Shown: piece by piece, positions 1 through 64,000 of the stretch
Numbering within the stretch: the first letter of the stretch is position 1
Layout of the letters: each line of letters begins with the position of its first letter
Assembly: GCF_012271785.1 (NCBI RefSeq)
Contig: NZ_JAAWVT010000001.1
Span: 744,001 to 808,000, forward strand
Reading direction: 5' to 3'
Length of the DNA: 64,000 bases
Source of the DNA: Paeniglutamicibacter terrestris
Lineage (GTDB): Bacteria > Actinomycetota > Actinomycetes > Actinomycetales > Micrococcaceae
The notes under the pieces: generated by a model
What the model saw: the letters and a program-made list of their open reading frames with translations, nothing else
Told to the model about the DNA's origin: nothing
The model's database searches: none
Program-made: the position numbers and the translations under genes

Positions 1-354
1 TACCTGCTGATCCTGTTGTTCCTGATCGCCTGCATGGCCGCCATCGATGCCAAATACCGACTCTTCGTTTTCGCCAATCCCCTGCCCGCAGCACTGGCGC
101 TGCTCGGCGGCACCGCGATGTTCCTGCTGTGGGACGTGATCGCCATCGATTTCGGGATCTTTCTGCACCGCGAGTCGGGCCTGATGACCGGGCTCATGCT
201 CGGTCATCAGCTGCCACTGGAGGAGGCCTTCTTCCTCTTCTTCCTCTGCTACAACGCAATGATCGTGTTCACCGGCGCCATGACCCTGAAGATACGCCGC
301 GACGCGCGGCGCCACCGTTCAGCACCCGTAACGAATCTGGAGGAACGCTCATGA
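1..354 (+). CDS. crtYe: C50 carotenoid epsilon-cyclase subunit CrtYe (5' end outside window)
   Basis: This is the C-terminal part of the first subunit of the heterodimeric C50 carotenoid epsilon-cyclase, which with CrtYf cyclises flavuxanthin-type C50 carotenoids to decaprenoxanthin in the membrane. The reading frame is open from base 1, so the start lies upstream of the window. Visible features are hydrophobic helices and the conserved stretch LLWDVIAIDFGIF followed by LPLEEAFFLFFLCYN, typical of the lycopene cyclase domain family. The stop codon overlaps the crtYf start (ATGA), which indicates translational coupling. Identification rests on this motif plus the crtYf-crtEb neighbours, a combination specific to actinobacterial C50 carotenoid operons. 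Confidence 0.88.
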   Translation, partial: YLLILLFLIACMAAIDAKYRLFVFANPLPAALALLGGTAMFLLWDVIAIDFGIFLHRESGLMTGLMLGHQLPLEEAFFLFFLCYNAMIVFTGAMTLKIRRDARRHRSAPVTNLEERS

Positions 355-713
355 GTTTCGCCCACTTATCCAGCTACTTCATGCTTGGCTCCTTGCTCCT
401 CTTCGCCGTGGCACTACGCGTGCGCCGCCGCAGACTGAGCGAGGTGGCCCCCGCGATCGGGCTCACGATGCTGGTACTGCTGGTGCTGACCGCGGTATTC
501 GACAACGTCATGATCGGCTCGGGACTCTTCGACTACAACAACCAAACCCTGCTCGGCATCCGCGTGGGACTGGCCCCACTGGAGGACTTCAGCTACCCCA
601 TCTGTGCGGCGCTTTTTGTCCCGGCCCTGTGGCTACTGGCCGGGGGCGCTTTCTCCGGGAACACACCCGAGCCGGTTCTGCCGCCCCAACCCGGCCGCGG
701 AAAGGACGCCTAG
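351..713 (+). CDS. crtYf: C50 carotenoid epsilon-cyclase subunit CrtYf
   Basis: Second subunit of the heterodimeric C50 cyclase, 120 residues, with about three membrane helices. The conserved FDNVMI (residues 50-55) and PLEDFSYPI (76-84) motifs of the lycopene cyclase domain family are present. The ATG start overlaps the crtYe stop by 4 nt and is preceded by GGAGGAA, which fixes the start. It is followed two bases later by crtEb. The proline-rich tail after residue 105 is probably not part of the catalytic fold. Decaprenoxanthin-type function is inferred from family and operon; beta- versus epsilon-ring specificity cannot be read from sequence. Confidence 0.88.
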   Translation: MSFAHLSSYFMLGSLLLFAVALRVRRRRLSEVAPAIGLTMLVLLVLTAVFDNVMIGSGLFDYNNQTLLGIRVGLAPLEDFSYPICAALFVPALWLLAGGAFSGNTPEPVLPPQPGRGKDA

Positions 714-715
714 AA

Positions 716-1573
716 ATGCTGCGCGAACTCTTGTTGACGTCCCGACCCATCTCCTGGGTCAACACCGCCTACCCCTTTGCCGCCGCCTATCTACTAGCGT
801 CGGGGCGGATCGACTGGATCTGGCTTGTGGGAACCCTATTCTTCCTCATCCCGTATAACCTGGCCATGTACGGGATCAACGACGTCTTTGACTACGAATC
901 GGACCTGTTGAACCCGCGCAAGGGCGGGGCGGAGGGCGCGGTGGTGGATCGAAGCAGACACCGGGGAATCCTGCTGGCCTGCGCGGTGCTCTGCGTCCCG
1001 TTCCTGGTGGTGCTGGGGGTGGCAGGTTCCTGGCAAGCGAACCTGGTGCTCTTGGCCTCCATGGCGGCGGTCTTCGCCTACAGTGCCCCGAAGTTGCGTT
1101 TTAAGGAGCGCCCCTTCCTAGACTCGCTGACCTCCAGCACACACTTTGTCTCCCCCGCGCTCTACGGCCTGGTGTTGGCCGGGGCGCACCTGGATTTCGC
1201 CGCGGTCGCGATCCTGCTGGCCTTCTTCCTCTGGGGCATGGCCTCGCATGCCTTCGGTGCGGTGCAAGACATCGTGCCCGACCGCGCCGCATCCCTGGGC
1301 TCCATCGGCACGGTGCTCGGTGCCAAATGGACCGTCCGCTTCGCAGCCGCCGCCTATCTCTGTGCCGGTCTACTGCTGTTGAGTACCGATTGGCCCGGCC
1401 CGCTGGCCGCGGCCCTGGCGCTGCCCTACATTGCCAATGTGCTGCCCTACGCGCGGTTGACCAACGAGAATTCCGCCGAAGCCAACACCGGATGGCGGCG
1501 CTTCCTCTGGTTGAACTACCTCACGGGGTTCCTGGTGACCATGCTGCTAATCTTCTACGTTCTGGGCCGCTAA
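716..1573 (+). CDS. crtEb: lycopene elongase, UbiA-family prenyltransferase CrtEb
   Basis: Membrane prenyltransferase of 285 residues that adds two C5 units to lycopene to give the C50 carotenoid flavuxanthin, the substrate of CrtYe/Yf. The first aspartate motif NDVFDYESD is at residues 55-63 and the second Asp-rich region is QDIVPDRAAS near residue 185; both bind Mg-prenyl diphosphate in UbiA enzymes. About eight hydrophobic helices follow the usual UbiA layout and the length is normal for CrtEb. The ATG lies 2 nt after the crtYf stop, so the three genes form one operon; a longer in-frame opening upstream overlaps crtYf and is not used. Confidence 0.88.
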   Translation: MLRELLLTSRPISWVNTAYPFAAAYLLASGRIDWIWLVGTLFFLIPYNLAMYGINDVFDYESDLLNPRKGGAEGAVVDRSRHRGILLACAVLCVPFLVVLGVAGSWQANLVLLASMAAVFAYSAPKLRFKERPFLDSLTSSTHFVSPALYGLVLAGAHLDFAAVAILLAFFLWGMASHAFGAVQDIVPDRAASLGSIGTVLGAKWTVRFAAAAYLCAGLLLLSTDWPGPLAAALALPYIANVLPYARLTNENSAEANTGWRRFLWLNYLTGFLVTMLLIFYVLGR

Positions 1574-1688
1574 ATCCGCTCGTGCCCCTAACCCTAGAAA
1601 TCCACAGGACCCGGAATTTGCCCCATGATTACCCGCCACTCGGCGTACACCGGTGATTTGCACAGCTTTCGGGCGTAGCGTGAGAACC

Positions 1689-3230
1689 ATGGACGCGACG
1701 CTACTTCACACAGACGTTTTGGTTATCGGCGCAGGTCCCACGGGACTCATGGCAGGGGCCTGGTTACAAAAATTCGGGATCCCCGCCCTGGTGATTGACC
1801 CGAAGTCCGGCCCCACCCGCGAATCGCGCGCGCTGGCGCTACAGGCCCGCAGCATGGAGATCTACCGGCAGCTGGGGCTGGCAGAGAAGGTCAAGGAGCG
1901 TGCCGTGCCCGCCGGTGAGCTGCGCCCCGGCATTGGAGCGCGCAGTTTCAAGAGCATCAAGCTCAACCGACTCGGCTACTCTCAGACGGCCTATGCCGGG
2001 CTGACCATGCTGGAACAAAGCGCCAATGAAGAATTACTCTCCGAACAGTTGGCTGCCGGCGGCCACGAAGTCCTCTGGGGACACGGCTTTGATTCACTCC
2101 AGGACACCGGGGAACATCTGCTCATCAAGTGCACCGGGCCCAACGGCCCGGTGGATATCACCGCGAGCTACGTGATCGCCGCGGATGGGGCGGCCTCCCC
2201 CGTCCGTGAATCTCTGGACATCAATTTCGAAGGCAACACCAACGACGAGGTCTTTTACGTCCTTGACGCCCAAGGGGTCACCGGCACCGGATCGGGCATC
2301 AATCTGCGCTTCTCCGAAGAGAACTTCATGCTCGGTTTCCCCATGGGCCCGGGTGCCGATGGGGCACAACGCCGCCGTCTGCTCGGTATCCTGCACGATC
2401 CTGCCACCGCGTCCCAGAGGCCCGACATCGATGAGGACCGCGCCCGAAATAACCTGCGCGAAGAATTTGGCATTCGCTATTCCTCGGCCGCGTGGTTTAC
2501 TACCTACCGGGTGCACCACCGGGTGGCCGAGCACTTCGCCAAGGGTCGAGTCTTCCTGACCGGGGACGCCGCCCACATTCATTCACCCATCGGCGCGCAG
2601 GGCATGAATACCGGATTGCAGGACGCCCACAATCTGGTGTGCAAGCTCGCCGACGTCCTGACCGGGCGCATGCCGGAGTCCTATCTGGCGCGCTATGAGG
2701 CCGAACGACGCCCGGTGGCCCTACGCCTGGTGGCCACCACCGACAAGCTCTTCGCCGCGGCAACAGCCAACACCACCCTGGCCCGCTTGGTACGCACCCG
2801 GCTGTTGCCCATGATCTGGCCGATTGCCATCCGCCTGATGGGGCGGATCCCCGCGGGACGCCGGGCCTTCGGCTACCTCTCGCAGATCCGTATCCACTAT
2901 TGGATGGACGACGGCGCAGCGGACCGCGCCACCTTGGCCACCGGCTTCGCCAGAACCCGACGACGCGGCGCGGTGCTGGGCCGCCGACTTCCCTGGGTGC
3001 CCAATCGCAGCGGGGAGTATCCGGATAACTTCGAGGTGCTCAACGACGCGAGCTGGCAGGTCCACGTCTACGGGCCGCTGGGCAGAAAGCGCGGTCAGAC
3101 GTTGGCCGATGAATACTCGGTGCCGTTGCACGAGTTTGCGCCGGCCCCCAAGCGTTCGCTACCCGATGGTTCGGTGCTACTGGTGCGCCCGGATATGTTT
3201 GTGGCCCACTTCGAAGTGGCCAGCGCCTAG
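1689..3230 (+). CDS. class A FAD-dependent aromatic monooxygenase
   Basis: Putative single-component flavoprotein hydroxylase (PheA/TfdB/MhpA superfamily), 513 residues. The FAD-binding GAGPTGL is at residues 14-20 and the second FAD motif, LTGDAAHIHSPIGAQGMNTG, lies near residues 288-310 with the following helix QDAHNL. The C-terminal part resembles the thioredoxin-like tail of phenol hydroxylase-type enzymes. The start at ATG 1689 puts the dinucleotide fold at the expected distance from the N-terminus; a GTG/ATG 12 codons earlier is possible. Substrate is unknown. It follows the carotenoid operon after 115 bp and may be independent of it. The stop overlaps the convergent stop of the next gene. 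Confidence 0.75.
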   Translation: MDATLLHTDVLVIGAGPTGLMAGAWLQKFGIPALVIDPKSGPTRESRALALQARSMEIYRQLGLAEKVKERAVPAGELRPGIGARSFKSIKLNRLGYSQTAYAGLTMLEQSANEELLSEQLAAGGHEVLWGHGFDSLQDTGEHLLIKCTGPNGPVDITASYVIAADGAASPVRESLDINFEGNTNDEVFYVLDAQGVTGTGSGINLRFSEENFMLGFPMGPGADGAQRRRLLGILHDPATASQRPDIDEDRARNNLREEFGIRYSSAAWFTTYRVHHRVAEHFAKGRVFLTGDAAHIHSPIGAQGMNTGLQDAHNLVCKLADVLTGRMPESYLARYEAERRPVALRLVATTDKLFAAATANTTLARLVRTRLLPMIWPIAIRLMGRIPAGRRAFGYLSQIRIHYWMDDGAADRATLATGFARTRRRGAVLGRRLPWVPNRSGEYPDNFEVLNDASWQVHVYGPLGRKRGQTLADEYSVPLHEFAPAPKRSLPDGSVLLVRPDMFVAHFEVASA

Positions 3231-4378
3231 AGCGCCGAGCTTCTGGCCGCCAGCACGTCAAAGAGTTCCTTCTCCTTCACGGCGAGCGCCGCGGCGGTGG
3301 TGCGGATGAACACCACCAACCAGCCGAAGACGATGCCCACCACCGCCAGTTCAAAGGCCGTGAGGTTGTAGTAGGCCAGCGGCTGCCAGAGCAGGGCTGC
3401 GCCCACCAGCCCCAGGAAACAGGCAAAGGACAGCAGGTGGAAGATGGCGGGGAATCCCGGGAGCCAGAGTGCCGCACCCACCAGGAGCACCACAATGAAT
3501 CCCGCCGCGATGCGCACCACCCCCGAATGCACCGTGGGCGAGAGACTCACCGGGATCAAGCCAATAAAGATGACACAGAGCCCGAGGCCCAACAGGCAGA
3601 TACGCACCACCAGCGGTCTGGGCCGGATGATGGTGGCTCGTGGTTTTCCGATCACATCGGCATACTCGTCACGGATACTGGCCAAGAGGCCCACATCCCG
3701 GACGATAAATGCGGTGAGCATCGAGAGCACCAGCCCGGAGATCACCAGGGTGAAGTTAAAGGTCCAAAAGGAAGTGGGCCCGGCGGCCCGGGTGCCCAGT
3801 GCGGAGAACATCGACTGCCACCAATAGGGGTTCTCCGCCGCCTGCATGGAGATGAACACTCCGGTGGCCATGAATACCGCCAGCAGGGTAGACAGAGATT
3901 GGGCGCTCATCCGTGCGGCGGAGACCAGTGCTATGTACCCGCTGATACCCGCACAGACACCGACCATCAACGCCGCCGCATAACTATCAACGGTGAGACC
4001 TAAAAACGCGTTCTGGATGATCCGGAAGCTCACCAGCGCTGCCATGGAGGACATCGCACCATGCAGGATCACCAGGGCCACCGCATTGGTGATCTGCCGG
4101 TAGATCGGCAGTTCCGATAGCCACTGCTGGCTCTTGGCCAAAAACTGCACATAACCCAGCACACTGCCACCGGTGGCGGCGATCGCGGCCAGTACCGCGG
4201 CGGTCACGGCCACCGAACGTGTCCCGGAGAGATCCGGTCGATATCCGGCGAAGGCGATCAGCCCCACCAAGCCGCCGAGTACCGTGGCGCCAAGTCCCAC
4301 CCACAGGGCCCAGCTTTCGGTGCGAAGCTGCACCTCGGGAGGCGCTAGGGGGTATCGCGGTACGGGTTGATTTTCCAC
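3227..4378 (-). CDS. polytopic membrane protein of unknown function
   Basis: A 383-residue protein dominated by about eleven hydrophobic segments, with a short polar N-terminus containing PRYPLAPPE. No transport or enzyme motif was recognised. It looks like one of the actinobacterial integral membrane proteins of unknown function. The GTG start at 4378 follows from the N-terminal extent of the open frame. Its stop codon shares CTAG (3227-3230) with the stop of the convergent monooxygenase gene, so the two genes overlap tail to tail by 4 bp with no room for an intrinsic terminator between them. Confidence 0.7.
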   Translation of the reverse strand: MENQPVPRYPLAPPEVQLRTESWALWVGLGATVLGGLVGLIAFAGYRPDLSGTRSVAVTAAVLAAIAATGGSVLGYVQFLAKSQQWLSELPIYRQITNAVALVILHGAMSSMAALVSFRIIQNAFLGLTVDSYAAALMVGVCAGISGYIALVSAARMSAQSLSTLLAVFMATGVFISMQAAENPYWWQSMFSALGTRAAGPTSFWTFNFTLVISGLVLSMLTAFIVRDVGLLASIRDEYADVIGKPRATIIRPRPLVVRICLLGLGLCVIFIGLIPVSLSPTVHSGVVRIAAGFIVVLLVGAALWLPGFPAIFHLLSFACFLGLVGAALLWQPLAYYNLTAFELAVVGIVFGWLVVFIRTTAAALAVKEKELFDVLAARSSAL

Positions 4379-4418
4379 GCCTTTGATTCTGCCATCCTTA
4401 TCTCCCCGCGCTCGCCGG

Positions 4419-6956
4419 CTAGACCGGGTTGGATCCCGCCAACCCCAGGCGTCGGGCGAGGTAGGGTGCGGTCTTGGATGTCGGGTTCAGCGCCAATTCC
4501 CGAGGTGTCCCGGTGGCGATGATCTTTCCGCCCTGATCTCCCCCGGCGGGGCCCAGATCGATGACCCAGTCGGCGGCAGCCACCACATCCATATGGTGCT
4601 CAACGACCACCACGGTGTTGGACTCCTGGACCAAGCGGTGCAGTTGTTGCAGAAGTAGGGCCACATCCGCCGGGTGCAGGCCGGTGGTGGGCTCATCGAG
4701 CAGGTAGAGCGTGTGCCCGCGCCGGGCGCGCTGCAGCTCGGTGGCCAACTTAATGCGCTGGGCCTCACCTCCGGAAAGCTCGGGTGCCGGTTGGCCCAGG
4801 GAGAGATAACCCAGGCCCACATCGCGCAGCGTCTGCAGCGAACGCGCCGCAGCAGGGATCTCGGCCAAGAATTCTGCAGCGTCATCAACGCTCAGCTCCA
4901 GCACCTCGGCGATGTTCTTGCCCGCATAGCTGACCTCGAGGGTCTCGGGGTTATAGCGCGAGCCGTGACACTGCGGGCAGGGACCATAACTTCCGGGCAG
5001 GAAGAGGAGTTCCACTTCCAGGTACCCCTCGCCCAGGCACGTCTCGCAGCGCCCGCCGGCGACGTTAAAGGAGAACCGACCGGCGCCATAACCGCGCTCG
5101 AGGGCCAGCGGCGTCTGGGCGAATGCCTTGCGCACGGCGTCAAAGAGGCCGGTATAGGTGGCAAGATTCGAGCGCGGGGTGCGCCCGATGGGCTTTTGGT
5201 CCATGGCCACGATCCGATCGATCCGCTGCGCCCCACGGACCTCACCAAGTGTTGCCCGCGCCATTTCGGTGTCCGGATCCGTGCCATCGGCTTCGGTGGG
5301 CTCACTGCTGGTGACTGACCCGCCGGCGCGCAACTGGTCCCTGAGGCCCACTGCCAGTGCCTGGCTGACCAGGGAGGACTTGCCGGATCCGGAGACGCCG
5401 GTGACGGCGGTGAGCACCCCCAGTGGGAACCGCGCATCCAGGCCCACCAGGTTGTGCAGCCTGATGCCGTCCAGCTCGAGCCATTTCTCGGCCACGCGGG
5501 GTGTTCGCGGTTCGTTGGCTGAGTCGCGGGGCTCCAGGAACTGCCGGGTCACCGACTCGTTGACGTCCGCGAGCCCAGCCACCGGTCCGCTGTAGAGCAC
5601 CTTGCCGCCTCCCGCGCCGGCCCCGGGACCCACATCAATGATCCAGTCTGCGCGGGCGACCACGTCCATATTGTGTTCCACCACAAAGACCGAGTTGCCA
5701 CCTGCTTTCAGTGCCTCAAGCACCTCAAGCAGTGGTTGGGCGTCGGCGGGGTGCAGGCCGGCGGAGGGTTCGTCGAGCACGTAGATCACCCCAAAGAGAC
5801 CCGAACGGAGCTGGGTGGCGATGCGCAGGCGCTGCATTTCGCCCGGCGACAGCGTGGGAGTACCCCGGTCAAGGCTCAGGTAACCCAGGCCGAGGCCGGT
5901 GAGCACCGTGATGCGCTCCAATAAATCTGTGGCGATCGAGGCTGCCACCTCACCGCTCATACCCCCGGATTCCTTGTTCCGGGCCTCGGCCAGCGGGCGC
6001 AGCAGCACGGCCAGGCCGTCGAGGGCGGTCGCGTTGAACTCGGCAATGTTGAGCCCCGCACAGGTGACGGCCAGCGCGTCGGGGCGAAAACCTGTCCCAG
6101 CACATTCTGGGCAGGGCCCGGTGTGCATGAACTGCAGTGCCTTGGCCCTCATCGATGCGGACTTGGACTCGGCCACGGTGTGCAGGACGTAGCGCCGGGC
6201 GCTCCAGAATCGACCCTTGTAGGGTTTTGCCACCCTGTCACGTTCGGGCGTCACCTCAACCACCGGCTGTTCCTCGGTGAACAGCAGCCAATCGCGTTCT
6301 TTCTTGGGCAACTGGCGGAAAGGCACATCCACGTCGTAGCCCAGATGCGAGGTGATGTCGCGCAGGTTTTTGCCCTGCCAGGCTCCCGGCCACGCGGCGA
6401 TCGCCCCCTCACGGATGCTCAAGTTCGCATCCGGGACCAGAGAATCCTCGGTGACGGCATGGGAAATGCCCAGACCGTGGCATATCGGGCAGGCACCGAC
6501 GGCGGTGTTTGGTGAGAACGAATCCGATTCCAACCGCGGCGCACCCTGGGGGTAATCGCCAGCGCGGGAAAAGAGCATTCGCACCGAGTTCGACAGCGTG
6601 GTCAGCGTGCCCACGGTGGAGCGGGAGCTGGCGGTGCCACGGCGCTGCTGAAGAGCAACCGCCGGCGGCAGGCCGGAGATGAACTCGACCTTCGGCGTAT
6701 GACCCTGGGCGATCAGCCGGCGGGCATAGGGTGCCACGGATTCCAGGAATCTGCGCTGCGCCTCGGCAAAAATGGTGCCGAAGGCCAGCGAGGATTTCCC
6801 CGAACCGGAGACCCCGGTGAACGCCACGATGGCATCACGGGGGATGCGCACCTCCACGTCCCGCAAGTTGTTCTCATTCGCGCCTCGCACATGAACAAAT
6901 CCGTCATGAGTGCTGGGAATCGGTGTGTATTCGGTGTCCTGCGTATAGCTGTTCAC
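4419..6956 (-). CDS. UvrA-like ABC ATPase (class II UvrA paralogue)
   Basis: An 845-residue protein with two ABC ATPase cassettes of the UvrA type: Walker A GVSGSGKSSL in each half, signatures LSPGEMQRLRIA and LSGGEAQRIKLA, and zinc-finger cysteine pairs CPICHGLG, CPECAGTGF and CETCLGEG/CPQCHGSR. It is about 100 residues shorter than housekeeping UvrA (around 950), which fits class II UvrA paralogues that lack most of the UvrB-binding region. Such proteins are linked to DNA-adduct or drug tolerance in several actinobacteria. The GTG start at 6956 precedes the conserved N-terminal HVRGANENNLRDV; an upstream in-frame start would add an unrelated basic extension. The gene is monocistronic as far as visible. 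Confidence 0.85.
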   Translation of the reverse strand: MNSYTQDTEYTPIPSTHDGFVHVRGANENNLRDVEVRIPRDAIVAFTGVSGSGKSSLAFGTIFAEAQRRFLESVAPYARRLIAQGHTPKVEFISGLPPAVALQQRRGTASSRSTVGTLTTLSNSVRMLFSRAGDYPQGAPRLESDSFSPNTAVGACPICHGLGISHAVTEDSLVPDANLSIREGAIAAWPGAWQGKNLRDITSHLGYDVDVPFRQLPKKERDWLLFTEEQPVVEVTPERDRVAKPYKGRFWSARRYVLHTVAESKSASMRAKALQFMHTGPCPECAGTGFRPDALAVTCAGLNIAEFNATALDGLAVLLRPLAEARNKESGGMSGEVAASIATDLLERITVLTGLGLGYLSLDRGTPTLSPGEMQRLRIATQLRSGLFGVIYVLDEPSAGLHPADAQPLLEVLEALKAGGNSVFVVEHNMDVVARADWIIDVGPGAGAGGGKVLYSGPVAGLADVNESVTRQFLEPRDSANEPRTPRVAEKWLELDGIRLHNLVGLDARFPLGVLTAVTGVSGSGKSSLVSQALAVGLRDQLRAGGSVTSSEPTEADGTDPDTEMARATLGEVRGAQRIDRIVAMDQKPIGRTPRSNLATYTGLFDAVRKAFAQTPLALERGYGAGRFSFNVAGGRCETCLGEGYLEVELLFLPGSYGPCPQCHGSRYNPETLEVSYAGKNIAEVLELSVDDAAEFLAEIPAAARSLQTLRDVGLGYLSLGQPAPELSGGEAQRIKLATELQRARRGHTLYLLDEPTTGLHPADVALLLQQLHRLVQESNTVVVVEHHMDVVAAADWVIDLGPAGGDQGGKIIATGTPRELALNPTSKTAPYLARRLGLAGSNPV

Positions 6957-7096
6957 CTTATCCACCCTAGGCCCGGCGCTCGCATCAATTCCACCCGAGT
7001 GACCGATTCGGCATCGCCGTACGGCCTGTTGCCGCCACCTGCACGGCTGCATCCCCTTATGTTTTTAACAAACCATTCCCGGCACGAGGAGCAGTC

Positions 7097-7588
7097 ATGG
7101 CCAAGCACAACAGCACCACTCAGAAAACCGAGGACAACGACGAGGAGCTGCACCGTAAATGGAACGAGTTGCTCCAAGAAATGCGCGTGATGCAAACCGG
7201 TGCGCAGATCCTTGCGGCTTTTCTGGTGGTCCTGCCCTTCCAGTCCCGCTTCGACACCCTAGAGGTTCCCGATGAACGGTTCTATCTGGCTTTGCTGGTC
7301 GCCTCGGCGCTGGTGATTCTGCTGCTTATCACACCGGTGGCGGTGCACCGGCACTTCTTCGGGCAGCAGCTCAAGGCCACCACCGTCCACCTGGGCCACA
7401 ACATTTCTCGGGTGGTTGTTGTGGGCGTGGGGGTGCTGGTGGCAGGGTGCGTCTGGTTTGTCCTCCAGGTGCTGCACGGCTGGCTAACGGGCCTGATCGT
7501 CGGCGGCATCCTCATGGCCGCTGCCCTCTTCCTGCTGCTGATCCTGCCGCGGATCGTCACCCCTCGTTCAACGCTTCCGGATCAATAA
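7097..7588 (+). CDS. DUF6328-like four-helix membrane protein
   Basis: A 163-residue small membrane protein. The charged N-terminus with RKWNELLQEMRVMQTGAQIL (about residues 24-43) is followed by four hydrophobic helices. The ELLQE.RV.QTG.QIL pattern and the F..RF after the first helix match what I recall of the actinobacterial DUF6328 family; no biochemical role is known for it. The start is supported by GAGGAGC seven bases upstream. It diverges from the UvrA-like gene and lies upstream of dps. Confidence 0.7.
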   Translation: MAKHNSTTQKTEDNDEELHRKWNELLQEMRVMQTGAQILAAFLVVLPFQSRFDTLEVPDERFYLALLVASALVILLLITPVAVHRHFFGQQLKATTVHLGHNISRVVVVGVGVLVAGCVWFVLQVLHGWLTGLIVGGILMAAALFLLLILPRIVTPRSTLPDQ

Positions 7589-7746
7589 ACTGCGCTCCGT
7601 AAACTTGAGCGGCATCACCGGCGCAATGTTTTCTCTTCGCGAAATCCCCGGGCGTTTCGCCTTCGGTGCGTGATACGTTTCTGGCACAGCTTCATTACAG
7701 GAGTATCCACGCACGACTCCAGCAGTCGAAGATCGAGGAGGCCGAA

Positions 7747-8307
7747 ATGGCAGCAAAAACACCAAACACAGCAGGATTCACGGTTCCGGGACTGAGCCTG
7801 AGCAACGGCCACGAGGTTGCGAGCGCTCTGCAGATGCGGATCCACGCATTCAACGACCTACAACTCACGCTCAAGCACGCACACTGGAATGTGGTGGGAC
7901 GCGACTTCATTGGCGTCCACGAAATGCTTGACCCGCAAATCGATCTGGTCCGCGCCATGATCGACGCACTGGCCGAACGCATGGCAACCATGGGTGTGGC
8001 ACCTAATGGTTTGCCCGGTGCCCTGGTTGCGGCACGAGCGTGGGACGACTACGAGATCGGCCGGGCCAGCACCACCGAACACCTCGCCGCGCTCGATCTG
8101 GTCTACACCGGGATCATCACCGCGATGCGCAAAACCATCGAGGAGGTCGGAAAGCTGGACCCGATCACCGAGGACATCCTCATTGGCCAGACCGGTGAGC
8201 TGGAGCAATTCCAGTGGTTCATGCGCTCGCATCTGGAAAACAACGAGGGCGAATTGGCCAACAAGGACACCCGCACCGAAAAAGCTGCGGCCAAAAAGGC
8301 CAAGTAA
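7747..8307 (+). CDS. dps: Dps-family ferritin-like DNA-protection protein
   Basis: Cytosolic 186-residue Dps-type miniferritin that oxidises and stores iron and protects DNA during oxidative stress or starvation. All ferroxidase ligands of the family are present with canonical spacing: H46, H58, D62, D73 and E77. The C-terminal tail is lysine-rich (TEKAAAKKAK), as in Dps proteins that bind DNA by a basic tail. The ATG at 7747 is preceded by GAGGAGG at a good distance; the earlier in-frame opening lacks family similarity. It has its own 158-bp upstream region and a strong downstream terminator, so it is monocistronic. Confidence 0.92.
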   Translation: MAAKTPNTAGFTVPGLSLSNGHEVASALQMRIHAFNDLQLTLKHAHWNVVGRDFIGVHEMLDPQIDLVRAMIDALAERMATMGVAPNGLPGALVAARAWDDYEIGRASTTEHLAALDLVYTGIITAMRKTIEEVGKLDPITEDILIGQTGELEQFQWFMRSHLENNEGELANKDTRTEKAAAKKAK

Positions 8308-8326
8308 TACCGGCCATATCGGCTGC

Positions 8327-8368
8327 CAAGGGGCACGGAAGAGCACACTCTTCCGTGCCCCTTCTTTA
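8327..8368 (+). terminator. intrinsic terminator after dps
   Basis: A 16-bp perfect inverted repeat (arms 8328-8343 and 8348-8363, 4-nt loop CACA) followed by a pyrimidine run, 20 bp after the dps stop. This is the clearest factor-independent terminator in the left half of the window. Confidence 0.9.
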
Positions 8369-8464
8369 TGCTCTTGACCGCCCCGCGCCGCGGTGGCAGT
8401 CTCAACACCGGAAGGACCCACGGCTCAACGGCACGCACCCGGACCCCGGCAGGAGAACACAGGT

Positions 8465-9088
8465 ATGGAACCGATCCCCGCGACCACCATGGCCGCTGCC
8501 CTGCGCATAGTTCCTGCCAATCAGGCCAGCAGCGAGGAGCTGGGGCTGATCTTCGGCACCCGGGGCGAGCCCGGGCACTGCCAATGCCAGTGGTTCCAAA
8601 ATCCCGGAAAGAGCTTTGCAGCCCTCACCGATGAGGAGCGGACCGAGCGCTTGCGCGTTGCGACCGCGTGCGGAAATCCGCGGGCCGCGGCCACCAGCGG
8701 GCTGGTCGGATATCTGGAGGATGAGCCGGTTGGCTGGTGCGCGATTGAGCCCCGCACCGCCTACCCTCGTTTGCGCACCTCACGTATCCCGTGGAGCGGG
8801 CGCGAGGAAGATCCGGACGATGAGGGCGTGTGGGCCTTGGTCTGTTTTGTCACGCGTACCGGCTACAGGCGCAGGGGTATCAGCCGGGCCATGGTCCCCG
8901 CTGCGGTGGACTTTGCCCGAGAGCGCGGAGCCAGCGCACTGGAGGGCTACCCGATACTTTTGCCCGAGGGTAAGGCAGCGATGTGGGGAGAGATGTACGT
9001 GGGCAGCCTCTCCATCTTTGCCGACGCGGGATTTAGCGAGGTCAGCCATCCGACACCCCGTCGGCTGGTCATGCGGATCAACTTTTAG
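8465..9088 (+). CDS. GNAT-family N-acetyltransferase
   Basis: A 207-residue acyl-CoA N-acetyltransferase-fold protein. The acetyl-CoA loop signature is seen as CFVTRTGYRRRGISRAMVPAAVDFARERG (about residues 139-165), in which RRRGIS is the Q/RxxGxG/A-like turn. The N-terminal GTRGEPGHCQCQWF motif with paired cysteines recurs in a GNAT subgroup of actinobacteria. The substrate is unknown. The ATG at 8465 has AGGAG 8-12 bases upstream; the frame is open further 5' but that part overlaps no conserved region. Confidence 0.8.
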   Translation: MEPIPATTMAAALRIVPANQASSEELGLIFGTRGEPGHCQCQWFQNPGKSFAALTDEERTERLRVATACGNPRAAATSGLVGYLEDEPVGWCAIEPRTAYPRLRTSRIPWSGREEDPDDEGVWALVCFVTRTGYRRRGISRAMVPAAVDFARERGASALEGYPILLPEGKAAMWGEMYVGSLSIFADAGFSEVSHPTPRRLVMRINF

Positions 9089-9252
9089 GCACAGACCTAA
9101 GAACACTCCACGCTCGGTGCGCGCAGTGCTGCCAGTTCCCGGGCCGTTGGCACGTTGCAGCGTCATAAAGAGGTAGTGCGGGTACCGGTATAAGCAGAGC
9201 CTTCCGCTGCGCGCCACTGGCGTGTTCCTATGGAAATGACCACGTGATGGTT

Positions 9253-9299
9253 GGGGGCCGATGAAGTTCTCCGAATTTGATTCGGGGCTTCACTCCCCC
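9253..9299 (+). promoter_or_regulatory. nested hairpin in the leader of the Na+/H+ antiporter gene
   Basis: The leader just before the antiporter start can fold into a nested stem: GGGGG (9253-9257) with CCCCC (9295-9299), TGAAG (9262-9266) with CTTCA (9288-9292), and CCGAAT (9271-9276) with ATTCGG (9280-9285). It ends only about 20 nt before the chosen ATG. No T-run follows. It could be a translational control element or merely a stable leader; no known riboswitch class was recognised. The remaining 9089-9252 region shows nothing else distinctive. Confidence 0.4.
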
Positions 9300-9319
9300 T
9301 CCACATGAAAGGCCTCCCC

Positions 9320-10906
9320 ATGTTCGGATTAGAGATCGTTGTGATTCTGGGTGTCACCATTTTTGTTGGCACAGGTCTTGCCCATTCTCTGCGGGTGGCC
9401 CCGCCGGTGATATTGCTGATTGGCGGGGTATTGCTGGGATTTGTGCCGGTGTTGCGTGAGGTGTCGCTGCCCCCGGAGGTGGTGCTTTTCCTCTTCCTGC
9501 CTGCCCTGTTGTTTTGGGAATCCCTGACCACCTCACTGCGTGAGATTCGTGCGAACTTTCGTGGCATCGTGATGACCAGCACGCTACTGGTGGTGGCCAC
9601 CGCCGGCGTGGTGGCGGTGATCGCCCATTTCCTTGGGATGCCATGGGGTCCGGCCTGGGTCCTGGGTGCGGCACTAGCTCCCACCGATGCGACGGCCGTC
9701 GGTGCATTGACCCGCAGCCTGCCGCGGCGCAACGTGACCCTGTTGCGCGCCGAGTCCTTGATTAACGACGGCACTGCCCTGGTGATCTATGGCATCGCTG
9801 TCACCTTCACCCTCGGTCAAGAAGCGATCACCACGGCACACATCTCCTGGCTGGTGCTGCTGGCCTACGGCGGCGGAATCCTCGTCGGTTCCGCGCTGGC
9901 GTGGTTGGTCCTCAAGACGCGCGCCAGGTTGGATCATCCGGTGCAGGAAACCGTGCTGAGCATCCTGACCCCGTTCCTGGCCTACCTCCTGGCGGAAATG
10001 ATCGAGGCCTCGGGAGTACTGGCGGTGGTGACCGCCGGACTAATCATGAGTCAGGCGGCACCGCGTCGAGCCCGCGCCGGAACACGACGACAGTCAGACG
10101 GTTTCTGGTCACTGGCCACCTACCTGCTGAACGCCTCGCTATTTGTGTTGGTGGGCCTAGAACTGCAGGCCGCCATACGAGCTCTGGAAGCTCCGTTGAT
10201 TATTCGTGGATTGCTGCTGATCGCGTTGGTTTCCGTCGCATTGATCGTGGTGCGCATCGTCTTCCTCTTTACCAGCACGCAATTGATCCGCCTGCTCGAT
10301 CGACGCCCGGCTCAACGCCTGCGGCGGATGAGCTACCGGGCCCGAATCGTCAGCGGACTCTGTGGATTCCGCGGCGCCGTATCCCTGGCCGCGGCACTCG
10401 GTGTTCCGCTACTGCTCTCCTCCGGGGAGCCCTTCCCCGAGCGCGACATGTTGGTCTTCGTCACGGCCGGCGTCATCGTGGTGACCATCGTGGTGCAGGG
10501 CATCCTGCTGCCGCTGGTACTGCGCTGGGCGGCCCTGGCCCGGGACACCGCGATCGAGCAGGAGAAGCTGCTGGCCCAGCGAACCGCGGCCGAAGAAGTG
10601 CTGATGGACATTGATCGCCTTGCCGCGCAGCTGAACACCGAAGCGCCAGTCACCGAACGGCTTCGCCAGGAATACGCAACCCACCTGCGAGTTCTAGACG
10701 CGGGAGCAGGTCTTGTCGAGGCCGAGGAAGAGTTGCGCCACCACCAGCAATACACGGCACTGCGTTTGGCCGTCCTCGAGAACAAGCGGGCCACCATGGT
10801 GCGACTGCGCAACGAGGAACACATCGACGACACGGTGCTGCGCCAACTCCAAAGCACCATGGATGCCGAGGAACTCCGATTGGCACCGGAAGACCTCACG
10901 GAGTAA
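9320..10906 (+). CDS. CPA1-family Na+/H+ antiporter
   Basis: A 528-residue cation/proton antiporter of the plasma membrane. It has about twelve hydrophobic helices, the conserved ALAPTDATAVGAL (ion-binding TDP-like pair in helix V) and RAESLINDGTALVIY with the functional N-D motif, then GFRGAVSLAAALGVP, all typical of bacterial NhaP/CPA1 exchangers. The C-terminal about 110 residues form a soluble, charged helical tail (LAAQLNTE...MVRLRNEE), probably regulatory. The ATG at 9320 has GAAAGG seven bases upstream; an ATG at 9305 has no such site. Ion specificity cannot be told from sequence. Confidence 0.87.
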   Translation: MFGLEIVVILGVTIFVGTGLAHSLRVAPPVILLIGGVLLGFVPVLREVSLPPEVVLFLFLPALLFWESLTTSLREIRANFRGIVMTSTLLVVATAGVVAVIAHFLGMPWGPAWVLGAALAPTDATAVGALTRSLPRRNVTLLRAESLINDGTALVIYGIAVTFTLGQEAITTAHISWLVLLAYGGGILVGSALAWLVLKTRARLDHPVQETVLSILTPFLAYLLAEMIEASGVLAVVTAGLIMSQAAPRRARAGTRRQSDGFWSLATYLLNASLFVLVGLELQAAIRALEAPLIIRGLLLIALVSVALIVVRIVFLFTSTQLIRLLDRRPAQRLRRMSYRARIVSGLCGFRGAVSLAAALGVPLLLSSGEPFPERDMLVFVTAGVIVVTIVVQGILLPLVLRWAALARDTAIEQEKLLAQRTAAEEVLMDIDRLAAQLNTEAPVTERLRQEYATHLRVLDAGAGLVEAEEELRHHQQYTALRLAVLENKRATMVRLRNEEHIDDTVLRQLQSTMDAEELRLAPEDLTE

Positions 10907-10958
10907 AACCACCGTGGCCACGGATCATTCCGTGGCCCGTACGAACGGAAATGAAACG

Positions 10959-11342
10959 ATGACACAGCCGAATACCGATGCGGCGGAAGCCGCCATCCGC
11001 GCCGTCAACGCCGAAGAAAACCGGTTGATGGTTGCGGGCGACACCGACGGGCTTAACGATTTGTTGGCCGACGGCTTCGTCCTGGTACATATCACCGGTT
11101 ATGAGCAGTCCAAGGCCGAGTGGCTGGAGCATATTGGCTCGGGACAGATGAGCTACCACCTCATCACCGAAGAGGAAGTGAGCGTGAGCGTGAACGGGAC
11201 ACGCGCCGAGCTGGTTGCCAGAAACCTCGTTGACGCCACCATTTGGGGCTCACAAGCGATCTGGCCGCTGAAGATGCGCACCACCTTCGCCCTGCGGGGC
11301 GGCAACTGGGAACCAGCGTTCTCCCGCGCCACCACGTACTGA
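10959..11342 (+). CDS. SnoaL/DUF4440-like (NTF2-fold) protein
   Basis: A 127-residue small soluble protein with the NTF2-like pattern: an N-terminal helix AEAAIRAVNAEENRLMVAGDTDGLNDLLADGFVLVH, central strands and the final WEPAFSRATTY. DUF4440-type proteins of this length have diverse or unknown roles. The ATG at 10959 fits the family N-terminus and has a purine-rich stretch (CGGAA) upstream. It lies 52 bp behind the antiporter and could be co-transcribed with it. Confidence 0.7.
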   Translation: MTQPNTDAAEAAIRAVNAEENRLMVAGDTDGLNDLLADGFVLVHITGYEQSKAEWLEHIGSGQMSYHLITEEEVSVSVNGTRAELVARNLVDATIWGSQAIWPLKMRTTFALRGGNWEPAFSRATTY

Positions 11343-11399
11343 GCCCCACAACGTTCCGAGCTCTACGCTCAAGGATGTACCGCGCGGGCAAAGGGGGCT

Positions 11400-11434
11400 C
11401 TGCCAGTACCCGGAATAGCGGGGACTCCCCCAAC
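11400..11434 (+). promoter_or_regulatory. candidate operator, copy 1, before the alcohol dehydrogenase operon
   Basis: A 35-bp stretch matches the sequence upstream of the MFS gene (16214-16248) at 25 positions, including TACCCGGAA and GGACT/AGACT separated identically. Since it precedes the first gene of the oxidoreductase cluster and the second copy precedes its transporter gene, it is a candidate binding site for the XRE-MmyB regulator encoded between them. The rest of 11343-11480 holds no gene. Confidence 0.5.
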
Positions 11435-11480
11435 GACACGAGACGGTATTGACTGGAAGCCAAGGATCAAACAAGCAGAA

Positions 11481-12524
11481 ATGAGTTGGAACATGCGAGC
11501 AGCACTAATGTACGGAGCCGGCGATGTACGCATAGAAACAGTAGACAACCCCACCATCACCGAACCCACCGACGCGATCGTGCGCATCACCGCCGGCTGC
11601 ATCTGCGGTAGCGACTTGTGGCCCTACGCCTCGCGACCCGCGAGCGTCGAAGGCTCCCGGATGGGACATGAGTTCGTTGGCGTGATCACCGAACTCGGCT
11701 CCGCTGTTACGTCCCTGGCGGTGGGTGACTTCGTCATCGCACCGTTTGTTGCCTCCTGCGGCAGCTGCGATTTCTGCAGTGAGGGACTGCAGACCTCCTG
11801 CCGTAACGGCGCACACTGGGGCGGGTCCGCGGACGGCGGCCAGGGCGAAATGGCCCGCGTCCCACAGGCCGACGGAACCCTGGTGAAGGTTCCGGCCGGT
11901 TTCGATGTGGCGTTGCTCCCCTCCCTGCTGGCACTCTCCGATGTCATGGCCACCGGATACCACGCGGCCGCCAAGGCCCGCATCGTCCCCGGTCAGTGGG
12001 TCACCGTGATCGGCGACGGAGCGGTGGGACTGTGCGCAGTCATCTCGGCGAAGCTCATGGGTGCAGGACGCATCATCTTGATGGGCCGACATGAGTCCCG
12101 TACCAACCTTGGCCGCGAGTTTGGTGCCACCGACGTGGTTCCCGAGCGCGGCGAAGCCGGCATCAAAAAGATGCGGGAACTAACCAACGGCGATGGGACC
12201 CACGTGGTGCTCGAGGCAGTGGGCTTGGCACCCGCCCTCGAGATGGCCATCGGAGCGGTGCGCGACGGCGGCACCATCAGCCGCGTCGGGGCACCACAGT
12301 TCTCCACGGTGCCGCTGGGCTTCGGCGAATTCATGCGCAACATCACCCTCACCGGAGGTGTGGCACCCGCCCGCGCCTACATCGATGAGCTGCTGCCGCT
12401 CGTCCTTGACGGAAGCATCAACCCCGGCAAGGTCTTTGATCGCACCATCACCCTGGACGAGGTTCCCGCCGGATATGCGGCCATGGCCGCCCGCGAAGCC
12501 CTCAAAGTACTTGTCCGCCCCTAA
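11481..12524 (+). CDS. zinc-dependent alcohol dehydrogenase, MDR family
   Basis: A 347-residue NAD(P)-dependent medium-chain dehydrogenase. Catalytic zinc ligands C42, H63 and E64 (CICGSD, MGHEFVG) and the structural zinc tetrad C93/C96/C99/C107 (CGSCDFCSEGLQTSC) are all present; the Rossmann motif GDGAVGLCAV lies near residue 175. This is the first gene of an operon with an aldo/keto reductase and an NAD(P)-binding reductase. The substrate is unknown. An internal ATG four codons later is an alternative start. The NTNLGREFGATDV region is typical of the threonine dehydrogenase-like branch. Confidence 0.86.
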   Translation: MSWNMRAALMYGAGDVRIETVDNPTITEPTDAIVRITAGCICGSDLWPYASRPASVEGSRMGHEFVGVITELGSAVTSLAVGDFVIAPFVASCGSCDFCSEGLQTSCRNGAHWGGSADGGQGEMARVPQADGTLVKVPAGFDVALLPSLLALSDVMATGYHAAAKARIVPGQWVTVIGDGAVGLCAVISAKLMGAGRIILMGRHESRTNLGREFGATDVVPERGEAGIKKMRELTNGDGTHVVLEAVGLAPALEMAIGAVRDGGTISRVGAPQFSTVPLGFGEFMRNITLTGGVAPARAYIDELLPLVLDGSINPGKVFDRTITLDEVPAGYAAMAAREALKVLVRP

Positions 12525-12546
12525 CTCCGAGGAAAAGGAAAAAACA

Positions 12547-13422
12547 ATGAACATCACCCTGAACAACGGTGTCTCCATGCCCGCCATCGGGCTCGGCGTT
12601 TTCCAAACCCCACCCGAGACCACCACCGATGCCGTCGCGACGGCCCTCGAGGTCGGCTACCGCCACATCGACACCGCGGCCGCGTACGCCAACGAGCGCG
12701 AGGTCGGAGAGGGCATCCGGCGCTCCGGAATCCCGCGCTCGGAGATCTTCATCGAGACCAAGGTCTGGATCAGCGACTACGGCTTTGCTGAAACCCTGCA
12801 CGCGTTCGATAAGAGCGCCGCCAAGCTCGGCGTTGAAACGCTGGACCTGTTCATCTTGCACCAGGCACTTCCCGGCGAATTCGACAAGACGATCGCCGCG
12901 TACAGGGCCCTCGAGCAGCTGCACAGCGACGGCCGTGTGCGGGCCATCGGCGTCAGCAATTTCATGCCACATCATCTGGCAGAGCTGCGTGAGGCCACCA
13001 GCATCGTGCCTACCGTCAACCAGATCGAGGTGCACCCTTACTTCTCCCAGCCCGAGGTGCGCGCGGCGAACGCGGAGTCCGGCATCCTCACCCAGGCTTG
13101 GTCGCCGATCGGCGGCATCACCTCCTATCGCGGAGATGGCCAGAAGAGCACGTTCACTGATCCGGTGATCCTGTCCGTTGCCGAGGCTCACGGCAAATCT
13201 GCCGCACAGATCATGCTGCGTTGGCAGTTACAGCTCGGCCATTCGGTCATCCCCAAGTCGGTACGCCCCGAGCGCATCAAGGAAAACTTTGATGTTTTTG
13301 ACTTCGAACTGACTCCGGAGCAGATGCTGATCATGGGCACCCTCGAAACCGGTGTACGCGGCGGTCCGGCCCCCGAATCGATCACCCTCGAAACCTTCGG
13401 CCGAGACATTCCCGAGGCTTGA
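12547..13422 (+). CDS. aldo/keto reductase
   Basis: A 291-residue NADPH-dependent AKR of the 2,5-diketo-D-gluconate reductase-like group. The catalytic tetrad D42, Y47, K72 and H105 is intact (HIDTAAAYANE, ETKVWI, LFILHQ), and the coenzyme-binding IPKSVRPERIKENFDVF lies near the C-terminus. The ATG at 12547 has a strong GAGGAAAAGGA site and lies 22 bp after the dehydrogenase stop, so it is the second gene of the operon. It probably reduces reactive carbonyls; the exact substrate is not readable. Confidence 0.88.
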   Translation: MNITLNNGVSMPAIGLGVFQTPPETTTDAVATALEVGYRHIDTAAAYANEREVGEGIRRSGIPRSEIFIETKVWISDYGFAETLHAFDKSAAKLGVETLDLFILHQALPGEFDKTIAAYRALEQLHSDGRVRAIGVSNFMPHHLAELREATSIVPTVNQIEVHPYFSQPEVRAANAESGILTQAWSPIGGITSYRGDGQKSTFTDPVILSVAEAHGKSAAQIMLRWQLQLGHSVIPKSVRPERIKENFDVFDFELTPEQMLIMGTLETGVRGGPAPESITLETFGRDIPEA

Positions 13423-13481
13423 GCCACCATAGCCGCGCGGATCACCGGCCAACCATCACGAACACCAAAGGAATAAGCACC

Positions 13482-14264
13482 ATGGAACACAACGCAGCGA
13501 AGATCGGCACCGTCCTGGTCATCGGGGCCACCGGCAGCGTGGGCCGTCACGCGGTGGCCGAGGCCATAAACCAGGGGTATGAAACGCGCGCCCTCGTCCG
13601 TGATGCCTCACGGGCCAGTCGCCTCGATCAAGCGGCCCAGCTGGTGGTGGGTGAGCTGACCCTTCCAGAGAGCCTGAATGCGGCACTGGCAGGCGTCGAT
13701 GCGGTCATCTTCACCCACGGGTCAGCCTACGGTGATGCCAAGGCCGCCGAAGCCGTTGACTACGGCGCGGTGAAGAACGTGTTGACAGCACTCAACGGTC
13801 GGCGGGTGCGTATTGCCTTGATGACCTCCATCGGCGTGACGGTTCCTGGCGGTACCCACGATTGGAAGCGCCGCGGCGAACGATTGGTGCGCGCCAGCGG
13901 CAACAGCTACACCATCGTGCGTCCGGGATGGTTTGACTACAACGAGGAGAACCAGTTGGCCATCACCCTGCTTCAGGGTGATGATCGTCGGGCCGGCAGT
14001 CCCGCCGACGGCGTCATTGCCCGGCACCAGATTGCCCGCGTGCTCATCGATAGTCTCTCCAGTACTGCAGCACAGAACGTGACAGTTGAGTTGGTGGCCG
14101 AGCACGGCGCTGCCCCGGCGGATCTGACTCCCCTCTTTGAAGCCGCGCTGAAGGATCGAAACGGGTCCTTCGACGGGGTGCGGGACCGCGAGAACATGCC
14201 GCTGGGATCCGAACCCGAGCGGGTACGCCGGGACCTAGACACGCTGCGCAAGGCGAGCGCATAA
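13482..14264 (+). CDS. NAD(P)-binding atypical SDR (NmrA/SDR-a type)
   Basis: A 260-residue Rossmann-fold protein with GATGSVG at residues 15-21 and an N-terminal VLVIGATGSVGRHAVAEA of the atypical short-chain dehydrogenase group (NAD(P)H-binding, PF13460-like). The active-site YxxxK of classical SDRs is absent, as usual for this group. Its stop overlaps the start of the next reductase gene by one base (TAATG), which indicates coupling. Start ATG 13482 has AAAGGA 9-14 bases upstream. A role in quinone or carbonyl reduction within the cluster is inferred. Confidence 0.8.
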   Translation: MEHNAAKIGTVLVIGATGSVGRHAVAEAINQGYETRALVRDASRASRLDQAAQLVVGELTLPESLNAALAGVDAVIFTHGSAYGDAKAAEAVDYGAVKNVLTALNGRRVRIALMTSIGVTVPGGTHDWKRRGERLVRASGNSYTIVRPGWFDYNEENQLAITLLQGDDRRAGSPADGVIARHQIARVLIDSLSSTAAQNVTVELVAEHGAAPADLTPLFEAALKDRNGSFDGVRDRENMPLGSEPERVRRDLDTLRKASA

Positions 14265-15229
14265 TGCCAATGTCGTTGGGCACGATGGACGTTTTGTTAA
14301 CCGGAGACGATCGCACGCTGCGCCCCGCTCTCCGCCCGATTCCCGCACCCGGGGCCGACCAGCTGCTGGTGCGGACCCGAGCGGTGGCACTGAACAACGC
14401 CGACCTAGACCGCAGCGGGGCTGAACGCATCGCCGGTTACGAATTTGCCGGTGAGGTCATCGACGCCGGGGCGGATCTGGATCCTTCCCTGATCGGGACG
14501 CGCGTCGCGGGTACCGCGCCCGCTGCCTTTGCCCAATACGTGAGCGTCCACCACCGCCACGTCATCACGCTGCCCGACGCGCTGTCCTTCGAGGACGCCG
14601 CATCACTTCCCACTGCCCTGCTGACCGAGTCCGGCGCCCTGTCCGTGGCGGGTATCGGCCCGGGTGATTCGGTGCTGATCACCGCCGCCTCCTCCGGCAT
14701 TGGACTGATCGGTGTGCAGCTGGCCCGGTTGCGCGGTGTTACACCGGTGATCGCCACGACGCGCTCGGCACACAAGCGTGAATTGCTGGAACAACTGGGT
14801 GCCGATATTGTCATCAACACCCTCGAGCAAGACGTGGTTTCCACGGTGTTGGCGGTCACTAATGGTCGGGGTGCCACCGCGGTGCTTGACCACGTAGGCG
14901 CAGACATGATCGCTGCAACGATTCCGGCCACCAGCAATGGCGGGAAGGTGATCAGTGTTGGCCGGTTGAGCGGCTCCATGGCAACGGTGGATCTGTTTGC
15001 ACTCGCCCGCCACCGGGTCACGTTGCACGCAGTTTCCTACGGTTTCACACCGCCGGAGGTCATTGGGGACCTGCTTGGCGACCTCGCCTCCCAGGTACTT
15101 CCCGCCCTGGCCACGGGCCGGTTCACGGCGGTGGTTGATAGCGTGGTGCCACTCGCCTCGGCGGCCGCGGCCCTGGAACGGCTGGGCAGCGGTCAGGCGA
15201 TGGGAAAGATCGTATTGCGCATGGTTTAG
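14264..15229 (+). CDS. quinone oxidoreductase-like MDR protein (zinc-free)
   Basis: A 321-residue medium-chain reductase without zinc ligands, of the NADPH:quinone oxidoreductase group. The nucleotide loop AASSGIGLIGVQLARLRG is near residues 140-157, followed by GADIVINT; GKIVLRMV is the typical C-terminus. Translationally coupled to the upstream gene (TAATG). It is the fourth reductase in a row, which suggests a broad reactive-carbonyl or quinone detoxification operon under the neighbouring XRE regulator. Confidence 0.82.
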   Translation: MPMSLGTMDVLLTGDDRTLRPALRPIPAPGADQLLVRTRAVALNNADLDRSGAERIAGYEFAGEVIDAGADLDPSLIGTRVAGTAPAAFAQYVSVHHRHVITLPDALSFEDAASLPTALLTESGALSVAGIGPGDSVLITAASSGIGLIGVQLARLRGVTPVIATTRSAHKRELLEQLGADIVINTLEQDVVSTVLAVTNGRGATAVLDHVGADMIAATIPATSNGGKVISVGRLSGSMATVDLFALARHRVTLHAVSYGFTPPEVIGDLLGDLASQVLPALATGRFTAVVDSVVPLASAAAALERLGSGQAMGKIVLRMV

Positions 15230-15249
15230 GGCCTTACACCCGCGGTGGG

Positions 15250-15262
15250 GAGGTACTGTCAG
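15250..15262 (+). promoter_or_regulatory. partial operator-like site before the XRE-MmyB gene
   Basis: GAGGTACTG-T-CA here repeats the start of the MFS upstream site (GAGGTACTG-G-CA at 16209), 42 bp before the regulator start. It may be the autoregulatory half-site of the same regulator; the match is short. Confidence 0.3.
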
Positions 15263-15303
15263 GGCCTCTTTAGGTGCATCGCGACGGCGTAACGTTGGAT
15301 GTT

Positions 15304-16182
15304 ATGGATCCACGCGATGAAATACGAGAGTTCTTATCTTCGCGCCGTGCGAAGATCACCCCGCAGCAGGCGAAGCTGCCGGCCTACGGTGGCAACCGCC
15401 GCGTCGCCGGCCTGCGTCGCGAAGAAGTGGCGATGCTTGCCGGGGTGAGCGTTGACTACTATACAAAGCTCGAGCGCGGCAATTTCGGCAGCGTCTCCGA
15501 AAGTGTGCTCCATGCCCTGGCCCAGGCGCTGCAACTGAACGAGCCGGAGCGGGAACACCTTTTCCACCTGGCATCCAATATGGCCACCATCAAGCCCGGA
15601 CGCCGACGCACCGTATCGTCCGTCGTGCGGCCAGCGGTGCAGCGCGTGGTGGACGGTCTGGCGGAGGCCCCGGCATTTGTGCGCAATAATCGCCGGGATC
15701 TTTTGGCCGCTAACGACCTGGGACGTGCCCTGTACTCCGAGCTGTATGCACAGCCAGCCCCGGATGGCACGATCAACACCGTGCGCTACCTCTTCCTGAA
15801 TCGTGGTGCCCGGGAGTTCTTCCGAGATTGGGATCAGGCAGCGGCAGACATTGTGGCGAACCTGCGCACCGAGGTCGGGCGTGACCCGCACGATCAATCA
15901 CTTCAGGAGCTGATCGGTGAGCTCTGCACGCAGAGCCGCGAGTTCGCCACACTCTGGGCCGCCCACGATGTGCGGTATCACGACACCGGATCCAAGGCAC
16001 TGCACCACAGCATGGTCGGTGATCTGGATTTGAGTTTTGAGGTCATGGACTTGCCGGCCGATAGCGGACAAGCCCTGATCGTTTACGGTGCCGAACCCGG
16101 CTCGGTGACCGAGGAACGCCTGCGCCTGCTTTCCATCTGGGCCGCGACACATCGGCAGGAGCACGCCGAAGCCACCCAGTAG
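15304..16182 (+). CDS. XRE-family regulator with MmyB-like ligand-binding domain
   Basis: A 292-residue transcription regulator. The N-terminal helix-turn-helix (about residues 35-78, GLRREEVAMLAGVSVDYYTKLERGN) is followed by the MmyB-like PAS-type domain (about 105-285), with ERGN and LNLPEPEREHLF-like features of the family. MmyB-type regulators are common next to oxidoreductase and MFS genes in actinobacteria and probably sense a small, possibly fatty-acid-like ligand. It sits between the reductase operon and an MFS-flavodoxin operon. ATG 15304 is chosen because family members begin just before the HTH. Confidence 0.88.
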   Translation: MDPRDEIREFLSSRRAKITPQQAKLPAYGGNRRVAGLRREEVAMLAGVSVDYYTKLERGNFGSVSESVLHALAQALQLNEPEREHLFHLASNMATIKPGRRRTVSSVVRPAVQRVVDGLAEAPAFVRNNRRDLLAANDLGRALYSELYAQPAPDGTINTVRYLFLNRGAREFFRDWDQAAADIVANLRTEVGRDPHDQSLQELIGELCTQSREFATLWAAHDVRYHDTGSKALHHSMVGDLDLSFEVMDLPADSGQALIVYGAEPGSVTEERLRLLSIWAATHRQEHAEATQ

Positions 16183-16208
16183 GTTCAGCGCTGCCTTGTA
16201 TCTCAGAG

Positions 16209-16248
16209 AGGTACTGGCAATACCCGGAACATCAGAGACTTCCTGAAC
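16209..16248 (+). promoter_or_regulatory. candidate operator, copy 2, before the MFS gene
   Basis: Contains the near-palindrome GGTA-N7-TACC (16210-16224) followed by GGAA...TTCC, and shares 25 of 35 positions with 11400-11434. It ends 21 bp before the MFS start, so binding would affect transcription of the MFS-flavodoxin pair. Confidence 0.5.
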
Positions 16249-16269
16249 TTTCGCCCGCCCGGTGAACTG

Positions 16270-17697
16270 GTGTTTATGGAATCAACAACAACATCGGCGC
16301 AGCCACTCGGCACCACCCCCGCCGCCCCGGCGCACAGTGGCATGATCCTGGCGATCGTGCTCGTGAGCTACTTCATGATCGTGCTGGACAACTCGATCAT
16401 CTTCACCGGTCTTCCGCAGATCCGCACGAGTATGGATCTCTCACCGGCGGCCATGGCTTGGGTGCAAAACGCCTACACCTTGGTCTTTGGCGGGCTGTTG
16501 CTGCTCGGGGCTCGGGTGGGAGACCTGTTGGGGCGCCAACGAGTCTTTGTGGTGGGTTTGGTACTTTTTGCCGTGGCCTCGTTGTTGGTCGGCACCGCCC
16601 AGAATGCGACCTGGATCATCGCGGCCCGTGCCCTTCAGGGCATTGGCGCCGCCATCGTTGCTCCGGCATCCCTGTCGTTAATCACCGCATTGTTCCCGGC
16701 CAGCCCACAGCGCTCCCGCGCGATTGCCGCCTATGGGACCACCGCAGGGCTCGGGGCTAGCCTCGGTCTGGTGGCCGGGGGCGCCCTAGCCGGCGCGATC
16801 TCCTGGCGTGCAGGATTTTTTATCAACGTCCCGATCGCCATCCTCATGATCACCGCCTCGGCCAAGTTCCTGCCCAGGTTCCCCACCGCGCGTGGGCGTT
16901 TTGATGTGGTGGGCGCGCTGACCTCAACGATTGGGATGGGCGCCCTGGTCTACGGGATCATCAATGTTTCCGAACAGGGCTTCCTGGCTCCGTTAACCAT
17001 CGGATCACTGGTGCTTGCAGCGCTGGTTCTTGTGGTCTTTGTACTCAACGAATGGCGGGTTAACCAGCCGATCCTGCCGTTGCGGCTCTTCCGCAGCCGG
17101 GAACGTAGTGGGGCGGCCATTTCGCGGTTGCTCTTTGCCGGCACCATGATCGGCTTCTTCTTTTTCACCACGCAATTCTTCCAGGGCGTTTATGGCTTTA
17201 CCCCGCTTCAGGCAGGTCTCGGTTTCCTTCCGATGACAGTGATCCAGTTCGTTGCCTCACTGGCGGTTTCACGCTTGGTGCCCAAATTCGGTCATGCCCC
17301 GGTGCTTACGGTGGGCTTCGCGCTGGTGCTGAGCGGAATGCTGTGGATTGCCCAGATCGGTGCGGAGACCTCCTACCTCGTGGGGATGGTGGGCCCCCTG
17401 CTGGTCATCGGGTTGGGGCAGGGGCTGGCCTTTGGCCCGTTGACCTCCGCCGGAATCTCCGGGGCCCTGCCGCAGGACGCTGGCGCGGCATCCGGGCTGG
17501 TCAACACCGCCCACCAGCTGGGCAGCACGCTGGGCGTCGCGGTGTTAACGTCCGTCGCCGCCGGCGCCAGCAGCCTGGCCGGCAGGGTGGCTGACGCCTA
17601 CGCGGGCGGCAGCCTGATGATGGTCATGGCACTGGCTTCCGCGCTGGTGCTGGTCCTCCCGGCCGAGCTGGCCGCCCGCAAGCAGCGCACCGCGTAG
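16270..17697 (+). CDS. MFS drug efflux transporter, DHA2 (14-helix) family
   Basis: A 475-residue proton-driven exporter of the EmrB/QacA type with about fourteen helices. Motif A-like GARVGDLLGRQRVF is in the loop after helix 2, the LDNSIIFTGLPQI motif lies in helix 1, and the motif C-like GASLGLVAGGALAG is in helix 5. GTG at 16270 or the ATG two codons later starts the protein. The next gene, an exported flavodoxin, follows by 12 bp. The substrate is probably the inducer or product handled by the adjoining reductase operon; this is inference. Confidence 0.85.
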   Translation: MFMESTTTSAQPLGTTPAAPAHSGMILAIVLVSYFMIVLDNSIIFTGLPQIRTSMDLSPAAMAWVQNAYTLVFGGLLLLGARVGDLLGRQRVFVVGLVLFAVASLLVGTAQNATWIIAARALQGIGAAIVAPASLSLITALFPASPQRSRAIAAYGTTAGLGASLGLVAGGALAGAISWRAGFFINVPIAILMITASAKFLPRFPTARGRFDVVGALTSTIGMGALVYGIINVSEQGFLAPLTIGSLVLAALVLVVFVLNEWRVNQPILPLRLFRSRERSGAAISRLLFAGTMIGFFFFTTQFFQGVYGFTPLQAGLGFLPMTVIQFVASLAVSRLVPKFGHAPVLTVGFALVLSGMLWIAQIGAETSYLVGMVGPLLVIGLGQGLAFGPLTSAGISGALPQDAGAASGLVNTAHQLGSTLGVAVLTSVAAGASSLAGRVADAYAGGSLMMVMALASALVLVLPAELAARKQRTA

Positions 17698-17709
17698 TCA
17701 CTCCAACTA

Positions 17710-18381
17710 ATGGATCGGATACTTCGTATGGCCAAAAACGTGAATCGACGGGCCGTACTTGGCACCGCGCTGGTCGGCGGCGGAGCGCTGTTGGGCGCGC
17801 TGAGCGGTTGCGCAGCTGACGAGCCGTTGCCCAACACACGGCCGAAGGATGAAACCGGCGCCACAACGCTGGTGGTCTATTTTTCGCGAGCCGGCGAAAA
17901 TTACTACAACGGCGGACGGCGCGATCTTCAGGTGGGCAATACCGAGGTTTTGGCGATGATGATCCGGGATCGGATCAAGACCGATGTGTACCGGATCCTT
18001 GAGGCCGAGCCCTACCCCGAGTCGTACGACAACACCGTGAAGCGCAATGCCGAGGAACAAAACACCAACGCTCGGCCGGCCATTGCCGGCCCGCTGCCGG
18101 AGCTCGGCCGCTACACCACGGTATTGCTCGGCAGCCCGGTCTGGAACGTGCGGGCACCGATGATCCTTTCCACGTTCCTTGACGCGGTCGATCTCAGCGG
18201 CAAGACCGTCCTGCCGTTTGTTAGCTACGCCGTCAGTGGCATGGGTAGCGTCGAAGCTGAGTACCGCGCGTCGCTGCCAACTGCTGAGGTCCGCACCGGG
18301 TTAGCCGTGCGCGGTGAGCTGGTCGCCGAGTCCGCACCGGCGATCGAGGCATGGTTACGTCAATCCGGACTCGGCACGTAG
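17710..18381 (+). CDS. exported flavodoxin-like lipoprotein
   Basis: A 223-residue protein with a twin-arginine-like signal (NRRAVLG), a hydrophobic core and a lipobox LSGC about 37 residues in, followed by a flavodoxin-fold domain: TTLVVYFSRAGENY (FMN phosphate loop), GNTEVLAMMI, and LLGSPVWNVRAPM. Flavodoxins are normally cytosolic electron carriers, so an exported, lipid-anchored form is unusual; export by Tat would allow folding with FMN first. It is co-transcribed with the MFS pump. ATG at 17710 or 17728 may be used. Confidence 0.78.
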   Translation: MDRILRMAKNVNRRAVLGTALVGGGALLGALSGCAADEPLPNTRPKDETGATTLVVYFSRAGENYYNGGRRDLQVGNTEVLAMMIRDRIKTDVYRILEAEPYPESYDNTVKRNAEEQNTNARPAIAGPLPELGRYTTVLLGSPVWNVRAPMILSTFLDAVDLSGKTVLPFVSYAVSGMGSVEAEYRASLPTAEVRTGLAVRGELVAESAPAIEAWLRQSGLGT

Positions 18382-18447
18382 CCGTTAGCTCGCGGTGCAC
18401 CCGGCACCAACGCCCACGCACTTCTGCCGAGTGTCAGGCCTTGGCGG

Positions 18448-19659
18448 TTACTGCCCGGCGCGGGTCTGCAGTACCTCCAGGGCGGCGGCATCGATCTTGG
18501 CCCGGAAGCTTGGACTGGACTTGGCCAGAGCCACCATGGACTTGTGAATGGTGGGGATCTCCGCGGCATTCACGCAGAGCATCATGGTGCCACCGGCGTT
18601 AAAGAAGGCCCTGGCGCGCGAGGCATAACTCCAGGCGGCGAGTTGCTTGGCGTTGCACATGTCATCGGAGATCACGATCCCGGTGAAGCCCAAATCGTGG
18701 CGCAGCATGGACTTCATGATGATGGAGGAATATGGCCCAACACGGTTCGGTTCGATTTGGGTATAAATCGCGTTGGAGATCATCACCCAGCGGGTTCCCC
18801 CAGCAATGGCCCGGATGAAGGGGCGGCGGTAGACGCTATAGCGCGTGGTGATGGTGTCTTTAACGTTGGAGGAGGTATCGGTGTTCTTGGTGACCCTGCC
18901 CAAACCGGGGAAATGCTTGGCCACCGGCGCGATGCCGCCGGCACGCATTCCCGCCACGAAGGCACCAACATCATCTGCGACGCTCCAGGAGGTGTAGCCG
19001 AACTCGCGGTGCCAGTAGCCGATGGGCGAGTTGTAGGGCGCAAACTCGGCGGAGGGGACGGTGTCGGCGACCGGCGCCAGATTCACGTTGAGTCCTGCGG
19101 AGTGCAGCTGCTTGGCCCACGCTGTGGCCTTGGAACGCAACGTTGTGGTTGACCACGTGCCCTGGTGCAGGGCCGTGGGCATGTCGGAGAAACCTGTCCC
19201 CTGAAGAACCTGGACGTAGCCGCCTTCCTGATCCGTGGCGATGAAGCGCTTTTGACCACCGGTGCTGCTCAGCGACACGGTGGCGTTGAGCTTGTTGACC
19301 ACGGATTTGGTGATGGTGACTCCCGCATAACTACGGCCCTTAAGAAAAACGTTGCCCACCTTGTACTTGGTGAGGATCGATAGGTCCGTGGCGCTGGCCC
19401 CGGTGGCCGGAAGACCCATCATCAGCACCTGACCCACGCGCTGCTCAAGACTCAGCGTTTTCAGTGTCTGGGTGGGGGTTAGCGCCGAAATGTTCACGGC
19501 CGTGCGTTCAAGCGGTGCGCTCACGGGGGCCGAAGGACTCTCCGGGCGCTGGGCCGCCGAAGGTGGCCCCAGTGGTGAGGCAGTGGTGGCCACGACGAGC
19601 ACCAGTAGCAGTGCCAGACGTGTTACGGCAAAAGGATTGACGGTGGAATGCCCGCGCAT
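18448..19659 (-). CDS. secreted glycoside hydrolase family 3 (NagZ-like) protein
   Basis: A 403-residue secreted protein: signal sequence (residues 11-29), then a GH3 TIM barrel with TDQEGGYVQ (142-150), KHFPGLG (248-254) and the nucleophile region VISDDM (D332). In NagZ-type beta-N-acetylhexosaminidases the acid/base histidine lies in an Asp-Ser-His motif after KHFPGHG; here the corresponding stretch is NTDTSSN with no His, and HG is LG. This may be a variant branch with altered mechanism. ATG 19659 has GAGG at a good distance; a GTG ten codons upstream is the alternative. Role in peptidoglycan or muropeptide turnover is inferred. Confidence 0.78.
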   Translation of the reverse strand: MRGHSTVNPFAVTRLALLLVLVVATTASPLGPPSAAQRPESPSAPVSAPLERTAVNISALTPTQTLKTLSLEQRVGQVLMMGLPATGASATDLSILTKYKVGNVFLKGRSYAGVTITKSVVNKLNATVSLSSTGGQKRFIATDQEGGYVQVLQGTGFSDMPTALHQGTWSTTTLRSKATAWAKQLHSAGLNVNLAPVADTVPSAEFAPYNSPIGYWHREFGYTSWSVADDVGAFVAGMRAGGIAPVAKHFPGLGRVTKNTDTSSNVKDTITTRYSVYRRPFIRAIAGGTRWVMISNAIYTQIEPNRVGPYSSIIMKSMLRHDLGFTGIVISDDMCNAKQLAAWSYASRARAFFNAGGTMMLCVNAAEIPTIHKSMVALAKSSPSFRAKIDAAALEVLQTRAGQ

Positions 19660-19784
19660 GGCGAACGCCTCGATTCGACGGAAACTCACGCCAGTCTATT
19701 CCCCCACCGAGTGTTTTAACCCGAAAAAGCCGATCGGATATTCCCGTGGAGCACGGTGGTGCGCTCGTCCGTTCTCTGCGCTAC

Positions 19785-20564
19785 TTACGTCCGCGCAGCG
19801 GTGCGACCACCGAAGTCATCGGCAATGTCTTGGGCGACCCGACGCATCAGCGGCAGCATCTCATCGGTGATCGAGGTCGAACCGATGCGCCCTGGCTGCA
19901 CCGAGACATTCAGCGCACCCAGTAGTTGCGCGCCGCGGTAAACGGGAACCGCCAACCCACGCAACCCCTCGTCAAGTTCCTGCGCGACCAGCGACCAGCC
20001 CTGGGCCCGCACGGCGTCCAGTTCGGTACGCAGCTCATCGATGCTTGACACCGTCTTGGCGGTGAAGTGGGTCAGCTTGGTCTTGCGCAAAAATTCCTCG
20101 CGTGCCATCTCCGGCAGTTCGGCGACCAGCACCCGGCCCATGGAGGTGGCCCAGGCCGGGAGTCGGTTGCCGATGCTCACGTTCATCGAGTGCATGCGCG
20201 GGGCGGCGATGCGCTCCACGTAGAGGATGTCCTGGTCATCAAGCACGCACAGCGCGGTGGTCTCGGCGAGCTCGACGGCCAGGGATTGCAAGTGCGGGCG
20301 GGCAACCTGCGGCAGCGTGAGTCCGGAGAGGTAAGAAGCCCCAATGTCCAGCACCCGCGGGGTCTGCCGGAAGGCGTTGCCGTCGGTTTCTAGGTATCCC
20401 AGATCCACCAGGGTGAGCAGGAAACGGCGGGCCGCAGCCCGCGAGACGGTGATGGCCTCGGCCACCTGCGTCACCGTCAGCAGCGGATGCGCAGCGTCAA
20501 AGGCCAGCAACACCGCCAGCGTCTTTTCCGCCGATTTCACATAGTAATCAGGCTGCTCGGCCAT
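19785..20564 (-). CDS. IclR-family regulator (PcaR/PcaU-like)
   Basis: A 259-residue regulator with an N-terminal winged HTH (about 10-70, LTVTQVAEAITVSRAAARRFLLTLVDLGYL) and an IclR effector domain (about 85-250) carrying the typical SIGNRLPAWATSMGRVLVAEL stretch. Members of this branch control protocatechuate and shikimate/quinate catabolism. It lies 26 bp behind the qsuB-type gene on the same strand, so it is the last gene of the catabolic operon and probably its regulator. The palindrome in the divergent promoter (23375-23395) is its likely operator. Confidence 0.88.
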   Translation of the reverse strand: MAEQPDYYVKSAEKTLAVLLAFDAAHPLLTVTQVAEAITVSRAAARRFLLTLVDLGYLETDGNAFRQTPRVLDIGASYLSGLTLPQVARPHLQSLAVELAETTALCVLDDQDILYVERIAAPRMHSMNVSIGNRLPAWATSMGRVLVAELPEMAREEFLRKTKLTHFTAKTVSSIDELRTELDAVRAQGWSLVAQELDEGLRGLAVPVYRGAQLLGALNVSVQPGRIGSTSITDEMLPLMRRVAQDIADDFGGRTAART

Positions 20565-20590
20565 GGCCCCACTCGTCCCCTTGTTTGTTG

Positions 20591-22432
20591 CTAATACGTG
20601 GTCAAACGGTTGCGCTCGAATTGGGCGGCCAGACGCACCGGTGCATTCGGTGCCCCATAACCGTCATAGCCTCCGCGACGCTGAACAACCTCAAGGAACA
20701 TCGAGCCTACCGTTTCGGTATAAAAATGCAGGAATTCGCCATGTTCGTCGCGGTCATACAGCAGGTTCAGTTCCTGCAACTGCACGAGGGTCTCCCCGCT
20801 CAGTGCGAACCGCGCCGCCAAGTCTTCATAGTAGTTGTTGGGCACGGGCAAGAATTCCATGCCCGCCGCCACGGCCTGCCGAGCCAGCGAAATAATGTCA
20901 TCGGTGTGCACAGCAATATGCTCGGGATAACTCGGGGCGCGATCGCCGGTGCCTTCTAGTCCGTGCGGCACGATGTTCAGCGCCAGCCGTACCGCACCGT
21001 CCGTGGTGCGCAGCACCTGGGAGCGCACCAGGCCCATGGGGCTGGGAACCTCGGTGCCGGGGCGGGCGGCGAGGTTCAGTGTGGAGGTATAAAAGAGCAC
21101 CGATTCATCAAAGGCCTGCCACGGCTGGGCTAGGTTGATGTGGTCAATGCCGGTGATGGACCCGGTATCGCTCAGCGCGGAGCCGTCACCAAATTCCGCG
21201 GTCCAGGCCGGTTCGGTGGCGGTGGTCCCGAAAAAGACCTCGGTGGCATCCGGTGCGGTGAAGCCGTGCAGCGGTTGCTCACCCACGGTGTGGTGGCGTG
21301 GCACCACCGGTGCCTTCAGCGCTGTGGCACGCATCGTGCCCAGTGTCGCGTCCGGAACCTGGATGCCAAAGCCGGAGACCTCGGCGGTAATTCCGCGGCT
21401 GCGCTGGGTGTTGATGATGATCCGTGCGTTCCCCGCACTCCACAGCGTGACCGGCTTGCGGCGGTGCTGGCCGCGGAAGCTGAAGCCCAGCTGGGCCAGC
21501 ATTCCGGCCACCGCTTCGGGATCCTCGGTGCGGATTTCCGCGTAGTCGAATCCGGAGGCCTCTTGGGCACCGGGCAGCGCGGAAATACCCAGCGGGTAGG
21601 TGGTCGCGCCGGCGCCCAGCAGCGTTGCGGTTTTGTCTTGAAGCCAGATTAGCGAACGCATCCCATCCACGGCGGTGCGCTCCACATTGGACTGGCGGAA
21701 GACATCGTTGAAGATTTCCAGCGAGACGATTCCGTCATAACCCGAGCGCACCAGATGCCCCATGAAGGCGTCGAGTTCGAAGGCACCCTCGCCGGGGAAC
21801 ACCCGGTAGTGGCGCGACCAGGAGAGGATGTCCATGGAGAGTACCGGGGCATCGGCCAGCTGGACGAAGAAGATCTTTTCCGCCGGGATCGCCGCGATTC
21901 CCGCGGGGTCATCTCCTCGGGAGAGGATGTGGAAGGAATCAAGGCAGAGCCCCACATTGGGGTGGTTCACCTTTTGAACAATGCGCCAGGAGTGCCCGTA
22001 GGTGTTAACAAAGGTGCCCCAGGCCAGGGCCTCGTAAGCAATTTTTACTCCATAGCCGGCGGCCAATTCGCCCAGTGCGCGAATCTGTGTGACAAAAAGT
22101 TCATCGTCATTGATGGTTGCCGTGCCCACGTTCGAGCACAGGAGCATGGTGCTGATACCCAGGCGGTTCATGAGCTGGAATTTGGCTTCGGCACGGGCCA
22201 AGTTGGCGACGAAGGTGTTCTCGTCAACACCCTCAAAGTCGCGGAAGGGTTGGAAGAGGTCCAGGCTCAGGCCGAGTCGGTTGGCCAGGGCCAGAACTTC
22301 CTCGGGCGACATGGGCGAGACGGTGAGGTCTTGCTCGAAGATCTCGATGCCGTCAAATCCGGCCTTGGCGCAGGCCAGCATCTTTTGCTCAAGCGTGCCG
22401 GAAATGCAGACGGTGGCGATGGAGGTGCGCAT
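20591..22432 (-). CDS. qsuB: 3-dehydroshikimate dehydratase, QsuB type (TIM barrel + VOC fusion)
   Basis: A 613-residue two-domain protein. The N-terminal half (about 1-280) is an AP-endonuclease-2/xylose-isomerase-like TIM barrel (FDGIEIFEQDL, CLDSFHILSRG, VSLEIFND) that dehydrates 3-dehydroshikimate to protocatechuate. The C-terminal half (about 290-610) is a hydroxyphenylpyruvate-dioxygenase-like VOC module with GIDHINLAQP, EHIAVHTDD and MFLEVVQRRGGY supplying the H/H/E metal-site pattern. This fusion is known from Corynebacterium QsuB and Pseudomonas QuiC1. The ATG follows directly on the stop of the dehydrogenase gene (TAA-ATG), so the two are coupled. Confidence 0.9.
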   Translation of the reverse strand: MRTSIATVCISGTLEQKMLACAKAGFDGIEIFEQDLTVSPMSPEEVLALANRLGLSLDLFQPFRDFEGVDENTFVANLARAEAKFQLMNRLGISTMLLCSNVGTATINDDELFVTQIRALGELAAGYGVKIAYEALAWGTFVNTYGHSWRIVQKVNHPNVGLCLDSFHILSRGDDPAGIAAIPAEKIFFVQLADAPVLSMDILSWSRHYRVFPGEGAFELDAFMGHLVRSGYDGIVSLEIFNDVFRQSNVERTAVDGMRSLIWLQDKTATLLGAGATTYPLGISALPGAQEASGFDYAEIRTEDPEAVAGMLAQLGFSFRGQHRRKPVTLWSAGNARIIINTQRSRGITAEVSGFGIQVPDATLGTMRATALKAPVVPRHHTVGEQPLHGFTAPDATEVFFGTTATEPAWTAEFGDGSALSDTGSITGIDHINLAQPWQAFDESVLFYTSTLNLAARPGTEVPSPMGLVRSQVLRTTDGAVRLALNIVPHGLEGTGDRAPSYPEHIAVHTDDIISLARQAVAAGMEFLPVPNNYYEDLAARFALSGETLVQLQELNLLYDRDEHGEFLHFYTETVGSMFLEVVQRRGGYDGYGAPNAPVRLAAQFERNRLTTY

Positions 22433-23305
22433 TTAGAGACCGGCCTCCAGCATTTCCAGCAGGTGGGCATGCATGCGTGCGGTATCCGGGGTGATGCCGG
22501 TGATGATTTCGAAGGCGTCAACTGCCTGACCCACCGCCATGTTCCCGCCATCTAGTGTGCGGCAGCCAAGGGCCTTCGCGGCGGTGATGAGTTCGGTATC
22601 CACGGGCCGGTAGACCACATCGGCCACCCAGTGTTCTGCACTCAGTCCGCTGATGTCAAAGGGCAATCCGGGGTGATGGTGCATGCCCACGGGGCTGGCG
22701 TTCAGTACACCGTTCACCTTGGGCAGCAGGACGGGGACCTGGTCAATGTCGCAGGCCAGGATCGTGCACTCGGGAAATTGCATGGATAGGGTCGCGGCGC
22801 GTTCCGCGGCGCGGGTGGCTTCCGGATCGACCAGGAACAGTTCCTTGACTCCCGAGGCCAGCAGCGCGTAGGCGACGGCCGAACCGGCCCCACCCACACC
22901 TAGCTGCAGTACGGTGTCCAGGGTGGCGTCGGGCAACCCGTTGGCCAGTGCCCAGGCGAAGCCCGAGGCATCGGTGTTAAAGCCGTGGAACGAGCCGTCC
23001 TTGATGATCACGGTGTTCACCGCACCGATCGCCTTGGCCTCATCACTGATCTCATCTAGGTGTTCAAGCACCAGTTGTTTGCAGGGGTGGGTGATGTTAA
23101 AGGCGTTGAACCCCAGGGCCGCTCCGGCAGACAACAACTCTCCGACGTCGGTGGCTTCCTTGCCGATGATCGTGAGGTCGATCGGACGGTAAAGGTAGCG
23201 CAAGGAGTGGGCGTCGCCCTCACGCTCATGCATGGGTGGAGTCAGCGATGGGATGACCCCATCACCAATCAGGCCAACAAGATACGACTGCGTGGTGGTG
23301 CTCAT
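22433..23305 (-). CDS. qsuD: quinate/shikimate dehydrogenase (QsuD-like)
   Basis: A 290-residue AroE-superfamily NAD(P)-dependent dehydrogenase. Substrate residues S20, T22 (SLTPPMHEREG), catalytic K76 (ITHPCK), N97 and D112 (FNTDASG) are present. The SLTP..HE..G variant rather than SxSP..HN is typical of the catabolic quinate/shikimate dehydrogenases of actinobacteria. The GVGGAGSAVAYAL loop is followed by LVDPEATRA; the Asp at the end of strand 2 favours NAD+. First gene of the minus-strand catabolic operon. A housekeeping aroE is the alternative but the neighbourhood argues against it. Confidence 0.87.
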   Translation of the reverse strand: MSTTTQSYLVGLIGDGVIPSLTPPMHEREGDAHSLRYLYRPIDLTIIGKEATDVGELLSAGAALGFNAFNITHPCKQLVLEHLDEISDEAKAIGAVNTVIIKDGSFHGFNTDASGFAWALANGLPDATLDTVLQLGVGGAGSAVAYALLASGVKELFLVDPEATRAAERAATLSMQFPECTILACDIDQVPVLLPKVNGVLNASPVGMHHHPGLPFDISGLSAEHWVADVVYRPVDTELITAAKALGCRTLDGGNMAVGQAVDAFEIITGITPDTARMHAHLLEMLEAGL

Positions 23306-23374
23306 GACTGCTCCAGTCCTTGAGATTATTTCTCGTATGGATTGTCTTGAATGTGATTTAGCTCTACTCTAATG

Positions 23375-23395
23375 GTTGTACGGAATTCGTACAAC
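23375..23395. promoter_or_regulatory. 21-bp palindrome, candidate IclR operator
   Basis: GTTGTACG-N5-CGTACAAC forms perfect 8-bp arms within the 155-bp region between the divergent dehydrogenase operon and the transporter gene. Location and symmetry suit an IclR-type operator controlling both directions. Confidence 0.6.
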
Positions 23396-23460
23396 TGTAC
23401 GCTTTGCGCACAAAGAAGTGCCCGTCCCCCAGATTTCACGCCACACCTTAGGAGCATCCG

Positions 23461-24813
23461 ATGCCCAACACCGATCATTCGCCGGCGCAGGAAGCGCCCG
23501 GCACCGGAGGCAGGACGCCAGTCAAGGCGGCGCTTGCCAGCTTCATGGGTAGCGCCGTTGAGTACTACGACTTCTTCATTTTCGGCGCCGCAGCCGCCCT
23601 GATTTTCCCGCACGTATTCTTCCCCGACGCCGGGACCAACGCCGCCGTCATGTCCCTGGCAACCTTCGGCTTCGCCTACGTCGCCCGTCCCATCGGTGCC
23701 GTGATCCTCGGCCACTTCGGGGACAGGATCGGGCGGCAAAAGGTCTTGATGTTCACCCTGGTACTGATGGGCGCCGCAACCTTCGCCATCGGCTGCCTGC
23801 CTACCTTCGACCAGATCGGCTGGTGGGCCCCGGCCCTGCTGGTATTCGCACGCCTATTGCAGGGACTCTCCGCCGCGGGCGAGCAGGCAGGGGCCTCATC
23901 GCTGACCCTAGAACATGCTCCCGATAATCGCCGGTCCTTCTTCACCTCCTGGACGCTGACCGGCACCCAAGGCGGGCAGATTCTTGCCGCCCTGATCTTC
24001 ATCCCCGTGGTGGCCATGCCCGACGAGTTCAAGTTCGGCATTGGCTGGCGCATCCCGTTCTGGCTCTCCGCGGTGGTCGTCCTCATTACCTTCTTTATTC
24101 GCCGCACGCTGCACGAAACCCCAGAGTTCGAGAACGCCAAGAAGAACAACGAGATCGCCAAGCTGCCCCTGGGCGTGCTGATCCGCTTCCACTGGCGCGA
24201 TGTGCTGCGCGTGGTCTTCTGCGCCTTCATCGCCGCGGTGTCCACCGTCTATGGCACCCTGGCCATCTCCTACGGCAAGAACATCGGAAACCTGGATGAA
24301 TCCGTCACCCTGTGGCTGGTGGTTGCCGGCAATATCGGCGCGCTGTTCACCCAGCCACTCTTCGGAAAGCTGGCCGATCGGATCGGCCGCAAGCCGGTGT
24401 TCATCTACGGTGCGCTGGGCTCGGCGGCCCTCATGCCCTTCTACCTGCGCTCCATGGAAACCAGCAACACCGTGTTGCAATTCGCACTCTCACTGCTGGT
24501 CTTCTCCTGCGCTTATGCGGCGACCAACGCAGTCTGGCCGTCCTTCTACGCCGAGATGTTCTCCTCGCAGGTCCGTTTCTCCGGCCTGGCCATCGGCACC
24601 CAGCTCGGATTCTTGATGGCGGGCTTCGCCCCGTCCATCGTTGCGGCCCTGGGCGGGTTGGAGCCCGGCGGCTGGGTTGTCATCAGCCTGTTCACCGCCG
24701 CGATCGCACTGATCGCCACGGTCTCGGCACTGACCGCCAAGGAAACCTACCAGGTGCCCACGCACCTTTTGGGCCGCACCGCACACAAGGTCGCAAGCGC
24801 TCCCGGCGCCTAG
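23461..24813 (+). CDS. MHS-family MFS transporter, probable shikimate/quinate importer
   Basis: A 450-residue metabolite:H+ symporter with twelve helices. Family hallmarks are SFMGSAVEYYDFFIFG in helix 1, GHFGDRIGRQKVL after helix 2, RLLQGLSAAGEQAGASSL in helix 4 and ETPEF in the central loop, as in ShiA. It is divergently transcribed from the QsuB/QsuD-like operon over a shared palindrome, which points to shikimate, quinate or dehydroshikimate uptake. ATG 23461 has TTAGGAG just upstream. A terminator follows. Confidence 0.85.
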   Translation: MPNTDHSPAQEAPGTGGRTPVKAALASFMGSAVEYYDFFIFGAAAALIFPHVFFPDAGTNAAVMSLATFGFAYVARPIGAVILGHFGDRIGRQKVLMFTLVLMGAATFAIGCLPTFDQIGWWAPALLVFARLLQGLSAAGEQAGASSLTLEHAPDNRRSFFTSWTLTGTQGGQILAALIFIPVVAMPDEFKFGIGWRIPFWLSAVVVLITFFIRRTLHETPEFENAKKNNEIAKLPLGVLIRFHWRDVLRVVFCAFIAAVSTVYGTLAISYGKNIGNLDESVTLWLVVAGNIGALFTQPLFGKLADRIGRKPVFIYGALGSAALMPFYLRSMETSNTVLQFALSLLVFSCAYAATNAVWPSFYAEMFSSQVRFSGLAIGTQLGFLMAGFAPSIVAALGGLEPGGWVVISLFTAAIALIATVSALTAKETYQVPTHLLGRTAHKVASAPGA

Positions 24814-24840
24814 GTTCACTAGACGGCGGACACCAACATC

Positions 24841-24893
24841 AAGCGCGGGCTCCTGAGGGATCATTCACGATGAACCCGGGGCCCGCGCTTTTT
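24841..24893 (+). terminator. intrinsic terminator after the MHS transporter gene
   Basis: Inverted repeat AAGCGCGGGC (24841-24850) and GCCCGCGCTT (24881-24890) closes a 30-nt loop that holds a smaller TCAT/ATGA stem, followed by a run of five T. Confidence 0.8.
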
Positions 24894-25008
24894 GTGCTGC
24901 ATCTTTGGTGTACCTCTAGGCTTCACCTTCGTTCATGTTCACCCAACGGTTAGGTCCGTTGCCTAGGCTAAGGAACACAGGGTGAGAACAACCAGTCTCA
25001 CCGCCTGA

Positions 25009-25869
<861 letters not shown>

Positions 25870-25886
25870 GGCAGCATCAACGATGG

Positions 25887-25920
25887 TCCCGGGGTTTGAA
25901 CTGGACCACGAATCCCGGGA
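25887..25920 (+). terminator. hairpin after the hydrolase gene
   Basis: TCCCGGGGTT (25887-25896) pairs with AATCCCGGGA (25911-25920) with one wobble. There is no clear T-run after it, so termination efficiency is uncertain. Confidence 0.5.
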
Positions 25921-25985
25921 TGATTCGCCTGCCCATGGCGTTCGGTCACCCCAGCCGGACCAGCAATAAGGTCATACTGTTTTCC

Positions 25986-26804
25986 ATGGATACTCCACGC
26001 GGCCCACTGATGCCGACCGGCGAAGGAACCGCGCAGGTGATTCGACGCGAGCCGTCGGTGACACTGCGTGATCTCGTGGTGCACTATTGGCTGCCCACGT
26101 GGCATATTCCGGCAGGGGCCAGTCACGAACAGCGGATCCTCACCTTTCCCGGCTGCAACCTTGGGATCGAAGACGGTGTCGGGACGCTCTATGGGCCGGT
26201 CACGCAGTTGTCGCTCAAGCGGCTCACTGGTTCGGGACGCGCTTTTGGAGTGCTCTTCAGACCCGGTACCGCGTTTCTGCTCAGCCCGGTGCCTATCGCG
26301 GAGTTGGTGGACGGTTCGGTCCCTGCCCTCGACTGTGGGCTGGGAGATGCCGAATCCATCCACGCTGCCCTGAATGCGGGGGCGACCGCGGAGCAAGGAC
26401 AACTGACGGCGATCCAGATCTTTGAGCACTGGCTGTCCCTTCGACTCCCCGACGGGGCGGATGAAGAAGGGCTCCTGATGAACCGAATTTGTGCGGATAT
26501 CGAGTCCACGCCGGGGCTCCAGCGCGTAACGCAGCTCTGTGAGCGGTGGAGAATCGGCGAGCGCAGCTTGCAGAGGTTGGTGCGAACCCGCATGGGTATC
26601 ACCCCAAAATGGCTGTTACAGCGCCATCGTCTCCAGGAAGCTGCGGTGCTAATGGGCCAGGGCGTGGGCCCGAATCTGTCACGCCTGGCCCACGCGCTCG
26701 GCTATGCGGATCAGGCGCATTTCACGCGGGATTTCGCTGGTGTCACCGGGATGAGCCCCGGCGAATATGTACGCCAGGTTCAGGCCGGACCCACCAGCGA
26801 CTGA
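25986..26804 (+). CDS. AraC-family transcription regulator
   Basis: A 272-residue regulator. The C-terminal AraC double HTH spans about residues 175-265 (GIGERSLQRLVRTRMGITPKWLLQ, then LAHALGYADQAHFTRDFAGVTGMSPGEY). The N-terminal about 150 residues resemble the DUF6597-type sensor domain seen with such regulators (VHYWLPTWHIP, GPVTQ, FGVLFRPG). It precedes, tail to tail, a PhnB-like VOC gene. ATG 25986 fits the domain start; the longer open frame begins inside the hydrolase gene. Target genes are unknown. Confidence 0.83.
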   Translation: MDTPRGPLMPTGEGTAQVIRREPSVTLRDLVVHYWLPTWHIPAGASHEQRILTFPGCNLGIEDGVGTLYGPVTQLSLKRLTGSGRAFGVLFRPGTAFLLSPVPIAELVDGSVPALDCGLGDAESIHAALNAGATAEQGQLTAIQIFEHWLSLRLPDGADEEGLLMNRICADIESTPGLQRVTQLCERWRIGERSLQRLVRTRMGITPKWLLQRHRLQEAAVLMGQGVGPNLSRLAHALGYADQAHFTRDFAGVTGMSPGEYVRQVQAGPTSD

Positions 26805-26821
26805 CATTTGGGTCACCGCCC

Positions 26822-27355
26822 CTAGGGGGTTTCGGCCGCGCTGAAGCTCGCCAGCCAAGCGGTGACCCGGCGCTCGGATTCCTCCCGGGAAAGATCCTCC
26901 ACGCGTGTCATGACGTTCCAGCGCCGCCCAAAGGCATCGGCGAAGGTGGCAAAGCGGTCCCCGGAGACAAAGTTGGCCGGTTGTTCCACCGCGGTGGCCC
27001 CGTGTTCAAGCGCCAGGGAAAAGACCGCATCCACGTCGTGAACGTAGACCGCAATGGAATTGTTGGTGTGTTGCGCATCGGCCGCCACTAACCCGTAGGA
27101 GGCTTGGGGGTCCGATAGCTGCAGAATGCCATTGCCAAAATCGAGTTCGGCATGTGCGACGGTTCCGCTGCCATCCTCTCGCGGGGCGCCGGGCATCACC
27201 GAGAGCACTTTGGCACCGAACACTGCTCGATAGAACTCGATCGCCGCCTGGGCCGGGTCAACGACAATGAACGGCGTCAGCGCGGTGTATCCGTGCGGCA
27301 CACCTTGGTTCGTGTGCTCTCCGGTCGCGCCCTGGGTTTTTGGTTCCGTGGACAT
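26822..27355 (-). CDS. VOC-family (PhnB/glyoxalase-like) protein
   Basis: A 177-residue cytosolic VOC-fold protein of the PhnB-like type: LTPFIVVDPAQAAIEFYRAVFGA, AHAELDFGNGILQLSD and VYVHDVDAVF..ALEHGATAV..P. It has the C-terminal FADAFGRRWNVMTRVED typical of these proteins, which are often annotated as antibiotic or glyoxalase resistance-like without tested function. ATG 27355 is preceded by AAGGA at good spacing, preferable to the ATG three codons upstream. It diverges from the MFS gene at 27537. Confidence 0.8.
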   Translation of the reverse strand: MSTEPKTQGATGEHTNQGVPHGYTALTPFIVVDPAQAAIEFYRAVFGAKVLSVMPGAPREDGSGTVAHAELDFGNGILQLSDPQASYGLVAADAQHTNNSIAVYVHDVDAVFSLALEHGATAVEQPANFVSGDRFATFADAFGRRWNVMTRVEDLSREESERRVTAWLASFSAAETP

Positions 27356-27536
27356 GCTAAACATCCTTCATCGGTCTGGATCGTTGATTGCTTTTCCATT
27401 GAATACTTCTCGCATGGACGTGGTCTTGAAGGAACCCGACAACCGCTTGAGCAATCTCCCACCGTGCCGTGACTGATGGCAGCGGGCCTACTCTTTCCCC
27501 CTCACTTCGACATATCTTCGTGTTCGCGAGTCTGAC

Positions 27537-28814
27537 ATGGAAGAATCCGATCATCTGCCCAACGAAGGACCGACTGACGTGACCATGATCCAGCCAAAAC
27601 TCAGAAGCACTACCGGCGGCGACGGGGTATGGATTGTTCTCGTCATTGCGGGCATCACCGCGGCCCTGCATATCTGGAAGCTGCCCGCCGCACTCCCACT
27701 GATCCAAGAGAACCTTGGATTGTCGTTGGTGTCCGCAGGTGTGCTGCTGGGCATTGTGCAGGTGGCGGGAATGGTCGGCGGACTGGCAGTCTCGATGTTG
27801 GCCGAAGTCATCGGTGAGCGTCGCGCCCTGATCCTGGGTCTGGCCCTGCTCAGCCTAGGGTCGGCATTGGGAGCCCTCTCGACGGGAGCGAACACTCTCT
27901 TGGCTTCGAGAGCCATCGAGGGCGTCGGGTTTATTGCGGCCACGGTCGTGAGCCCCGGACTAATTCGGCGCCATACGCCGTTTCGTCGGGTGAACTTGGC
28001 AGTGGGCTGTTGGAGCGCCTATCAGGGAACAGCCACCTTCGTGGGATTGATCGCCAGCGCCTATTTCTTGCAGATCGGCACCTGGCAGATGTGGTGGTGG
28101 GTCATGGCCGCCGTCACGCTGGCACCCGTGCCGCTGATCTTGTCGCTTGTACCTAAGGATTTACCGGCAGCACCCGGCGGGAGCCGATCCGCTGCGGGGC
28201 GGATCTTCGTCACCGCCCGATCCTCCAAGGTGTGGATCGCCGGTGTGGTCTTTGGTTCCTACACCATCCAATGGATGGCCGTGGTGGGATTCTTACCCAC
28301 GATCTATGCCGAACGTGGGCTCAACGGTGCACACGCCGGTGTGCTCTCGGCGGTGGTCGGAGGGCTCAACGGGGTCGGTGCGATCCTCACCGGCATGCTG
28401 TTGCAGCGCGGCGCCCCGGCCCGCACCTTGCTTTACACCTCCTTCGGCCTGATGGCACTCTTCAGTACACTGACCTTCGCTGTGGAATGGACCTCGGTTC
28501 CCGGCGGGTTGGGGTGGCAGCTGCTCTGCGTTGGGCTTTTCTCGCTGATTGGGGCCATGATCCCCGCAACAATGACACGCATGGCAGTGGATCTGGCCCC
28601 GGAGGGTGGCTCGGCTCCCGCTGCCATGGGTTTGATGCAACAGATCTTCAACATCGGAAACTTCACCGGTCCTATGATCGTCGCTTGGCTGGCCACGGCC
28701 ACTGGCGGATGGTCAGCCACTTGGTGGATGACCTGCACTTTCGCAGCAGTCGGCATCGTCATGGCCACGGTCTTGCTTAGCCGGCAGAACTCGGTGAGCT
28801 TTTCGCACCGGTAG
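27537..28814 (+). CDS. MFS transporter, CynX/NimT-like
   Basis: A 425-residue, twelve-helix major facilitator. Helix 1 starts after a polar 28-residue N-terminus (ALHIWKLPAALPLIQENLGLSLVSAGVLLG), and the loop between helices 2 and 3 has the short motif EVIGERRAL, as in the cyanate/nitroimidazole-type carriers. The central loop holds a basic SRSAAGRIFVTARS. Substrate unknown. The ATG at 27537 or a GTG at about 27580 could start it. Confidence 0.75.
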   Translation: MEESDHLPNEGPTDVTMIQPKLRSTTGGDGVWIVLVIAGITAALHIWKLPAALPLIQENLGLSLVSAGVLLGIVQVAGMVGGLAVSMLAEVIGERRALILGLALLSLGSALGALSTGANTLLASRAIEGVGFIAATVVSPGLIRRHTPFRRVNLAVGCWSAYQGTATFVGLIASAYFLQIGTWQMWWWVMAAVTLAPVPLILSLVPKDLPAAPGGSRSAAGRIFVTARSSKVWIAGVVFGSYTIQWMAVVGFLPTIYAERGLNGAHAGVLSAVVGGLNGVGAILTGMLLQRGAPARTLLYTSFGLMALFSTLTFAVEWTSVPGGLGWQLLCVGLFSLIGAMIPATMTRMAVDLAPEGGSAPAAMGLMQQIFNIGNFTGPMIVAWLATATGGWSATWWMTCTFAAVGIVMATVLLSRQNSVSFSHR

Positions 28815-28889
28815 TCACTGATTCCCCGGGCCGCTTGTTATCCTGCACACCAACACATGAAACTTGATGGTTGCGCATATGGTCTGCAC

Positions 28890-28998
28890 AGCAATGGCAC
28901 TTAGAGTCGTTATTACCTCTTGAAGGTGCGAGTGATGAGTGCACCGGTCGGTTCAAAATCTTTCCCATGATTTTGAACCGACCGGTGCTCACGCTTTT
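28890..28998 (+). promoter_or_regulatory. attenuator-like leader, copy 1
   Basis: Promoter-like TAGAGT (28902-28907) is followed after 12 nt by a 16-codon uORF starting at TTG (28920-28970, MKVRVMSAPVG...). ACCT (28915-28918) can pair with AGGT (28924-28927); GGTGC (28925-28929) with GCACC (28941-28945); and the latter, as part of a perfect 20-bp stem (28941-28960 with 28969-28988), with the downstream arm. TTTT follows. The mutually exclusive pairings are those of a ribosome-controlled transcription attenuator. No intact gene follows on this strand. Besides these elements, 28815-29362 holds nothing I can call a gene. Confidence 0.55.
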
Positions 28999-29208
28999 AA
29001 CAACGTTTGCGTTCCGCGGCAGCAACGCTCTGGATCTCATCCATGAATTGGCGAGGACACCGTGGAGGCCGTCCTTCCGCACTCTTATTGACGGCCTATG
29101 AAACGTTCGATTAGTGCGAAGTTGTCTGAACTGACACCCCAACAAAACATAGATCCACCGGCGATCCGAGGTATCAACAGGCTTCTCACCGAACCCCATG
29201 GTTGAGCA

Positions 29209-29330
29209 CATCAAATCCATAGGCTCTGACCCTAGAGTAGTTACTACCTCATGAAGGTGCGAGTGATGCGAGCACCGGCTGGAAACCAGATTCCTCCCCC
29301 GAATCTTCCGGCCGGTGCTCAAACATTTAA
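29209..29330 (+). promoter_or_regulatory. attenuator-like leader, copy 2
   Basis: Same architecture as copy 1: TAGAGT (29233-29238), ACCTC, ATGAAGGTGCGAGTGATG (29251-29268) and a 15-bp stem (29270-29284 with 29306-29320, one U-G pair) followed by AAACATTTAA. Similarity to copy 3 extends upstream through CATCAAATCCATAGG. Here the uORF lacks the stop inside the loop. About 40 bp downstream begins a fragment of an MFS transporter, the probable former target gene. Confidence 0.55.
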
Positions 29331-29362
29331 GAGCCACTTTTCGATGCAAAGTTATTCCCGCA

Positions 29363-29581
29363 ACCCAGCGCGGCGGCACTCTCTCCTCGGTCTACCTCGT
29401 CAGCTACGTGGCGTTTGGTGGACCCACCCTGGTGGCAGGGCTACTGATACCCACGATTGGTCTGCAGAATATGGTCTACGGATACGCGGCGTTCATCGTA
29501 GTTCTTTCGGTTATCGCGCTTTTGCTCCTGCTGCGGTCCCGCACCAAACGCATCAAGTCATCTACGGCAGCGGGCCAATAA
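29363..29581 (+). pseudogene. C-terminal remnant of an MFS efflux transporter
   Basis: The frame encodes about 72 residues, RGGTLSSVYLVSYVAFGGP then two hydrophobic helices (LVAGLLIPTIGLQNMVYGYAAFIVVL) and a basic end, which is the last part (about helices 11-12) of a major facilitator transporter. The rest of the gene is missing; the leader copy 2 abuts it. A deletion between leader and the last sixth of the gene is the simplest explanation. Confidence 0.65.
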
Positions 29582-29783
29582 CCCCCGGCCATTGCCTCAC
29601 TCGGTCCGCACCGCCGGGAAACTCACCACTGCATTGGCGAGCTTCCCATGCCCACCACAACGCCCTTCCGGACGCACCATGGCGGACACCTCAGTCAGCG
29701 AACAACCCTCATGAGAAACAGATCAGGTAGAATTTAGTTGAAGAGTAAAGTTTTCTGATCTCAACCACGACGGGAATCCCACC

Positions 29784-30782
29784 ATGGTCAAAGTCTTAGC
29801 GCGCGGCCCCCACCGAACTCGACGCACACCATGGGTGTTCGCTGCGATGCTTGCCGCCTTCGCCTTTATCCTCGCGGCCTGCGGAACAAACCCCACCACT
29901 ACGGCCACGGGCAGCGGTCCCGCAACCAGTGCGCTGGGTCCAGGATTACGCATGGGCCCCGTCGAATTGGTGACATCGGATCTCGACGGACTCCAGCGCT
30001 TTTACACCGAAGGTGTTGGCCTGAGCATCATCAGCAGCGACGAAGACGATGTCGTCCTGGGCATCGAGAACACCGAGCTCTTTCGCCTAATTGCCGCCGA
30101 CTCCCCCGACGCCGCCCCGGATGACTACACCCAGGCCGGCCTTTACCATTCAGCGTTCCTGTTTGACCAAGAGGAAGAGCTGGCAGCCGCAGTGCTGCGC
30201 ACCGCGACCCTGACACCCGCCTCGTTCCAAGGATCCAGCGACCACAAGGTGAGCAAGGCCTTCTATTTTGCCGACCCAGACGGGAACGGCGTTGAACTGT
30301 ACGTTGACACCCCCGAGAACACCTGGGAATGGAACGATGGACTTGTCACGATGGGATCGGCAGCCCTAGACCCGAATGCCTTCATCGCCGAGCACCTGGG
30401 CAACCGCGCCCCGGCCACTCAGGCTTCAGGAGTATCGATGGGACATGTCCACCTGCGCGGTGGCGATTTGACCGAGGCCGAGCGGTTCTACGAAGACGGG
30501 CTGGGATTCGCGGTGAGCGCCCGCTCACAGGGAGCGATCTTCCTGGCGGCCAATGGCTACCACCACCATCTTGCCGTCAACACCTGGTCCTCCTCCGGAG
30601 CTGGACAACGACCCGAGACCCTCGGGCTTCGAACTGTCACCATTTTGCTATCAAGCGAGACCGAGTTGGAGTCGCTCGCCGCGCGACTATCCGCCATCAA
30701 CGCTCCATTCACGAGTAGCACCGGGACACTGGTGACAAGCGACCCGTGGGGCACCCAAATCAGGGTGCGCGTCACAGCCTAA
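29784..30782 (+). CDS. lipoprotein with two glyoxalase/VOC modules (CatE-like)
   Basis: A 332-residue protein with a basic N-terminus, hydrophobic core and lipobox LAAC (C33), so it should be a cell-surface lipoprotein. The mature part has two VOC units: GPVELVTSDLDGLQRFYTEGVGL...FYFADPDGNGVELYVDTP (about 55-180) and MGHVHLRGGDLTEAERFYEDGLGF...HHHLAVNTW (about 215-330). The arrangement matches cytosolic catechol 2,3-dioxygenase-like CatE proteins. H/E metal ligands are visible (SAFLF, VELY, GHVHL, HHLAVN). Extracytoplasmic location for this family is unusual. TAGAAT at about 29727 may be part of its promoter. Confidence 0.78.
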   Translation: MVKVLARGPHRTRRTPWVFAAMLAAFAFILAACGTNPTTTATGSGPATSALGPGLRMGPVELVTSDLDGLQRFYTEGVGLSIISSDEDDVVLGIENTELFRLIAADSPDAAPDDYTQAGLYHSAFLFDQEEELAAAVLRTATLTPASFQGSSDHKVSKAFYFADPDGNGVELYVDTPENTWEWNDGLVTMGSAALDPNAFIAEHLGNRAPATQASGVSMGHVHLRGGDLTEAERFYEDGLGFAVSARSQGAIFLAANGYHHHLAVNTWSSSGAGQRPETLGLRTVTILLSSETELESLAARLSAINAPFTSSTGTLVTSDPWGTQIRVRVTA

Positions 30783-30833
30783 CCCGTCACTTGTGGCCAA
30801 ATTCCACACCTCACATGGAACGCGATGGCCAGA

Positions 30834-30957
30834 CACATCAAATCCATAGGCACCGCCCGTAGTGTCTTTATTACCTCATGTAGGTGCGAGTGATGCGAGC
30901 ACCGGCTGGAACCAAGATTTTTCCCCCGAATCTTCCAGCCGGTGCTCAAACCTTTAA
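30834..30957 (+). promoter_or_regulatory. attenuator-like leader, copy 3
   Basis: Third copy: TAGTGT (30861-30866), ACCTC then ATG-TAG (30879-30884, a start directly followed by a stop), AGGTGC (30883-30888) able to pair with GCACC (30900-30904), and a perfect 15-bp stem (30898-30912 with 30934-30948). It lies between the convergent lipoprotein and MFS genes, so no gene is downstream on its strand. As a bidirectional hairpin it may also end transcription there. Confidence 0.5.
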
Positions 30958-30998
30958 CCCGACCACTTCAGTTCCCGGAGGAACCTCCGCAGATAGAC

Positions 30999-32396
30999 CT
31001 AACTTGCCCGATGCGAGCGCTTCACACCTGCATTCACCAGCAAGGAAACAAAAACCACAAGGCAGAGCACGGCACCGATCTCAAAACTCAGATTGATGCC
31101 GGTACCGGTGGCGTGGTGGTCACTACCGGTATGGGCCGCGATGACGGCTCCGGAAATGGCCGTACCGAAGGAGCTACCAATGGTGCGCAGCACCTGGTTG
31201 AAGCTCACCGAGCTGCCGAGTTCTTGTGTCGCTACCGAGCGCGCAATGAGTGCGGGCATAGCGGCGTAGGCAGCGCCCATGCCCAGCCCAAAGACCAACA
31301 TCCCCAGTAGGATTTCCCATAGCTGGGTGTGCGCTAGCCACAACAATGTTCCAGCGCTGGCCATGAAGGCGGCACCGACGGGCAGCAGCGTTGCCAGTGA
31401 GATGCGGCGGCCCAGCCGACGCACTAGGCGGTTGGCGGTGAAGCTGCCCACCGAGAGTGGGAACATCACAAAGCCCGCCCAGAACACCGGAAGAGATAAC
31501 CCGTATCCGGTTGTTGCCGGTGACTGGGCTACCAGGCTGGCTACCGAGAGGCCGATGTACATCGCTGCTCCCAAGCCAATGGCGGTGAGGTTGGCCAGTA
31601 GCACGTCCCCGTTGCGGAACACCCGAAGATTGATCAACGGATGCTCACTGCGCAATTCGACACGAATCCAGACCAGCAGCAGAGCGGCCGCCAGTATCAG
31701 GACGCTGATGGTGGACAGCGAGGACCAACCCCAGTGCGGGCCTTCACTGATTCCCAGGAGCAGCGTACCGAGTCCCAGACCCAGAAGTGTCGCTCCCTTC
31801 GAGTCAAAGGGAGTCTTGAGTGCATGCTCATCGGGCCCGTCAGGGATCACGCGGATGACAACGATGATGGCGGTGAGGACAAATAGTGCGGCGAACCAGA
31901 AGGCGAACCGGAACCCGGTCATGCCGGCGATGATGCCGGTGAGCGGGTAGCCGATGCCAATACCTGTAGCGACGGTGACCGAGAGGCTTGAGATCGAGCC
32001 CTGAACTTGATGTTCGGCCACGTAGCGGCGCGCCAGCGAGATCGTCACCGCCACAATGCCGTAGCTCAGACCCTGGAGCGCCCGTCCGATCAGAAAGATG
32101 GTGAAGTTCGGGGCCACCGCGGCAATGATGGAACCGGCCAAGATGATCGTGAGTGAAACCAAGAGAAGTTTCTTCTTGTGCGGGCCATCGCTGAGCCTGC
32201 CCATGACCGGGGTGGCGATCGCGCCCGCTAGGAGGTTCAGAGTCAGCATCCATTGCGCGGTACTGACCGGAACTCCCATCTCTAAGGAAATCGAGGGCAC
32301 CAGCAGCATGCCCAACGATGAGACGATCGCCGTGGATAGAGCCGCGTAGATCAATGCCGGAACCATCGCTGAGCGAGTTTCAGCCACGCGGTTCAT
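30999..32396 (-). CDS. MFS transporter, DHA2-like (14-helix)
   Basis: A 465-residue exporter with about fourteen helices. STAQWMLTLNLLAGAIATPVMGRLSDGPHKKKLLL carries the motif after helix 2, IGRALQGLSYGIVAV helix 4, and the second half ends in LVNAGVKRSHRAS. The ATG at 32396 overlaps the marR stop by 17 bp, so the regulator and the pump form one operon. Probably a drug or metabolite exporter; substrate unknown. Confidence 0.83.
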   Translation of the reverse strand: MNRVAETRSAMVPALIYAALSTAIVSSLGMLLVPSISLEMGVPVSTAQWMLTLNLLAGAIATPVMGRLSDGPHKKKLLLVSLTIILAGSIIAAVAPNFTIFLIGRALQGLSYGIVAVTISLARRYVAEHQVQGSISSLSVTVATGIGIGYPLTGIIAGMTGFRFAFWFAALFVLTAIIVVIRVIPDGPDEHALKTPFDSKGATLLGLGLGTLLLGISEGPHWGWSSLSTISVLILAAALLLVWIRVELRSEHPLINLRVFRNGDVLLANLTAIGLGAAMYIGLSVASLVAQSPATTGYGLSLPVFWAGFVMFPLSVGSFTANRLVRRLGRRISLATLLPVGAAFMASAGTLLWLAHTQLWEILLGMLVFGLGMGAAYAAMPALIARSVATQELGSSVSFNQVLRTIGSSFGTAISGAVIAAHTGSDHHATGTGINLSFEIGAVLCLVVFVSLLVNAGVKRSHRAS

Positions 32397-32820
32397 CCGT
32401 CCCAATTTTCCGCAGGACCGGCAAAGCTGCCTGGAGAATCGTCCGCTCCGTATCCGTCAGGCGTTCGGAAATGGCTCTGGCGATTCGCTTTTCCCCGGCC
32501 ATCACCTCGGAGGCCAGTTTTTCCTTGCCCGCCGGACGCAGGACCAGCCACGTTTTACGCCGATCGTTAGAATCCGGAACACGTTCGATGAATCCCAATC
32601 CCTCAAGTTCCTTGGCACCGAGTGAAATTCCCTGAGGGCTCACGCGGAGGGCAGTCGCCAATTCCGACGTGGTCGCGCGCCCGTGCACCGAGAGGTGATG
32701 CAGAATCCCAATTTTGCCCGGAGAAATGGTGCGTTCTGAGCGGATCGCTGCGAGCAACGGGTACAAGACCTCAACAAACTCATGCACCGACTGCGGGTCC
32801 GGCGATATTTCACTAGTCAT
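32380..32820 (-). CDS. MarR-family regulator
   Basis: A 146-residue winged-helix repressor: N-terminal dimer helix, then GKIGILHHLSVHGRATTSELATALRVSPQGISLGAKELEGLGFIERVPDSNDRRKTWLVL, i.e. HTH plus the DxRx wing. It lies upstream of and overlaps the MFS gene. A palindrome 18 bp upstream of its start is the likely operator, so autoregulation and control of the pump by a small lipophilic inducer are expected. Confidence 0.88.
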   Translation of the reverse strand: MTSEISPDPQSVHEFVEVLYPLLAAIRSERTISPGKIGILHHLSVHGRATTSELATALRVSPQGISLGAKELEGLGFIERVPDSNDRRKTWLVLRPAGKEKLASEVMAGEKRIARAISERLTDTERTILQAALPVLRKIGTDEPRG

Positions 32821-32837
32821 GAAAAAAGTCTACAACC

Positions 32838-32857
32838 AACTTGATCAAGTTACTTGA
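32838..32857. promoter_or_regulatory. overlapping palindromes, candidate MarR operator
   Basis: AACTTGATCAAGTT (32838-32851) is a perfect 14-bp palindrome; its right half TCAAGT also forms an inverted repeat with ACTTGA (32852-32857). TTGATCAA-type cores are common in MarR operators. Confidence 0.55.
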
Positions 32858-32976
32858 GCATATTTCACTTCAACTCCCGACTTAGCACCATTCGAGCCTT
32901 CCGTTCGAGCCGCGATTGCCCGCGAGGGCCCACCTGGCGGAAAAGCTCAAGCGTAGGCTGGATCACAAAAAGTATG

Positions 32977-33010
32977 GATAATCATATTTTGTCGTGATAA
33001 TGTATTTTCA
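32977..33010 (+). promoter_or_regulatory. tandem GATAAT-TATTTT repeats before the ring-cleavage operon
   Basis: GATAATCATATTTTG (32977-32991) and GATAATGTATTTTCA (32996-33010) lie 19 bp apart just before the dioxygenase gene. A related GATAATATTTTC occurs before the GntR gene (36605-36616). They may be regulator sites, -10 elements, or both. Confidence 0.4.
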
Positions 33011-33035
33011 AGTATTCATCGCGAGAGGATGGGCC

Positions 33036-33920
33036 ATGGCCTGGGGTTTGATTAGAGAGATGGGCCATGTGTCCATCCAGACCAATGACGTCGAAGGCTC
33101 GATCTTCGATGCCACACAGCTTCTGGGGCTGCGAGTCACCGAACGTACGGCGAACGAGGTCTATCTGGCGGCCAACTCGGTGCACCACGAACTGGTGTAC
33201 GTCGAGTCGGAGGTCAACGGCATTCAGTCCATCGGCCTGATCGCGCAGAACGGCGACGCTCTGCGGGAAATCCGCCGCCGCGTCGAAAGTGAGAACTTCA
33301 AGTTCGTTTCACACACCGCCGTCAGCGCCGGCGTGCAAGACGGTTTCAGCTTCATCGGTCCGGAAGGGTGGATCTTCGAGATCTACACCGGAATGCAGAA
33401 AAGCGATCCGGGGCTGCAGGGCTTTGGCCCAGACCGCTACGGGCATATCAACTTCCACCCACGGGACCCGCGTTCCATGATGGAGTTCCTGCGCCGAATC
33501 TTTGACTTCCGACTCTCGGATGTCATCGGCGACGACTACGCCTACTTCATGCGCTGCAACCCCGATCATCACGGCATCGCGCTCATCGCCGGTGGCGGCA
33601 CCTTTCACCACCACGCTTGGCAGGTCCAGTCCATTGCCGATCTGGCCAAGTTGGGCGACCGTCTGGGGCGCGCGGGCCGCGAATTGATTTGGGGCCCGGT
33701 CCGTCACGGGGCCGGCCACAACATCGCCGCCTACTACGTCGAAACCTCCGGTGCGGTGGTTGAGCTCTACACCGACCTCGAGCAGATCTATGACGACGAG
33801 CGCGAACCGGTGATCTGGGCGGAGGACGAGAACTGGTGGAACATGTGGTCCAACCGCCGCACCGATGATTTCCGTACCTTCGGCATCCGCTCGGTCACCG
33901 AACTCAAGACGTTCCACTAA
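33036..33920 (+). CDS. type I extradiol ring-cleavage dioxygenase (VOC superfamily)
   Basis: A 294-residue Fe(II)-dependent catechol 2,3-dioxygenase-like enzyme with two VOC modules. Metal ligands in the C-terminal module are H136 (YGHINFHP), a histidine of FHHHAWQV (about 191-193) and E243 (AVVELYTDLEQ). The family cleaves catechols next to the hydroxyls. ATG 33036 is preceded by GAGAGGATGGG and fits the family start (WGLIREMGHVSIQTNDVE); the in-frame upstream opening is in the promoter region. It heads an operon with an FAH-family hydrolase and an FAD hydroxylase. Confidence 0.85.
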   Translation: MAWGLIREMGHVSIQTNDVEGSIFDATQLLGLRVTERTANEVYLAANSVHHELVYVESEVNGIQSIGLIAQNGDALREIRRRVESENFKFVSHTAVSAGVQDGFSFIGPEGWIFEIYTGMQKSDPGLQGFGPDRYGHINFHPRDPRSMMEFLRRIFDFRLSDVIGDDYAYFMRCNPDHHGIALIAGGGTFHHHAWQVQSIADLAKLGDRLGRAGRELIWGPVRHGAGHNIAAYYVETSGAVVELYTDLEQIYDDEREPVIWAEDENWWNMWSNRRTDDFRTFGIRSVTELKTFH

Positions 33921-33993
33921 AACCCGCGGGGAACTTGATTCCCCTGAATAGCATTTCCCCCACCATCGCAGATTCGAAAGGCCCTACCTCATC

Positions 33994-34845
33994 ATGCAGT
34001 ATGCATCCTTCCTTGCTCCCAATGGCTCCGAGACCTGGGGCGTTGTCATCGACGAAGTCGCCCACGATCTTGGACCCAGCGGTCTGAACCTCGCAGCCAC
34101 CATCCGTGAGTCCATCGAAAAGGGGATCTTCGGCACCGACCTTGATCTCACCGGTGCGCCGACCTACGCCGAAGCCGAACTCACCTTCCTTCCTTCGCTG
34201 CACAACCCGGGCAAGATCATCTGCATCGGTGTGAACTACCGCGCGCACCAGGAAGAATCGGGCAAGACCGGGCAGACCGCCCCCACCGTTTTCACCCGCT
34301 TCGCCGATTCCCAGATGGGCCACTTGGCCGATGCCGTGAAGCCGGCTTCCACCACCAAATTCGACTACGAGGGTGAAATGGCGCTGGTCATCGGCAAGGA
34401 CGCCTGGCACGTCACTGAGGAAGATTCCTGGGACTACATCGCCGGCTACGGCGCCTACAACGATTTCTCCGTGCGCGACTGGCAGAAGGCCGCCAGCCAA
34501 TGGATCCCAGGTAAGAACTTCCCCTCCACCGGTGGATTCGGCCCGTACTTGGTTCCCGCAGCAGATCTGGGCGACGTCAACGAACTCACCCTCGAAACCC
34601 GAGTTAACGGCGAGACCCGCCAGAAGGCCTCGGTCTCGGATTTGGTCTTCACCATCCCGCAGCTCATGGCCTATGTCACCGGCTTCACCAAGTTGAACCC
34701 GGGAGACGTCATTGTCACCGGTACTCCGGGCGGCGTTGGTCTCTTCTGGGGCGAGGGTGGCCTGTTGAATGCCGGCGATGTTGTTGAGGTTGAGATCACC
34801 GGTCTGGGCATCCTGCGCAACACTGTCGCAAACGAAATCAACTAA
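33994..34845 (+). CDS. fumarylacetoacetate hydrolase-family protein
   Basis: A 283-residue FAH-fold enzyme. The metal-binding pattern is E126-x-E128 (DYEGEMALVIG) plus the downstream Asp in GYGAYNDFSVRDWQ; GTPGGVGLFW is the conserved loop near the C-terminus. Enzymes of this type hydrolyse, hydrate, decarboxylate or isomerise the linear products of meta ring cleavage. ATG 33994 follows GAAAGG. Position between the dioxygenase and the hydroxylase supports a role on the ring-fission product. Confidence 0.86.
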   Translation: MQYASFLAPNGSETWGVVIDEVAHDLGPSGLNLAATIRESIEKGIFGTDLDLTGAPTYAEAELTFLPSLHNPGKIICIGVNYRAHQEESGKTGQTAPTVFTRFADSQMGHLADAVKPASTTKFDYEGEMALVIGKDAWHVTEEDSWDYIAGYGAYNDFSVRDWQKAASQWIPGKNFPSTGGFGPYLVPAADLGDVNELTLETRVNGETRQKASVSDLVFTIPQLMAYVTGFTKLNPGDVIVTGTPGGVGLFWGEGGLLNAGDVVEVEITGLGILRNTVANEIN

Positions 34846-34873
34846 GGACCCTCCGGGGCAAGGGAGCAAGAGC

Positions 34874-36493
34874 ATGGCGGAGCACATTGATGCCGATGTA
34901 TTGGTCATCGGGGCCGGTCCGACCGGTCTGAGCACGGCGAACCTGCTCGCTGACCAAGGATTGCGCGTTGCGTTGATCGAGAAGCACTGGGGATCCGGCG
35001 ATGAGCCGCGCGCCATCAGTGCCACCGATGAAACGCTGCGCGTGATGCACCAGATCGGAATCCTTGACGCTCTTGCTCCCGAAATGCTCATGGGCACCGG
35101 GGCTCGATACTACGGACGCGGCGGTAAAATCATCGCCGAGGTCCGACCGGGCAGTCCCCGATTGGGGCATCCCGGAAAGTCCCAGTTCGACCAGCCGGTC
35201 ATGGAGGGATTGCTTTTCGAAGCCGCAGCACAACGTGAAAACATTGAGCTGCACTTTAATACCGAGGCGACCTCAATCGTCCAGCACAAAACCGGCGTCA
35301 TCGTCAACGCGGTGCGTCGCGGGGATCGTAGTCGCGGTGTTTCTGGCGTCATTGCCGGGAACACCAAGAGTGACCACACTCCCGCCGCTGATGCCCAGCG
35401 AACCGAGCTGACTATCAATGCGGCCTGGGTCATCGCGTGTGATGGTGGGCGCAGCTTCACCCGGCGCGAATTGGGCATCGGGCTCAGCGGATCGACTCAG
35501 GTGGAAAAGTGGATCGTGGTGGATCTGCTCGATGTGCCAGGTACCCCCGAACCTTTTGCCTCCTTCCATTGCAATGGCACCCGCCCCACCGTGGTAGTGC
35601 CGGGTGTTAAGGGACGACGCCGCTATGAATTCATGCTCTTTGAGGGTGAAGATGAGCAGGAGATGATCTCCGCCGCGTCGATCACCAAGCTCGTGTCGCC
35701 GTACCAAGATATTTCCACCGTTACCGTGCGCCGGGCGACCGTTTACACCGCCCACCAGCGCATCGCCGAAAAGTATCGTGTGGGTCGGGTATTACTCGCC
35801 GGCGATGCAGCACACCTCATGCCGCCCTTTGCCGGACAAGGCTTGAACGCGGGTATCCGTGATGCCGCAGCCGCCGCATGGCGCGTTGACGCACACATCG
35901 CTGGCGAGGGAACTGACGCCCTGATTGACGACTATGCCGCCGAGCGCCGGCCCCACGCCGAAGACATGGTCAAGCTGTCCAAGCGCATCGGATGGGTCGT
36001 AATGAATACCAACCCGGTGATCACTCGCGTCCGTGATGCCATCGTCTTAGCCACGCGGGCGCTACCGCCGCTAAACGCTTGGCTCACCCAGATGCGATTC
36101 CTCAAGCAACCCCACTACACCACCGGGACCGTGGCCCCGATTCCCTCCGCAGTTCCTGCCGCGGCTGCGAATTTAGTAGGCCGCTCACTGCCACAACCAG
36201 TGATACAAACCAAAACCGGCGCTCGGGCTTTGGACGAACTGCTCAGTAAGAACTGGACGCTGCTGGAAGTCACCAGCGGCAACCGTTTGGTGTTTGAGGA
36301 CCTTGAGGGAAAACGCACCACAACAACCGATATTGAGGGAGTATTCGCGACCGCGGTGGGCATGGTCCTACTGGTTCGTCCCGACCGTTACGTTGGAGGC
36401 ATCGCCCCTATTGCAGAGCGGGCAGCAATGCTGGCATCGATGGGTGCGAAGGTTCCACTGCTCACCCGGGCACCAGTTCGCAGCGAGCAGTAA
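34874..36493 (+). CDS. FAD-dependent aromatic hydroxylase (MhpA-like)
   Basis: A 539-residue class A flavoprotein monooxygenase. GAGPTGLSTA is at residues 13-22, the DG-type motif VIACDGGRSFTRRELGI near 193-209, and the second FAD motif LLAGDAAHLMPPFAGQGLNAGIRDA near 310-335. It resembles 3-(3-hydroxyphenyl)propionate hydroxylase and would make the catechol for the co-transcribed dioxygenase. The start ATG 34874 lies after AAGGGAGCAAG, 28 bp behind the FAH gene. The natural substrate is unknown. Confidence 0.83.
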   Translation: MAEHIDADVLVIGAGPTGLSTANLLADQGLRVALIEKHWGSGDEPRAISATDETLRVMHQIGILDALAPEMLMGTGARYYGRGGKIIAEVRPGSPRLGHPGKSQFDQPVMEGLLFEAAAQRENIELHFNTEATSIVQHKTGVIVNAVRRGDRSRGVSGVIAGNTKSDHTPAADAQRTELTINAAWVIACDGGRSFTRRELGIGLSGSTQVEKWIVVDLLDVPGTPEPFASFHCNGTRPTVVVPGVKGRRRYEFMLFEGEDEQEMISAASITKLVSPYQDISTVTVRRATVYTAHQRIAEKYRVGRVLLAGDAAHLMPPFAGQGLNAGIRDAAAAAWRVDAHIAGEGTDALIDDYAAERRPHAEDMVKLSKRIGWVVMNTNPVITRVRDAIVLATRALPPLNAWLTQMRFLKQPHYTTGTVAPIPSAVPAAAANLVGRSLPQPVIQTKTGARALDELLSKNWTLLEVTSGNRLVFEDLEGKRTTTTDIEGVFATAVGMVLLVRPDRYVGGIAPIAERAAMLASMGAKVPLLTRAPVRSEQ

Positions 36494-36604
36494 ACCCCGC
36501 CGTCGAACACTCGCTTATTCAATGACATGCGGCCCAGCTCCAGTGACCAATGAAGCGCAGGCTTTGAAGATTCGTACTATTCTCGTTTATTGAGAGTGGT
36601 TGCG

Positions 36605-36616
36605 GATAATATTTTC
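36605..36616 (+). promoter_or_regulatory. GATAATATTTTC before gntR
   Basis: Third occurrence of the GATAAT-(TA)TTTT pattern seen twice before the dioxygenase gene. It may be the promoter -10 region or the operator for autoregulation; 36494-36653 shows nothing else distinctive. Confidence 0.35.
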
Positions 36617-36653
36617 GGGCTCAAACCACCACATCGAATACGAGGTTGGAATC

Positions 36654-37331
36654 GTGGCAAAAGCATCAACCCTCTCGATTGAGGGCATCCGCAGGACCAT
36701 CCTTCGAGGCGAGTGGTCCCCCGGCGAACGCCTACAGCCGATCACTTTGGCCACTCGGTTCGAGACCAGCACTACCGTGATCCGTGAATCGCTGACTCGA
36801 TTGGCGGGCGAAGGCTTAGTAATGATTCGGCCCAATCGCGGCTTCTTCGTCACGGAGCTCGACTTGCGCGAGCTGGCCGATATTACCGAATTGCGTTGCG
36901 TCACCGAGGCTTTGGCTGCCCGCTTGTCGATAGAACGCGGGACTCTAGCCTGGGAAGCAGACCTCATTGCTGCCCATCACACACTGGCGCAGACCGCCCG
37001 ACGCCGACCCGAGGACCCGGACCACGTCAATGATGAGTGGTCCAAGGCGCACCGCGAATTCCACCTCAAGCTCCTTGAGGCGTGCGATTGCGCCCCTATG
37101 GTCAGATTGTCGTCAAACTTGGCAGATTCCACTGAGCTGTACCGTCGTTGGGCGGCACCCTCCAGCGCAGCCGGTGGTCGCAATGTTGAACGTGAGCACG
37201 AACTTTTGCTTGAAGCCGCGCTGAATCGAAATGCCGACGACCTGGCTCAGCTACTTCGTGAACATTATGAGGCAACGGTCAAAGTGGTCATTGAAGCTGG
37301 ACTTGTCGACGCTGCCACCACCAGCGTCTAG
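36654..37331 (+). CDS. GntR-family regulator with FCD domain
   Basis: A 225-residue regulator: N-terminal winged HTH (about 5-68, LSIEGIRRTILRGEWSPGERL...ESLTRLAGEGLVMIRPNRGFFV) and an all-helical FCD effector domain with the metal/ligand His in WSKAHREFHLKLLEAC. It follows the aromatic operon and probably controls it. The GTG at 36654 has GAGGTTGGA just upstream; an earlier TTG would add an unlikely 18-residue leader. Confidence 0.83.
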   Translation: MAKASTLSIEGIRRTILRGEWSPGERLQPITLATRFETSTTVIRESLTRLAGEGLVMIRPNRGFFVTELDLRELADITELRCVTEALAARLSIERGTLAWEADLIAAHHTLAQTARRRPEDPDHVNDEWSKAHREFHLKLLEACDCAPMVRLSSNLADSTELYRRWAAPSSAAGGRNVEREHELLLEAALNRNADDLAQLLREHYEATVKVVIEAGLVDAATTSV

Positions 37332-37468
37332 CTTTCCTCATATCGCCCGATACAAATGGTTGTTGCCCGGTCCCATCAGTACATTCTGGAACCGAGCAAC
37401 AACTATTTGATTATCCTCGCAGTCCAGTCTCTGCACAGAAGGTGCAAGGATATCGGGTGGGCTGTGGC

Positions 37469-38911
37469 TCATGCTTTGTCGCGGTCTTTCGCCACTGGAC
37501 TCGCTGCTCGATCAGCAGTCAGTCGCCACAAAAGCTGCTCCACCAACCCAGGCAACCGCGGTGCCACCGACTCATACATCTGCCCACTACTCGTCGTCAC
37601 CCGCAGCCCATGCCGCACACCCGGAATCGTTTCCTCAACCCACCCCGGAGACTCCTTCGTCGCATTACAACTACGACATCGACCATCAAGATTCTCCACC
37701 GAACTCAGCCCACCCCGAGCTGCCTGCACCACATGATCAATCTCCCGAATCAAACCATTACACCCCGGGGTTCGACAATGCTGATCCCGTAACATCACAA
37801 ACCACTTCAGTTTCCCGCTAATCACCCGGGCCTTAGAATCCATGGCCACCAAATCCCCCGTACCCGGTGCCGTATAGAGCCGAACGACCTCAATATCCTC
37901 CGGATGCTGCCACGTTCCCAGTAAGAGCTTGCGTGAGCGATCCGCACTGATATATCCATAACCAGGAATCAATGCCGGCTCCCCTCCCCCAGTGAAGAAC
38001 GTTCCCTCCGTCATCACCAGATTCAACCGCACCCGCATATTCTCGTGATCCTTGAAACCCGTCATCGACGTCAAGAAATAGTCCGCGGCTAGTTGCCCCC
38101 GATTACGTTCATCCCCAGCCGCTTGTCCTCGTCCTTCTTCCCTAGCCAAAACCTGCAGTATCGCCGCCCCGTACTCCACCGGCACCAAACCGTCGATACG
38201 CATCCGATACGCATCAAAGCGATACACATGAAGATAACGACCCGCCAGAGCCTTCTGCTCCGAATCTTCTTCCAGCTCAGGTTCTAACAGCAGCGCCCAC
38301 TGATGAATCGACTCACGCAATAAGGCATCCCCACCGCTAAAACACCGTGGACAGTCGGTAAGCAACAGCTCCTCAATGAGAAGCTGGTTTTCCTTCTTCA
38401 AATGCCGCACCCCACGGGCCACAATCTCGGCCTGATGGAAGGTGATCGTGTCATCACCCACCGCAGCCCGCGTGAGCGGTAAATCTCGAGAAATAACCCG
38501 TGAGAGATGCAAAAACTCCACCCCCGAGCAACGCGGCTGCCGCAACACCAACGCCACCTCAGCGCCAATACCCCAGGAAGGATTCTTCTCCCGAACCCCC
38601 GCCGACTTGCGCGAAGCGATGACAGCATCCTCATGAGCGCACGCAAGATCCGCTTGACGGGCACTGGCCGCAGACTTCAAATACTCGAAGGCACCCAACG
38701 CCTCGACCTGATCAAAGGCCGTCCCCTCTATTGGAGTCTCATTAACTACTGTGGCCAAGACTCGCAGAGCGGCAGCCCCTGCCGTGGCAAGATACTCAGC
38801 CACGAGCGCACCGATCTCTACCCCACGCTGTATTAACGCAGTGCTGGAGGCATCCTCACCGGGCACCGCACAGAGGGTGCCGGGAGTCTGAGGTGATGAC
38901 GTCGTTGCCAT
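37469..38911 (-). CDS. DUF222 / HNH endonuclease-domain protein (13E12-type)
   Basis: A 480-residue protein of the actinobacterial DUF222-HNH family. The DUF222 region spans roughly residues 30-330 and the HNH motif is the C-terminal RDQHCRTPGCNGLIREIDHVV...NLDGRCRSCNATK (about 385-430), with paired CxxC cysteines for zinc and the HNH histidine. Such proteins are multicopy in many actinobacteria and are linked to mobile or repeat elements; their function is untested. The ATG at 38911 sits just after a perfect TATAAT, so the mRNA may be leaderless. Confidence 0.83.
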   Translation of the reverse strand: MATTSSPQTPGTLCAVPGEDASSTALIQRGVEIGALVAEYLATAGAAALRVLATVVNETPIEGTAFDQVEALGAFEYLKSAASARQADLACAHEDAVIASRKSAGVREKNPSWGIGAEVALVLRQPRCSGVEFLHLSRVISRDLPLTRAAVGDDTITFHQAEIVARGVRHLKKENQLLIEELLLTDCPRCFSGGDALLRESIHQWALLLEPELEEDSEQKALAGRYLHVYRFDAYRMRIDGLVPVEYGAAILQVLAREEGRGQAAGDERNRGQLAADYFLTSMTGFKDHENMRVRLNLVMTEGTFFTGGGEPALIPGYGYISADRSRKLLLGTWQHPEDIEVVRLYTAPGTGDLVAMDSKARVISGKLKWFVMLRDQHCRTPGCNGLIREIDHVVQAARGGLSSVENLDGRCRSCNATKESPGWVEETIPGVRHGLRVTTSSGQMYESVAPRLPGLVEQLLWRLTADRAASPVAKDRDKA

Positions 38912-38917
38912 ACCTCT

Positions 38918-38923
38918 ATTATA
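38918..38923 (-). promoter_or_regulatory. perfect -10 box, likely leaderless start
   Basis: TATAAT on the minus strand lies 6 nt before the ATG of the DUF222-HNH gene, so transcription would begin at or next to the start codon. GAGGT directly adjoining the ATG is too close to act as a ribosome site. Confidence 0.5.
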
Positions 38924-39032
38924 GAAAACCCCAACGACACTTTGGACTTCCACCTGACAATGCTAGGAAAAAGATTCGACAGTGTGATAACAAGCCAGTT
39001 TGGGGAAGTGCCCCCACTGCGGATCTAACTGT

Positions 39033-39091
39033 GAAAACAAAAGGCCATGTCCGCTTCGCACCTGATTCAACAGGAAGAAGTGGACATGGCC
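39033..39091 (-). terminator. intrinsic terminator of the rbs operon
   Basis: A 14-bp inverted repeat (39043-39056 and 39078-39091, one G-U pair) is followed on the minus strand by TTTTGTTTTC, 15 bp after the rbsD stop. Confidence 0.85.
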
Positions 39092-39105
39092 GGCTCACGA
39101 TGGAG

Positions 39106-39489
39106 TTAGAAATCGACTCCACAGTGCAGGATCACGTTGGCGTAGGGGGTCACTTCACCGGTGCGGACGACAACTTTGGCTTTCGGCAGGTGGGCCTTGA
39201 GCTGTTCGTGGGAAATGAAGCTGGCGTTCAGTCCCTGCTCCACGCAGATCTCCAGAACTCCGGTACCGCGAGCTTCGCTGGCCAGCGTGCTGGACTCGAT
39301 GACGAGGTTCCGACTCAGGACTTCGAGGATGTCGGTGAAGCTGGGAGTACCGCGCACCAAGGCAAGGTCAATCAGGATGGGTCCGGCCGGAATCGGCAGA
39401 CCACAATCGGCGATGACTACGGTGTCGGTATGACCCAGGGTGGCCAAGGCGCTGAGTAGCGGAGCGTTAAGGATGTCTGTTTTGAGCAC
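39106..39489 (-). CDS. rbsD: D-ribose pyranase
   Basis: A 127-residue RbsD/FucU-fold enzyme that converts beta-pyranose and beta-furanose forms of ribose for uptake and phosphorylation. Catalytic H20 (LGHTD) and D28 (IADCGLPIP) and the C-terminal RTGEVTPYANVIL are present; length is normal. Last gene of the rbsRACBKD operon, 38 bp after rbsK, with a terminator behind it. Confidence 0.92.
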   Translation of the reverse strand: MLKTDILNAPLLSALATLGHTDTVVIADCGLPIPAGPILIDLALVRGTPSFTDILEVLSRNLVIESSTLASEARGTGVLEICVEQGLNASFISHEQLKAHLPKAKVVVRTGEVTPYANVILHCGVDF

Positions 39490-39527
39490 GGGAGGTCCTG
39501 GGCTTTCGGAATCTATGGGTCTAAGGT

Positions 39528-40439
39528 CTAGAGGTTTTCGAGCGAGCGGGGGTACGAAGCCTGAGCCCCATGTCCCTGCACGCTCAGTGCTGCAAAGCGA
39601 GAAGCGAATCCTGCGGCGTCGATCAGCGTTTCACCGATAGCCAGTCGCGCGGCCAAGGCGCCGGTGAAGGCGTCGCCGGCACCGGTGGTATCGACGGCGG
39701 TGACCTTGCTGGCCGCCACGGTGGTGATGCTGGCGGAATCTTCACCACGCTGCGCCACCAGCGCGCCGTCGCCACCCATGGTGATGACCACCGATTCGAG
39801 CCCTTGGTCGCACAAACGCTGCGCGATGACGGCTTCCGGATCGGTACTCAGTTCGGCGGTGCCCTCAAGCTGAGCCAGAATCAACGCCGCCTCATGCTCG
39901 TTCACCACCAGTGGGTTGGCCCGGCAGAGGTAGTCACGATCCAGCTCGATCACCGGGGCCAGATTCAAGACGATGGGCCCGGTGGCAGCATCGATGGCTG
40001 CGCGGATGCCCGAGGCTGGAATTTCTCCCTGCAGCACCAACACACCCGCTAGGGCGCCGGCGGCACGAACCGCAACCTCATCCATGGCGGAGTTGGCACC
40101 GGAAATCACCGCAATGCTGTTCTCCGCTTGTGCGTCAACACTGATGATGGCCACACCGGTGGCGCCATCAATATGCTTCACGCGATCCAAAACAACGCCA
40201 GCCTCGGCGAGCTGACCTAAGGCAATCTCGGCATGCGAATCGTTGCCCACCGCGCCAATGAATTCGGTGGTCGCACCGGCAAGAGCGGCCGCGAGAGCCT
40301 GGTTGGCCCCCTTACCGCCGGGAGTTAGCCGGTACGAATCGGCAAGGACCGTCTCACCCGGGGAAGGCAGTCGGCGCATCATGGCGGTGATGTCCACATT
40401 GGAAGATCCCACGATGGTTACTTGCGTCGTCGTTGCCAT
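39528..40439 (-). CDS. rbsK: ribokinase
   Basis: A 303-residue PfkB-family kinase that phosphorylates D-ribose to ribose 5-phosphate. N-terminal GSSNVDITAMMRRLPSPGETV, the GGKGANQA signature 1 (about 41-48) and the C-terminal signature DTTGAGDAFTGAL with catalytic Asp (about 250) are intact. ATG 40439 is chosen over the longer frame because it starts directly before the first strand and follows AAAGGACAGAG. Confidence 0.92.
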   Translation of the reverse strand: MATTTQVTIVGSSNVDITAMMRRLPSPGETVLADSYRLTPGGKGANQALAAALAGATTEFIGAVGNDSHAEIALGQLAEAGVVLDRVKHIDGATGVAIISVDAQAENSIAVISGANSAMDEVAVRAAGALAGVLVLQGEIPASGIRAAIDAATGPIVLNLAPVIELDRDYLCRANPLVVNEHEAALILAQLEGTAELSTDPEAVIAQRLCDQGLESVVITMGGDGALVAQRGEDSASITTVAASKVTAVDTTGAGDAFTGALAARLAIGETLIDAAGFASRFAALSVQGHGAQASYPRSLENL

Positions 40440-40520
40440 GTCTCTGTCCTTTGGGTGATGGTGCGTATTTTCAAGCGATGGTGCGGAGCCCCTGGCTATC
40501 AAGGACTCCGCACCGGGGTA

Positions 40521-41456
40521 TTACTTGGTGAATTCGCCGACGTTCTTGGAGGTCACGGTGTTCACTGCGACGGAGACGGTGGCCTCAACGTCCTTGCCGG
40601 CCAGCGACTTGGAGATGATCTGCACGCTCTGGCGGCCCAGCTCGGCGGGGTTCTGCGCGATGGTGGCCAACAGGGTGCCCTTGGTGACGGCGGTGAAGCC
40701 ATCGGCGGTGCCATCAAAGCCGACCACCGAGACCGACTTGCCGGCCTTGTCGCCCAGAGCCTGGATCGCGCCAAGTGCCATTTCGTCGTTCATGGCCAAC
40801 ACGCCAGCGACATCCGGGTTGCCCTGGAGCAGGTTGGTGGAAACGTCAAGTGCCTTGGCACGGTCGTAGTTGGCCGGCTGCGAGGAGATGACCTCGATGT
40901 CCGGGAAGGCTGCCAGACCCTTGGTGAAACCCTCGCCGCGTTCGTTGGTCGAGGATGCGCCGGGGACGCCCTCAAGGACGATGATCTTGCCCTTGCCGCC
41001 CAGCTTTTCTGCCAGCGCGGTGGCTGCCTGCTCGCCACCTGCAACATTGTCACTAGCAACAAACGAGGCAACCTTAACATCGCCCACGGAGCGGTCAACC
41101 GAGACAATCGGCAGGTCCGCACCGGTCACCGGAGCCAATGCCGCGACGGCCGCGTCGGAATCGACGGCGTTGATGATGACGCCCACCGAACCATCGGTGG
41201 CGGCGGTGGCCAGCTGGTTGGCTTGGGTGGCGGAGTCATTTTGTGCATCCACGATGGTCAGCTCGAGGCCGGCCTTGGTGGCTTCTTCCTGAGCTCCGTC
41301 ACGCAGATCAACGAAGAACGGGTTATTCAGGGTAGAGATGGCCATGGTGACCTTGCCACCGTCGGCCGAGGCCTCGCCACGGTTGCAGGCGGTGGCGGTC
41401 AACACCAGGGCCAGGCCCACGGAAAGTGCTGCGGTTTTGCGAACGATGTTCTTCAT
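40521..41456 (-). CDS. rbsB: ribose ABC transporter substrate-binding lipoprotein
   Basis: A 311-residue periplasmic-binding-type lipoprotein with signal peptide and lipobox TATAC (C24). Mature domain is Peripla_BP_4-like: MAISTLNNPFFVDLRDGAQEEA, VDAQND, IINAVDSDA, VDRSVGD, ASDNVAGG and VVGFDGTADG, which closely resemble E. coli RbsB. ATG 41456 has AAAGGAGAA upstream. It lies between the permease and kinase genes. Confidence 0.92.
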   Translation of the reverse strand: MKNIVRKTAALSVGLALVLTATACNRGEASADGGKVTMAISTLNNPFFVDLRDGAQEEATKAGLELTIVDAQNDSATQANQLATAATDGSVGVIINAVDSDAAVAALAPVTGADLPIVSVDRSVGDVKVASFVASDNVAGGEQAATALAEKLGGKGKIIVLEGVPGASSTNERGEGFTKGLAAFPDIEVISSQPANYDRAKALDVSTNLLQGNPDVAGVLAMNDEMALGAIQALGDKAGKSVSVVGFDGTADGFTAVTKGTLLATIAQNPAELGRQSVQIISKSLAGKDVEATVSVAVNTVTSKNVGEFTK

Positions 41457-41517
41457 CTGAGGTGTTCTCCTTTGAACGTGATGGGGGGGTGAAGCGAGGG
41501 GGATGAAACGAAAACTA

Positions 41518-42483
41518 TTAGTGCTTGACGTTCTTGCGGCGGAAGACATCAAAGCCCACGGCGATCGCGATGACCAGGCCAATAACAACCTGCTGCCAGA
41601 AGGCCGAGACCGAGAGCAGGTTCAGGCCATTGCGGATGACGGCAAGAACCAGTGCGCCAATCAGCGTGCCGGAGATGCGTCCGACTCCACCGGAGAGCGA
41701 TGCCCCACCGATGACCACCGCGGCAATGGCGTCGAGCTCGTAGCCGGAGGCCAGAGTCGGCTGGGCCGAGTCCAGGCGGCCGGCCAGGATCATGCCCGAA
41801 AGGGCCGAGAAGATGCCGGAGATGACAAACACCGTGACCAGTACGCGCTTGACCGGGATGCCGGAGAGACGGGCCGCCTCGGTATTGCCACCCACGGCGA
41901 AGGCATTTTTGCCGATGACGGTGTAGTTCAGGACAAAACCGGCAACAATCGCCGAGAGCACCAACACGATGATCGGCACCGGAATGACTCCCACATCGGA
42001 GCCGAGGAAGGAGACGGCATCACCGGTGGGAATCGGGCGCCCATCGGAGATGACCAGGGTCAGTCCGCGCACGATGGTCAGCATCGCCAGCGAGGCAATG
42101 AAGGTGGGCAACTTACCGTAGGCACTCATCGCGCCGGTGACCCAACCGCAGGCGGCACCCACCAAAAGGCCGATCACGATGGCTAGGCCGCCGGGCAATG
42201 CGGCGGTGGACACCCAGTAGGAGGAGACCATGGCCGAGAGTGCCGCGACGGAACCCACCGAGAGGTCGATGCCGGCCGCAACAATAACGAAAGTCAGACC
42301 AAAGGCCATCACGGCGATGGTGGAGACCTGGATGCCAACGTTCACGAGGTTCGCTGCGGTCAGGAATCGCGGGGTGGCGATGAACAGGGCCAGGCAGAGA
42401 ATCACCAGGCCCACCAGAGCGCCGTTGTTGGCAAGGAAGGCCTTGAAGTCAAAGCCCTTGGATTTGATGGCTACGCTGCTCAT
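41518..42483 (-). CDS. rbsC: ribose ABC transporter permease
   Basis: A 321-residue BPD_transp_2 permease with 8-10 helices. GIDLSVGSVAALSA and GGNTEAARLSGIPVKR are the family motifs (the latter contacts the ATPase), and GGVGRISGTLIGALVLAVIRNGLNL is the C-terminal block. Start codon overlaps the rbsA stop by one base (TAATG). Confidence 0.92.
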   Translation of the reverse strand: MSSVAIKSKGFDFKAFLANNGALVGLVILCLALFIATPRFLTAANLVNVGIQVSTIAVMAFGLTFVIVAAGIDLSVGSVAALSAMVSSYWVSTAALPGGLAIVIGLLVGAACGWVTGAMSAYGKLPTFIASLAMLTIVRGLTLVISDGRPIPTGDAVSFLGSDVGVIPVPIIVLVLSAIVAGFVLNYTVIGKNAFAVGGNTEAARLSGIPVKRVLVTVFVISGIFSALSGMILAGRLDSAQPTLASGYELDAIAAVVIGGASLSGGVGRISGTLIGALVLAVIRNGLNLLSVSAFWQQVVIGLVIAIAVGFDVFRRKNVKH

Positions 42484-43997
42484 TAGTTGTTTCCTGATTC
42501 GTTTTCACGGTGCACATTGCTCACGGCCATGGCCATGATTTTGTCCTGGGTGGCTTCGGCGGTGAGAAGCTCGCCGGTGATGCGGCCCTGGCTCATGACC
42601 AGTACGCGATCTGACATGCCCAGCACTTCGGGCAATTCACTGGAGGCCATCAATACGCAGCCTCCGGAGGAGGTGATCTCATTGATCAGCTCGTAGATTT
42701 CCACCTTCGCGCCAACGTCCACGCCACGGGTGGGTTCATCAAGCAGCAAGACCTTGGATCCGGCGGTGAACCAGCGCCCGAACACTGCCTTCTGCTGATT
42801 ACCTCCGGAGAGCGAACGAATGGGCTGATCAATCGAACCCATGCGGATGCGCAGGCGTGCGGCGATATCCTCGGCACGCTTGCGCTGGCCCTTGCGGTCC
42901 ACCAGGCCGAGCTTGGAGCTCGAGGCCATGGTGGCGTATCCGATGTTCTCGGCCACCGAGGCGTCGAGCACCAGACCCTGAGTTTTGCGGTCCTCGGGAA
43001 CGTGGCCGATGCCGGCGCGGGTTGCCGCGGCCACGTCGTGCCCGGCCAGTGGGGCACCGGCAACGGTGACCGATCCCGATGTATAGGCGTCGGCTCCGGC
43101 GATCGCTCGGATCAGCTCGGTGCGTCCGGCACCCATCAGACCGGCCAGTGCCACCACCTCACCGGGACGGACATCGAGGCTGATGTTATTGAGCATGCCG
43201 ACCGAGAGATCCTTGACCGAGAGCAGGACAGTGTCCGCAACGTCGGTGCGCGCGCGGGGGAATTGCTCGTCGATTTCGCGGCCCACCATCAAACGAACCA
43301 GTTCGTTCTCGTGGGTGTCGGCCGGAACCGTGGCGATGAACTGACCATCACGCAACACGTTGACGAAGTCACCGATTTCGGCGATTTCATCGAGGTGGTG
43401 GCTGATGAAGACCATGCCAACACCCTTGGCCTTAAGCTGGTTGATGACCGCGAAGAGCTGGCTGATCTCGGAATTGGTCAGCGCCGCCGTCGGCTCATCG
43501 AGGATCAGCACGCGTGCATCCATGGACAGGGCCTTGGCGATTTCCACCAACTGCTGCTGAGCCAGACCCAGCTCCCCCACCAACGTGTCCACGTGGAGAT
43601 CAAGATCCAAGCGGTCAAGGGCCGCGCGAGCGACGGCACGCATTTCGCGACGGTTGATGATGCCGAAGCGGCGCGGGACCCGGCCGAGGGTGATGTTCTC
43701 GGCAATGGTCATGGAGGGCACCAGGTTGAGTTCCTGGTGGATGGTGGCAATGCCCAGTGCCTCGGAGGACTTGGTATCGGTGATTTTCACTTCTTCACCG
43801 TCCAGCAGGATGCGGCCGGAATCCGGCGGGTGTACGCCGGCGATCATCTTGATCAGGGTGGACTTGCCGGCGCCGTTTTCGCCCAGCAGTACCGAGACCT
43901 TTCCGGCGTGTACCTCGACGGTGACCTCGTTGATGACCTGGATGGCACCGAAGGACTTACAGACCTTCTCCAGGACCAGTAAGGGGTTCTTGCTCAT
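42483..43997 (-). CDS. rbsA: ribose ABC transporter ATP-binding protein (double cassette)
   Basis: A 504-residue protein with two ABC cassettes. First: GENGAGKSTLIK (Walker A), LGLAQQQLVEIAKAL (signature region), LILDEPTAAL. Second: degenerate Walker A region GLMGAGRTELIRAIAG, LSGGNQQKAVFGRWF, LLDEPTRGVDVG, as in all sugar transporters of this type. ATG overlaps the rbsR stop by 4 bp. Confidence 0.92.
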   Translation of the reverse strand: MSKNPLLVLEKVCKSFGAIQVINEVTVEVHAGKVSVLLGENGAGKSTLIKMIAGVHPPDSGRILLDGEEVKITDTKSSEALGIATIHQELNLVPSMTIAENITLGRVPRRFGIINRREMRAVARAALDRLDLDLHVDTLVGELGLAQQQLVEIAKALSMDARVLILDEPTAALTNSEISQLFAVINQLKAKGVGMVFISHHLDEIAEIGDFVNVLRDGQFIATVPADTHENELVRLMVGREIDEQFPRARTDVADTVLLSVKDLSVGMLNNISLDVRPGEVVALAGLMGAGRTELIRAIAGADAYTSGSVTVAGAPLAGHDVAAATRAGIGHVPEDRKTQGLVLDASVAENIGYATMASSSKLGLVDRKGQRKRAEDIAARLRIRMGSIDQPIRSLSGGNQQKAVFGRWFTAGSKVLLLDEPTRGVDVGAKVEIYELINEITSSGGCVLMASSELPEVLGMSDRVLVMSQGRITGELLTAEATQDKIMAMAVSNVHRENESGNN

Positions 43998-45049
43998 GCG
44001 CGTGGCATTCCTTCCGAGTGGACATCTTTGTCCGGGGCGGGGCCCACCGAGGGCCGGGGGGTGAAGGTACTGAGGAGTTCAACTGGCGCAACCGACTCGT
44101 TCTTCATGACGGCGAGCAGTGCCTGGACCGCTGCGCGGCCCATCAATTCGAGGTCATGGGAGATGGTGGCGATGGGTGGATTGTGCAGCAGCAGCGCGTC
44201 GACCTCATCGAAGGAGACCACCGAGAAATCCGTCCCGATGTTCAAACCACGTTCGCGCCAGACGGAAAGTGCTCCGATGGCCATGGGAGCATCGGCGATG
44301 ATCACGGCGGTGGGTGCCAGCGGGTTCTCTAGGAACCAGCGAGCACCCTGCGCACCGGAAGCGAAGCGGAAGTCACCGGCAAAGTGCAGCTCAGGCGCCG
44401 TGACAAGACCGTTGGCGGCAATGGCCGCGTCGAAGGCCTGATGGCGTTCCATGGCGGTGGAGGCATGTTTGGGTCCACCGATGAAGGCGATGCGCTCATG
44501 TCCGTGGGACTTTAGCTCAGCGATGGCCTCTTCAAGTGCTTCGCGGCTGCGTGCGATGACGCGTGGGACCTGGATATCGGCCAGGGTCCTGTCAACAAAG
44601 ACCATTGGAATGCCGGAGTCCACTACCCGGCGCAGCATCTCGGTGGCGTTTCCGTCTTGCTCGCTGAGACCTTGCGGAACAACGATCATTCCGTCAACGC
44701 GGCGCGAGAGCACCGTGGCCAAAAATTCATCTTGCTGTTCGGTGGATTCATTCGCGTTGCCCATAAACGTCATCAGGCCAGCAGCGCGCGCATGTTGTTC
44801 AACGGCGTGGGCGAGATCCGAGAAGTAGGGGTTTCGCACGTCGGAGATCAGCAGTGCGATGGAGTCGGTCTTGGTGGAGCGCAAGGAACGAGCTTGGGCG
44901 TTGGGCAGGAAGTGAAGTTCCCTTGCCGCTGCCTCAACCCGGGTGCGTGCCGCTGGGGAGGTTGCCGGGTTTCCGGAGAGCACGCGCGAGGCTGTCGCAG
45001 GCGATACCCCTGCGGCCAATGCGACGTCTTTGATGGTGACGGCATTCAT
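43994..45049 (-). CDS. rbsR: LacI-family ribose operon repressor
   Basis: A 351-residue LacI/GalR regulator: HTH TIKDVALAAGVSPATASRVLSGN (5-27), hinge helix VEAAARELHFLPNAQARSLRS, and a periplasmic-binding-like core. First gene of the operon, so the repressor represses its own synthesis. A 34-bp perfect palindrome 24 bp upstream of the start is its operator candidate. Ribose as inducer is inferred from the operon. Confidence 0.9.
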   Translation of the reverse strand: MNAVTIKDVALAAGVSPATASRVLSGNPATSPAARTRVEAAARELHFLPNAQARSLRSTKTDSIALLISDVRNPYFSDLAHAVEQHARAAGLMTFMGNANESTEQQDEFLATVLSRRVDGMIVVPQGLSEQDGNATEMLRRVVDSGIPMVFVDRTLADIQVPRVIARSREALEEAIAELKSHGHERIAFIGGPKHASTAMERHQAFDAAIAANGLVTAPELHFAGDFRFASGAQGARWFLENPLAPTAVIIADAPMAIGALSVWRERGLNIGTDFSVVSFDEVDALLLHNPPIATISHDLELMGRAAVQALLAVMKNESVAPVELLSTFTPRPSVGPAPDKDVHSEGMPRA

Positions 45050-45072
45050 AACGAATAAGCCCCTTTGCTTAT

Positions 45073-45106
45073 CTATGAAATCGATTCCATGGAATCGATT
45101 TCATAG
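45073..45106. promoter_or_regulatory. 34-bp perfect palindrome, double LacI-type operator
   Basis: The 34 bp read identically on both strands. The sequence contains two AATCGATT cores (45079-45086 and 45093-45100), each the centre of a LacI-like half-palindrome of the form GAAATCGATTCC, arranged back to back with centres 14 bp apart. It lies 24 bp before rbsR. Confidence 0.75.
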
Positions 45107-45197
45107 TAATCACCATCACGCCGTGGTGTCAAAGGCACGATCGCCTCACTGCCAACCTCCAGCCCGAGTGTCGGCGCGCCACCCTAGTGTTAGAGCC

Positions 45198-45578
45198 ATG
45201 AGCGAACCAGTGGGAACCCTTGCGTCCATCTCCATAGACTGCCTAGACACCGACGAATTGGCGAGGTTTTACTCGCAACTTTTGGGGCTTCAAGACGTCT
45301 TTGCCACCCCGGATCGTGGTGTGATCGCGTTGGCCGGTGCGGGGCCGATGCTGACGGTGATGCGAGTAGCTAGCTTTGTGCCGCCTTCGTGGCCCGAAGG
45401 ACCTCAGCGACAGCAACTCCACCTGGACATCGCCGTTAACGATCTGGAATCGGCGAGCGCCGCCGCCCTCGCTCTCGGTGCCTCGAAGGCCGATCATCAG
45501 GCTTCCCCGGAGCAATGGCTCGTGTTGCTGGACCCGGCAGGGCACCCCTTCTGCCTCTCGGTGGTCCGTCCGGACTAG
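45198..45578 (+). CDS. VOC-family protein
   Basis: A 126-residue single-module VOC protein: LASISIDCLDTDELARFYSQLLGL, LHLDIAVNDLESASAAALALGA, VLLDPAGHPFCLSVV. This pattern (glyoxalase-like domain type 6) is frequent in actinobacteria; function untested. The ATG at 45198 is preceded by only a weak purine tract. It diverges from rbsR. Confidence 0.78.
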   Translation: MSEPVGTLASISIDCLDTDELARFYSQLLGLQDVFATPDRGVIALAGAGPMLTVMRVASFVPPSWPEGPQRQQLHLDIAVNDLESASAAALALGASKADHQASPEQWLVLLDPAGHPFCLSVVRPD

Positions 45579-45637
45579 GCACACTCGGCCCACAGTCCAT
45601 ATAAGGCACCGCGCTCCGCATCCGAAATACAGATTCA

Positions 45638-45651
45638 CGACCGTTCGGTCG
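45638..45651. promoter_or_regulatory. CGACCG-TT-CGGTCG inverted repeat
   Basis: Six-bp arms around TT, 60 bp after the VOC gene stop and 106 bp before the riboswitch. The form resembles TetR-type operators (ACCG-N2-CGGT) but it could also be a short terminator hairpin for the VOC gene. No neighbouring TetR gene exists in the window. Confidence 0.3.
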
Positions 45652-45757
45652 GAAGACATTATCCAGGTTTGGTAATGCGCTTGTAATCTGTGTCATATAT
45701 CGTGAGAAACAAGTGGCCACGGAGCCACCGGAAAAAACTAAATAGTCTTCCGATCAC

Positions 45758-45936
45758 GCGCAGCTGGAGAGCCTCGAACATCAATCGGGCACCGAAGGGG
45801 CAAGCACCCGCAATCTCTCAGGTACCAAGGACAGCTGCGCAAGGAAACTCTGGAGAGCAGTCGTTTTATGCGGCTCACCGACGAAGCACGCCGTTGCCCC
45901 TACGCAACGGTTTATCTTTCAGGTTCAGGAACAGAG
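45758..45936 (+). ncRNA. tandem glycine riboswitch (two aptamers)
   Basis: Aptamer 1 (45758-45840) has an 8-bp P1 (GCGCAGCT with AGCTGCGC), GAGAG (45767-45771) pairing with CTCTC (45815-45819), and the conserved CACCGAAGGGGCAA and AATCTCTCAGG..CAAGGACAG. A 7-nt linker leads to aptamer 2 (45848-45936) with P1 CTCTG/CAGAG, GGAGAG, CACCGACGAAGCA and ATCTTTCAGGTTCAGGAACAGAG. These are the signature elements of the glycine riboswitch, usually an ON switch in tandem form. About 80 nt separate it from the first membrane-protein gene; no classic terminator with a T-run is seen there, so the output mode is unclear. Confidence 0.9.
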
Positions 45937-46015
45937 CGGGCACGGTAGCGACCGGCATCACACAAGGTCCTCGCTCCCCTACTTGATTCCCTCGATGAAC
46001 GGTAGAAATTTTCCC

Positions 46016-46765
46016 ATGAATATCCCGGCCTTGTTGCCCGCAGCGGCGGATTCCAACTCCACAGATATCCTCGCTATCGCCAACTCACCGGTCCTCTGGG
46101 CCTGTGCGATTGGCGTTTTTCTGGTCATCATCGTCCAGAGCGTTATTTACATGAAGGCAGCCAAGACTGCCGCACCCCACATCGGCATGACGCAGGATGA
46201 AATCAAGACCAGTTTCCGCGCCGGTGCTATCTCGGCGCTGGGACCCTCACTGGCCGTGGTCATGGTCGCCGTCGCCCTGTTGACGATCTTCGGCACCCCC
46301 GCGGTGCTGGTGCGCATCGGGTTGATCGGGTCGGTCTCCTACGAAACGGCCGCCGCTGCCATCGCCGCAAAAACCGCTGGTGCCGAGCTCGGCGGCCCCA
46401 CCTATACCCAGGCCGTCTTCGGCCTGGCCCTGGCCGCGATGAGCCTAGGTGGAGCCATGTGGATGATCGCCACACTCATCCTGACTCCGTTGCTCAAGCG
46501 TGGCGACTCGGCGCTGCGTAAGGTCAACCCCGCCATCATGCTGGTGGTCCCCGGAGCGGCAATGATTGCCGCATTCATGGTGTTGGGCATCGCAGAACTG
46601 CCCAAATCATGGATACACGTAGTCGCCTTCCTATCCTCCGCGGGGATCATGACCATCCTGATGCTCATCGCCAAACGCGTGAACAAGCCGTGGATCAAGG
46701 AATGGGCTCTGGGTATCGCCATCATTCTCGCCCTGGCCATCACCTACGCCGCAACCCGCCTTTAG
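46016..46765 (+). CDS. DUF5058-like membrane protein, putative glycine-linked transporter subunit
   Basis: A 249-residue integral membrane protein with about six to seven helices; after a short N-terminus comes ILAIANSPVLWACAIGVFLVIIVQSVIYMKAA. The loop HIGMTQDEIKTSFRAGAISALGPSLAVV and the later GGPTYTQAVFG resemble DUF5058 proteins as I recall them. No catalytic motif is visible. First gene after the tandem glycine riboswitch, so glycine should control it. ATG 46016 begins just before the hydrophobic part; ATG 45995 is also possible, and neither has a strong ribosome site, which fits riboswitch-controlled initiation. Transport of glycine or a glycine conjugate is inferred. Confidence 0.72.
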   Translation: MNIPALLPAAADSNSTDILAIANSPVLWACAIGVFLVIIVQSVIYMKAAKTAAPHIGMTQDEIKTSFRAGAISALGPSLAVVMVAVALLTIFGTPAVLVRIGLIGSVSYETAAAAIAAKTAGAELGGPTYTQAVFGLALAAMSLGGAMWMIATLILTPLLKRGDSALRKVNPAIMLVVPGAAMIAAFMVLGIAELPKSWIHVVAFLSSAGIMTILMLIAKRVNKPWIKEWALGIAIILALAITYAATRL

Positions 46766-46792
46766 CGCCGCCGAGACTTCCAGGAGCACATG

Positions 46793-47539
46793 ATGAGCAA
46801 AGCAACAGAAATGCACGAGGCGCTAGGCGCCTTCGACAAAACCACCTCCCGCTGGGGCCGGATCACCATGATCATCGGCCTGATCCTTTCCTTGGCCGCC
46901 CCGGCCTACTTGGTCTTCTTTTCGGGGTTGGACATTGAAGTCGCCTCGGTTCTGGCGGCCTTCGCCGCGCTGGCCGCGGTCTTCGGCGTCATCTGGATTG
47001 TGGAGCCGCTGACCTACTTCCCGATCCTTGGCGCGTCCTCGATGTACCAGGCGTTTATGATCGGCAATATCTCCAACAAGTTGCTGCCCGCGGCCATGAT
47101 CGCGCAGGCGACCATCGGAGTGAAGCCCGGTACCCGCAAGGGTGAACTTGCCGCGGTCGCCGCCATCTGCGGTGCCGCAGCCGTCCACCTGACCTCGCTG
47201 TTCGTCTTCGTGGGACTGCTGGGCACCTGGCTGGTCAGCGTGATCCCGACCGACATCGTGCAGACCGTTCAGTTCTACATCCTGCCCACCGTTCTGGGCG
47301 CCGTGATCGTACAGGCCATTGTGAGCCAGAAGGCCCCACGCTCGGCGATCATCGCACTGACTGTCTCCCTGATCGTGATCTTCGTGTTGGTTCCGCTGAT
47401 TCCCGGGATGAACCTATTTGCCACTGCAGTGGCAGTGATCGCCACCGCGGTGCTCGCCTGGGTCTTACGTGATCGCAAGACCCTGGGTGCCACGGAAAAC
47501 GTGGAATCTGATGCCCTCCCCGAGGGCCCGGTCTACTAA
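46793..47539 (+). CDS. membrane protein partner of the DUF5058-like protein
   Basis: A 248-residue integral membrane protein with about six helices (WGRITMIIGLILSLAAPAYLVFF; ASVLAAFAALAAVFGVIWIV; IGNISNKLLPAAMIAQATIGVKPGTRKGELAAVAAI; VHLTSLFVFVGLLGTWLVSVI; further helices; soluble 25-residue tail). The PILGASSMYQAFMIGNISNKLLP loop looks like a substrate or gating element. It follows the DUF5058-like gene by 27 bp with AGGAG at good spacing, and similar size suggests a two-subunit membrane complex. Family not recognised with certainty. Confidence 0.7.
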   Translation: MSKATEMHEALGAFDKTTSRWGRITMIIGLILSLAAPAYLVFFSGLDIEVASVLAAFAALAAVFGVIWIVEPLTYFPILGASSMYQAFMIGNISNKLLPAAMIAQATIGVKPGTRKGELAAVAAICGAAAVHLTSLFVFVGLLGTWLVSVIPTDIVQTVQFYILPTVLGAVIVQAIVSQKAPRSAIIALTVSLIVIFVLVPLIPGMNLFATAVAVIATAVLAWVLRDRKTLGATENVESDALPEGPVY

Positions 47540-47598
47540 CCGCTCCGCGTGAGCCGGCGCCCCACAGCGCCTAGCTACACAGCAACATGGCATAAATA

Positions 47599-47626
47599 GG
47601 CGGTGGCACCCCTCGGTGCCACCGCC
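47599..47626 (+). terminator. perfect 12-bp hairpin between membrane genes and amidohydrolase
   Basis: GGCGGTGGCACC (47599-47610) and GGTGCCACCGCC (47615-47626) with a CCTC loop and no T-run. It may be a partial terminator or an mRNA-stabilising structure that sets the ratio of hydrolase to transporter. Confidence 0.55.
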
Positions 47627-47653
47627 ACCGAAAAGCTAAGGAAATAGCACCCC

Positions 47654-48886
47654 ATGACCAACACCACCATTCCGAAGTCCCTGAGCCTGAGCACCGACTC
47701 GGCAGCGGAAATGCGCGAAACCTACAAGTATCTGCACGCGAATCCCGAGCTGTCGATGCAGGAACACAAGACCGCTGATTACCTAGCCAAGCGCCTTGAA
47801 GAGCTGGGGCTCGAGGTGTTCCGTTGTGGTGGAACCGGCGTGGTGGGCGTGCTGCGCAACGGCGAGGGCCCGGTCATCGGCATGCGTGCGGACACCGACG
47901 GGCTGCCGGTCCTCGAAGACACGGGTCTGGACTACGCCAGCACCGCCACCGGCGTCCTGGATGACGGCACCGAGGTCCCCACGATGCATGCCTGTGGTCA
48001 CGACACCCATATGGCCACAGCGTTGAAGACCGCCGAGCTTTACGCCGGCGCCAAGGACGCGTGGGCCGGGACCATCGTCTTTGTGCTCCAGCCCGGTGAA
48101 GAAACCGCCGCAGGTGCCCGCGCCATGGTTGAGGACGGCTTGTGGGACAAGGCTCCGAAGCCGGAGATCATGTTCGGTCAGCACGTGATGAACGGACTGA
48201 GCGGCACCGTGACGTTGCTGGCCGGCGCCGCGATGACCACCGCCGACTCGTTTAAGGTCACGGTCTTCGGGCAGGGTTCGCATGGCTCCATGCCCGAGCA
48301 CTCCATCGATCCGATCGTGCTTGGCGCCTCCATGGTCTTGCGTTTGCAGACCATCGTCTCGCGCCAGGTGGCTCCGCAGTCCGCCGCCGTGGTGACCATC
48401 GGGTCTTTCCACGCCGGGCTGAAGGAAAACGTCATCCCGGACCGCGCGGTGTTCACGATCAATGTGCGCACCTTTGATACCGAGGTGCGCGAGATCGTGC
48501 TCTCCTCGATCCGTCGCATCATCGCCGCCGAGGCCGAGGCTTCGGGGGCTCCGGAGCCGCTGATCGAGGACATCTCCAACTTCCCGCCGCTGTTTAATGA
48601 CCCGACGGAGACCGAGAAGCTCACCGAGGAATTCCGTGCCGAGTTCGGCGAGGAGCGGGTACTGCCCGGCTCCCCGGTGATGGGCAGCGAGGACTTCGGT
48701 GCATTGGCCGCGGCGATCGATGTGCCCAGTGTGTTCTGGTTCTTCGGTGGCAACTCCGCCGAAACCCTGGCCGCTGGCCACCCGCCGGCCAACCACTCGC
48801 CCTTCTTCGCCCCGGTCATCGAACCGACGCTGAGCACCGGCGTGCAGGCGGCTGTCCGCGCGCTGTTCTCGAAGGTCGGCAAGTAG
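47654..48886 (+). CDS. M20 family amidohydrolase (aminoacylase/hippurate hydrolase-like)
   Basis: A 410-residue dinuclear metallohydrolase of the M20D group. HACGHDTHMATAL (metal ligands C/H), QPGEETAAGARAMVEDG (catalytic EE pair), GQHVMNGLSG and the C-terminal NHSPFFAP are in order, with the dimerisation lid domain between. Family members remove acyl groups from amino acids, including N-benzoylglycine. Placement behind a glycine-riboswitch-controlled transporter makes an N-acylglycine or glycine peptide a reasonable substrate. AAGGAA precedes the ATG. It is 114 bp after the membrane pair and ends at an intrinsic terminator. Confidence 0.87.
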   Translation: MTNTTIPKSLSLSTDSAAEMRETYKYLHANPELSMQEHKTADYLAKRLEELGLEVFRCGGTGVVGVLRNGEGPVIGMRADTDGLPVLEDTGLDYASTATGVLDDGTEVPTMHACGHDTHMATALKTAELYAGAKDAWAGTIVFVLQPGEETAAGARAMVEDGLWDKAPKPEIMFGQHVMNGLSGTVTLLAGAAMTTADSFKVTVFGQGSHGSMPEHSIDPIVLGASMVLRLQTIVSRQVAPQSAAVVTIGSFHAGLKENVIPDRAVFTINVRTFDTEVREIVLSSIRRIIAAEAEASGAPEPLIEDISNFPPLFNDPTETEKLTEEFRAEFGEERVLPGSPVMGSEDFGALAAAIDVPSVFWFFGGNSAETLAAGHPPANHSPFFAPVIEPTLSTGVQAAVRALFSKVGK

Positions 48887-48902
48887 AAGAAGCACTATCT
48901 CG

Positions 48903-48943
48903 ACGGCCAGATCCTCCCCTCGGGTTAAGGATCTGGCCGTTTG
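48903..48943 (+). terminator. intrinsic terminator after the amidohydrolase gene
   Basis: A 13-bp perfect inverted repeat (48903-48915 and 48928-48940) with a 12-nt loop, followed by TTT, 17 bp after the stop. The following 48944-49092 shows no gene. Confidence 0.85.
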
Positions 48944-49092
48944 CCTGCTAAAAGCCAGGCGCACCCGCATCGCCCGATGATTCCCGAGCAATAGCGCCAT
49001 GGACGCAAACTCCGTGGAGGGATCACGCGTGCACTTAAGTACAACGACATACGTGGGACTAGATTAGTCCAGAAGCATTAGAATCATGTTTT

Positions 49093-51612
49093 GTGGCCCC
49101 GAACCAAACTTCCGATACCGCTGACGTCCCACTGATCCGAGCACGCAACAAACCGCGATTCGGCTTTCCGTGGGTTGCCGTGGTGCTAGGCCTTGGCACC
49201 AGCATTTTTGCCGGTATCGGATTCAACGCCGTCACCGCCGAGCCCACGGCGCCGGTGCAGATCATGATCGAGGGGCAGAACCCCTACAACATCTCCCAAG
49301 AAACGCTCGATGCAGTGATCACCGAGCCGATCCTGGCGTGGGAGCCCCTCACGATTCGAGTGACGGATCGGGCCCTGAGCTACGACGAACTCCAAGGTCG
49401 GACGGATCCCGGAGCCGACGTCATCCTGACCACGCTTATCGACAGCGATACCTTCGAAACCGAAAAGGAACAGCGCTTTACCGGCGCGGGCATCTATCCC
49501 GCGCAGCCGAATAAAGACGAGAACCTCTCGGACCGATACGCCATTTCTAACGCCTATCTCGACAATGTCGGGCTGGGTCACGGTCCGTTGGCCGTTGCCG
49601 CTGCCGCCCAACGCGCCGCGGATGTCTTAGATGGCGGGCGCATCAGATCTCCCGAATTCTGGGTGGCCGGCACGGCCACCGGATTGCTGCTCACGGTGCT
49701 CGCATTCGCCTTCTCACTGCGCCGTCGCCGACGCCGCGAAGGGATCTTCCGTCGACTCACCGCCGCGCAGCGCCAACTGGCAGGCGTGGTGCTGGAATTA
49801 GAGGCGCTGGAAGTCACTTACCTCGGAACGGACCAGGCGAAGCGGACCGCCGGATTCACCAAGTCCTGGACACAAATTCGCGATGATTCATTGTCGCTGG
49901 CCAAGACCGAACAAGCGGTAATCAACGCCGTTTACGACTCCTCGACATCACTTTCACCGAAAACCGCCAAACTCGTCGCTACCTTCGAGACGAAGGCGCA
50001 CGCCATGGTGACTTCGTCCGATGCCCTGATGGGTGCCGGATCCATACTCGGCGAGCTCGCCGGCGGAGCGAGGGTTCTGGACAGGCTAGCCGCGCCAACA
50101 CTCTTGGCCGCCCGTGAATTACTTGCCCGGCTACACGCTGCCCCGCAGGGCGCAATATCGCCCAAGCACGTCACCGCACTCGAGCAGGCAGTGGAAGAAT
50201 TCCTGGCAGCCGGGGCACGGGATGGGGATTCCACCGCCGGACTCAAGACCTGGGCCAAGGCCGAGAAAAAGCTCGAACGTACCGCCCACTCCGTCTATAA
50301 CGCCCTGCGCCATGATCGGCGCGCTCGGGTGCGCGGAGCCTCCCGTGGTCGAGATGATACGGCTGCGCTTCGAATGAGCTTGGGTCTGGCGGCGGGTGGA
50401 ACCAAACAAGTCCTCTACGTCTTAGACGATGCCAACGCCGCGGCACGGGCACTGTTCGGTCCACTGCCCGGCTCCACGGAACCCGCCGAGGTACCGCGTG
50501 CCCGGCATCGCTGGAGTACCTGGAATCTCCAGGCGCCGCCCCGGGCCATGTGGATCACGCTGGGGATTGTCATAGGAATCAGCGCGCTGATCTTCGGGGG
50601 TGTCACGGAAGAAAAGATCACCGAGCGCCCCGGCTGGGATCTGACCGGGAGCCTGCCGGTGCACTCGCTCACCGTTGATGACCCCAGCGGAACCCTCGAT
50701 GAAGATCAGCTCCGCGGTTACCTGCAGGACGGATTTAGCCACGATGTTGACATCACGCTCGCGGTACGCGATGCCGAGGACTACCTCGATACCGTGGGAA
50801 GCTTTGACCCGCTGAGCGGCGCTCCGGATGAAGATCTTGATCCATCGGTGCTTGTTGATTCGCTGTGGCGACTCAAGGCAGAGTTCCCCGAGCTGAGCAA
50901 TGCCATCACCCAGGAACTGAACCCCAACCAGTACCTCGTCCCGGTGTATCTTTTTGACAACGGCACCGTCACCACCCCCACCTGGCTCAGTAGCACCCCC
51001 GCCTCCGGGGACCACAGCAAACTATCCCGAGGTGCTTGGGAATACGGCAGCTACTCGCTCTCAAGTTTTGATGAACCTGCGATGGCCACGACCATCGAGT
51101 CGTTGGCTCGCGGGCTGCAGCGAAATGGAATTGTGGAAACCGATGTGAATTCCACACTCCTGTTCTGGTTGCTCAGCCTGGCCTTCGCCCTCGGTGCGAC
51201 AACGCTCATCCAGATCCTCATCTTTGGCGGCACCATCTCCATGAAGCTGGGTCGCTTTGGACGCGGCGGAAAGCTACTGCGCCAGCTACGTCGCAAGCTC
51301 GACGCACTGGCCCTGGGCTTGGACGAATCCCGACTAAATACGGTGCTGGTGCTCGGCACCGGCCCCGCGGCCAGCAGTCGCGAGGCCGACCAGCGCATCT
51401 TTGAGCGTTCCCTGGCCGTGGCCTGGCGGACGGCCGATGATCTGGCCGCCCGACCGCTGGCCCAGCGTTTGAATGCCGCCTATGTTGCCGAAATTCAGGC
51501 GCTCTCCGAGCTGGTGGATCGATTGGAAATTCGCGACTCCGATGCTCAGCGACGCACCCGCGAACTGCTGGCTAATACCCAGAGCGGGGCAGCCGAACCG
51601 GCGCGGCCCTAA
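49093..51612 (+). CDS. large membrane protein, DUF5129-like
   Basis: An 839-residue protein with an N-terminal helix (about 26-46), an extracytoplasmic segment with TDPGADVILTTLIDSD and a helix near 195-215, then a long cytoplasmic helical region (about 220-470: AQRQLAGVVLELEALEV, VEEFLAAGARDGDS) with the ARVRGASRGRDD linker. A second half with helix near 487-507, an exported PVHSLTVDDPSGTLDE..DVDITLAVRDAED region, and a last helix near 690-715 repeats this topology, ending in a charged cytoplasmic tail. The two TPM-like exported units (each with V.D....L....L) suggest an internal duplication. The family (DUF5129-like) is a recollection; the function is unknown. Confidence 0.65.
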   Translation: MAPNQTSDTADVPLIRARNKPRFGFPWVAVVLGLGTSIFAGIGFNAVTAEPTAPVQIMIEGQNPYNISQETLDAVITEPILAWEPLTIRVTDRALSYDELQGRTDPGADVILTTLIDSDTFETEKEQRFTGAGIYPAQPNKDENLSDRYAISNAYLDNVGLGHGPLAVAAAAQRAADVLDGGRIRSPEFWVAGTATGLLLTVLAFAFSLRRRRRREGIFRRLTAAQRQLAGVVLELEALEVTYLGTDQAKRTAGFTKSWTQIRDDSLSLAKTEQAVINAVYDSSTSLSPKTAKLVATFETKAHAMVTSSDALMGAGSILGELAGGARVLDRLAAPTLLAARELLARLHAAPQGAISPKHVTALEQAVEEFLAAGARDGDSTAGLKTWAKAEKKLERTAHSVYNALRHDRRARVRGASRGRDDTAALRMSLGLAAGGTKQVLYVLDDANAAARALFGPLPGSTEPAEVPRARHRWSTWNLQAPPRAMWITLGIVIGISALIFGGVTEEKITERPGWDLTGSLPVHSLTVDDPSGTLDEDQLRGYLQDGFSHDVDITLAVRDAEDYLDTVGSFDPLSGAPDEDLDPSVLVDSLWRLKAEFPELSNAITQELNPNQYLVPVYLFDNGTVTTPTWLSSTPASGDHSKLSRGAWEYGSYSLSSFDEPAMATTIESLARGLQRNGIVETDVNSTLLFWLLSLAFALGATTLIQILIFGGTISMKLGRFGRGGKLLRQLRRKLDALALGLDESRLNTVLVLGTGPAASSREADQRIFERSLAVAWRTADDLAARPLAQRLNAAYVAEIQALSELVDRLEIRDSDAQRRTRELLANTQSGAAEPARP

Positions 51613-51631
51613 AGCCGCGCCACACCTTGTC

Positions 51632-52704
<1,073 letters not shown>

Positions 52705-52708
<4 letters not shown>

Positions 52709-53781
52709 TGGTTGTCCTCAAGCTGTGGAGAGGTTAGTGAATGATCATTCGTTGGGTTCCCCGCCTGGGTGACCAACACATCGGAGAAGTGGCAGGCGGA
52801 GAACTGATTCTCACCCGTCTGGCGCAGCTCGGGACGCGTTTCGCGGCAGATCGCCGCGACCATCGGGCAGCGGTCTTGATAGACGCAACCGGCGGGGATG
52901 TTTTTGAGTTCCGGCGGGCTGCCGGGAATCGATGACAGTTCATCCCCGCGCACCGCATGGGTGGGCACGGATTCGAGCAGGCCCTTGGTATAGGGATGAG
53001 TGGGGGCGGAGAACACCGTAGCCACCGGCCCGCGTTCCACCACGTTGCCGGCATACATGACGACCACGTTGTCGGCTTCCTCGGCCACCACGGCCAGGTC
53101 GTGCGTGATCAGCACAACCGCCATGTTCTCTTCTTCGCGCAGCCGGCGCAACAGGGCCATGATCTGCGCCTGCACCGTGACATCCAGTGCGGTGGTGGGT
53201 TCATCGGCGATCAGTAGCCGCGGGCTCAGCGCCACGGCCATCGCGATGAGAATGCGCTGGCGCATACCGCCGGAGAACTGGTGGGGGTAGGCCGAGGCGC
53301 GAACCTCGGGTTCCGGGATGCCGACCCGGCGCATCAGCTCGATGGCCTGAAGTCGCGCCTGCTTTTTGTTCATCCCGCGGTGGATCCTAAAGGCCTCACC
53401 CAATTGTGTCCCCACCGTATATACGGGGTTCAGGGCCGTCAGTGCGTCCTGAAAGACGATACCCAACGAAGGACCTGCCACGGCCCGGCGTGCCCGCGCA
53501 CTCATGGTGTTCAGGTCCTTGCCCTCCAGGGCCACGACTCCCCCGGCCACCGAGGCCACCGGGTCAAGCAGACCGGCAATGGCCTTGGCGGTCATGGACT
53601 TACCGCAACCGGATTCGCCCAACAGTGCCAGCGTCTGGCCCTGGTAGGCGGTGAAGCTGACCTTGTTGACCACTCGCACCGTGCCGGTGGGGGTGCGGAT
53701 ATCCACGTCGAGACCCGTCACCGCCAGCACCGTGGTCAGGGTTTTTTCGGCCGCTCTTTGGGAATCAAGTAGTTCCATCAT
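52705..53781 (-). CDS. dppD: dipeptide/oligopeptide ABC transporter ATP-binding protein, DppD type
   Basis: A 358-residue ABC ATPase with GESGCGKSMTAKA, SGGMRQRILIAMAVAL and LLIADEPTTALDVTVQAQ, plus the cysteine-containing C-terminal extension CVYQDRCPMVAAIC. The real start is one of the tandem ATG codons at 53781/53778, behind GGAGG; it overlaps the dppC stop (TGATG). A much longer in-frame opening upstream is the non-coding frame of dppC. Confidence 0.9.
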
Positions 53782-54755
53782 CACTTTGCCTCCTTGGACA
53801 GGGACTTCAGAGCCTTGCGAGCAGGCTTTTCGAGGGTCAGGCGCCAGCGCTGGGCCGGATCGGTGGCGATGCGCAGCCATGCGGCCAAAAGGTTCGCGGC
53901 AATCGCGGTGATCACGATGGCGGCGCCGGGCAGGATCGAGAGCCACCAAGCGGTCTGCAGGTATTGGCGTCCCTGGGCCACCATCAACCCCCAACTCACA
54001 TCCGGTGGCTGGATGCCAATGCCCAGGAAGGAGAGTGAGGATTCGGCCAGCATCACGTAGCAGAATTCCAGGGTGGCCAGGGTCAGCAGCGTCGGGGTGA
54101 CCACCGGAATCACGTGCATCGCGATGATCGAATTGGGCTTGGTGCCGAAGGTGCGCGCCGCGTCCACGAAGGTACGGGACTGCAGTTCGGCGGATTCGGC
54201 GCGGGCGGTACGCATATAAATCGGGATACGCGTCAGCGCCAGGATCAGCACGATGTTGGCGACCGAGGGGCTGAAAACGTAGAGCACCACCACCGCCAGC
54301 AGCAGCGAGGGGAAGGACATGATGATGTCGGCGATGCGCATCGAGATGTTTTCGCGTCGCCCCCGGTGATATCCGGCCCAGACTCCCCAGAGCGAACCGA
54401 CGAGCAGAGCCACCAACACCGCTGGAACGGCGACCATCAAGGTGGTGCGTGTGGCGACGATCAACCGAGCGAGCATCGAGCGGCCCAGCGAGTCGGAGCC
54501 CAGAATGTAGGCCCAACCGTTGGCTGGATCAAAGGGTGCCTTGTTCATGAACATCAGGTTTTGCTTAGTGGCCAGCTCGCCCATCAGAGTGGGACCGATC
54601 AGCGCCACCAAAATGACCACGGCCAGGATCAGGGCGCCGATTGTTGCGAATTTATCGCGCAGCAGCATCCGGAACATGCTCGGCCCGCCCAGACGCACCT
54701 TGGACGGCTTCGGCGCACGTTGCTGCCCGGTGGGCGCGTTTAATGTCTGTGTCAT
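53781..54755 (-). CDS. dppC: dipeptide/oligopeptide ABC transporter permease, DppC type
   Basis: A 324-residue permease. N-terminal polar stretch, first helix (ATIGALILAVVILVALIGPTLM), large loop with GSDSLGRSMLARLIVATRTTL, and the EAA-like loop DAARTFGTKPNSIIAMHVIPVVTPTL that contacts the ATPases. The SFLGIGIQPPDVSWG motif is typical of DppC/OppC. It follows dppB by 8 bp. Confidence 0.92.
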   Translation of the reverse strand: MTQTLNAPTGQQRAPKPSKVRLGGPSMFRMLLRDKFATIGALILAVVILVALIGPTLMGELATKQNLMFMNKAPFDPANGWAYILGSDSLGRSMLARLIVATRTTLMVAVPAVLVALLVGSLWGVWAGYHRGRRENISMRIADIIMSFPSLLLAVVVLYVFSPSVANIVLILALTRIPIYMRTARAESAELQSRTFVDAARTFGTKPNSIIAMHVIPVVTPTLLTLATLEFCYVMLAESSLSFLGIGIQPPDVSWGLMVAQGRQYLQTAWWLSILPGAAIVITAIAANLLAAWLRIATDPAQRWRLTLEKPARKALKSLSKEAK

Positions 54756-54763
54756 GATCTTTC

Positions 54764-55783
54764 CTAGGCGTTCGCGCCGGTGACGGCAGGGACGGTGGGC
54801 TCACTCGGCGTGGTTGGCTCGGTAGTGGAGGTGATGGTTCGCGCCTTGCGCTTACCCCTAGCCCCGGCGGTGGGACGAACCCGCGGGTCAAGCAGCGCGT
54901 AACCCAGATCAATCAGGATGTTCAGGATGAAGATGGCGATGGCCGTGATCAACACACACGCCTGAAGGACGGCGAAGTCACGTTGCAGAATCGAGTCGAT
55001 CATCAGCTTGCCAATGCCTGGCCAGCCGAAGATCGTCTCGACCACCACCGCCCCGTTGACCAACCCGACGGTTAGGTCTCCGGCCACTGTCAGTGCTGGC
55101 GCCGCGGCGTTACGCAGTGCGTGGGCGGTGACCACGCGGTACTCGGAGGCGCCCTTGGAGCGGGCGAGCTTGATGTAGGGCTCGGAGAGCGAGGTGACCA
55201 TGGCTCCGCGGATCACTTGCACCAGTGCCCCGAAGGGCCTCATGAGCAGTGTGGCCACCGGCAGCACCCAGGCCGCTGCGCCCATGACCCCGGAGGTGGG
55301 CAGCCAGCCCAGGTAGATGGCAAAGACCCAGATACCCACGATGGCCAACCAGAAGTCTGGAATGGAGGCTGCTGCCATCGAGACGAAGGACGCCAGGCGG
55401 TCCAGTAGCCCGTTGGGCTTCAGCGCGGCGGCGGAGCCCACGATGATCGCCAGAATGATGGCGATCACCATGGTTGTTGCCGCTAGTTGCAGCGTGGCCG
55501 GGAAGGCGCGCAGCGCCATGGCCGCGGCATCCTCCCCGGTTCGCAGTGAGGTTCCAAAGTCCAATCGCAGCAGACCACCGAAGTAGTCGGCCATCTGCAC
55601 CAGGACCGGCTGGTCCAGGCCATTCTTGGCAATGAAGTCCGCGCGCATGGCGTCGGTGGCGTTCAGTGGTAGGTAGAGGCTTGCCGGGTTACCGGTCATC
55701 CGGGCCAGGGCGAAGACACCCACCACCACAACCACCAGCGGCAGTGCGGAGGAGATAATCCGTTTACGCAAATAGGTGAGCAT
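54764..55783 (-). CDS. dppB: dipeptide/oligopeptide ABC transporter permease, DppB type
   Basis: A 339-residue permease with LRKRIISSALPLVVVVVGVFALARMTGNPA at the N-terminus, FGTSLRTGE, and the EAA-loop ARSKGASEYRVVTAHALRNAAAPALT. ETIFGWPGIGKLMIDSILQRDFAVLQ is the DppB/OppB family hallmark. The C-terminus carries an unusual Thr/Pro-rich tail (about 30 residues). It follows dppA by 66 bp. Confidence 0.92.
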   Translation of the reverse strand: MLTYLRKRIISSALPLVVVVVGVFALARMTGNPASLYLPLNATDAMRADFIAKNGLDQPVLVQMADYFGGLLRLDFGTSLRTGEDAAAMALRAFPATLQLAATTMVIAIILAIIVGSAAALKPNGLLDRLASFVSMAAASIPDFWLAIVGIWVFAIYLGWLPTSGVMGAAAWVLPVATLLMRPFGALVQVIRGAMVTSLSEPYIKLARSKGASEYRVVTAHALRNAAAPALTVAGDLTVGLVNGAVVVETIFGWPGIGKLMIDSILQRDFAVLQACVLITAIAIFILNILIDLGYALLDPRVRPTAGARGKRKARTITSTTEPTTPSEPTVPAVTGANA

Positions 55784-55849
55784 GATCCTTAGTTGCTTTC
55801 CGTCGAATTCATTATTGCCAGTTCCTTGCGAAGGGCCTTTGGATGGGAG

Positions 55850-57448
55850 CTACTTGGCGGTGACTTCTGCCAGGCGCAGTTCATCGCCCGAGGAGGAGTT
55901 CGGCGTGTAGGCCACGGTCCCGGCAATACCGAGCATGCCGGTCTGGTGGGCGATGTGCGCGAACTGAACCACGTTCTCGTTCTGGTAGGAGAAGACCTTC
56001 TCGAAGGCACCCTGCCTGTCATCGCCGGTGGCGGCATCCGCCGTAGCGATGAGCTTGTCGAGTTCGGGGGTGCCGAAGGCCGACTGGGCTCCCTTGGACG
56101 TCATGTACTGATCGACGGTGAAGGCCGCATCACCTGCCTGGTTTCCGTGCTGAGTCATGAGCATGATCGCTCCCTCATCATCGGTGGGGAACGGGCGGAC
56201 CTGGTAGGTCAGGTGCTGGCTGGTCTCAAGCATCTTCAGCTTCACATTCAGACCGGCCTGGCTCAGCTGTTCCTGGATGACCTGGCCGAGTTCTTCGATC
56301 TTGGGGAACTGGGCGGTGCGCACGATCAGGCTGATCTGCGCGGAGGTGTCAACGCCTGCGGCCTTGGCCTCTTCAACCAGGGCCTTGGCCTTTTCCGGGT
56401 CATATGGCCAGGCGGCCAGCTCATCGCTGTGTCCTACAACGCCCTCGGGAACCAGCTGGGCGGCGACCTTATCGCGTCCGCCGTAGAGCGAGGCGACGAT
56501 GGCTTCCTTGTCGATGGCGTAGTTCACGGCCTGGCGGACCTTGATATCGGTGAAAGGTGCCCTATCCGCGTGCATGCGCAAGGCAACGGTTTCGTTGTTC
56601 GGGTAGGAGACGCCCAGATCCCCGATGTTGTCCTCGGGGCTCAGGCCGGTGGCGATGTCTGCCTCTCCGGAGGTGATCATGGCGGCGCGGACGCTGCCCT
56701 CGCTTCTCCACTGGTAGTTGGCCTTGTCGAAGGCGGGGGCCTCGCCCCAGTAGTCGGCGAAGGCCGATGCATTGATGGACTGGCCGGCATCCCATTTATC
56801 CAGTTTGTAGGGGCCGGTGCCGATCGGTTCGCGTACCTTCTCGGTGGCGGAGGTTTCGGAGGGCACGACCTCAAGGAAGGAGAGGCGCAGCGGCAGGATC
56901 GGATCGGCTTTGGGAGCCGTCACGGTCAGGGTGGTGGCGTCAACTGCCTTGACCTTGAGGTCATCATCGCCAAAGACATAACCTTCGACGTTGCAGCCGA
57001 GTTTGCCGTTGACTGCACGATCGATGGTTGCCGCGGCATCCTCGGCGGTGAAGTCTGATCCGTCGTGGAATTTCACGCCCTCGCGCAGCTTCAGCGTCCA
57101 GTTGGTGTCATCCGTGCTGGTCCATTCAGTGGCGAGCTTGGGCTCGAGCTCACCGGTGGTGGGATTACGTTCGATCAGTGGTTCGGTGATGGTTGAGCGC
57201 ACCACCACTCCGGTGCTGGTCAGGTTCGACTCGCAGGCTTCAAGCGTTGGTGGTTCCTGCTGCAGGACGACCCGCAGCGTGTCCCCCGCTGCCGGAGCTC
57301 CGGATCCACCGGAACTCGAAGCTTCGGTGGAGTTGGCTACGGAGCAGCCCGAGAGCACCGTGACGCCTAACAGGGCACCGGCGGCCACGGCCATGGAGAG
57401 TCGACGGGTGCGGGTCACGGGCGTCGTTGCTTTGCTGGATAAAAACAT
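55850..57448 (-). CDS. dppA: ABC transporter substrate-binding lipoprotein, DppA/OppA family
   Basis: A 532-residue SBP family 5 lipoprotein: signal peptide, lipobox LSGC, then LRVVLQQEPPTLEACESN, LIERNPTTGELEPKLATEW and LKLREGVKFHDGSDFTAEDAAATI, the family blocks. GTGPYKLDKW and VRQAVNYAIDKEAIV also match. ATG 57448 has GAGGAAA nine bases upstream; the longer open frame reaches into the promoter region. First gene of the dpp operon. Peptide or another ligand such as glutathione or nickel is possible. Confidence 0.9.
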   Translation of the reverse strand: MFLSSKATTPVTRTRRLSMAVAAGALLGVTVLSGCSVANSTEASSSGGSGAPAAGDTLRVVLQQEPPTLEACESNLTSTGVVVRSTITEPLIERNPTTGELEPKLATEWTSTDDTNWTLKLREGVKFHDGSDFTAEDAAATIDRAVNGKLGCNVEGYVFGDDDLKVKAVDATTLTVTAPKADPILPLRLSFLEVVPSETSATEKVREPIGTGPYKLDKWDAGQSINASAFADYWGEAPAFDKANYQWRSEGSVRAAMITSGEADIATGLSPEDNIGDLGVSYPNNETVALRMHADRAPFTDIKVRQAVNYAIDKEAIVASLYGGRDKVAAQLVPEGVVGHSDELAAWPYDPEKAKALVEEAKAAGVDTSAQISLIVRTAQFPKIEELGQVIQEQLSQAGLNVKLKMLETSQHLTYQVRPFPTDDEGAIMLMTQHGNQAGDAAFTVDQYMTSKGAQSAFGTPELDKLIATADAATGDDRQGAFEKVFSYQNENVVQFAHIAHQTGMLGIAGTVAYTPNSSSGDELRLAEVTAK

Positions 57449-57654
57449 CGGTGTTTCCTCTGCGGTGAGCGAATTGGACGAGTGTGGACGACCAATGCGA
57501 GGGGAACTGCCGGTCGTGTTCACATAGCTTTGACGGCCGGGCCGAAGCGCGTCAAGGCATTGCTTCAGCATGAACACGCGGTTTTGGGGTGCACGGCATC
57601 GAACCGAACGAGACAGGGAATGTGACTTCCGCTACATTTGGCGGCTGAAAGAGC

Positions 57655-57683
57655 ATCAATGCCTCAACGGTATTGATCAATGC
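57655..57683. promoter_or_regulatory. ATCAATGC direct repeats between dppA and the dehydrogenase gene
   Basis: ATCAATGC occurs at 57655-57662 and 57676-57683, 21 bp apart (two helical turns), with the palindrome ATTGATCAAT (57672-57681) overlapping the second. A possible regulator site in the divergent promoter region; no matching regulator gene is adjacent. Confidence 0.3.
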
Positions 57684-57730
57684 GTTCTCCGTGTTGGACG
57701 TGCATGCTTGAGACTTCCTAGGATGCAGGT

Positions 57731-58723
57731 ATGTCAACAGATACCAGCGCCTCCACGCGACGCGATCACAGCCCCATCTCCGGGAACGCCATTGTGCGCG
57801 TCGGCCCGGTCAACCCAACGGTCGCCCAGGCGCTGCTTGAAAACTACGCTTCATTGGTCCTGCCCGATGCCGGGGCGCAGCGCGAGGCATTCCTCACGGA
57901 ACACGGTTCATCCATTCGGGTTGCCGTATGTTCGGGAAAGATCGGCGTTGACACGCAGACCATGAAGCGGCTTCCAAACCTCGAAGCCATCGTGAATTTT
58001 GGTGTCGGCTACGACGCCACCGACGTGGCTCAGGCCACCGAGCGCGGCATTCCGATCAGCAACACTCCCGATGTCCTGACCGACTGCGTCGCCGATACCG
58101 CTCTGGGCCTGTACCTCGACACACTGCGCACGCTGAGCGCCGCGGAGCGTTTTGTCCGCAATGGCACCTGGGCCACGGGGGTAAACTTCCCGCTGGCCAC
58201 CCGCGCCAGCTCAAAGCGTGTGGGCATTTTGGGTCTGGGTCGGATCGGCGCGGCCATTGCCAAGCGCCTGGAGGGTTTCGACTGCGAAATTCACTATCAC
58301 AACCGCTCGGAGATCACCGGCAGCCCCTACACGTACCACCCGTCGGCGACCGCGCTGGCCGAGGCCACGGATGTGTTGATCGTGGCAGCGGCTGGCGGCC
58401 CAGATTCGGCGGGGCTGGTTGATGCAGCGGTGCTGGAGGCGATCGGACCGAAGGGCTTCCTGATCAACATTGCCCGCGGCAGCGTGGTGGACGAGCCGGC
58501 GCTGGTCGCGGCCCTGCAGGCTGGCACCATCGCCGGAGCCGGTCTGGATGTGTTCGCTTCCGAGCCACACGTTCCAGAAGAACTCTTTGGCTTGGAGAAC
58601 GTGGTCCTGCTGCCGCACCTGGGCAGCGGTACGCACGAGACCCGTGCCGATATGGCCTCATTGGTGCTGGATAACCTGCGCAGTTATGTGGAATCCGGGG
58701 AACTCGTTACTCCCATCTCGTAG
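57731..58723 (+). CDS. D-2-hydroxyacid dehydrogenase
   Basis: A 330-residue NAD(P)-dependent D-isomer-specific 2-hydroxyacid dehydrogenase. The Rossmann loop VGILGLGRIGAAIAKRL lies near residues 162-178. The catalytic Arg (INIARGSVVDE), Glu (DVFASEPHVPEEL) and His (LLPHLGSGT) are in order. The SGTHETRADM end is typical of the glyoxylate/hydroxypyruvate reductase branch. It diverges from dppA; AGGT lies directly before the ATG, so a stronger ribosome site is absent. Confidence 0.87.
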   Translation: MSTDTSASTRRDHSPISGNAIVRVGPVNPTVAQALLENYASLVLPDAGAQREAFLTEHGSSIRVAVCSGKIGVDTQTMKRLPNLEAIVNFGVGYDATDVAQATERGIPISNTPDVLTDCVADTALGLYLDTLRTLSAAERFVRNGTWATGVNFPLATRASSKRVGILGLGRIGAAIAKRLEGFDCEIHYHNRSEITGSPYTYHPSATALAEATDVLIVAAAGGPDSAGLVDAAVLEAIGPKGFLINIARGSVVDEPALVAALQAGTIAGAGLDVFASEPHVPEELFGLENVVLLPHLGSGTHETRADMASLVLDNLRSYVESGELVTPIS

Positions 58724-58779
58724 TAAAGATGGCGCTCATGGAAATTCCTCAGAGTTGCTTACCGAAAATCCCCAACTCG

Positions 58780-59079
58780 CTAGAGCTGAATTAGCAGATT
58801 TGCTGGCGTCCCGGTAGTGACCTTCCGGAGTTGCTCGGCAGCAGCCTGAGGAGTACGCAGCCGACACGATTCGCCATCAAGATTCAGCACCACCGACCGA
58901 TGCAACAGCCTGTCGAGCATGGCCGCGGCAACAGTGGTGTCCCCGAGGATCTCACCCCAAGTACCAACAGGCCGATTGGTCGTGATGACAATGCTGGGTT
59001 TCAAATACCGATGGTTGATGACTTGGGACAACGCCGACGCCGCTTCCCCAGGAAGCGCGAGATACCCCAGCTCGTCGAT
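58780..59079 (-). pseudogene. istB: truncated IS21-family istB (transposition helper ATPase)
   Basis: The frame encodes the C-terminal about 99 residues of an IstB-like AAA+ ATPase: IDELGYLALPGEAASALSQVINHRYLKPSIVITTNRPVGTWGEILGDTTVAAAMLDRLLHRSVVLNLDGES, which includes the Walker B region (IDELGY) and sensor motifs. The N-terminal half and istA are missing. The frame meets a TAG inside the inverted repeat at 59072-59107. The rest of 58724-59113 shows nothing else. Confidence 0.85.
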
Positions 59080-59107
59080 CTATGCGGATGTCCGCATAGA
59101 TCGACGA
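59072..59107. repeat. 17-bp perfect inverted repeat at the istB breakpoint
   Basis: Arms 59072-59088 and 59091-59107 are perfectly complementary around TG. Part of the left arm is still istB coding sequence, so the right arm is an inverted copy of it: a fold-back duplication marking the end of the IS remnant. Confidence 0.75.
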
Positions 59108-59113
59108 ACTCGG

Positions 59114-59440
59114 TCAGTCGGCCGTGGGTTTGAATCCTTTTCTGCGTCCTCGAATGTTGTCATCGACGGCCAACACCTCAGGGGTGACGATCTGGTCGAA
59201 GTCCGATTTGTTCACCATGATCACCTCCGTCGAACCGTCCGCGTGGCGGAATTCGATCTCCACTACGTTCGTCAGCCGCATGAGTCCGATAAGTTCTTCA
59301 TCCCAAACGTCGAACAGCTTTCCTTCACTCCTGATCACTACCGTGATCACCTTGTCATCAGCGAGAACTTCACCACTGATGTCTGAAGTTCTTACCGACT
59401 TCCAACCCACTTCAATCACCGACTTACATATGCGTAGCAA
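59114..59440 (-). CDS. small conserved-looking protein of unknown function
   Basis: A 108-codon frame whose central part, ISGEVLADDKVITVVIRSEGKLFDVWDEELIGLMRLTNVVEIEFRHADGSTEVIMVNKSDFDQIVTPEVLAVDDNIRGRRKGF, looks like a compact beta-rich domain with consistent codon use. No function recognised. The start is uncertain: TTG 59440 is the most upstream, GTG 59410 is an alternative, and neither has a good ribosome site. It lies between the istB remnant and the TIR gene on the same strand as the latter and could belong to the same insert. Confidence 0.5.
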   Translation of the reverse strand: MLRICKSVIEVGWKSVRTSDISGEVLADDKVITVVIRSEGKLFDVWDEELIGLMRLTNVVEIEFRHADGSTEVIMVNKSDFDQIVTPEVLAVDDNIRGRRKGFKPTAD

Positions 59441-59563
59441 TCACTGGGTGCGGTCGCTTCTGCGCATGGCTATGAGACTTCACGTAGTTTTATCAAAACT
59501 ATTAATATTCTAGAATAATCAAAAGATATTCCTGACCTGAAAACTGCACCCGGCAGATGAAAT

Positions 59564-60493
59564 CTAGCTCGTAGGATCCGTTGGAACTCTCAATCGCTGA
59601 TTCGAGGGCCCAGAAGGATCTATGTATTCAAACCTGACCGGACCCGAAACAAGATCGCGATTACTGAGGAAATCGAAGACGGTTCCTTCTTCGTCGTCCG
59701 ACATCTTTTGAGGCAAGAAGATAACGGTGGTTCCATCAAGTAATTGTTGAGCACCCATGGTGCTGTAGCCAAGAGACTCCAGTGCTTCAGTAACTGCGCC
59801 CAGCCGTCCCCCACGTTTGCGAGATTTTGCTGAACTGACGTTGTGAGAGATCGAGGATATTCTCCGATCATCAATTGCGTTCTTCAGCCTCGTATCTGAG
59901 CGGTTCATGTCGCGAATGGTCTCGAGTATCTCAGACAACATATCCTCAGGTGATCGCGGCACTACGGGGTCCGGAAGCGCTACAAGGTCGGCCTCATCTT
60001 CATACTTATCATTCACTTCGGCCAACTTCGATTCCAGCGCTGGCCAACATACGTTAAAGCCGCGGTCCAGCAGTTCAACGCTTCTACTGTCTTCACCTAA
60101 CGCCTCATTGATCGAGGCGACCAGGTCATGAAACCCCTCACGGGTTGGCATTGTTGCTTGGTAGCTGGCAAGCGGGCCTACAAGATCAGTAGCCTTTTTG
60201 AAGTCAATCAGCAGCGGCGCAACTCGGGACTCTGCCCCACCCACTTTCTTTGACAGCGCACCCGCTTCAAAATTGAGCCATTGCGCATGTTGGTTCCGTG
60301 GCGTTGCCACGATGATTCCAAAACTTGTGCCGTTCAGCTCCTTCTCCAGTTGCTGGTTCCATTTCAACCCTGCGCGAAGCCCTTCAGAGCTTATCCAGGG
60401 CTCAACAGAATTGATGACTGTTGGTAACCATTCATGCAGCACTTCAGCCACTGCATGACTTTTCTTACCTGACCAACTTACAAAAACCTTCAA
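59564..60493 (-). CDS. TIR-domain protein, candidate NADase defence effector
   Basis: A 309-residue protein. The TIR fold occupies about residues 1-135: KVFVSWSGKKSHAVAEVL (strand A, BB region), SVEPWISSEGLRAGLKW, FGIIVATPRNQHAQWLNFEAGALSK with E76 at the position of the catalytic Glu of TIR NADases. After a linker rich in acidic residues and an RSPEDMLSEILETIRDMNRS helical segment (about 190-215) comes a C-terminal part of unknown fold. Bacterial TIR proteins often act as NAD+-cleaving abortive-infection effectors. TTG 60493 is preceded by AGGGGG. Located in an AT-rich insert next to an IS remnant. Confidence 0.75.
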   Translation of the reverse strand: MKVFVSWSGKKSHAVAEVLHEWLPTVINSVEPWISSEGLRAGLKWNQQLEKELNGTSFGIIVATPRNQHAQWLNFEAGALSKKVGGAESRVAPLLIDFKKATDLVGPLASYQATMPTREGFHDLVASINEALGEDSRSVELLDRGFNVCWPALESKLAEVNDKYEDEADLVALPDPVVPRSPEDMLSEILETIRDMNRSDTRLKNAIDDRRISSISHNVSSAKSRKRGGRLGAVTEALESLGYSTMGAQQLLDGTTVIFLPQKMSDDEEGTVFDFLSNRDLVSGPVRFEYIDPSGPSNQRLRVPTDPTS

Positions 60494-60738
60494 CGGGCCC
60501 CCTACTTGCAATGAATACTCGAACAAGCTTATCAACAGTGGCTTGATGGAAGGCTGTTTCGCCGGACATAATCAGACCAATTCACACGGGTGAGTGTTTT
60601 GTTATTTACCAAAATCTATCTATTAATATAATAGAAGGTAAATTAATAAATTTTTCAATCTACACAACAACGTAAATGTATCCGCGGCCGCAAGTGGAGT
60701 CCCTCTCAAGATTGATGCCTCTAGTTCTTCTGCTGAGG
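60494..60738. other. AT-rich intergenic region in the insert
   Basis: No gene is seen. The stretch 60600-60680 is strongly AT-rich (runs such as ATTAATATAATAGAAGG, AATTAATAAATTTTTC), unlike the surrounding high-GC chromosome, and probably holds the promoter of the TIR gene. It is a sign of foreign origin. Confidence 0.5.
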
Positions 60739-61485
60739 CTACACGCCTGTTGAACCGTCATTAGCCCGGTCGGCAGAACCGCGCTCCTCGAACTCGGTCG
60801 TCTGCTCATTCAATGCATGTAGCCGCATCATCTCTTTACGCCATTTCTTGTCCTTCTTGGCGCCCGAACGAACTAGCACGCCAAATTCGCCATCGAAATC
60901 TGTCCATTTTTTCGTACGCTTGTTGATATCTCTCATGGCTTTTGCGAGATCATGCATTCCGTAGATTTGCAGGAACCGCTTGGACTTCATGAGGCCCCAG
61001 TCCAATATTGCGGTACTTTTCAAGTCAGTGCCATCTGTTCCCTTGAACGAAACAGTCACATCATGTGCTTCGGTAAGAGCGGGGTTTTTCACACGGGAGT
61101 GCACTACGTCCCACAAAGTCCTCCATTCCTGGCCTGGAGCCAAGTACGGGATGATTTTTGGAATCGCTACTAGTTCAACTTCACTTCCCGTTGCTGAAGC
61201 AGATCTCATCAGAGACGGATTACTCTTAACGACCACGTCATAGGCAGGGGTCTGCCCATAGTTTTTGATGACAAAATCCTGGACGTAAGCAGCAGCACCC
61301 TGTTCCATATGGGCGACGACGAAAGGCTCTGCCTTCTTCAGCTCTATGTCATCGACTTGTTTTCGGGACGCCTTCGATTCCGTTATTTGACTCTTGGCAT
61401 AGCCCAAGGCGATTGCTGCGGTCAAGAAGGTCAGCCCAGCAATTATTACTGAAATCCATTCAGTCACAGTAGATCCTGCATTCAA
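60739..61485 (-). CDS. single-pass membrane protein of unknown function
   Basis: A 248-residue protein with one N-terminal helix (about residues 9-30, WISVIIAGLTFLTAAIALGYA) and a short charged helix (SQITESKASRKQVDDIELKKA). A beta-type domain follows (about 50-165: FVIKNYGQTPAYDVVVKSNPSL, LAPGQEWRTLWDVVHSR, DVTVSFKGTDG), and a basic tail. The NYGQTPAYDVVV..PGQ pattern recurs in small membrane-anchored proteins of phages and plasmids. TTG 61485 has AAAGGA upstream. It stands before the TIR gene on the same strand and may be its partner; this is inference. Confidence 0.6.
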   Translation of the reverse strand: MNAGSTVTEWISVIIAGLTFLTAAIALGYAKSQITESKASRKQVDDIELKKAEPFVVAHMEQGAAAYVQDFVIKNYGQTPAYDVVVKSNPSLMRSASATGSEVELVAIPKIIPYLAPGQEWRTLWDVVHSRVKNPALTEAHDVTVSFKGTDGTDLKSTAILDWGLMKSKRFLQIYGMHDLAKAMRDINKRTKKWTDFDGEFGVLVRSGAKKDKKWRKEMMRLHALNEQTTEFEERGSADRANDGSTGV

Positions 61486-61487
61486 GC

Positions 61488-61610
61488 TTAGTCATCGTCC
61501 TTTTGTTCTCGCACACGACCGTGTCCGTCAGTAGCCTCATTAATTACATCGATCAATTCCTCATAAAGGGCTCGATCGCTAGGGTTCATCTTCTCATCCC
61601 CATGGGACAC
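61488..61610 (-). CDS. possible small protein upstream of the membrane protein gene
   Basis: A 40-codon frame from GTG 61610 (SHGDEKMNPSDRALYEELIDVINEATDG...) ending in EQKDDD, 2 bp before the TTG of the membrane protein gene. The open frame continues about 25 codons further 5' without a start and meets a stop in the hairpin at 61673-61712, so it may be the remnant of a larger gene. Its 3' end holds the AAAGGA of the next gene, which fits translational coupling. Confidence 0.35.
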   Translation of the reverse strand: MSHGDEKMNPSDRALYEELIDVINEATDGHGRVREQKDDD

Positions 61611-61672
61611 ATAGAACTCAGCAGCTTCTATGGCTAGCGCGCTCCAGGCTTTCCGTTCCGGGTAAAGCCAAA

Positions 61673-61712
61673 AGCCTGTGTTTCACCCGGTTTTCTGGGT
61701 GAAACACGGGCT
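61673..61712 (-). terminator. intrinsic terminator after the VOC gene
   Basis: A 16-bp stem (61673-61688 with 61697-61712, one G-T mismatch) with an 8-nt loop, followed on the minus strand by TTTTGG. It lies about 255 bp after the VOC gene stop and before the small frame, so it may separate the accessory insert from the core genes. Confidence 0.6.
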
Positions 61713-61967
61713 TGCAGCGGGGCGGTTGATTTCTTGATCCGACCATAGTGGTGCTTTTCGGAAGGCACCCATCTTTCTCGACGGCCCCGTGTACTGAAAA
61801 GTTCACATTTTCTAGCACATGGTTCGCCATTCTGCAGGCGCTGCCCACCTGCGGAACAGGTCCAACAAATTCAACTTGCCATCCATCCGCCGGAAGACTT
61901 TCAGTGGATGGATGGCCAATGATCCATTGGGGCAGTTCAGGTTGCCTCCGGAGTTAGTTCGAGTTGC
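61713..61967. other. gene-free stretch between insert and VOC gene
   Basis: No convincing coding region, RNA or repeat was recognised. A short GATGGATGG repeat occurs near 61907-61918. This may be eroded sequence at the right edge of the insert. Confidence 0.4.
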
Positions 61968-62504
61968 TCAACGTTCCTGCTTGGTCCCATCGGAAACCCG
62001 TGAAGGACGCCAACGGCGCAGCTGCGTTCCTGCCTCGTAGGCTTGCGACGACGGGTAGCTCACGAGTTCCACCGTGCTTCCCCAGGGGGTACGGGCGTAT
62101 AAATAGCGGTTTCCCGCTCCCGCGTCACCTCCGGGTAGATCATTGGGCTGACTCAACAGTGTCCCGCCGGCCTCCTGAAGTTGGGCTGCCGCCTGATCAA
62201 TGTCATCGACGTAGACGCAGAAGTGCTGCAGACCGTAGTCACTGGGGACAACCGGTTCACGCTGCGCCACCCCGGAGTAGACAAAGAGCTCGAGGTTTGG
62301 CCCCTCACCTAGGCGCATCATCCTGATGGATTCGATGGTGGCCCCGGCCGGAATGCCAAGACCGGCCTCGACCTCAGGACCCGACAAGGGTTCATCAAGC
62401 ATGTCGTAGATCTTCTCGGCGCCGAAGGCCCGGGTGAAGAAATCGGTGGCCTGCTCGAGGTCTGGAACGGTGATGCCGATATGTTCAATGGCACGGATAC
62501 TCAT
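61968..62504 (-). CDS. VOC-family protein, glyoxalase/dioxygenase superfamily
   Basis: A 178-residue single-module VOC protein: IRAIEHIGITVPDLEQATDFFTRAFGAE, then SIRMMRLGEGPNLELFVYSG and QHFCVYVDDIDQAAAQLQEAGGTLL, with YARTPWGSTVELVSYP near the C-terminus, giving the H/E metal-site pattern (H8, E about 72, H about 93, E about 147). It is 13 bp downstream of the flavin reductase-like gene on the same strand, so co-transcription is likely; it may act in the same catabolic step. Substrate unknown. Confidence 0.8.
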   Translation of the reverse strand: MSIRAIEHIGITVPDLEQATDFFTRAFGAEKIYDMLDEPLSGPEVEAGLGIPAGATIESIRMMRLGEGPNLELFVYSGVAQREPVVPSDYGLQHFCVYVDDIDQAAAQLQEAGGTLLSQPNDLPGGDAGAGNRYLYARTPWGSTVELVSYPSSQAYEAGTQLRRWRPSRVSDGTKQER

Positions 62505-62517
62505 GGCTTATATCCCC

Positions 62518-64000
62518 TTAAATCTCTGCCGCGGCCCAGAACCCGGATTGGGTGGCCTCGTACATTCGACCACCACGTATCCGCGTGCCAATGGCACGGA
62601 CCTTCTCGTCGTCGATCTGGCCTTCGAGCAGATCGCTGGCGATGCGTTCCTGAGCCCACACCACCACGCCGCTCTCCGGCGCCTGTTGCCCGGTAAGGGT
62701 CGTGACACCGGCTTCGCTGAGCAATTGGGCAAGCCGGGCGCGCTGCATGTCGTTGGTGTCCAGCCCTACGTCTCCTGACGGCGAGCTCAACGTGACGTTC
62801 CGGCCCTGTTCGGCGAGCCAGAGTGCGGCGAACATCGCAATTTCGGTGTCTCCATGCACGGTGGCGTCCTGGCCCTCGGGTGCGCTTCCTGTGGTGAGCA
62901 TATCGACCGCATCCACGGCACCTTCGGGCATCCCGGCGGCCTTGGTGCCGGTGGCCAACAGAACGGCATCGTGGCTGTCAAGATCTTCCTGCGTGGCTTC
63001 GCTGCCGAGACGCACGCTGACTCCCAGCCGCTCGAGTTCGACCCGGTAGAAGGTGATCATGCTGGTCATTTCGGCGTTCAAGAAGCTTGCTGCTGACCAC
63101 GCACGTAGCTGGCCTCCCAACTCAGGTTCGCGTTCGATCAGGGTGACCGCGTGACCGCGTTCAGCTGCGACGATGGCCGCCTCGCAACCGGCCGGTCCGG
63201 CCCCGATGATCAGTACGCGCTTGGCGACGTCCGCCAGGCGCAGCGCATCTTTTGCGCGTGCTTCCTGGGAAAGTGCGGGATTGATGACGCACTGAGTGCG
63301 CTGGCCATTGAACATCCAGCGTGAAATGCACTCGTTGACGGCGATGCAGCGACGCACGTGGGCGTGGTCCCCGCGGCGGGTTTTGGCCACCGCCTCGGGA
63401 TCGGCGAGCTGTGCTCGGCCAAGGGAAACGTAATCTAATTCGCCGGCGGCGACCGCTTCGTCCATCTCGTCGAGCAGCCACGTCAACCGTCCGACGCCGA
63501 TGACAGGCACCGACACGCGTTCCTTCACGGCCTTGGCGTAGTGCACCAGGTTGCCCGGCGGGTACATGGGCAGCAGCACGTCGGCGGTATCGTAGTTGCC
63601 GGCCGAGACATCCAGCGCGTCGACATATTGCTCGAGCATCTGCGCGAACGCGAGGCCCTCCTCCAGCGGCAAGCCTCCCTCATAGGGCTCCTCCACGCTC
63701 AGCCGATACATGACCGGGAAATCCGGGCCAACAATGTCCCGCACGGCACGGACAACCTCAAGGGCGAATCGTGCGCGATTTTCTAGGGATCCGCCGTATT
63801 CATCGGTGCGCTTATTGGTCTTCGGGGACAGGAATTGACCCAAAAGGTACCCGTGTGCTCCGTGCAGTTCCACTGCGTCAAATCCCGACTGGACGGCACG
63901 TCGCGCTCCCTGCGCATACATGTCGATCAGGCCCGGAATTTCATCGAGTTCGATGGCCCGGGGCGGTGTGCCGAAGGCGCTGGTGATGCCGGCGGTCGGT
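62518..64000 (-). CDS. FMN/Fe-S oxidoreductase, OYE/trimethylamine dehydrogenase-like (5' end outside window)
   Basis: The frame is open to the window edge. Visible are the end of an old-yellow-enzyme barrel (PPRAIELDEIPGLIDMYAQG, ELHGAHGYLLGQFLSP.TN.RTDEYGG, VSLGRAQLADPEAV) and an FAD/NAD(P)-binding module (VLIIGAGPAGCEAAIVAAERGH) with a C-terminal domain, the architecture of 2,4-dienoyl-CoA reductase and trimethylamine dehydrogenase. The Fe-S motif reads CIAVNEC...C: the second of the four expected cysteines is valine (codon 63337-63339). Followed by a VOC gene. Substrate unknown. Confidence 0.83.
   Translation of the reverse strand, partial: PTAGITSAFGTPPRAIELDEIPGLIDMYAQGARRAVQSGFDAVELHGAHGYLLGQFLSPKTNKRTDEYGGSLENRARFALEVVRAVRDIVGPDFPVMYRLSVEEPYEGGLPLEEGLAFAQMLEQYVDALDVSAGNYDTADVLLPMYPPGNLVHYAKAVKERVSVPVIGVGRLTWLLDEMDEAVAAGELDYVSLGRAQLADPEAVAKTRRGDHAHVRRCIAVNECISRWMFNGQRTQCVINPALSQEARAKDALRLADVAKRVLIIGAGPAGCEAAIVAAERGHAVTLIEREPELGGQLRAWSAASFLNAEMTSMITFYRVELERLGVSVRLGSEATQEDLDSHDAVLLATGTKAAGMPEGAVDAVDMLTTGSAPEGQDATVHGDTEIAMFAALWLAEQGRNVTLSSPSGDVGLDTNDMQRARLAQLLSEAGVTTLTGQQAPESGVVVWAQERIASDLLEGQIDDEKVRAIGTRIRGGRMYEATQSGFWAAAEI

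Follow-up and report, generated by a model that had tools for sequence, protein, structure and literature searches.

What does a glycine riboswitch control when the genes that follow it code for a DUF5058 protein, a second membrane protein assigned to no Pfam family (TM2) and an M20 amidohydrolase? The question is raised by the following features in a 64 kb stretch of the Paeniglutamicibacter terrestris genome, the whole of which is referred to here as the window.

45754..45844, forward strand: glycine riboswitch aptamer 1 (RF00504, 68.2 bits, E 4.5e-12, model positions 1-94 of 94)
45848..45936, forward strand: glycine riboswitch aptamer 2 (RF00504, 36.6 bits in the window search)
45937..46015, forward strand: leader from aptamer 2 to the start codon, putative expression platform
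46016..46765, forward strand: gene 1, DUF5058 membrane protein, proposed transporter subunit 1 (249 aa; PF16481)
46790..47539, forward strand: gene 2, TM2 membrane protein, proposed transporter subunit 2 (249 aa, hydrophobic, without a Pfam family)
47654..48886, forward strand: gene 3, M20D amidohydrolase, proposed N-acyl amino acid or peptide hydrolase (410 aa; PF01546, TIGR01891)

The best explanation of the whole, which we consider slightly more probable than its negation, is a riboswitch-controlled, two-subunit importer of glycine conjugates with a glycine-freeing hydrolase. The tandem riboswitch in the mRNA leader would control a three-gene operon, DUF5058 and TM2 would together form a membrane transporter for the uptake of a conjugate that contains glycine, and a cytosolic M20D hydrolase would cleave this conjugate to free glycine. 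The substrate would most likely be an N-acylglycine (hippurate or N-acetylglycine, for example) or a glycyl peptide, and the freed glycine may then enter the glycine cleavage, SHMT or serine dehydratase route. We infer transport by the pair, its inward direction, its substrate and glycine as the product; the link of the DUF5058-TM2 operon to glycine is strong.

The two aptamers both exceed the RF00504 gathering score of 32 bits and are the only matches in the window to do so, which bears out the tandem glycine riboswitch claimed in the preliminary description. Aptamer 2 scores 44.5 bits in the whole-genome search, with a span of 45840-45944. The P1 stem of aptamer 1 has 8 of 8 pairs (GCGCAGCT/AGCTGCGC) and shows compensated base changes in relatives, while that of aptamer 2 pairs as CTCTG/CAGAG, with TTCTG/CAGAA in 3 of the 12 leaders compared; both stems are therefore intact, as had been described. 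The genome has three glycine-riboswitch sites, and another of these serves a CycA-type permease.

Gene 1, earlier called DUF5058-like, is a member of PF16481 proper (211.7 bits against a cut-off of 28.2, E 1.4e-62, model positions 1-222 of 222), and its neighbor is indeed a second membrane protein of equal size. A Pfam search with five TM2 proteins gave no match above cut-off, an NCBIfam search with TM2 of the window gave none at E 1, and no TM2 relatives were found in the viral contigs searched. The best PDB matches of the TM2 profile are sc-CC chains (E 0.0087 and 0.0088), with no single stretch passing the threshold. Homology between DUF5058 and TM2 is not supported (hhalign probability 1.1). 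AlphaFold2 monomers built from shallow alignments have a mean pLDDT of 46.0 for DUF5058 (16 sequences) and 43.6 for TM2 (15 sequences), too low for the models to be of use.

DUF5058 and TM2 behave as a single evolutionary unit with obligate pairing. The two occur in an identical set of genomes (87 of 295 Micrococcaceae) and of plasmid records (12), and TM2 lies immediately 3' of DUF5058 in all 121 rows of the tree. The tree excludes one locus with a DUF5058 match under the cut-off (L027, genome G046) and one Vibrio plasmid with DUF5058 in two pieces (L032). The preliminary description had the two membrane proteins form a joint transporter: obligate co-occurrence strengthens the joint part of this claim, and the transport role remains a proposal.

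The third gene is an M20 hydrolase, as had been reported (264.6 bits against TIGR01891, cut-off 153.75), and M20 genes are recurrent partners, being near 126 of 141 DUF5058 places with duplicates counted. The M20 motif (C, H, E, E, H, H), whose residues we take to be the metal-site and catalytic residues, is present in 123 of 125 aligned pieces, with the last H in 121 of 125; the remainder are gaps, and the residues are invariant at all aligned positions. The closest solved relative is PDB 6slf, an N-alpha-acyl-glutamine aminoacylase, at 313.6 bits over most of the length; its preference for acyl-glutamine is read from its name. None of the six PDB sequences matched by this M20 is a named hippuricase. 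Against the model of the carboxypeptidase CpsA (NF040868), the score of 269.7 bits falls below the equivalog cut-off of 500.

A survey of DUF5058 neighbors for glycine riboswitches, which the preliminary description had set as a check, shows that the link recurs. Among 112 DUF5058 places in Micrococcaceae, 13 have a glycine riboswitch immediately upstream (expected 0.008) and 19 have one within 12 kb (expected 1.3), with the expectation figures and Fisher tests treating genomes as independent and ignoring relatedness. The riboswitch-bearing loci occupy separate branches of the tree. Genome G257, from another actinobacterial family, has one DUF5058 place with a glycine riboswitch directly upstream, and the operon adjoins a gcv operon with a riboswitch of its own. 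The association does not extend to M20D genes in general: in a control on 30 of the 87 genomes (136 listed places above the family cut-off, one split-gene piece excluded), a riboswitch is found within 3.5 kb upstream of 12 of the 36 listed M20D places beside DUF5058 and of none of the 100 without DUF5058. In the genus of the window, 3 of 13 DUF5058 genomes have no above-threshold riboswitch at any DUF5058 place.

Glycine-breakdown genes provide further links. Of 111 Micrococcaceae loci, 6 have gcv, glyA or sdaA genes beside the DUF5058 operon and 7 have PF03458 (Gly_transporter) genes, which we take to be the UPF0126/TRIC family. For these counts, the second tree row of a split gene in G552 (L176) was removed, and weak gcvT-like matches (L091, 117.6 bits; L112, 62.7-79.1 bits) were excluded as gcv neighbors. 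Of 6 plasmids from haloarchaea, which are salt-loving archaea, 5 carry glycine-cleavage genes close to the operon; as the connection there is made by glycine-cleavage genes rather than by a riboswitch, it is a separate line to glycine. No gcv genes were found near the operon in Halalkalicoccus, Vibrio, or the one Paracoccus plasmid examined. Haloarchaea, Paracoccus, and Vibrio were reached through plasmid records only (12 records, 10 examined), and the DUF5058 survey spans a few phyla, Bacillota not among them. Since related gene sets adjoin glycine-breakdown genes, the pair probably imports bound glycine. The gcv and PF03458 neighbors, the haloarchaeal plasmids, the obligate pairing, and the control on M20D without DUF5058 are all additions to the preliminary description, whose interpretation is supported in part.

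A sister clade of 46 loci has the same operon with no link to a riboswitch, gcv/glyA/sdaA or PF03458. Many of its loci are beside amidases, the same membrane pair occurs there with other hydrolases, and one M20 of the clade resembles the N-carbamyl-glutamate hydrolase ErtE with a score below the ErtE cut-off. Outside the amidase clade, 40 of 65 Micrococcaceae rows lack any link to glycine within the stretch covered. Given the relationship to 6slf and this sister clade, the label of glycine transporter is not warranted for the entire DUF5058 family. The chances are about even that DUF5058-TM2 is an unrecognized family of transporters for N-substituted amino acids in Actinomycetota, Pseudomonadota, and haloarchaea, with clade-matched hydrolases (M20D, carbamoylase-like M20, amidase) and with the glycine-linked branches specialized for glycine conjugates.

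If the pair instead imports free glycine, the M20 would serve a secondary purpose, for instance in salvaging glycyl peptides. The carriers described as riboswitch-controlled in PMC11477304 do move free glycine or alanine, and PF03458 genes, tied to glycine use, recur as neighbors; however, M20 genes are near most DUF5058 places, the sister clade retains the pair with other hydrolases, and the CycA-type permease of the same genome is already under another glycine riboswitch, so that free glycine is covered. Import of free glycine is thus unlikely. If the substrate were the N-acylated or N-carbamoylated form of a different amino acid, glycine would be merely a signal further down the pathway, reached for instance via serine and SHMT. 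This would fit the acyl-glutamine aminoacylase as closest solved M20, an ErtE-like M20 in the sister clade and the presence of sdaA and glyA among the neighbors, but the gcv and PF03458 links indicate glycine itself, and such a substrate is rather unlikely here.

The pair could also work as a relief valve that exports glycine or one of its derivatives, with an ON riboswitch responding to excess glycine. The operon often adjoins gcv genes, and gcv riboswitches are ON switches against glycine excess according to PMC11477304, yet a hydrolase that frees an amino acid is better suited to uptake and catabolism, which makes export improbable. Least probable of all is a riboswitch that was inherited or captured and has little function: some close relatives carry a degraded element (L129, 26.3 bits) or lack it (L111, no match at E 2), but P1 changes are compensated among relatives, the element is found on separate branches, and the gcv links are independent of it.

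The proposed conjugate importer both resembles and departs from known systems. RF00504 elements precede sodium:alanine/glycine symporters or CycA-type permeases, and here too the tandem aptamers precede a membrane protein gene; those known transporter targets are single-chain carriers of free amino acids, whereas the unit here consists of two proteins from unknown families and comes with an M20D hydrolase. According to PMC11477304, Clostridioides difficile has an apparent operon of a lysine riboswitch, yfcC and an M20D amidohydrolase, which likewise joins an amino-acid riboswitch, a permease gene (here a proposed transporter) and an M20D gene; the ligand and permease differ, and the likeness is of design alone. 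PF03458 membrane proteins, which are tied to glycine use in PMC12173739, are recurrent neighbors of DUF5058 operons, but neither DUF5058 nor TM2 matches PF03458, and their two genes make up a unit accompanied by a hydrolase.

A literature search, with supplements and the riboswitch-target lists they may hold outside its scope, found no mention of DUF5058 among 5.39 million papers and no paper joining the glycine riboswitch with hippurate; five name it together with an amidohydrolase. The glycine reading offers a concrete, testable function for DUF5058 and for TM2, its partner family without a Pfam entry. On this reading, the regulon of the glycine riboswitch would reach beyond glycine itself to the probable harvesting of its conjugates.

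For the sense of the switch, no forward terminator-like site was found downstream of aptamer 2 in the leader; the sole forward-strand site of this kind (45890-45911) is inside aptamer 2. When 12 leaders were folded with P1 of aptamer 2 either enforced or forbidden, accessibility of the start site was nearly equal. By precedent from other riboswitch-controlled glycine transporters, an OFF switch is slightly preferred over an ON switch.

The tandem glycine riboswitch with intact P1 stems proposed in the preliminary description is confirmed, as is the order of two membrane proteins and an M20 amidohydrolase behind it. In a cmscan search of the window, nothing scores above the gathering threshold except the two glycine aptamers:

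45754-45844, glycine aptamer 1 (cmscan match)
45848-45936, glycine aptamer 2 (cmscan match)
46016-46765, DUF5058 gene, downstream of the aptamers, co-directional with the next two genes
46790-47539, gene for TM2, a membrane protein of 249 aa, co-directional, second in the operon
47654-48886, M20 amidohydrolase (M20D) gene, co-directional, third in the operon

The P1 stem of aptamer 1 is paired at 8/8 positions with compensated changes among relatives, and that of aptamer 2 reads CTCTG/CAGAG, with TTCTG/CAGAA in its place in 3 of the 12 leaders compared. The nearest named relative of the DUF5058 protein, from Paeniglutamicibacter antarcticus, is 98% identical. The riboswitch itself is ordinary; the novelty lies in its target, an unnamed, obligate unit of two membrane proteins that is accompanied by a hydrolase. 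Three separate lines tie this unit strongly to glycine: riboswitches, gcv or PF03458 neighbours, and haloarchaeal plasmids. A literature search, supplements aside, turned up nothing on DUF5058 and no paper linking a glycine riboswitch with hippurate.

DUF5058 is rare across the phylum (3/296 genomes above cut-off), and within Micrococcaceae it occurs in 87/295 genomes and 19/32 genera; a TM2 profile picks out exactly these 87 genomes. TM2 is the next gene in all 121 rows of the DUF5058 tree and in 141/141 places of a six-frame scan that counts duplicates and split genes, and on plasmids the two match the same 12 records. Profile-profile comparison detects no relationship between them, TM2 falls into no Pfam or NCBIfam family, and the AlphaFold models of both were of no use. 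This co-occurrence suggests a putative two-part membrane complex, for which it is the expected pattern.

The neighbours that the preliminary description proposed to survey do recur: M20 is near DUF5058 in 126/141 places of the same scan, and a glycine riboswitch (RF00504, searched in all 87 DUF5058 genomes of Micrococcaceae and three more) lies directly upstream in 13/112 places against 0.008 expected, and within 12 kb in 19/112 against 1.3 expected. The 13 places span four genera, with 10 in the window's own genus. Outside the family, in genome G257, a tandem riboswitch heads a DUF5058 operon convergent with gcvT-gcvH-gcvP, itself under a separate tandem riboswitch. Among the matches listed for 30 genomes, M20D genes next to DUF5058 are preceded by a riboswitch at a distance of up to 3.5 kb in 12/36 places, whereas those without DUF5058 are so in 0/100 (and have one within 12 kb in 1/100); the riboswitch thus tracks DUF5058 and not M20D genes generally. 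Some close relatives have lost it: locus L129 retains a 26.3-bit remnant, the L111 leader has no RF00504 match at E 2, and L120, L149, and L150 have a GntR/FCD regulator gene directly upstream in its stead. A motif similar to CGATGAACGGTAG, which is no clear Shine-Dalgarno site itself, lies just 5' of the DUF5058 start in Paeniglutamicibacter-type leaders (window 45995-46005) and is kept, altered, in L111 and L129. Two tandem glycine riboswitches occur back to back on opposite strands, about 190 bases apart, at G570:C81:7650-8235, and on the same strand, about 2 kb apart, at G379:C5:60318-62566, G430:C28:4847-7098, and G399:C245:27078-29372; those of G379 and G430 are upstream of gcv-glyA-sdaA genes.

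Genes gcv, glyA, or sdaA are near DUF5058 in 6/111 Micrococcaceae rows, in three arrangements: gcv-glyA-sdaA upstream of the operon (L089, L090), gcvP downstream together with its own riboswitch (L087), or glyA/sdaA/gcv genes downstream on the opposite strand (L155, L161, L176). A PF03458 "Gly_transporter" cluster, which we take to be UPF0126, is nearby in 7/111 rows including L087 (two scanned against Pfam, both matching; five placed by similarity). A review describes UPF0126 as important for the use of glycine in 11 bacteria (PMC12173739). On five of six haloarchaeal plasmids (Halobellus, Natronococcus, Haloarcula, and two Haloterrigena), DUF5058, TM2, and an amidohydrolase follow one another in this order, with glycine-cleavage genes no more than about 12 kb away. 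The two Haloterrigena stretches hold gcvT, gcvH, gcvPA, gcvPB, glyA, lpdA, and lipA; in the other three, the stretch shown covers part of the set. On 4/6 of these plasmids the operon has a TRIC-family gene close by, and the one scanned matches PF03458. The Halalkalicoccus stretch (L179) has no gcv genes, and its operon is surrounded by enoyl-CoA hydratases, MaoC dehydratases, and an acyl-ACP thioesterase, which might mean that the acyl part is what counts there. No gcv genes are near DUF5058 on the Vibrio plasmid, the one Paracoccus record examined, or two Arthrobacter-type plasmids.

The substrate of the DUF5058-TM2 unit is hypothesized to be glycine-related. The P. terrestris genome has three glycine-riboswitch sites: 5' of gcvP-gcvT-gcvH-glyA, of the DUF5058 operon, and of an amino-acid permease gene whose product exceeds the NCBIfam equivalog cut-off for D-serine/D-alanine/glycine transporters (757.1 vs 732 bits). 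Since a free-glycine permease is already under riboswitch control, a different substrate is favoured for the DUF5058 operon. The closest solved relative of the M20 protein is the N-alpha-acyl-glutamine aminoacylase 6slf (313.6 bits), followed by YxeP, an M20/M25/M40 peptidase, and a plant IAA-amino acid hydrolase. The residues that we take to be its metal ligands and its catalytic glutamate do not vary in any sequence that aligns there. The protein lacks a hydrophobic N-terminus, so it is probably cytosolic and would act after uptake; its sequence is compatible with an N-acylglycine, a glycyl peptide, or another substrate.

Glycine binding by the tandem aptamers would alter operon expression. 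The leader has no forward terminator-like site beyond aptamer 2, which points to translation control, but folding with P1 enforced or forbidden leaves start-site accessibility unchanged. Published glycine switches are described as turning gcv ON and AGCS transporters OFF (PMC11477304), so by analogy OFF is slightly preferred if the operon encodes a carrier. The system nearest in design is that of C. difficile, where a lysine riboswitch is combined with yfcC and an M20D gene (PMC11477304); in Bacillota, amhX, a COG1473 aminoacylase, is reported under tandem SAM or T-box elements (PMC12452182).

In the DUF5058 tree (FastTree, 121 rows), a clade of 46 rows (local support 93; for example L107, L109, L139, and L152) contains most loci with an amidase (PF01425), and some of its loci have a second M20; the representative in L152 resembles the N-carbamyl-glutamate amidohydrolase ErtE at 485.3 bits, below the cut-off of 520. 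A glycine link (riboswitch, gcv/glyA/sdaA, or PF03458 genes near the operon) is found in 0/46 of these rows vs 25/65 Micrococcaceae rows outside the clade (Fisher p 2e-7, relatedness ignored), and the amidase in 0/25 glycine-linked rows vs 26/86 others. The tree requires at least 6 changes for the riboswitch and at least 7 for gcv neighbours, so glycine links arose or disappeared repeatedly. The operon of the 46-row clade possibly encodes a carrier for other N-substituted amino acids, and what DUF5058 operons have in common seems to be N-substituted amino acids, among which glycine would be one specialised case. Across the loci surveyed, CoA-transferase III and carboxyltransferase genes are recurrent. 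In the window, the next gene (49093-51612) encodes an 839-aa membrane protein with a weak, sub-cut-off DUF5129 match (24.0 vs 27.3 bits).
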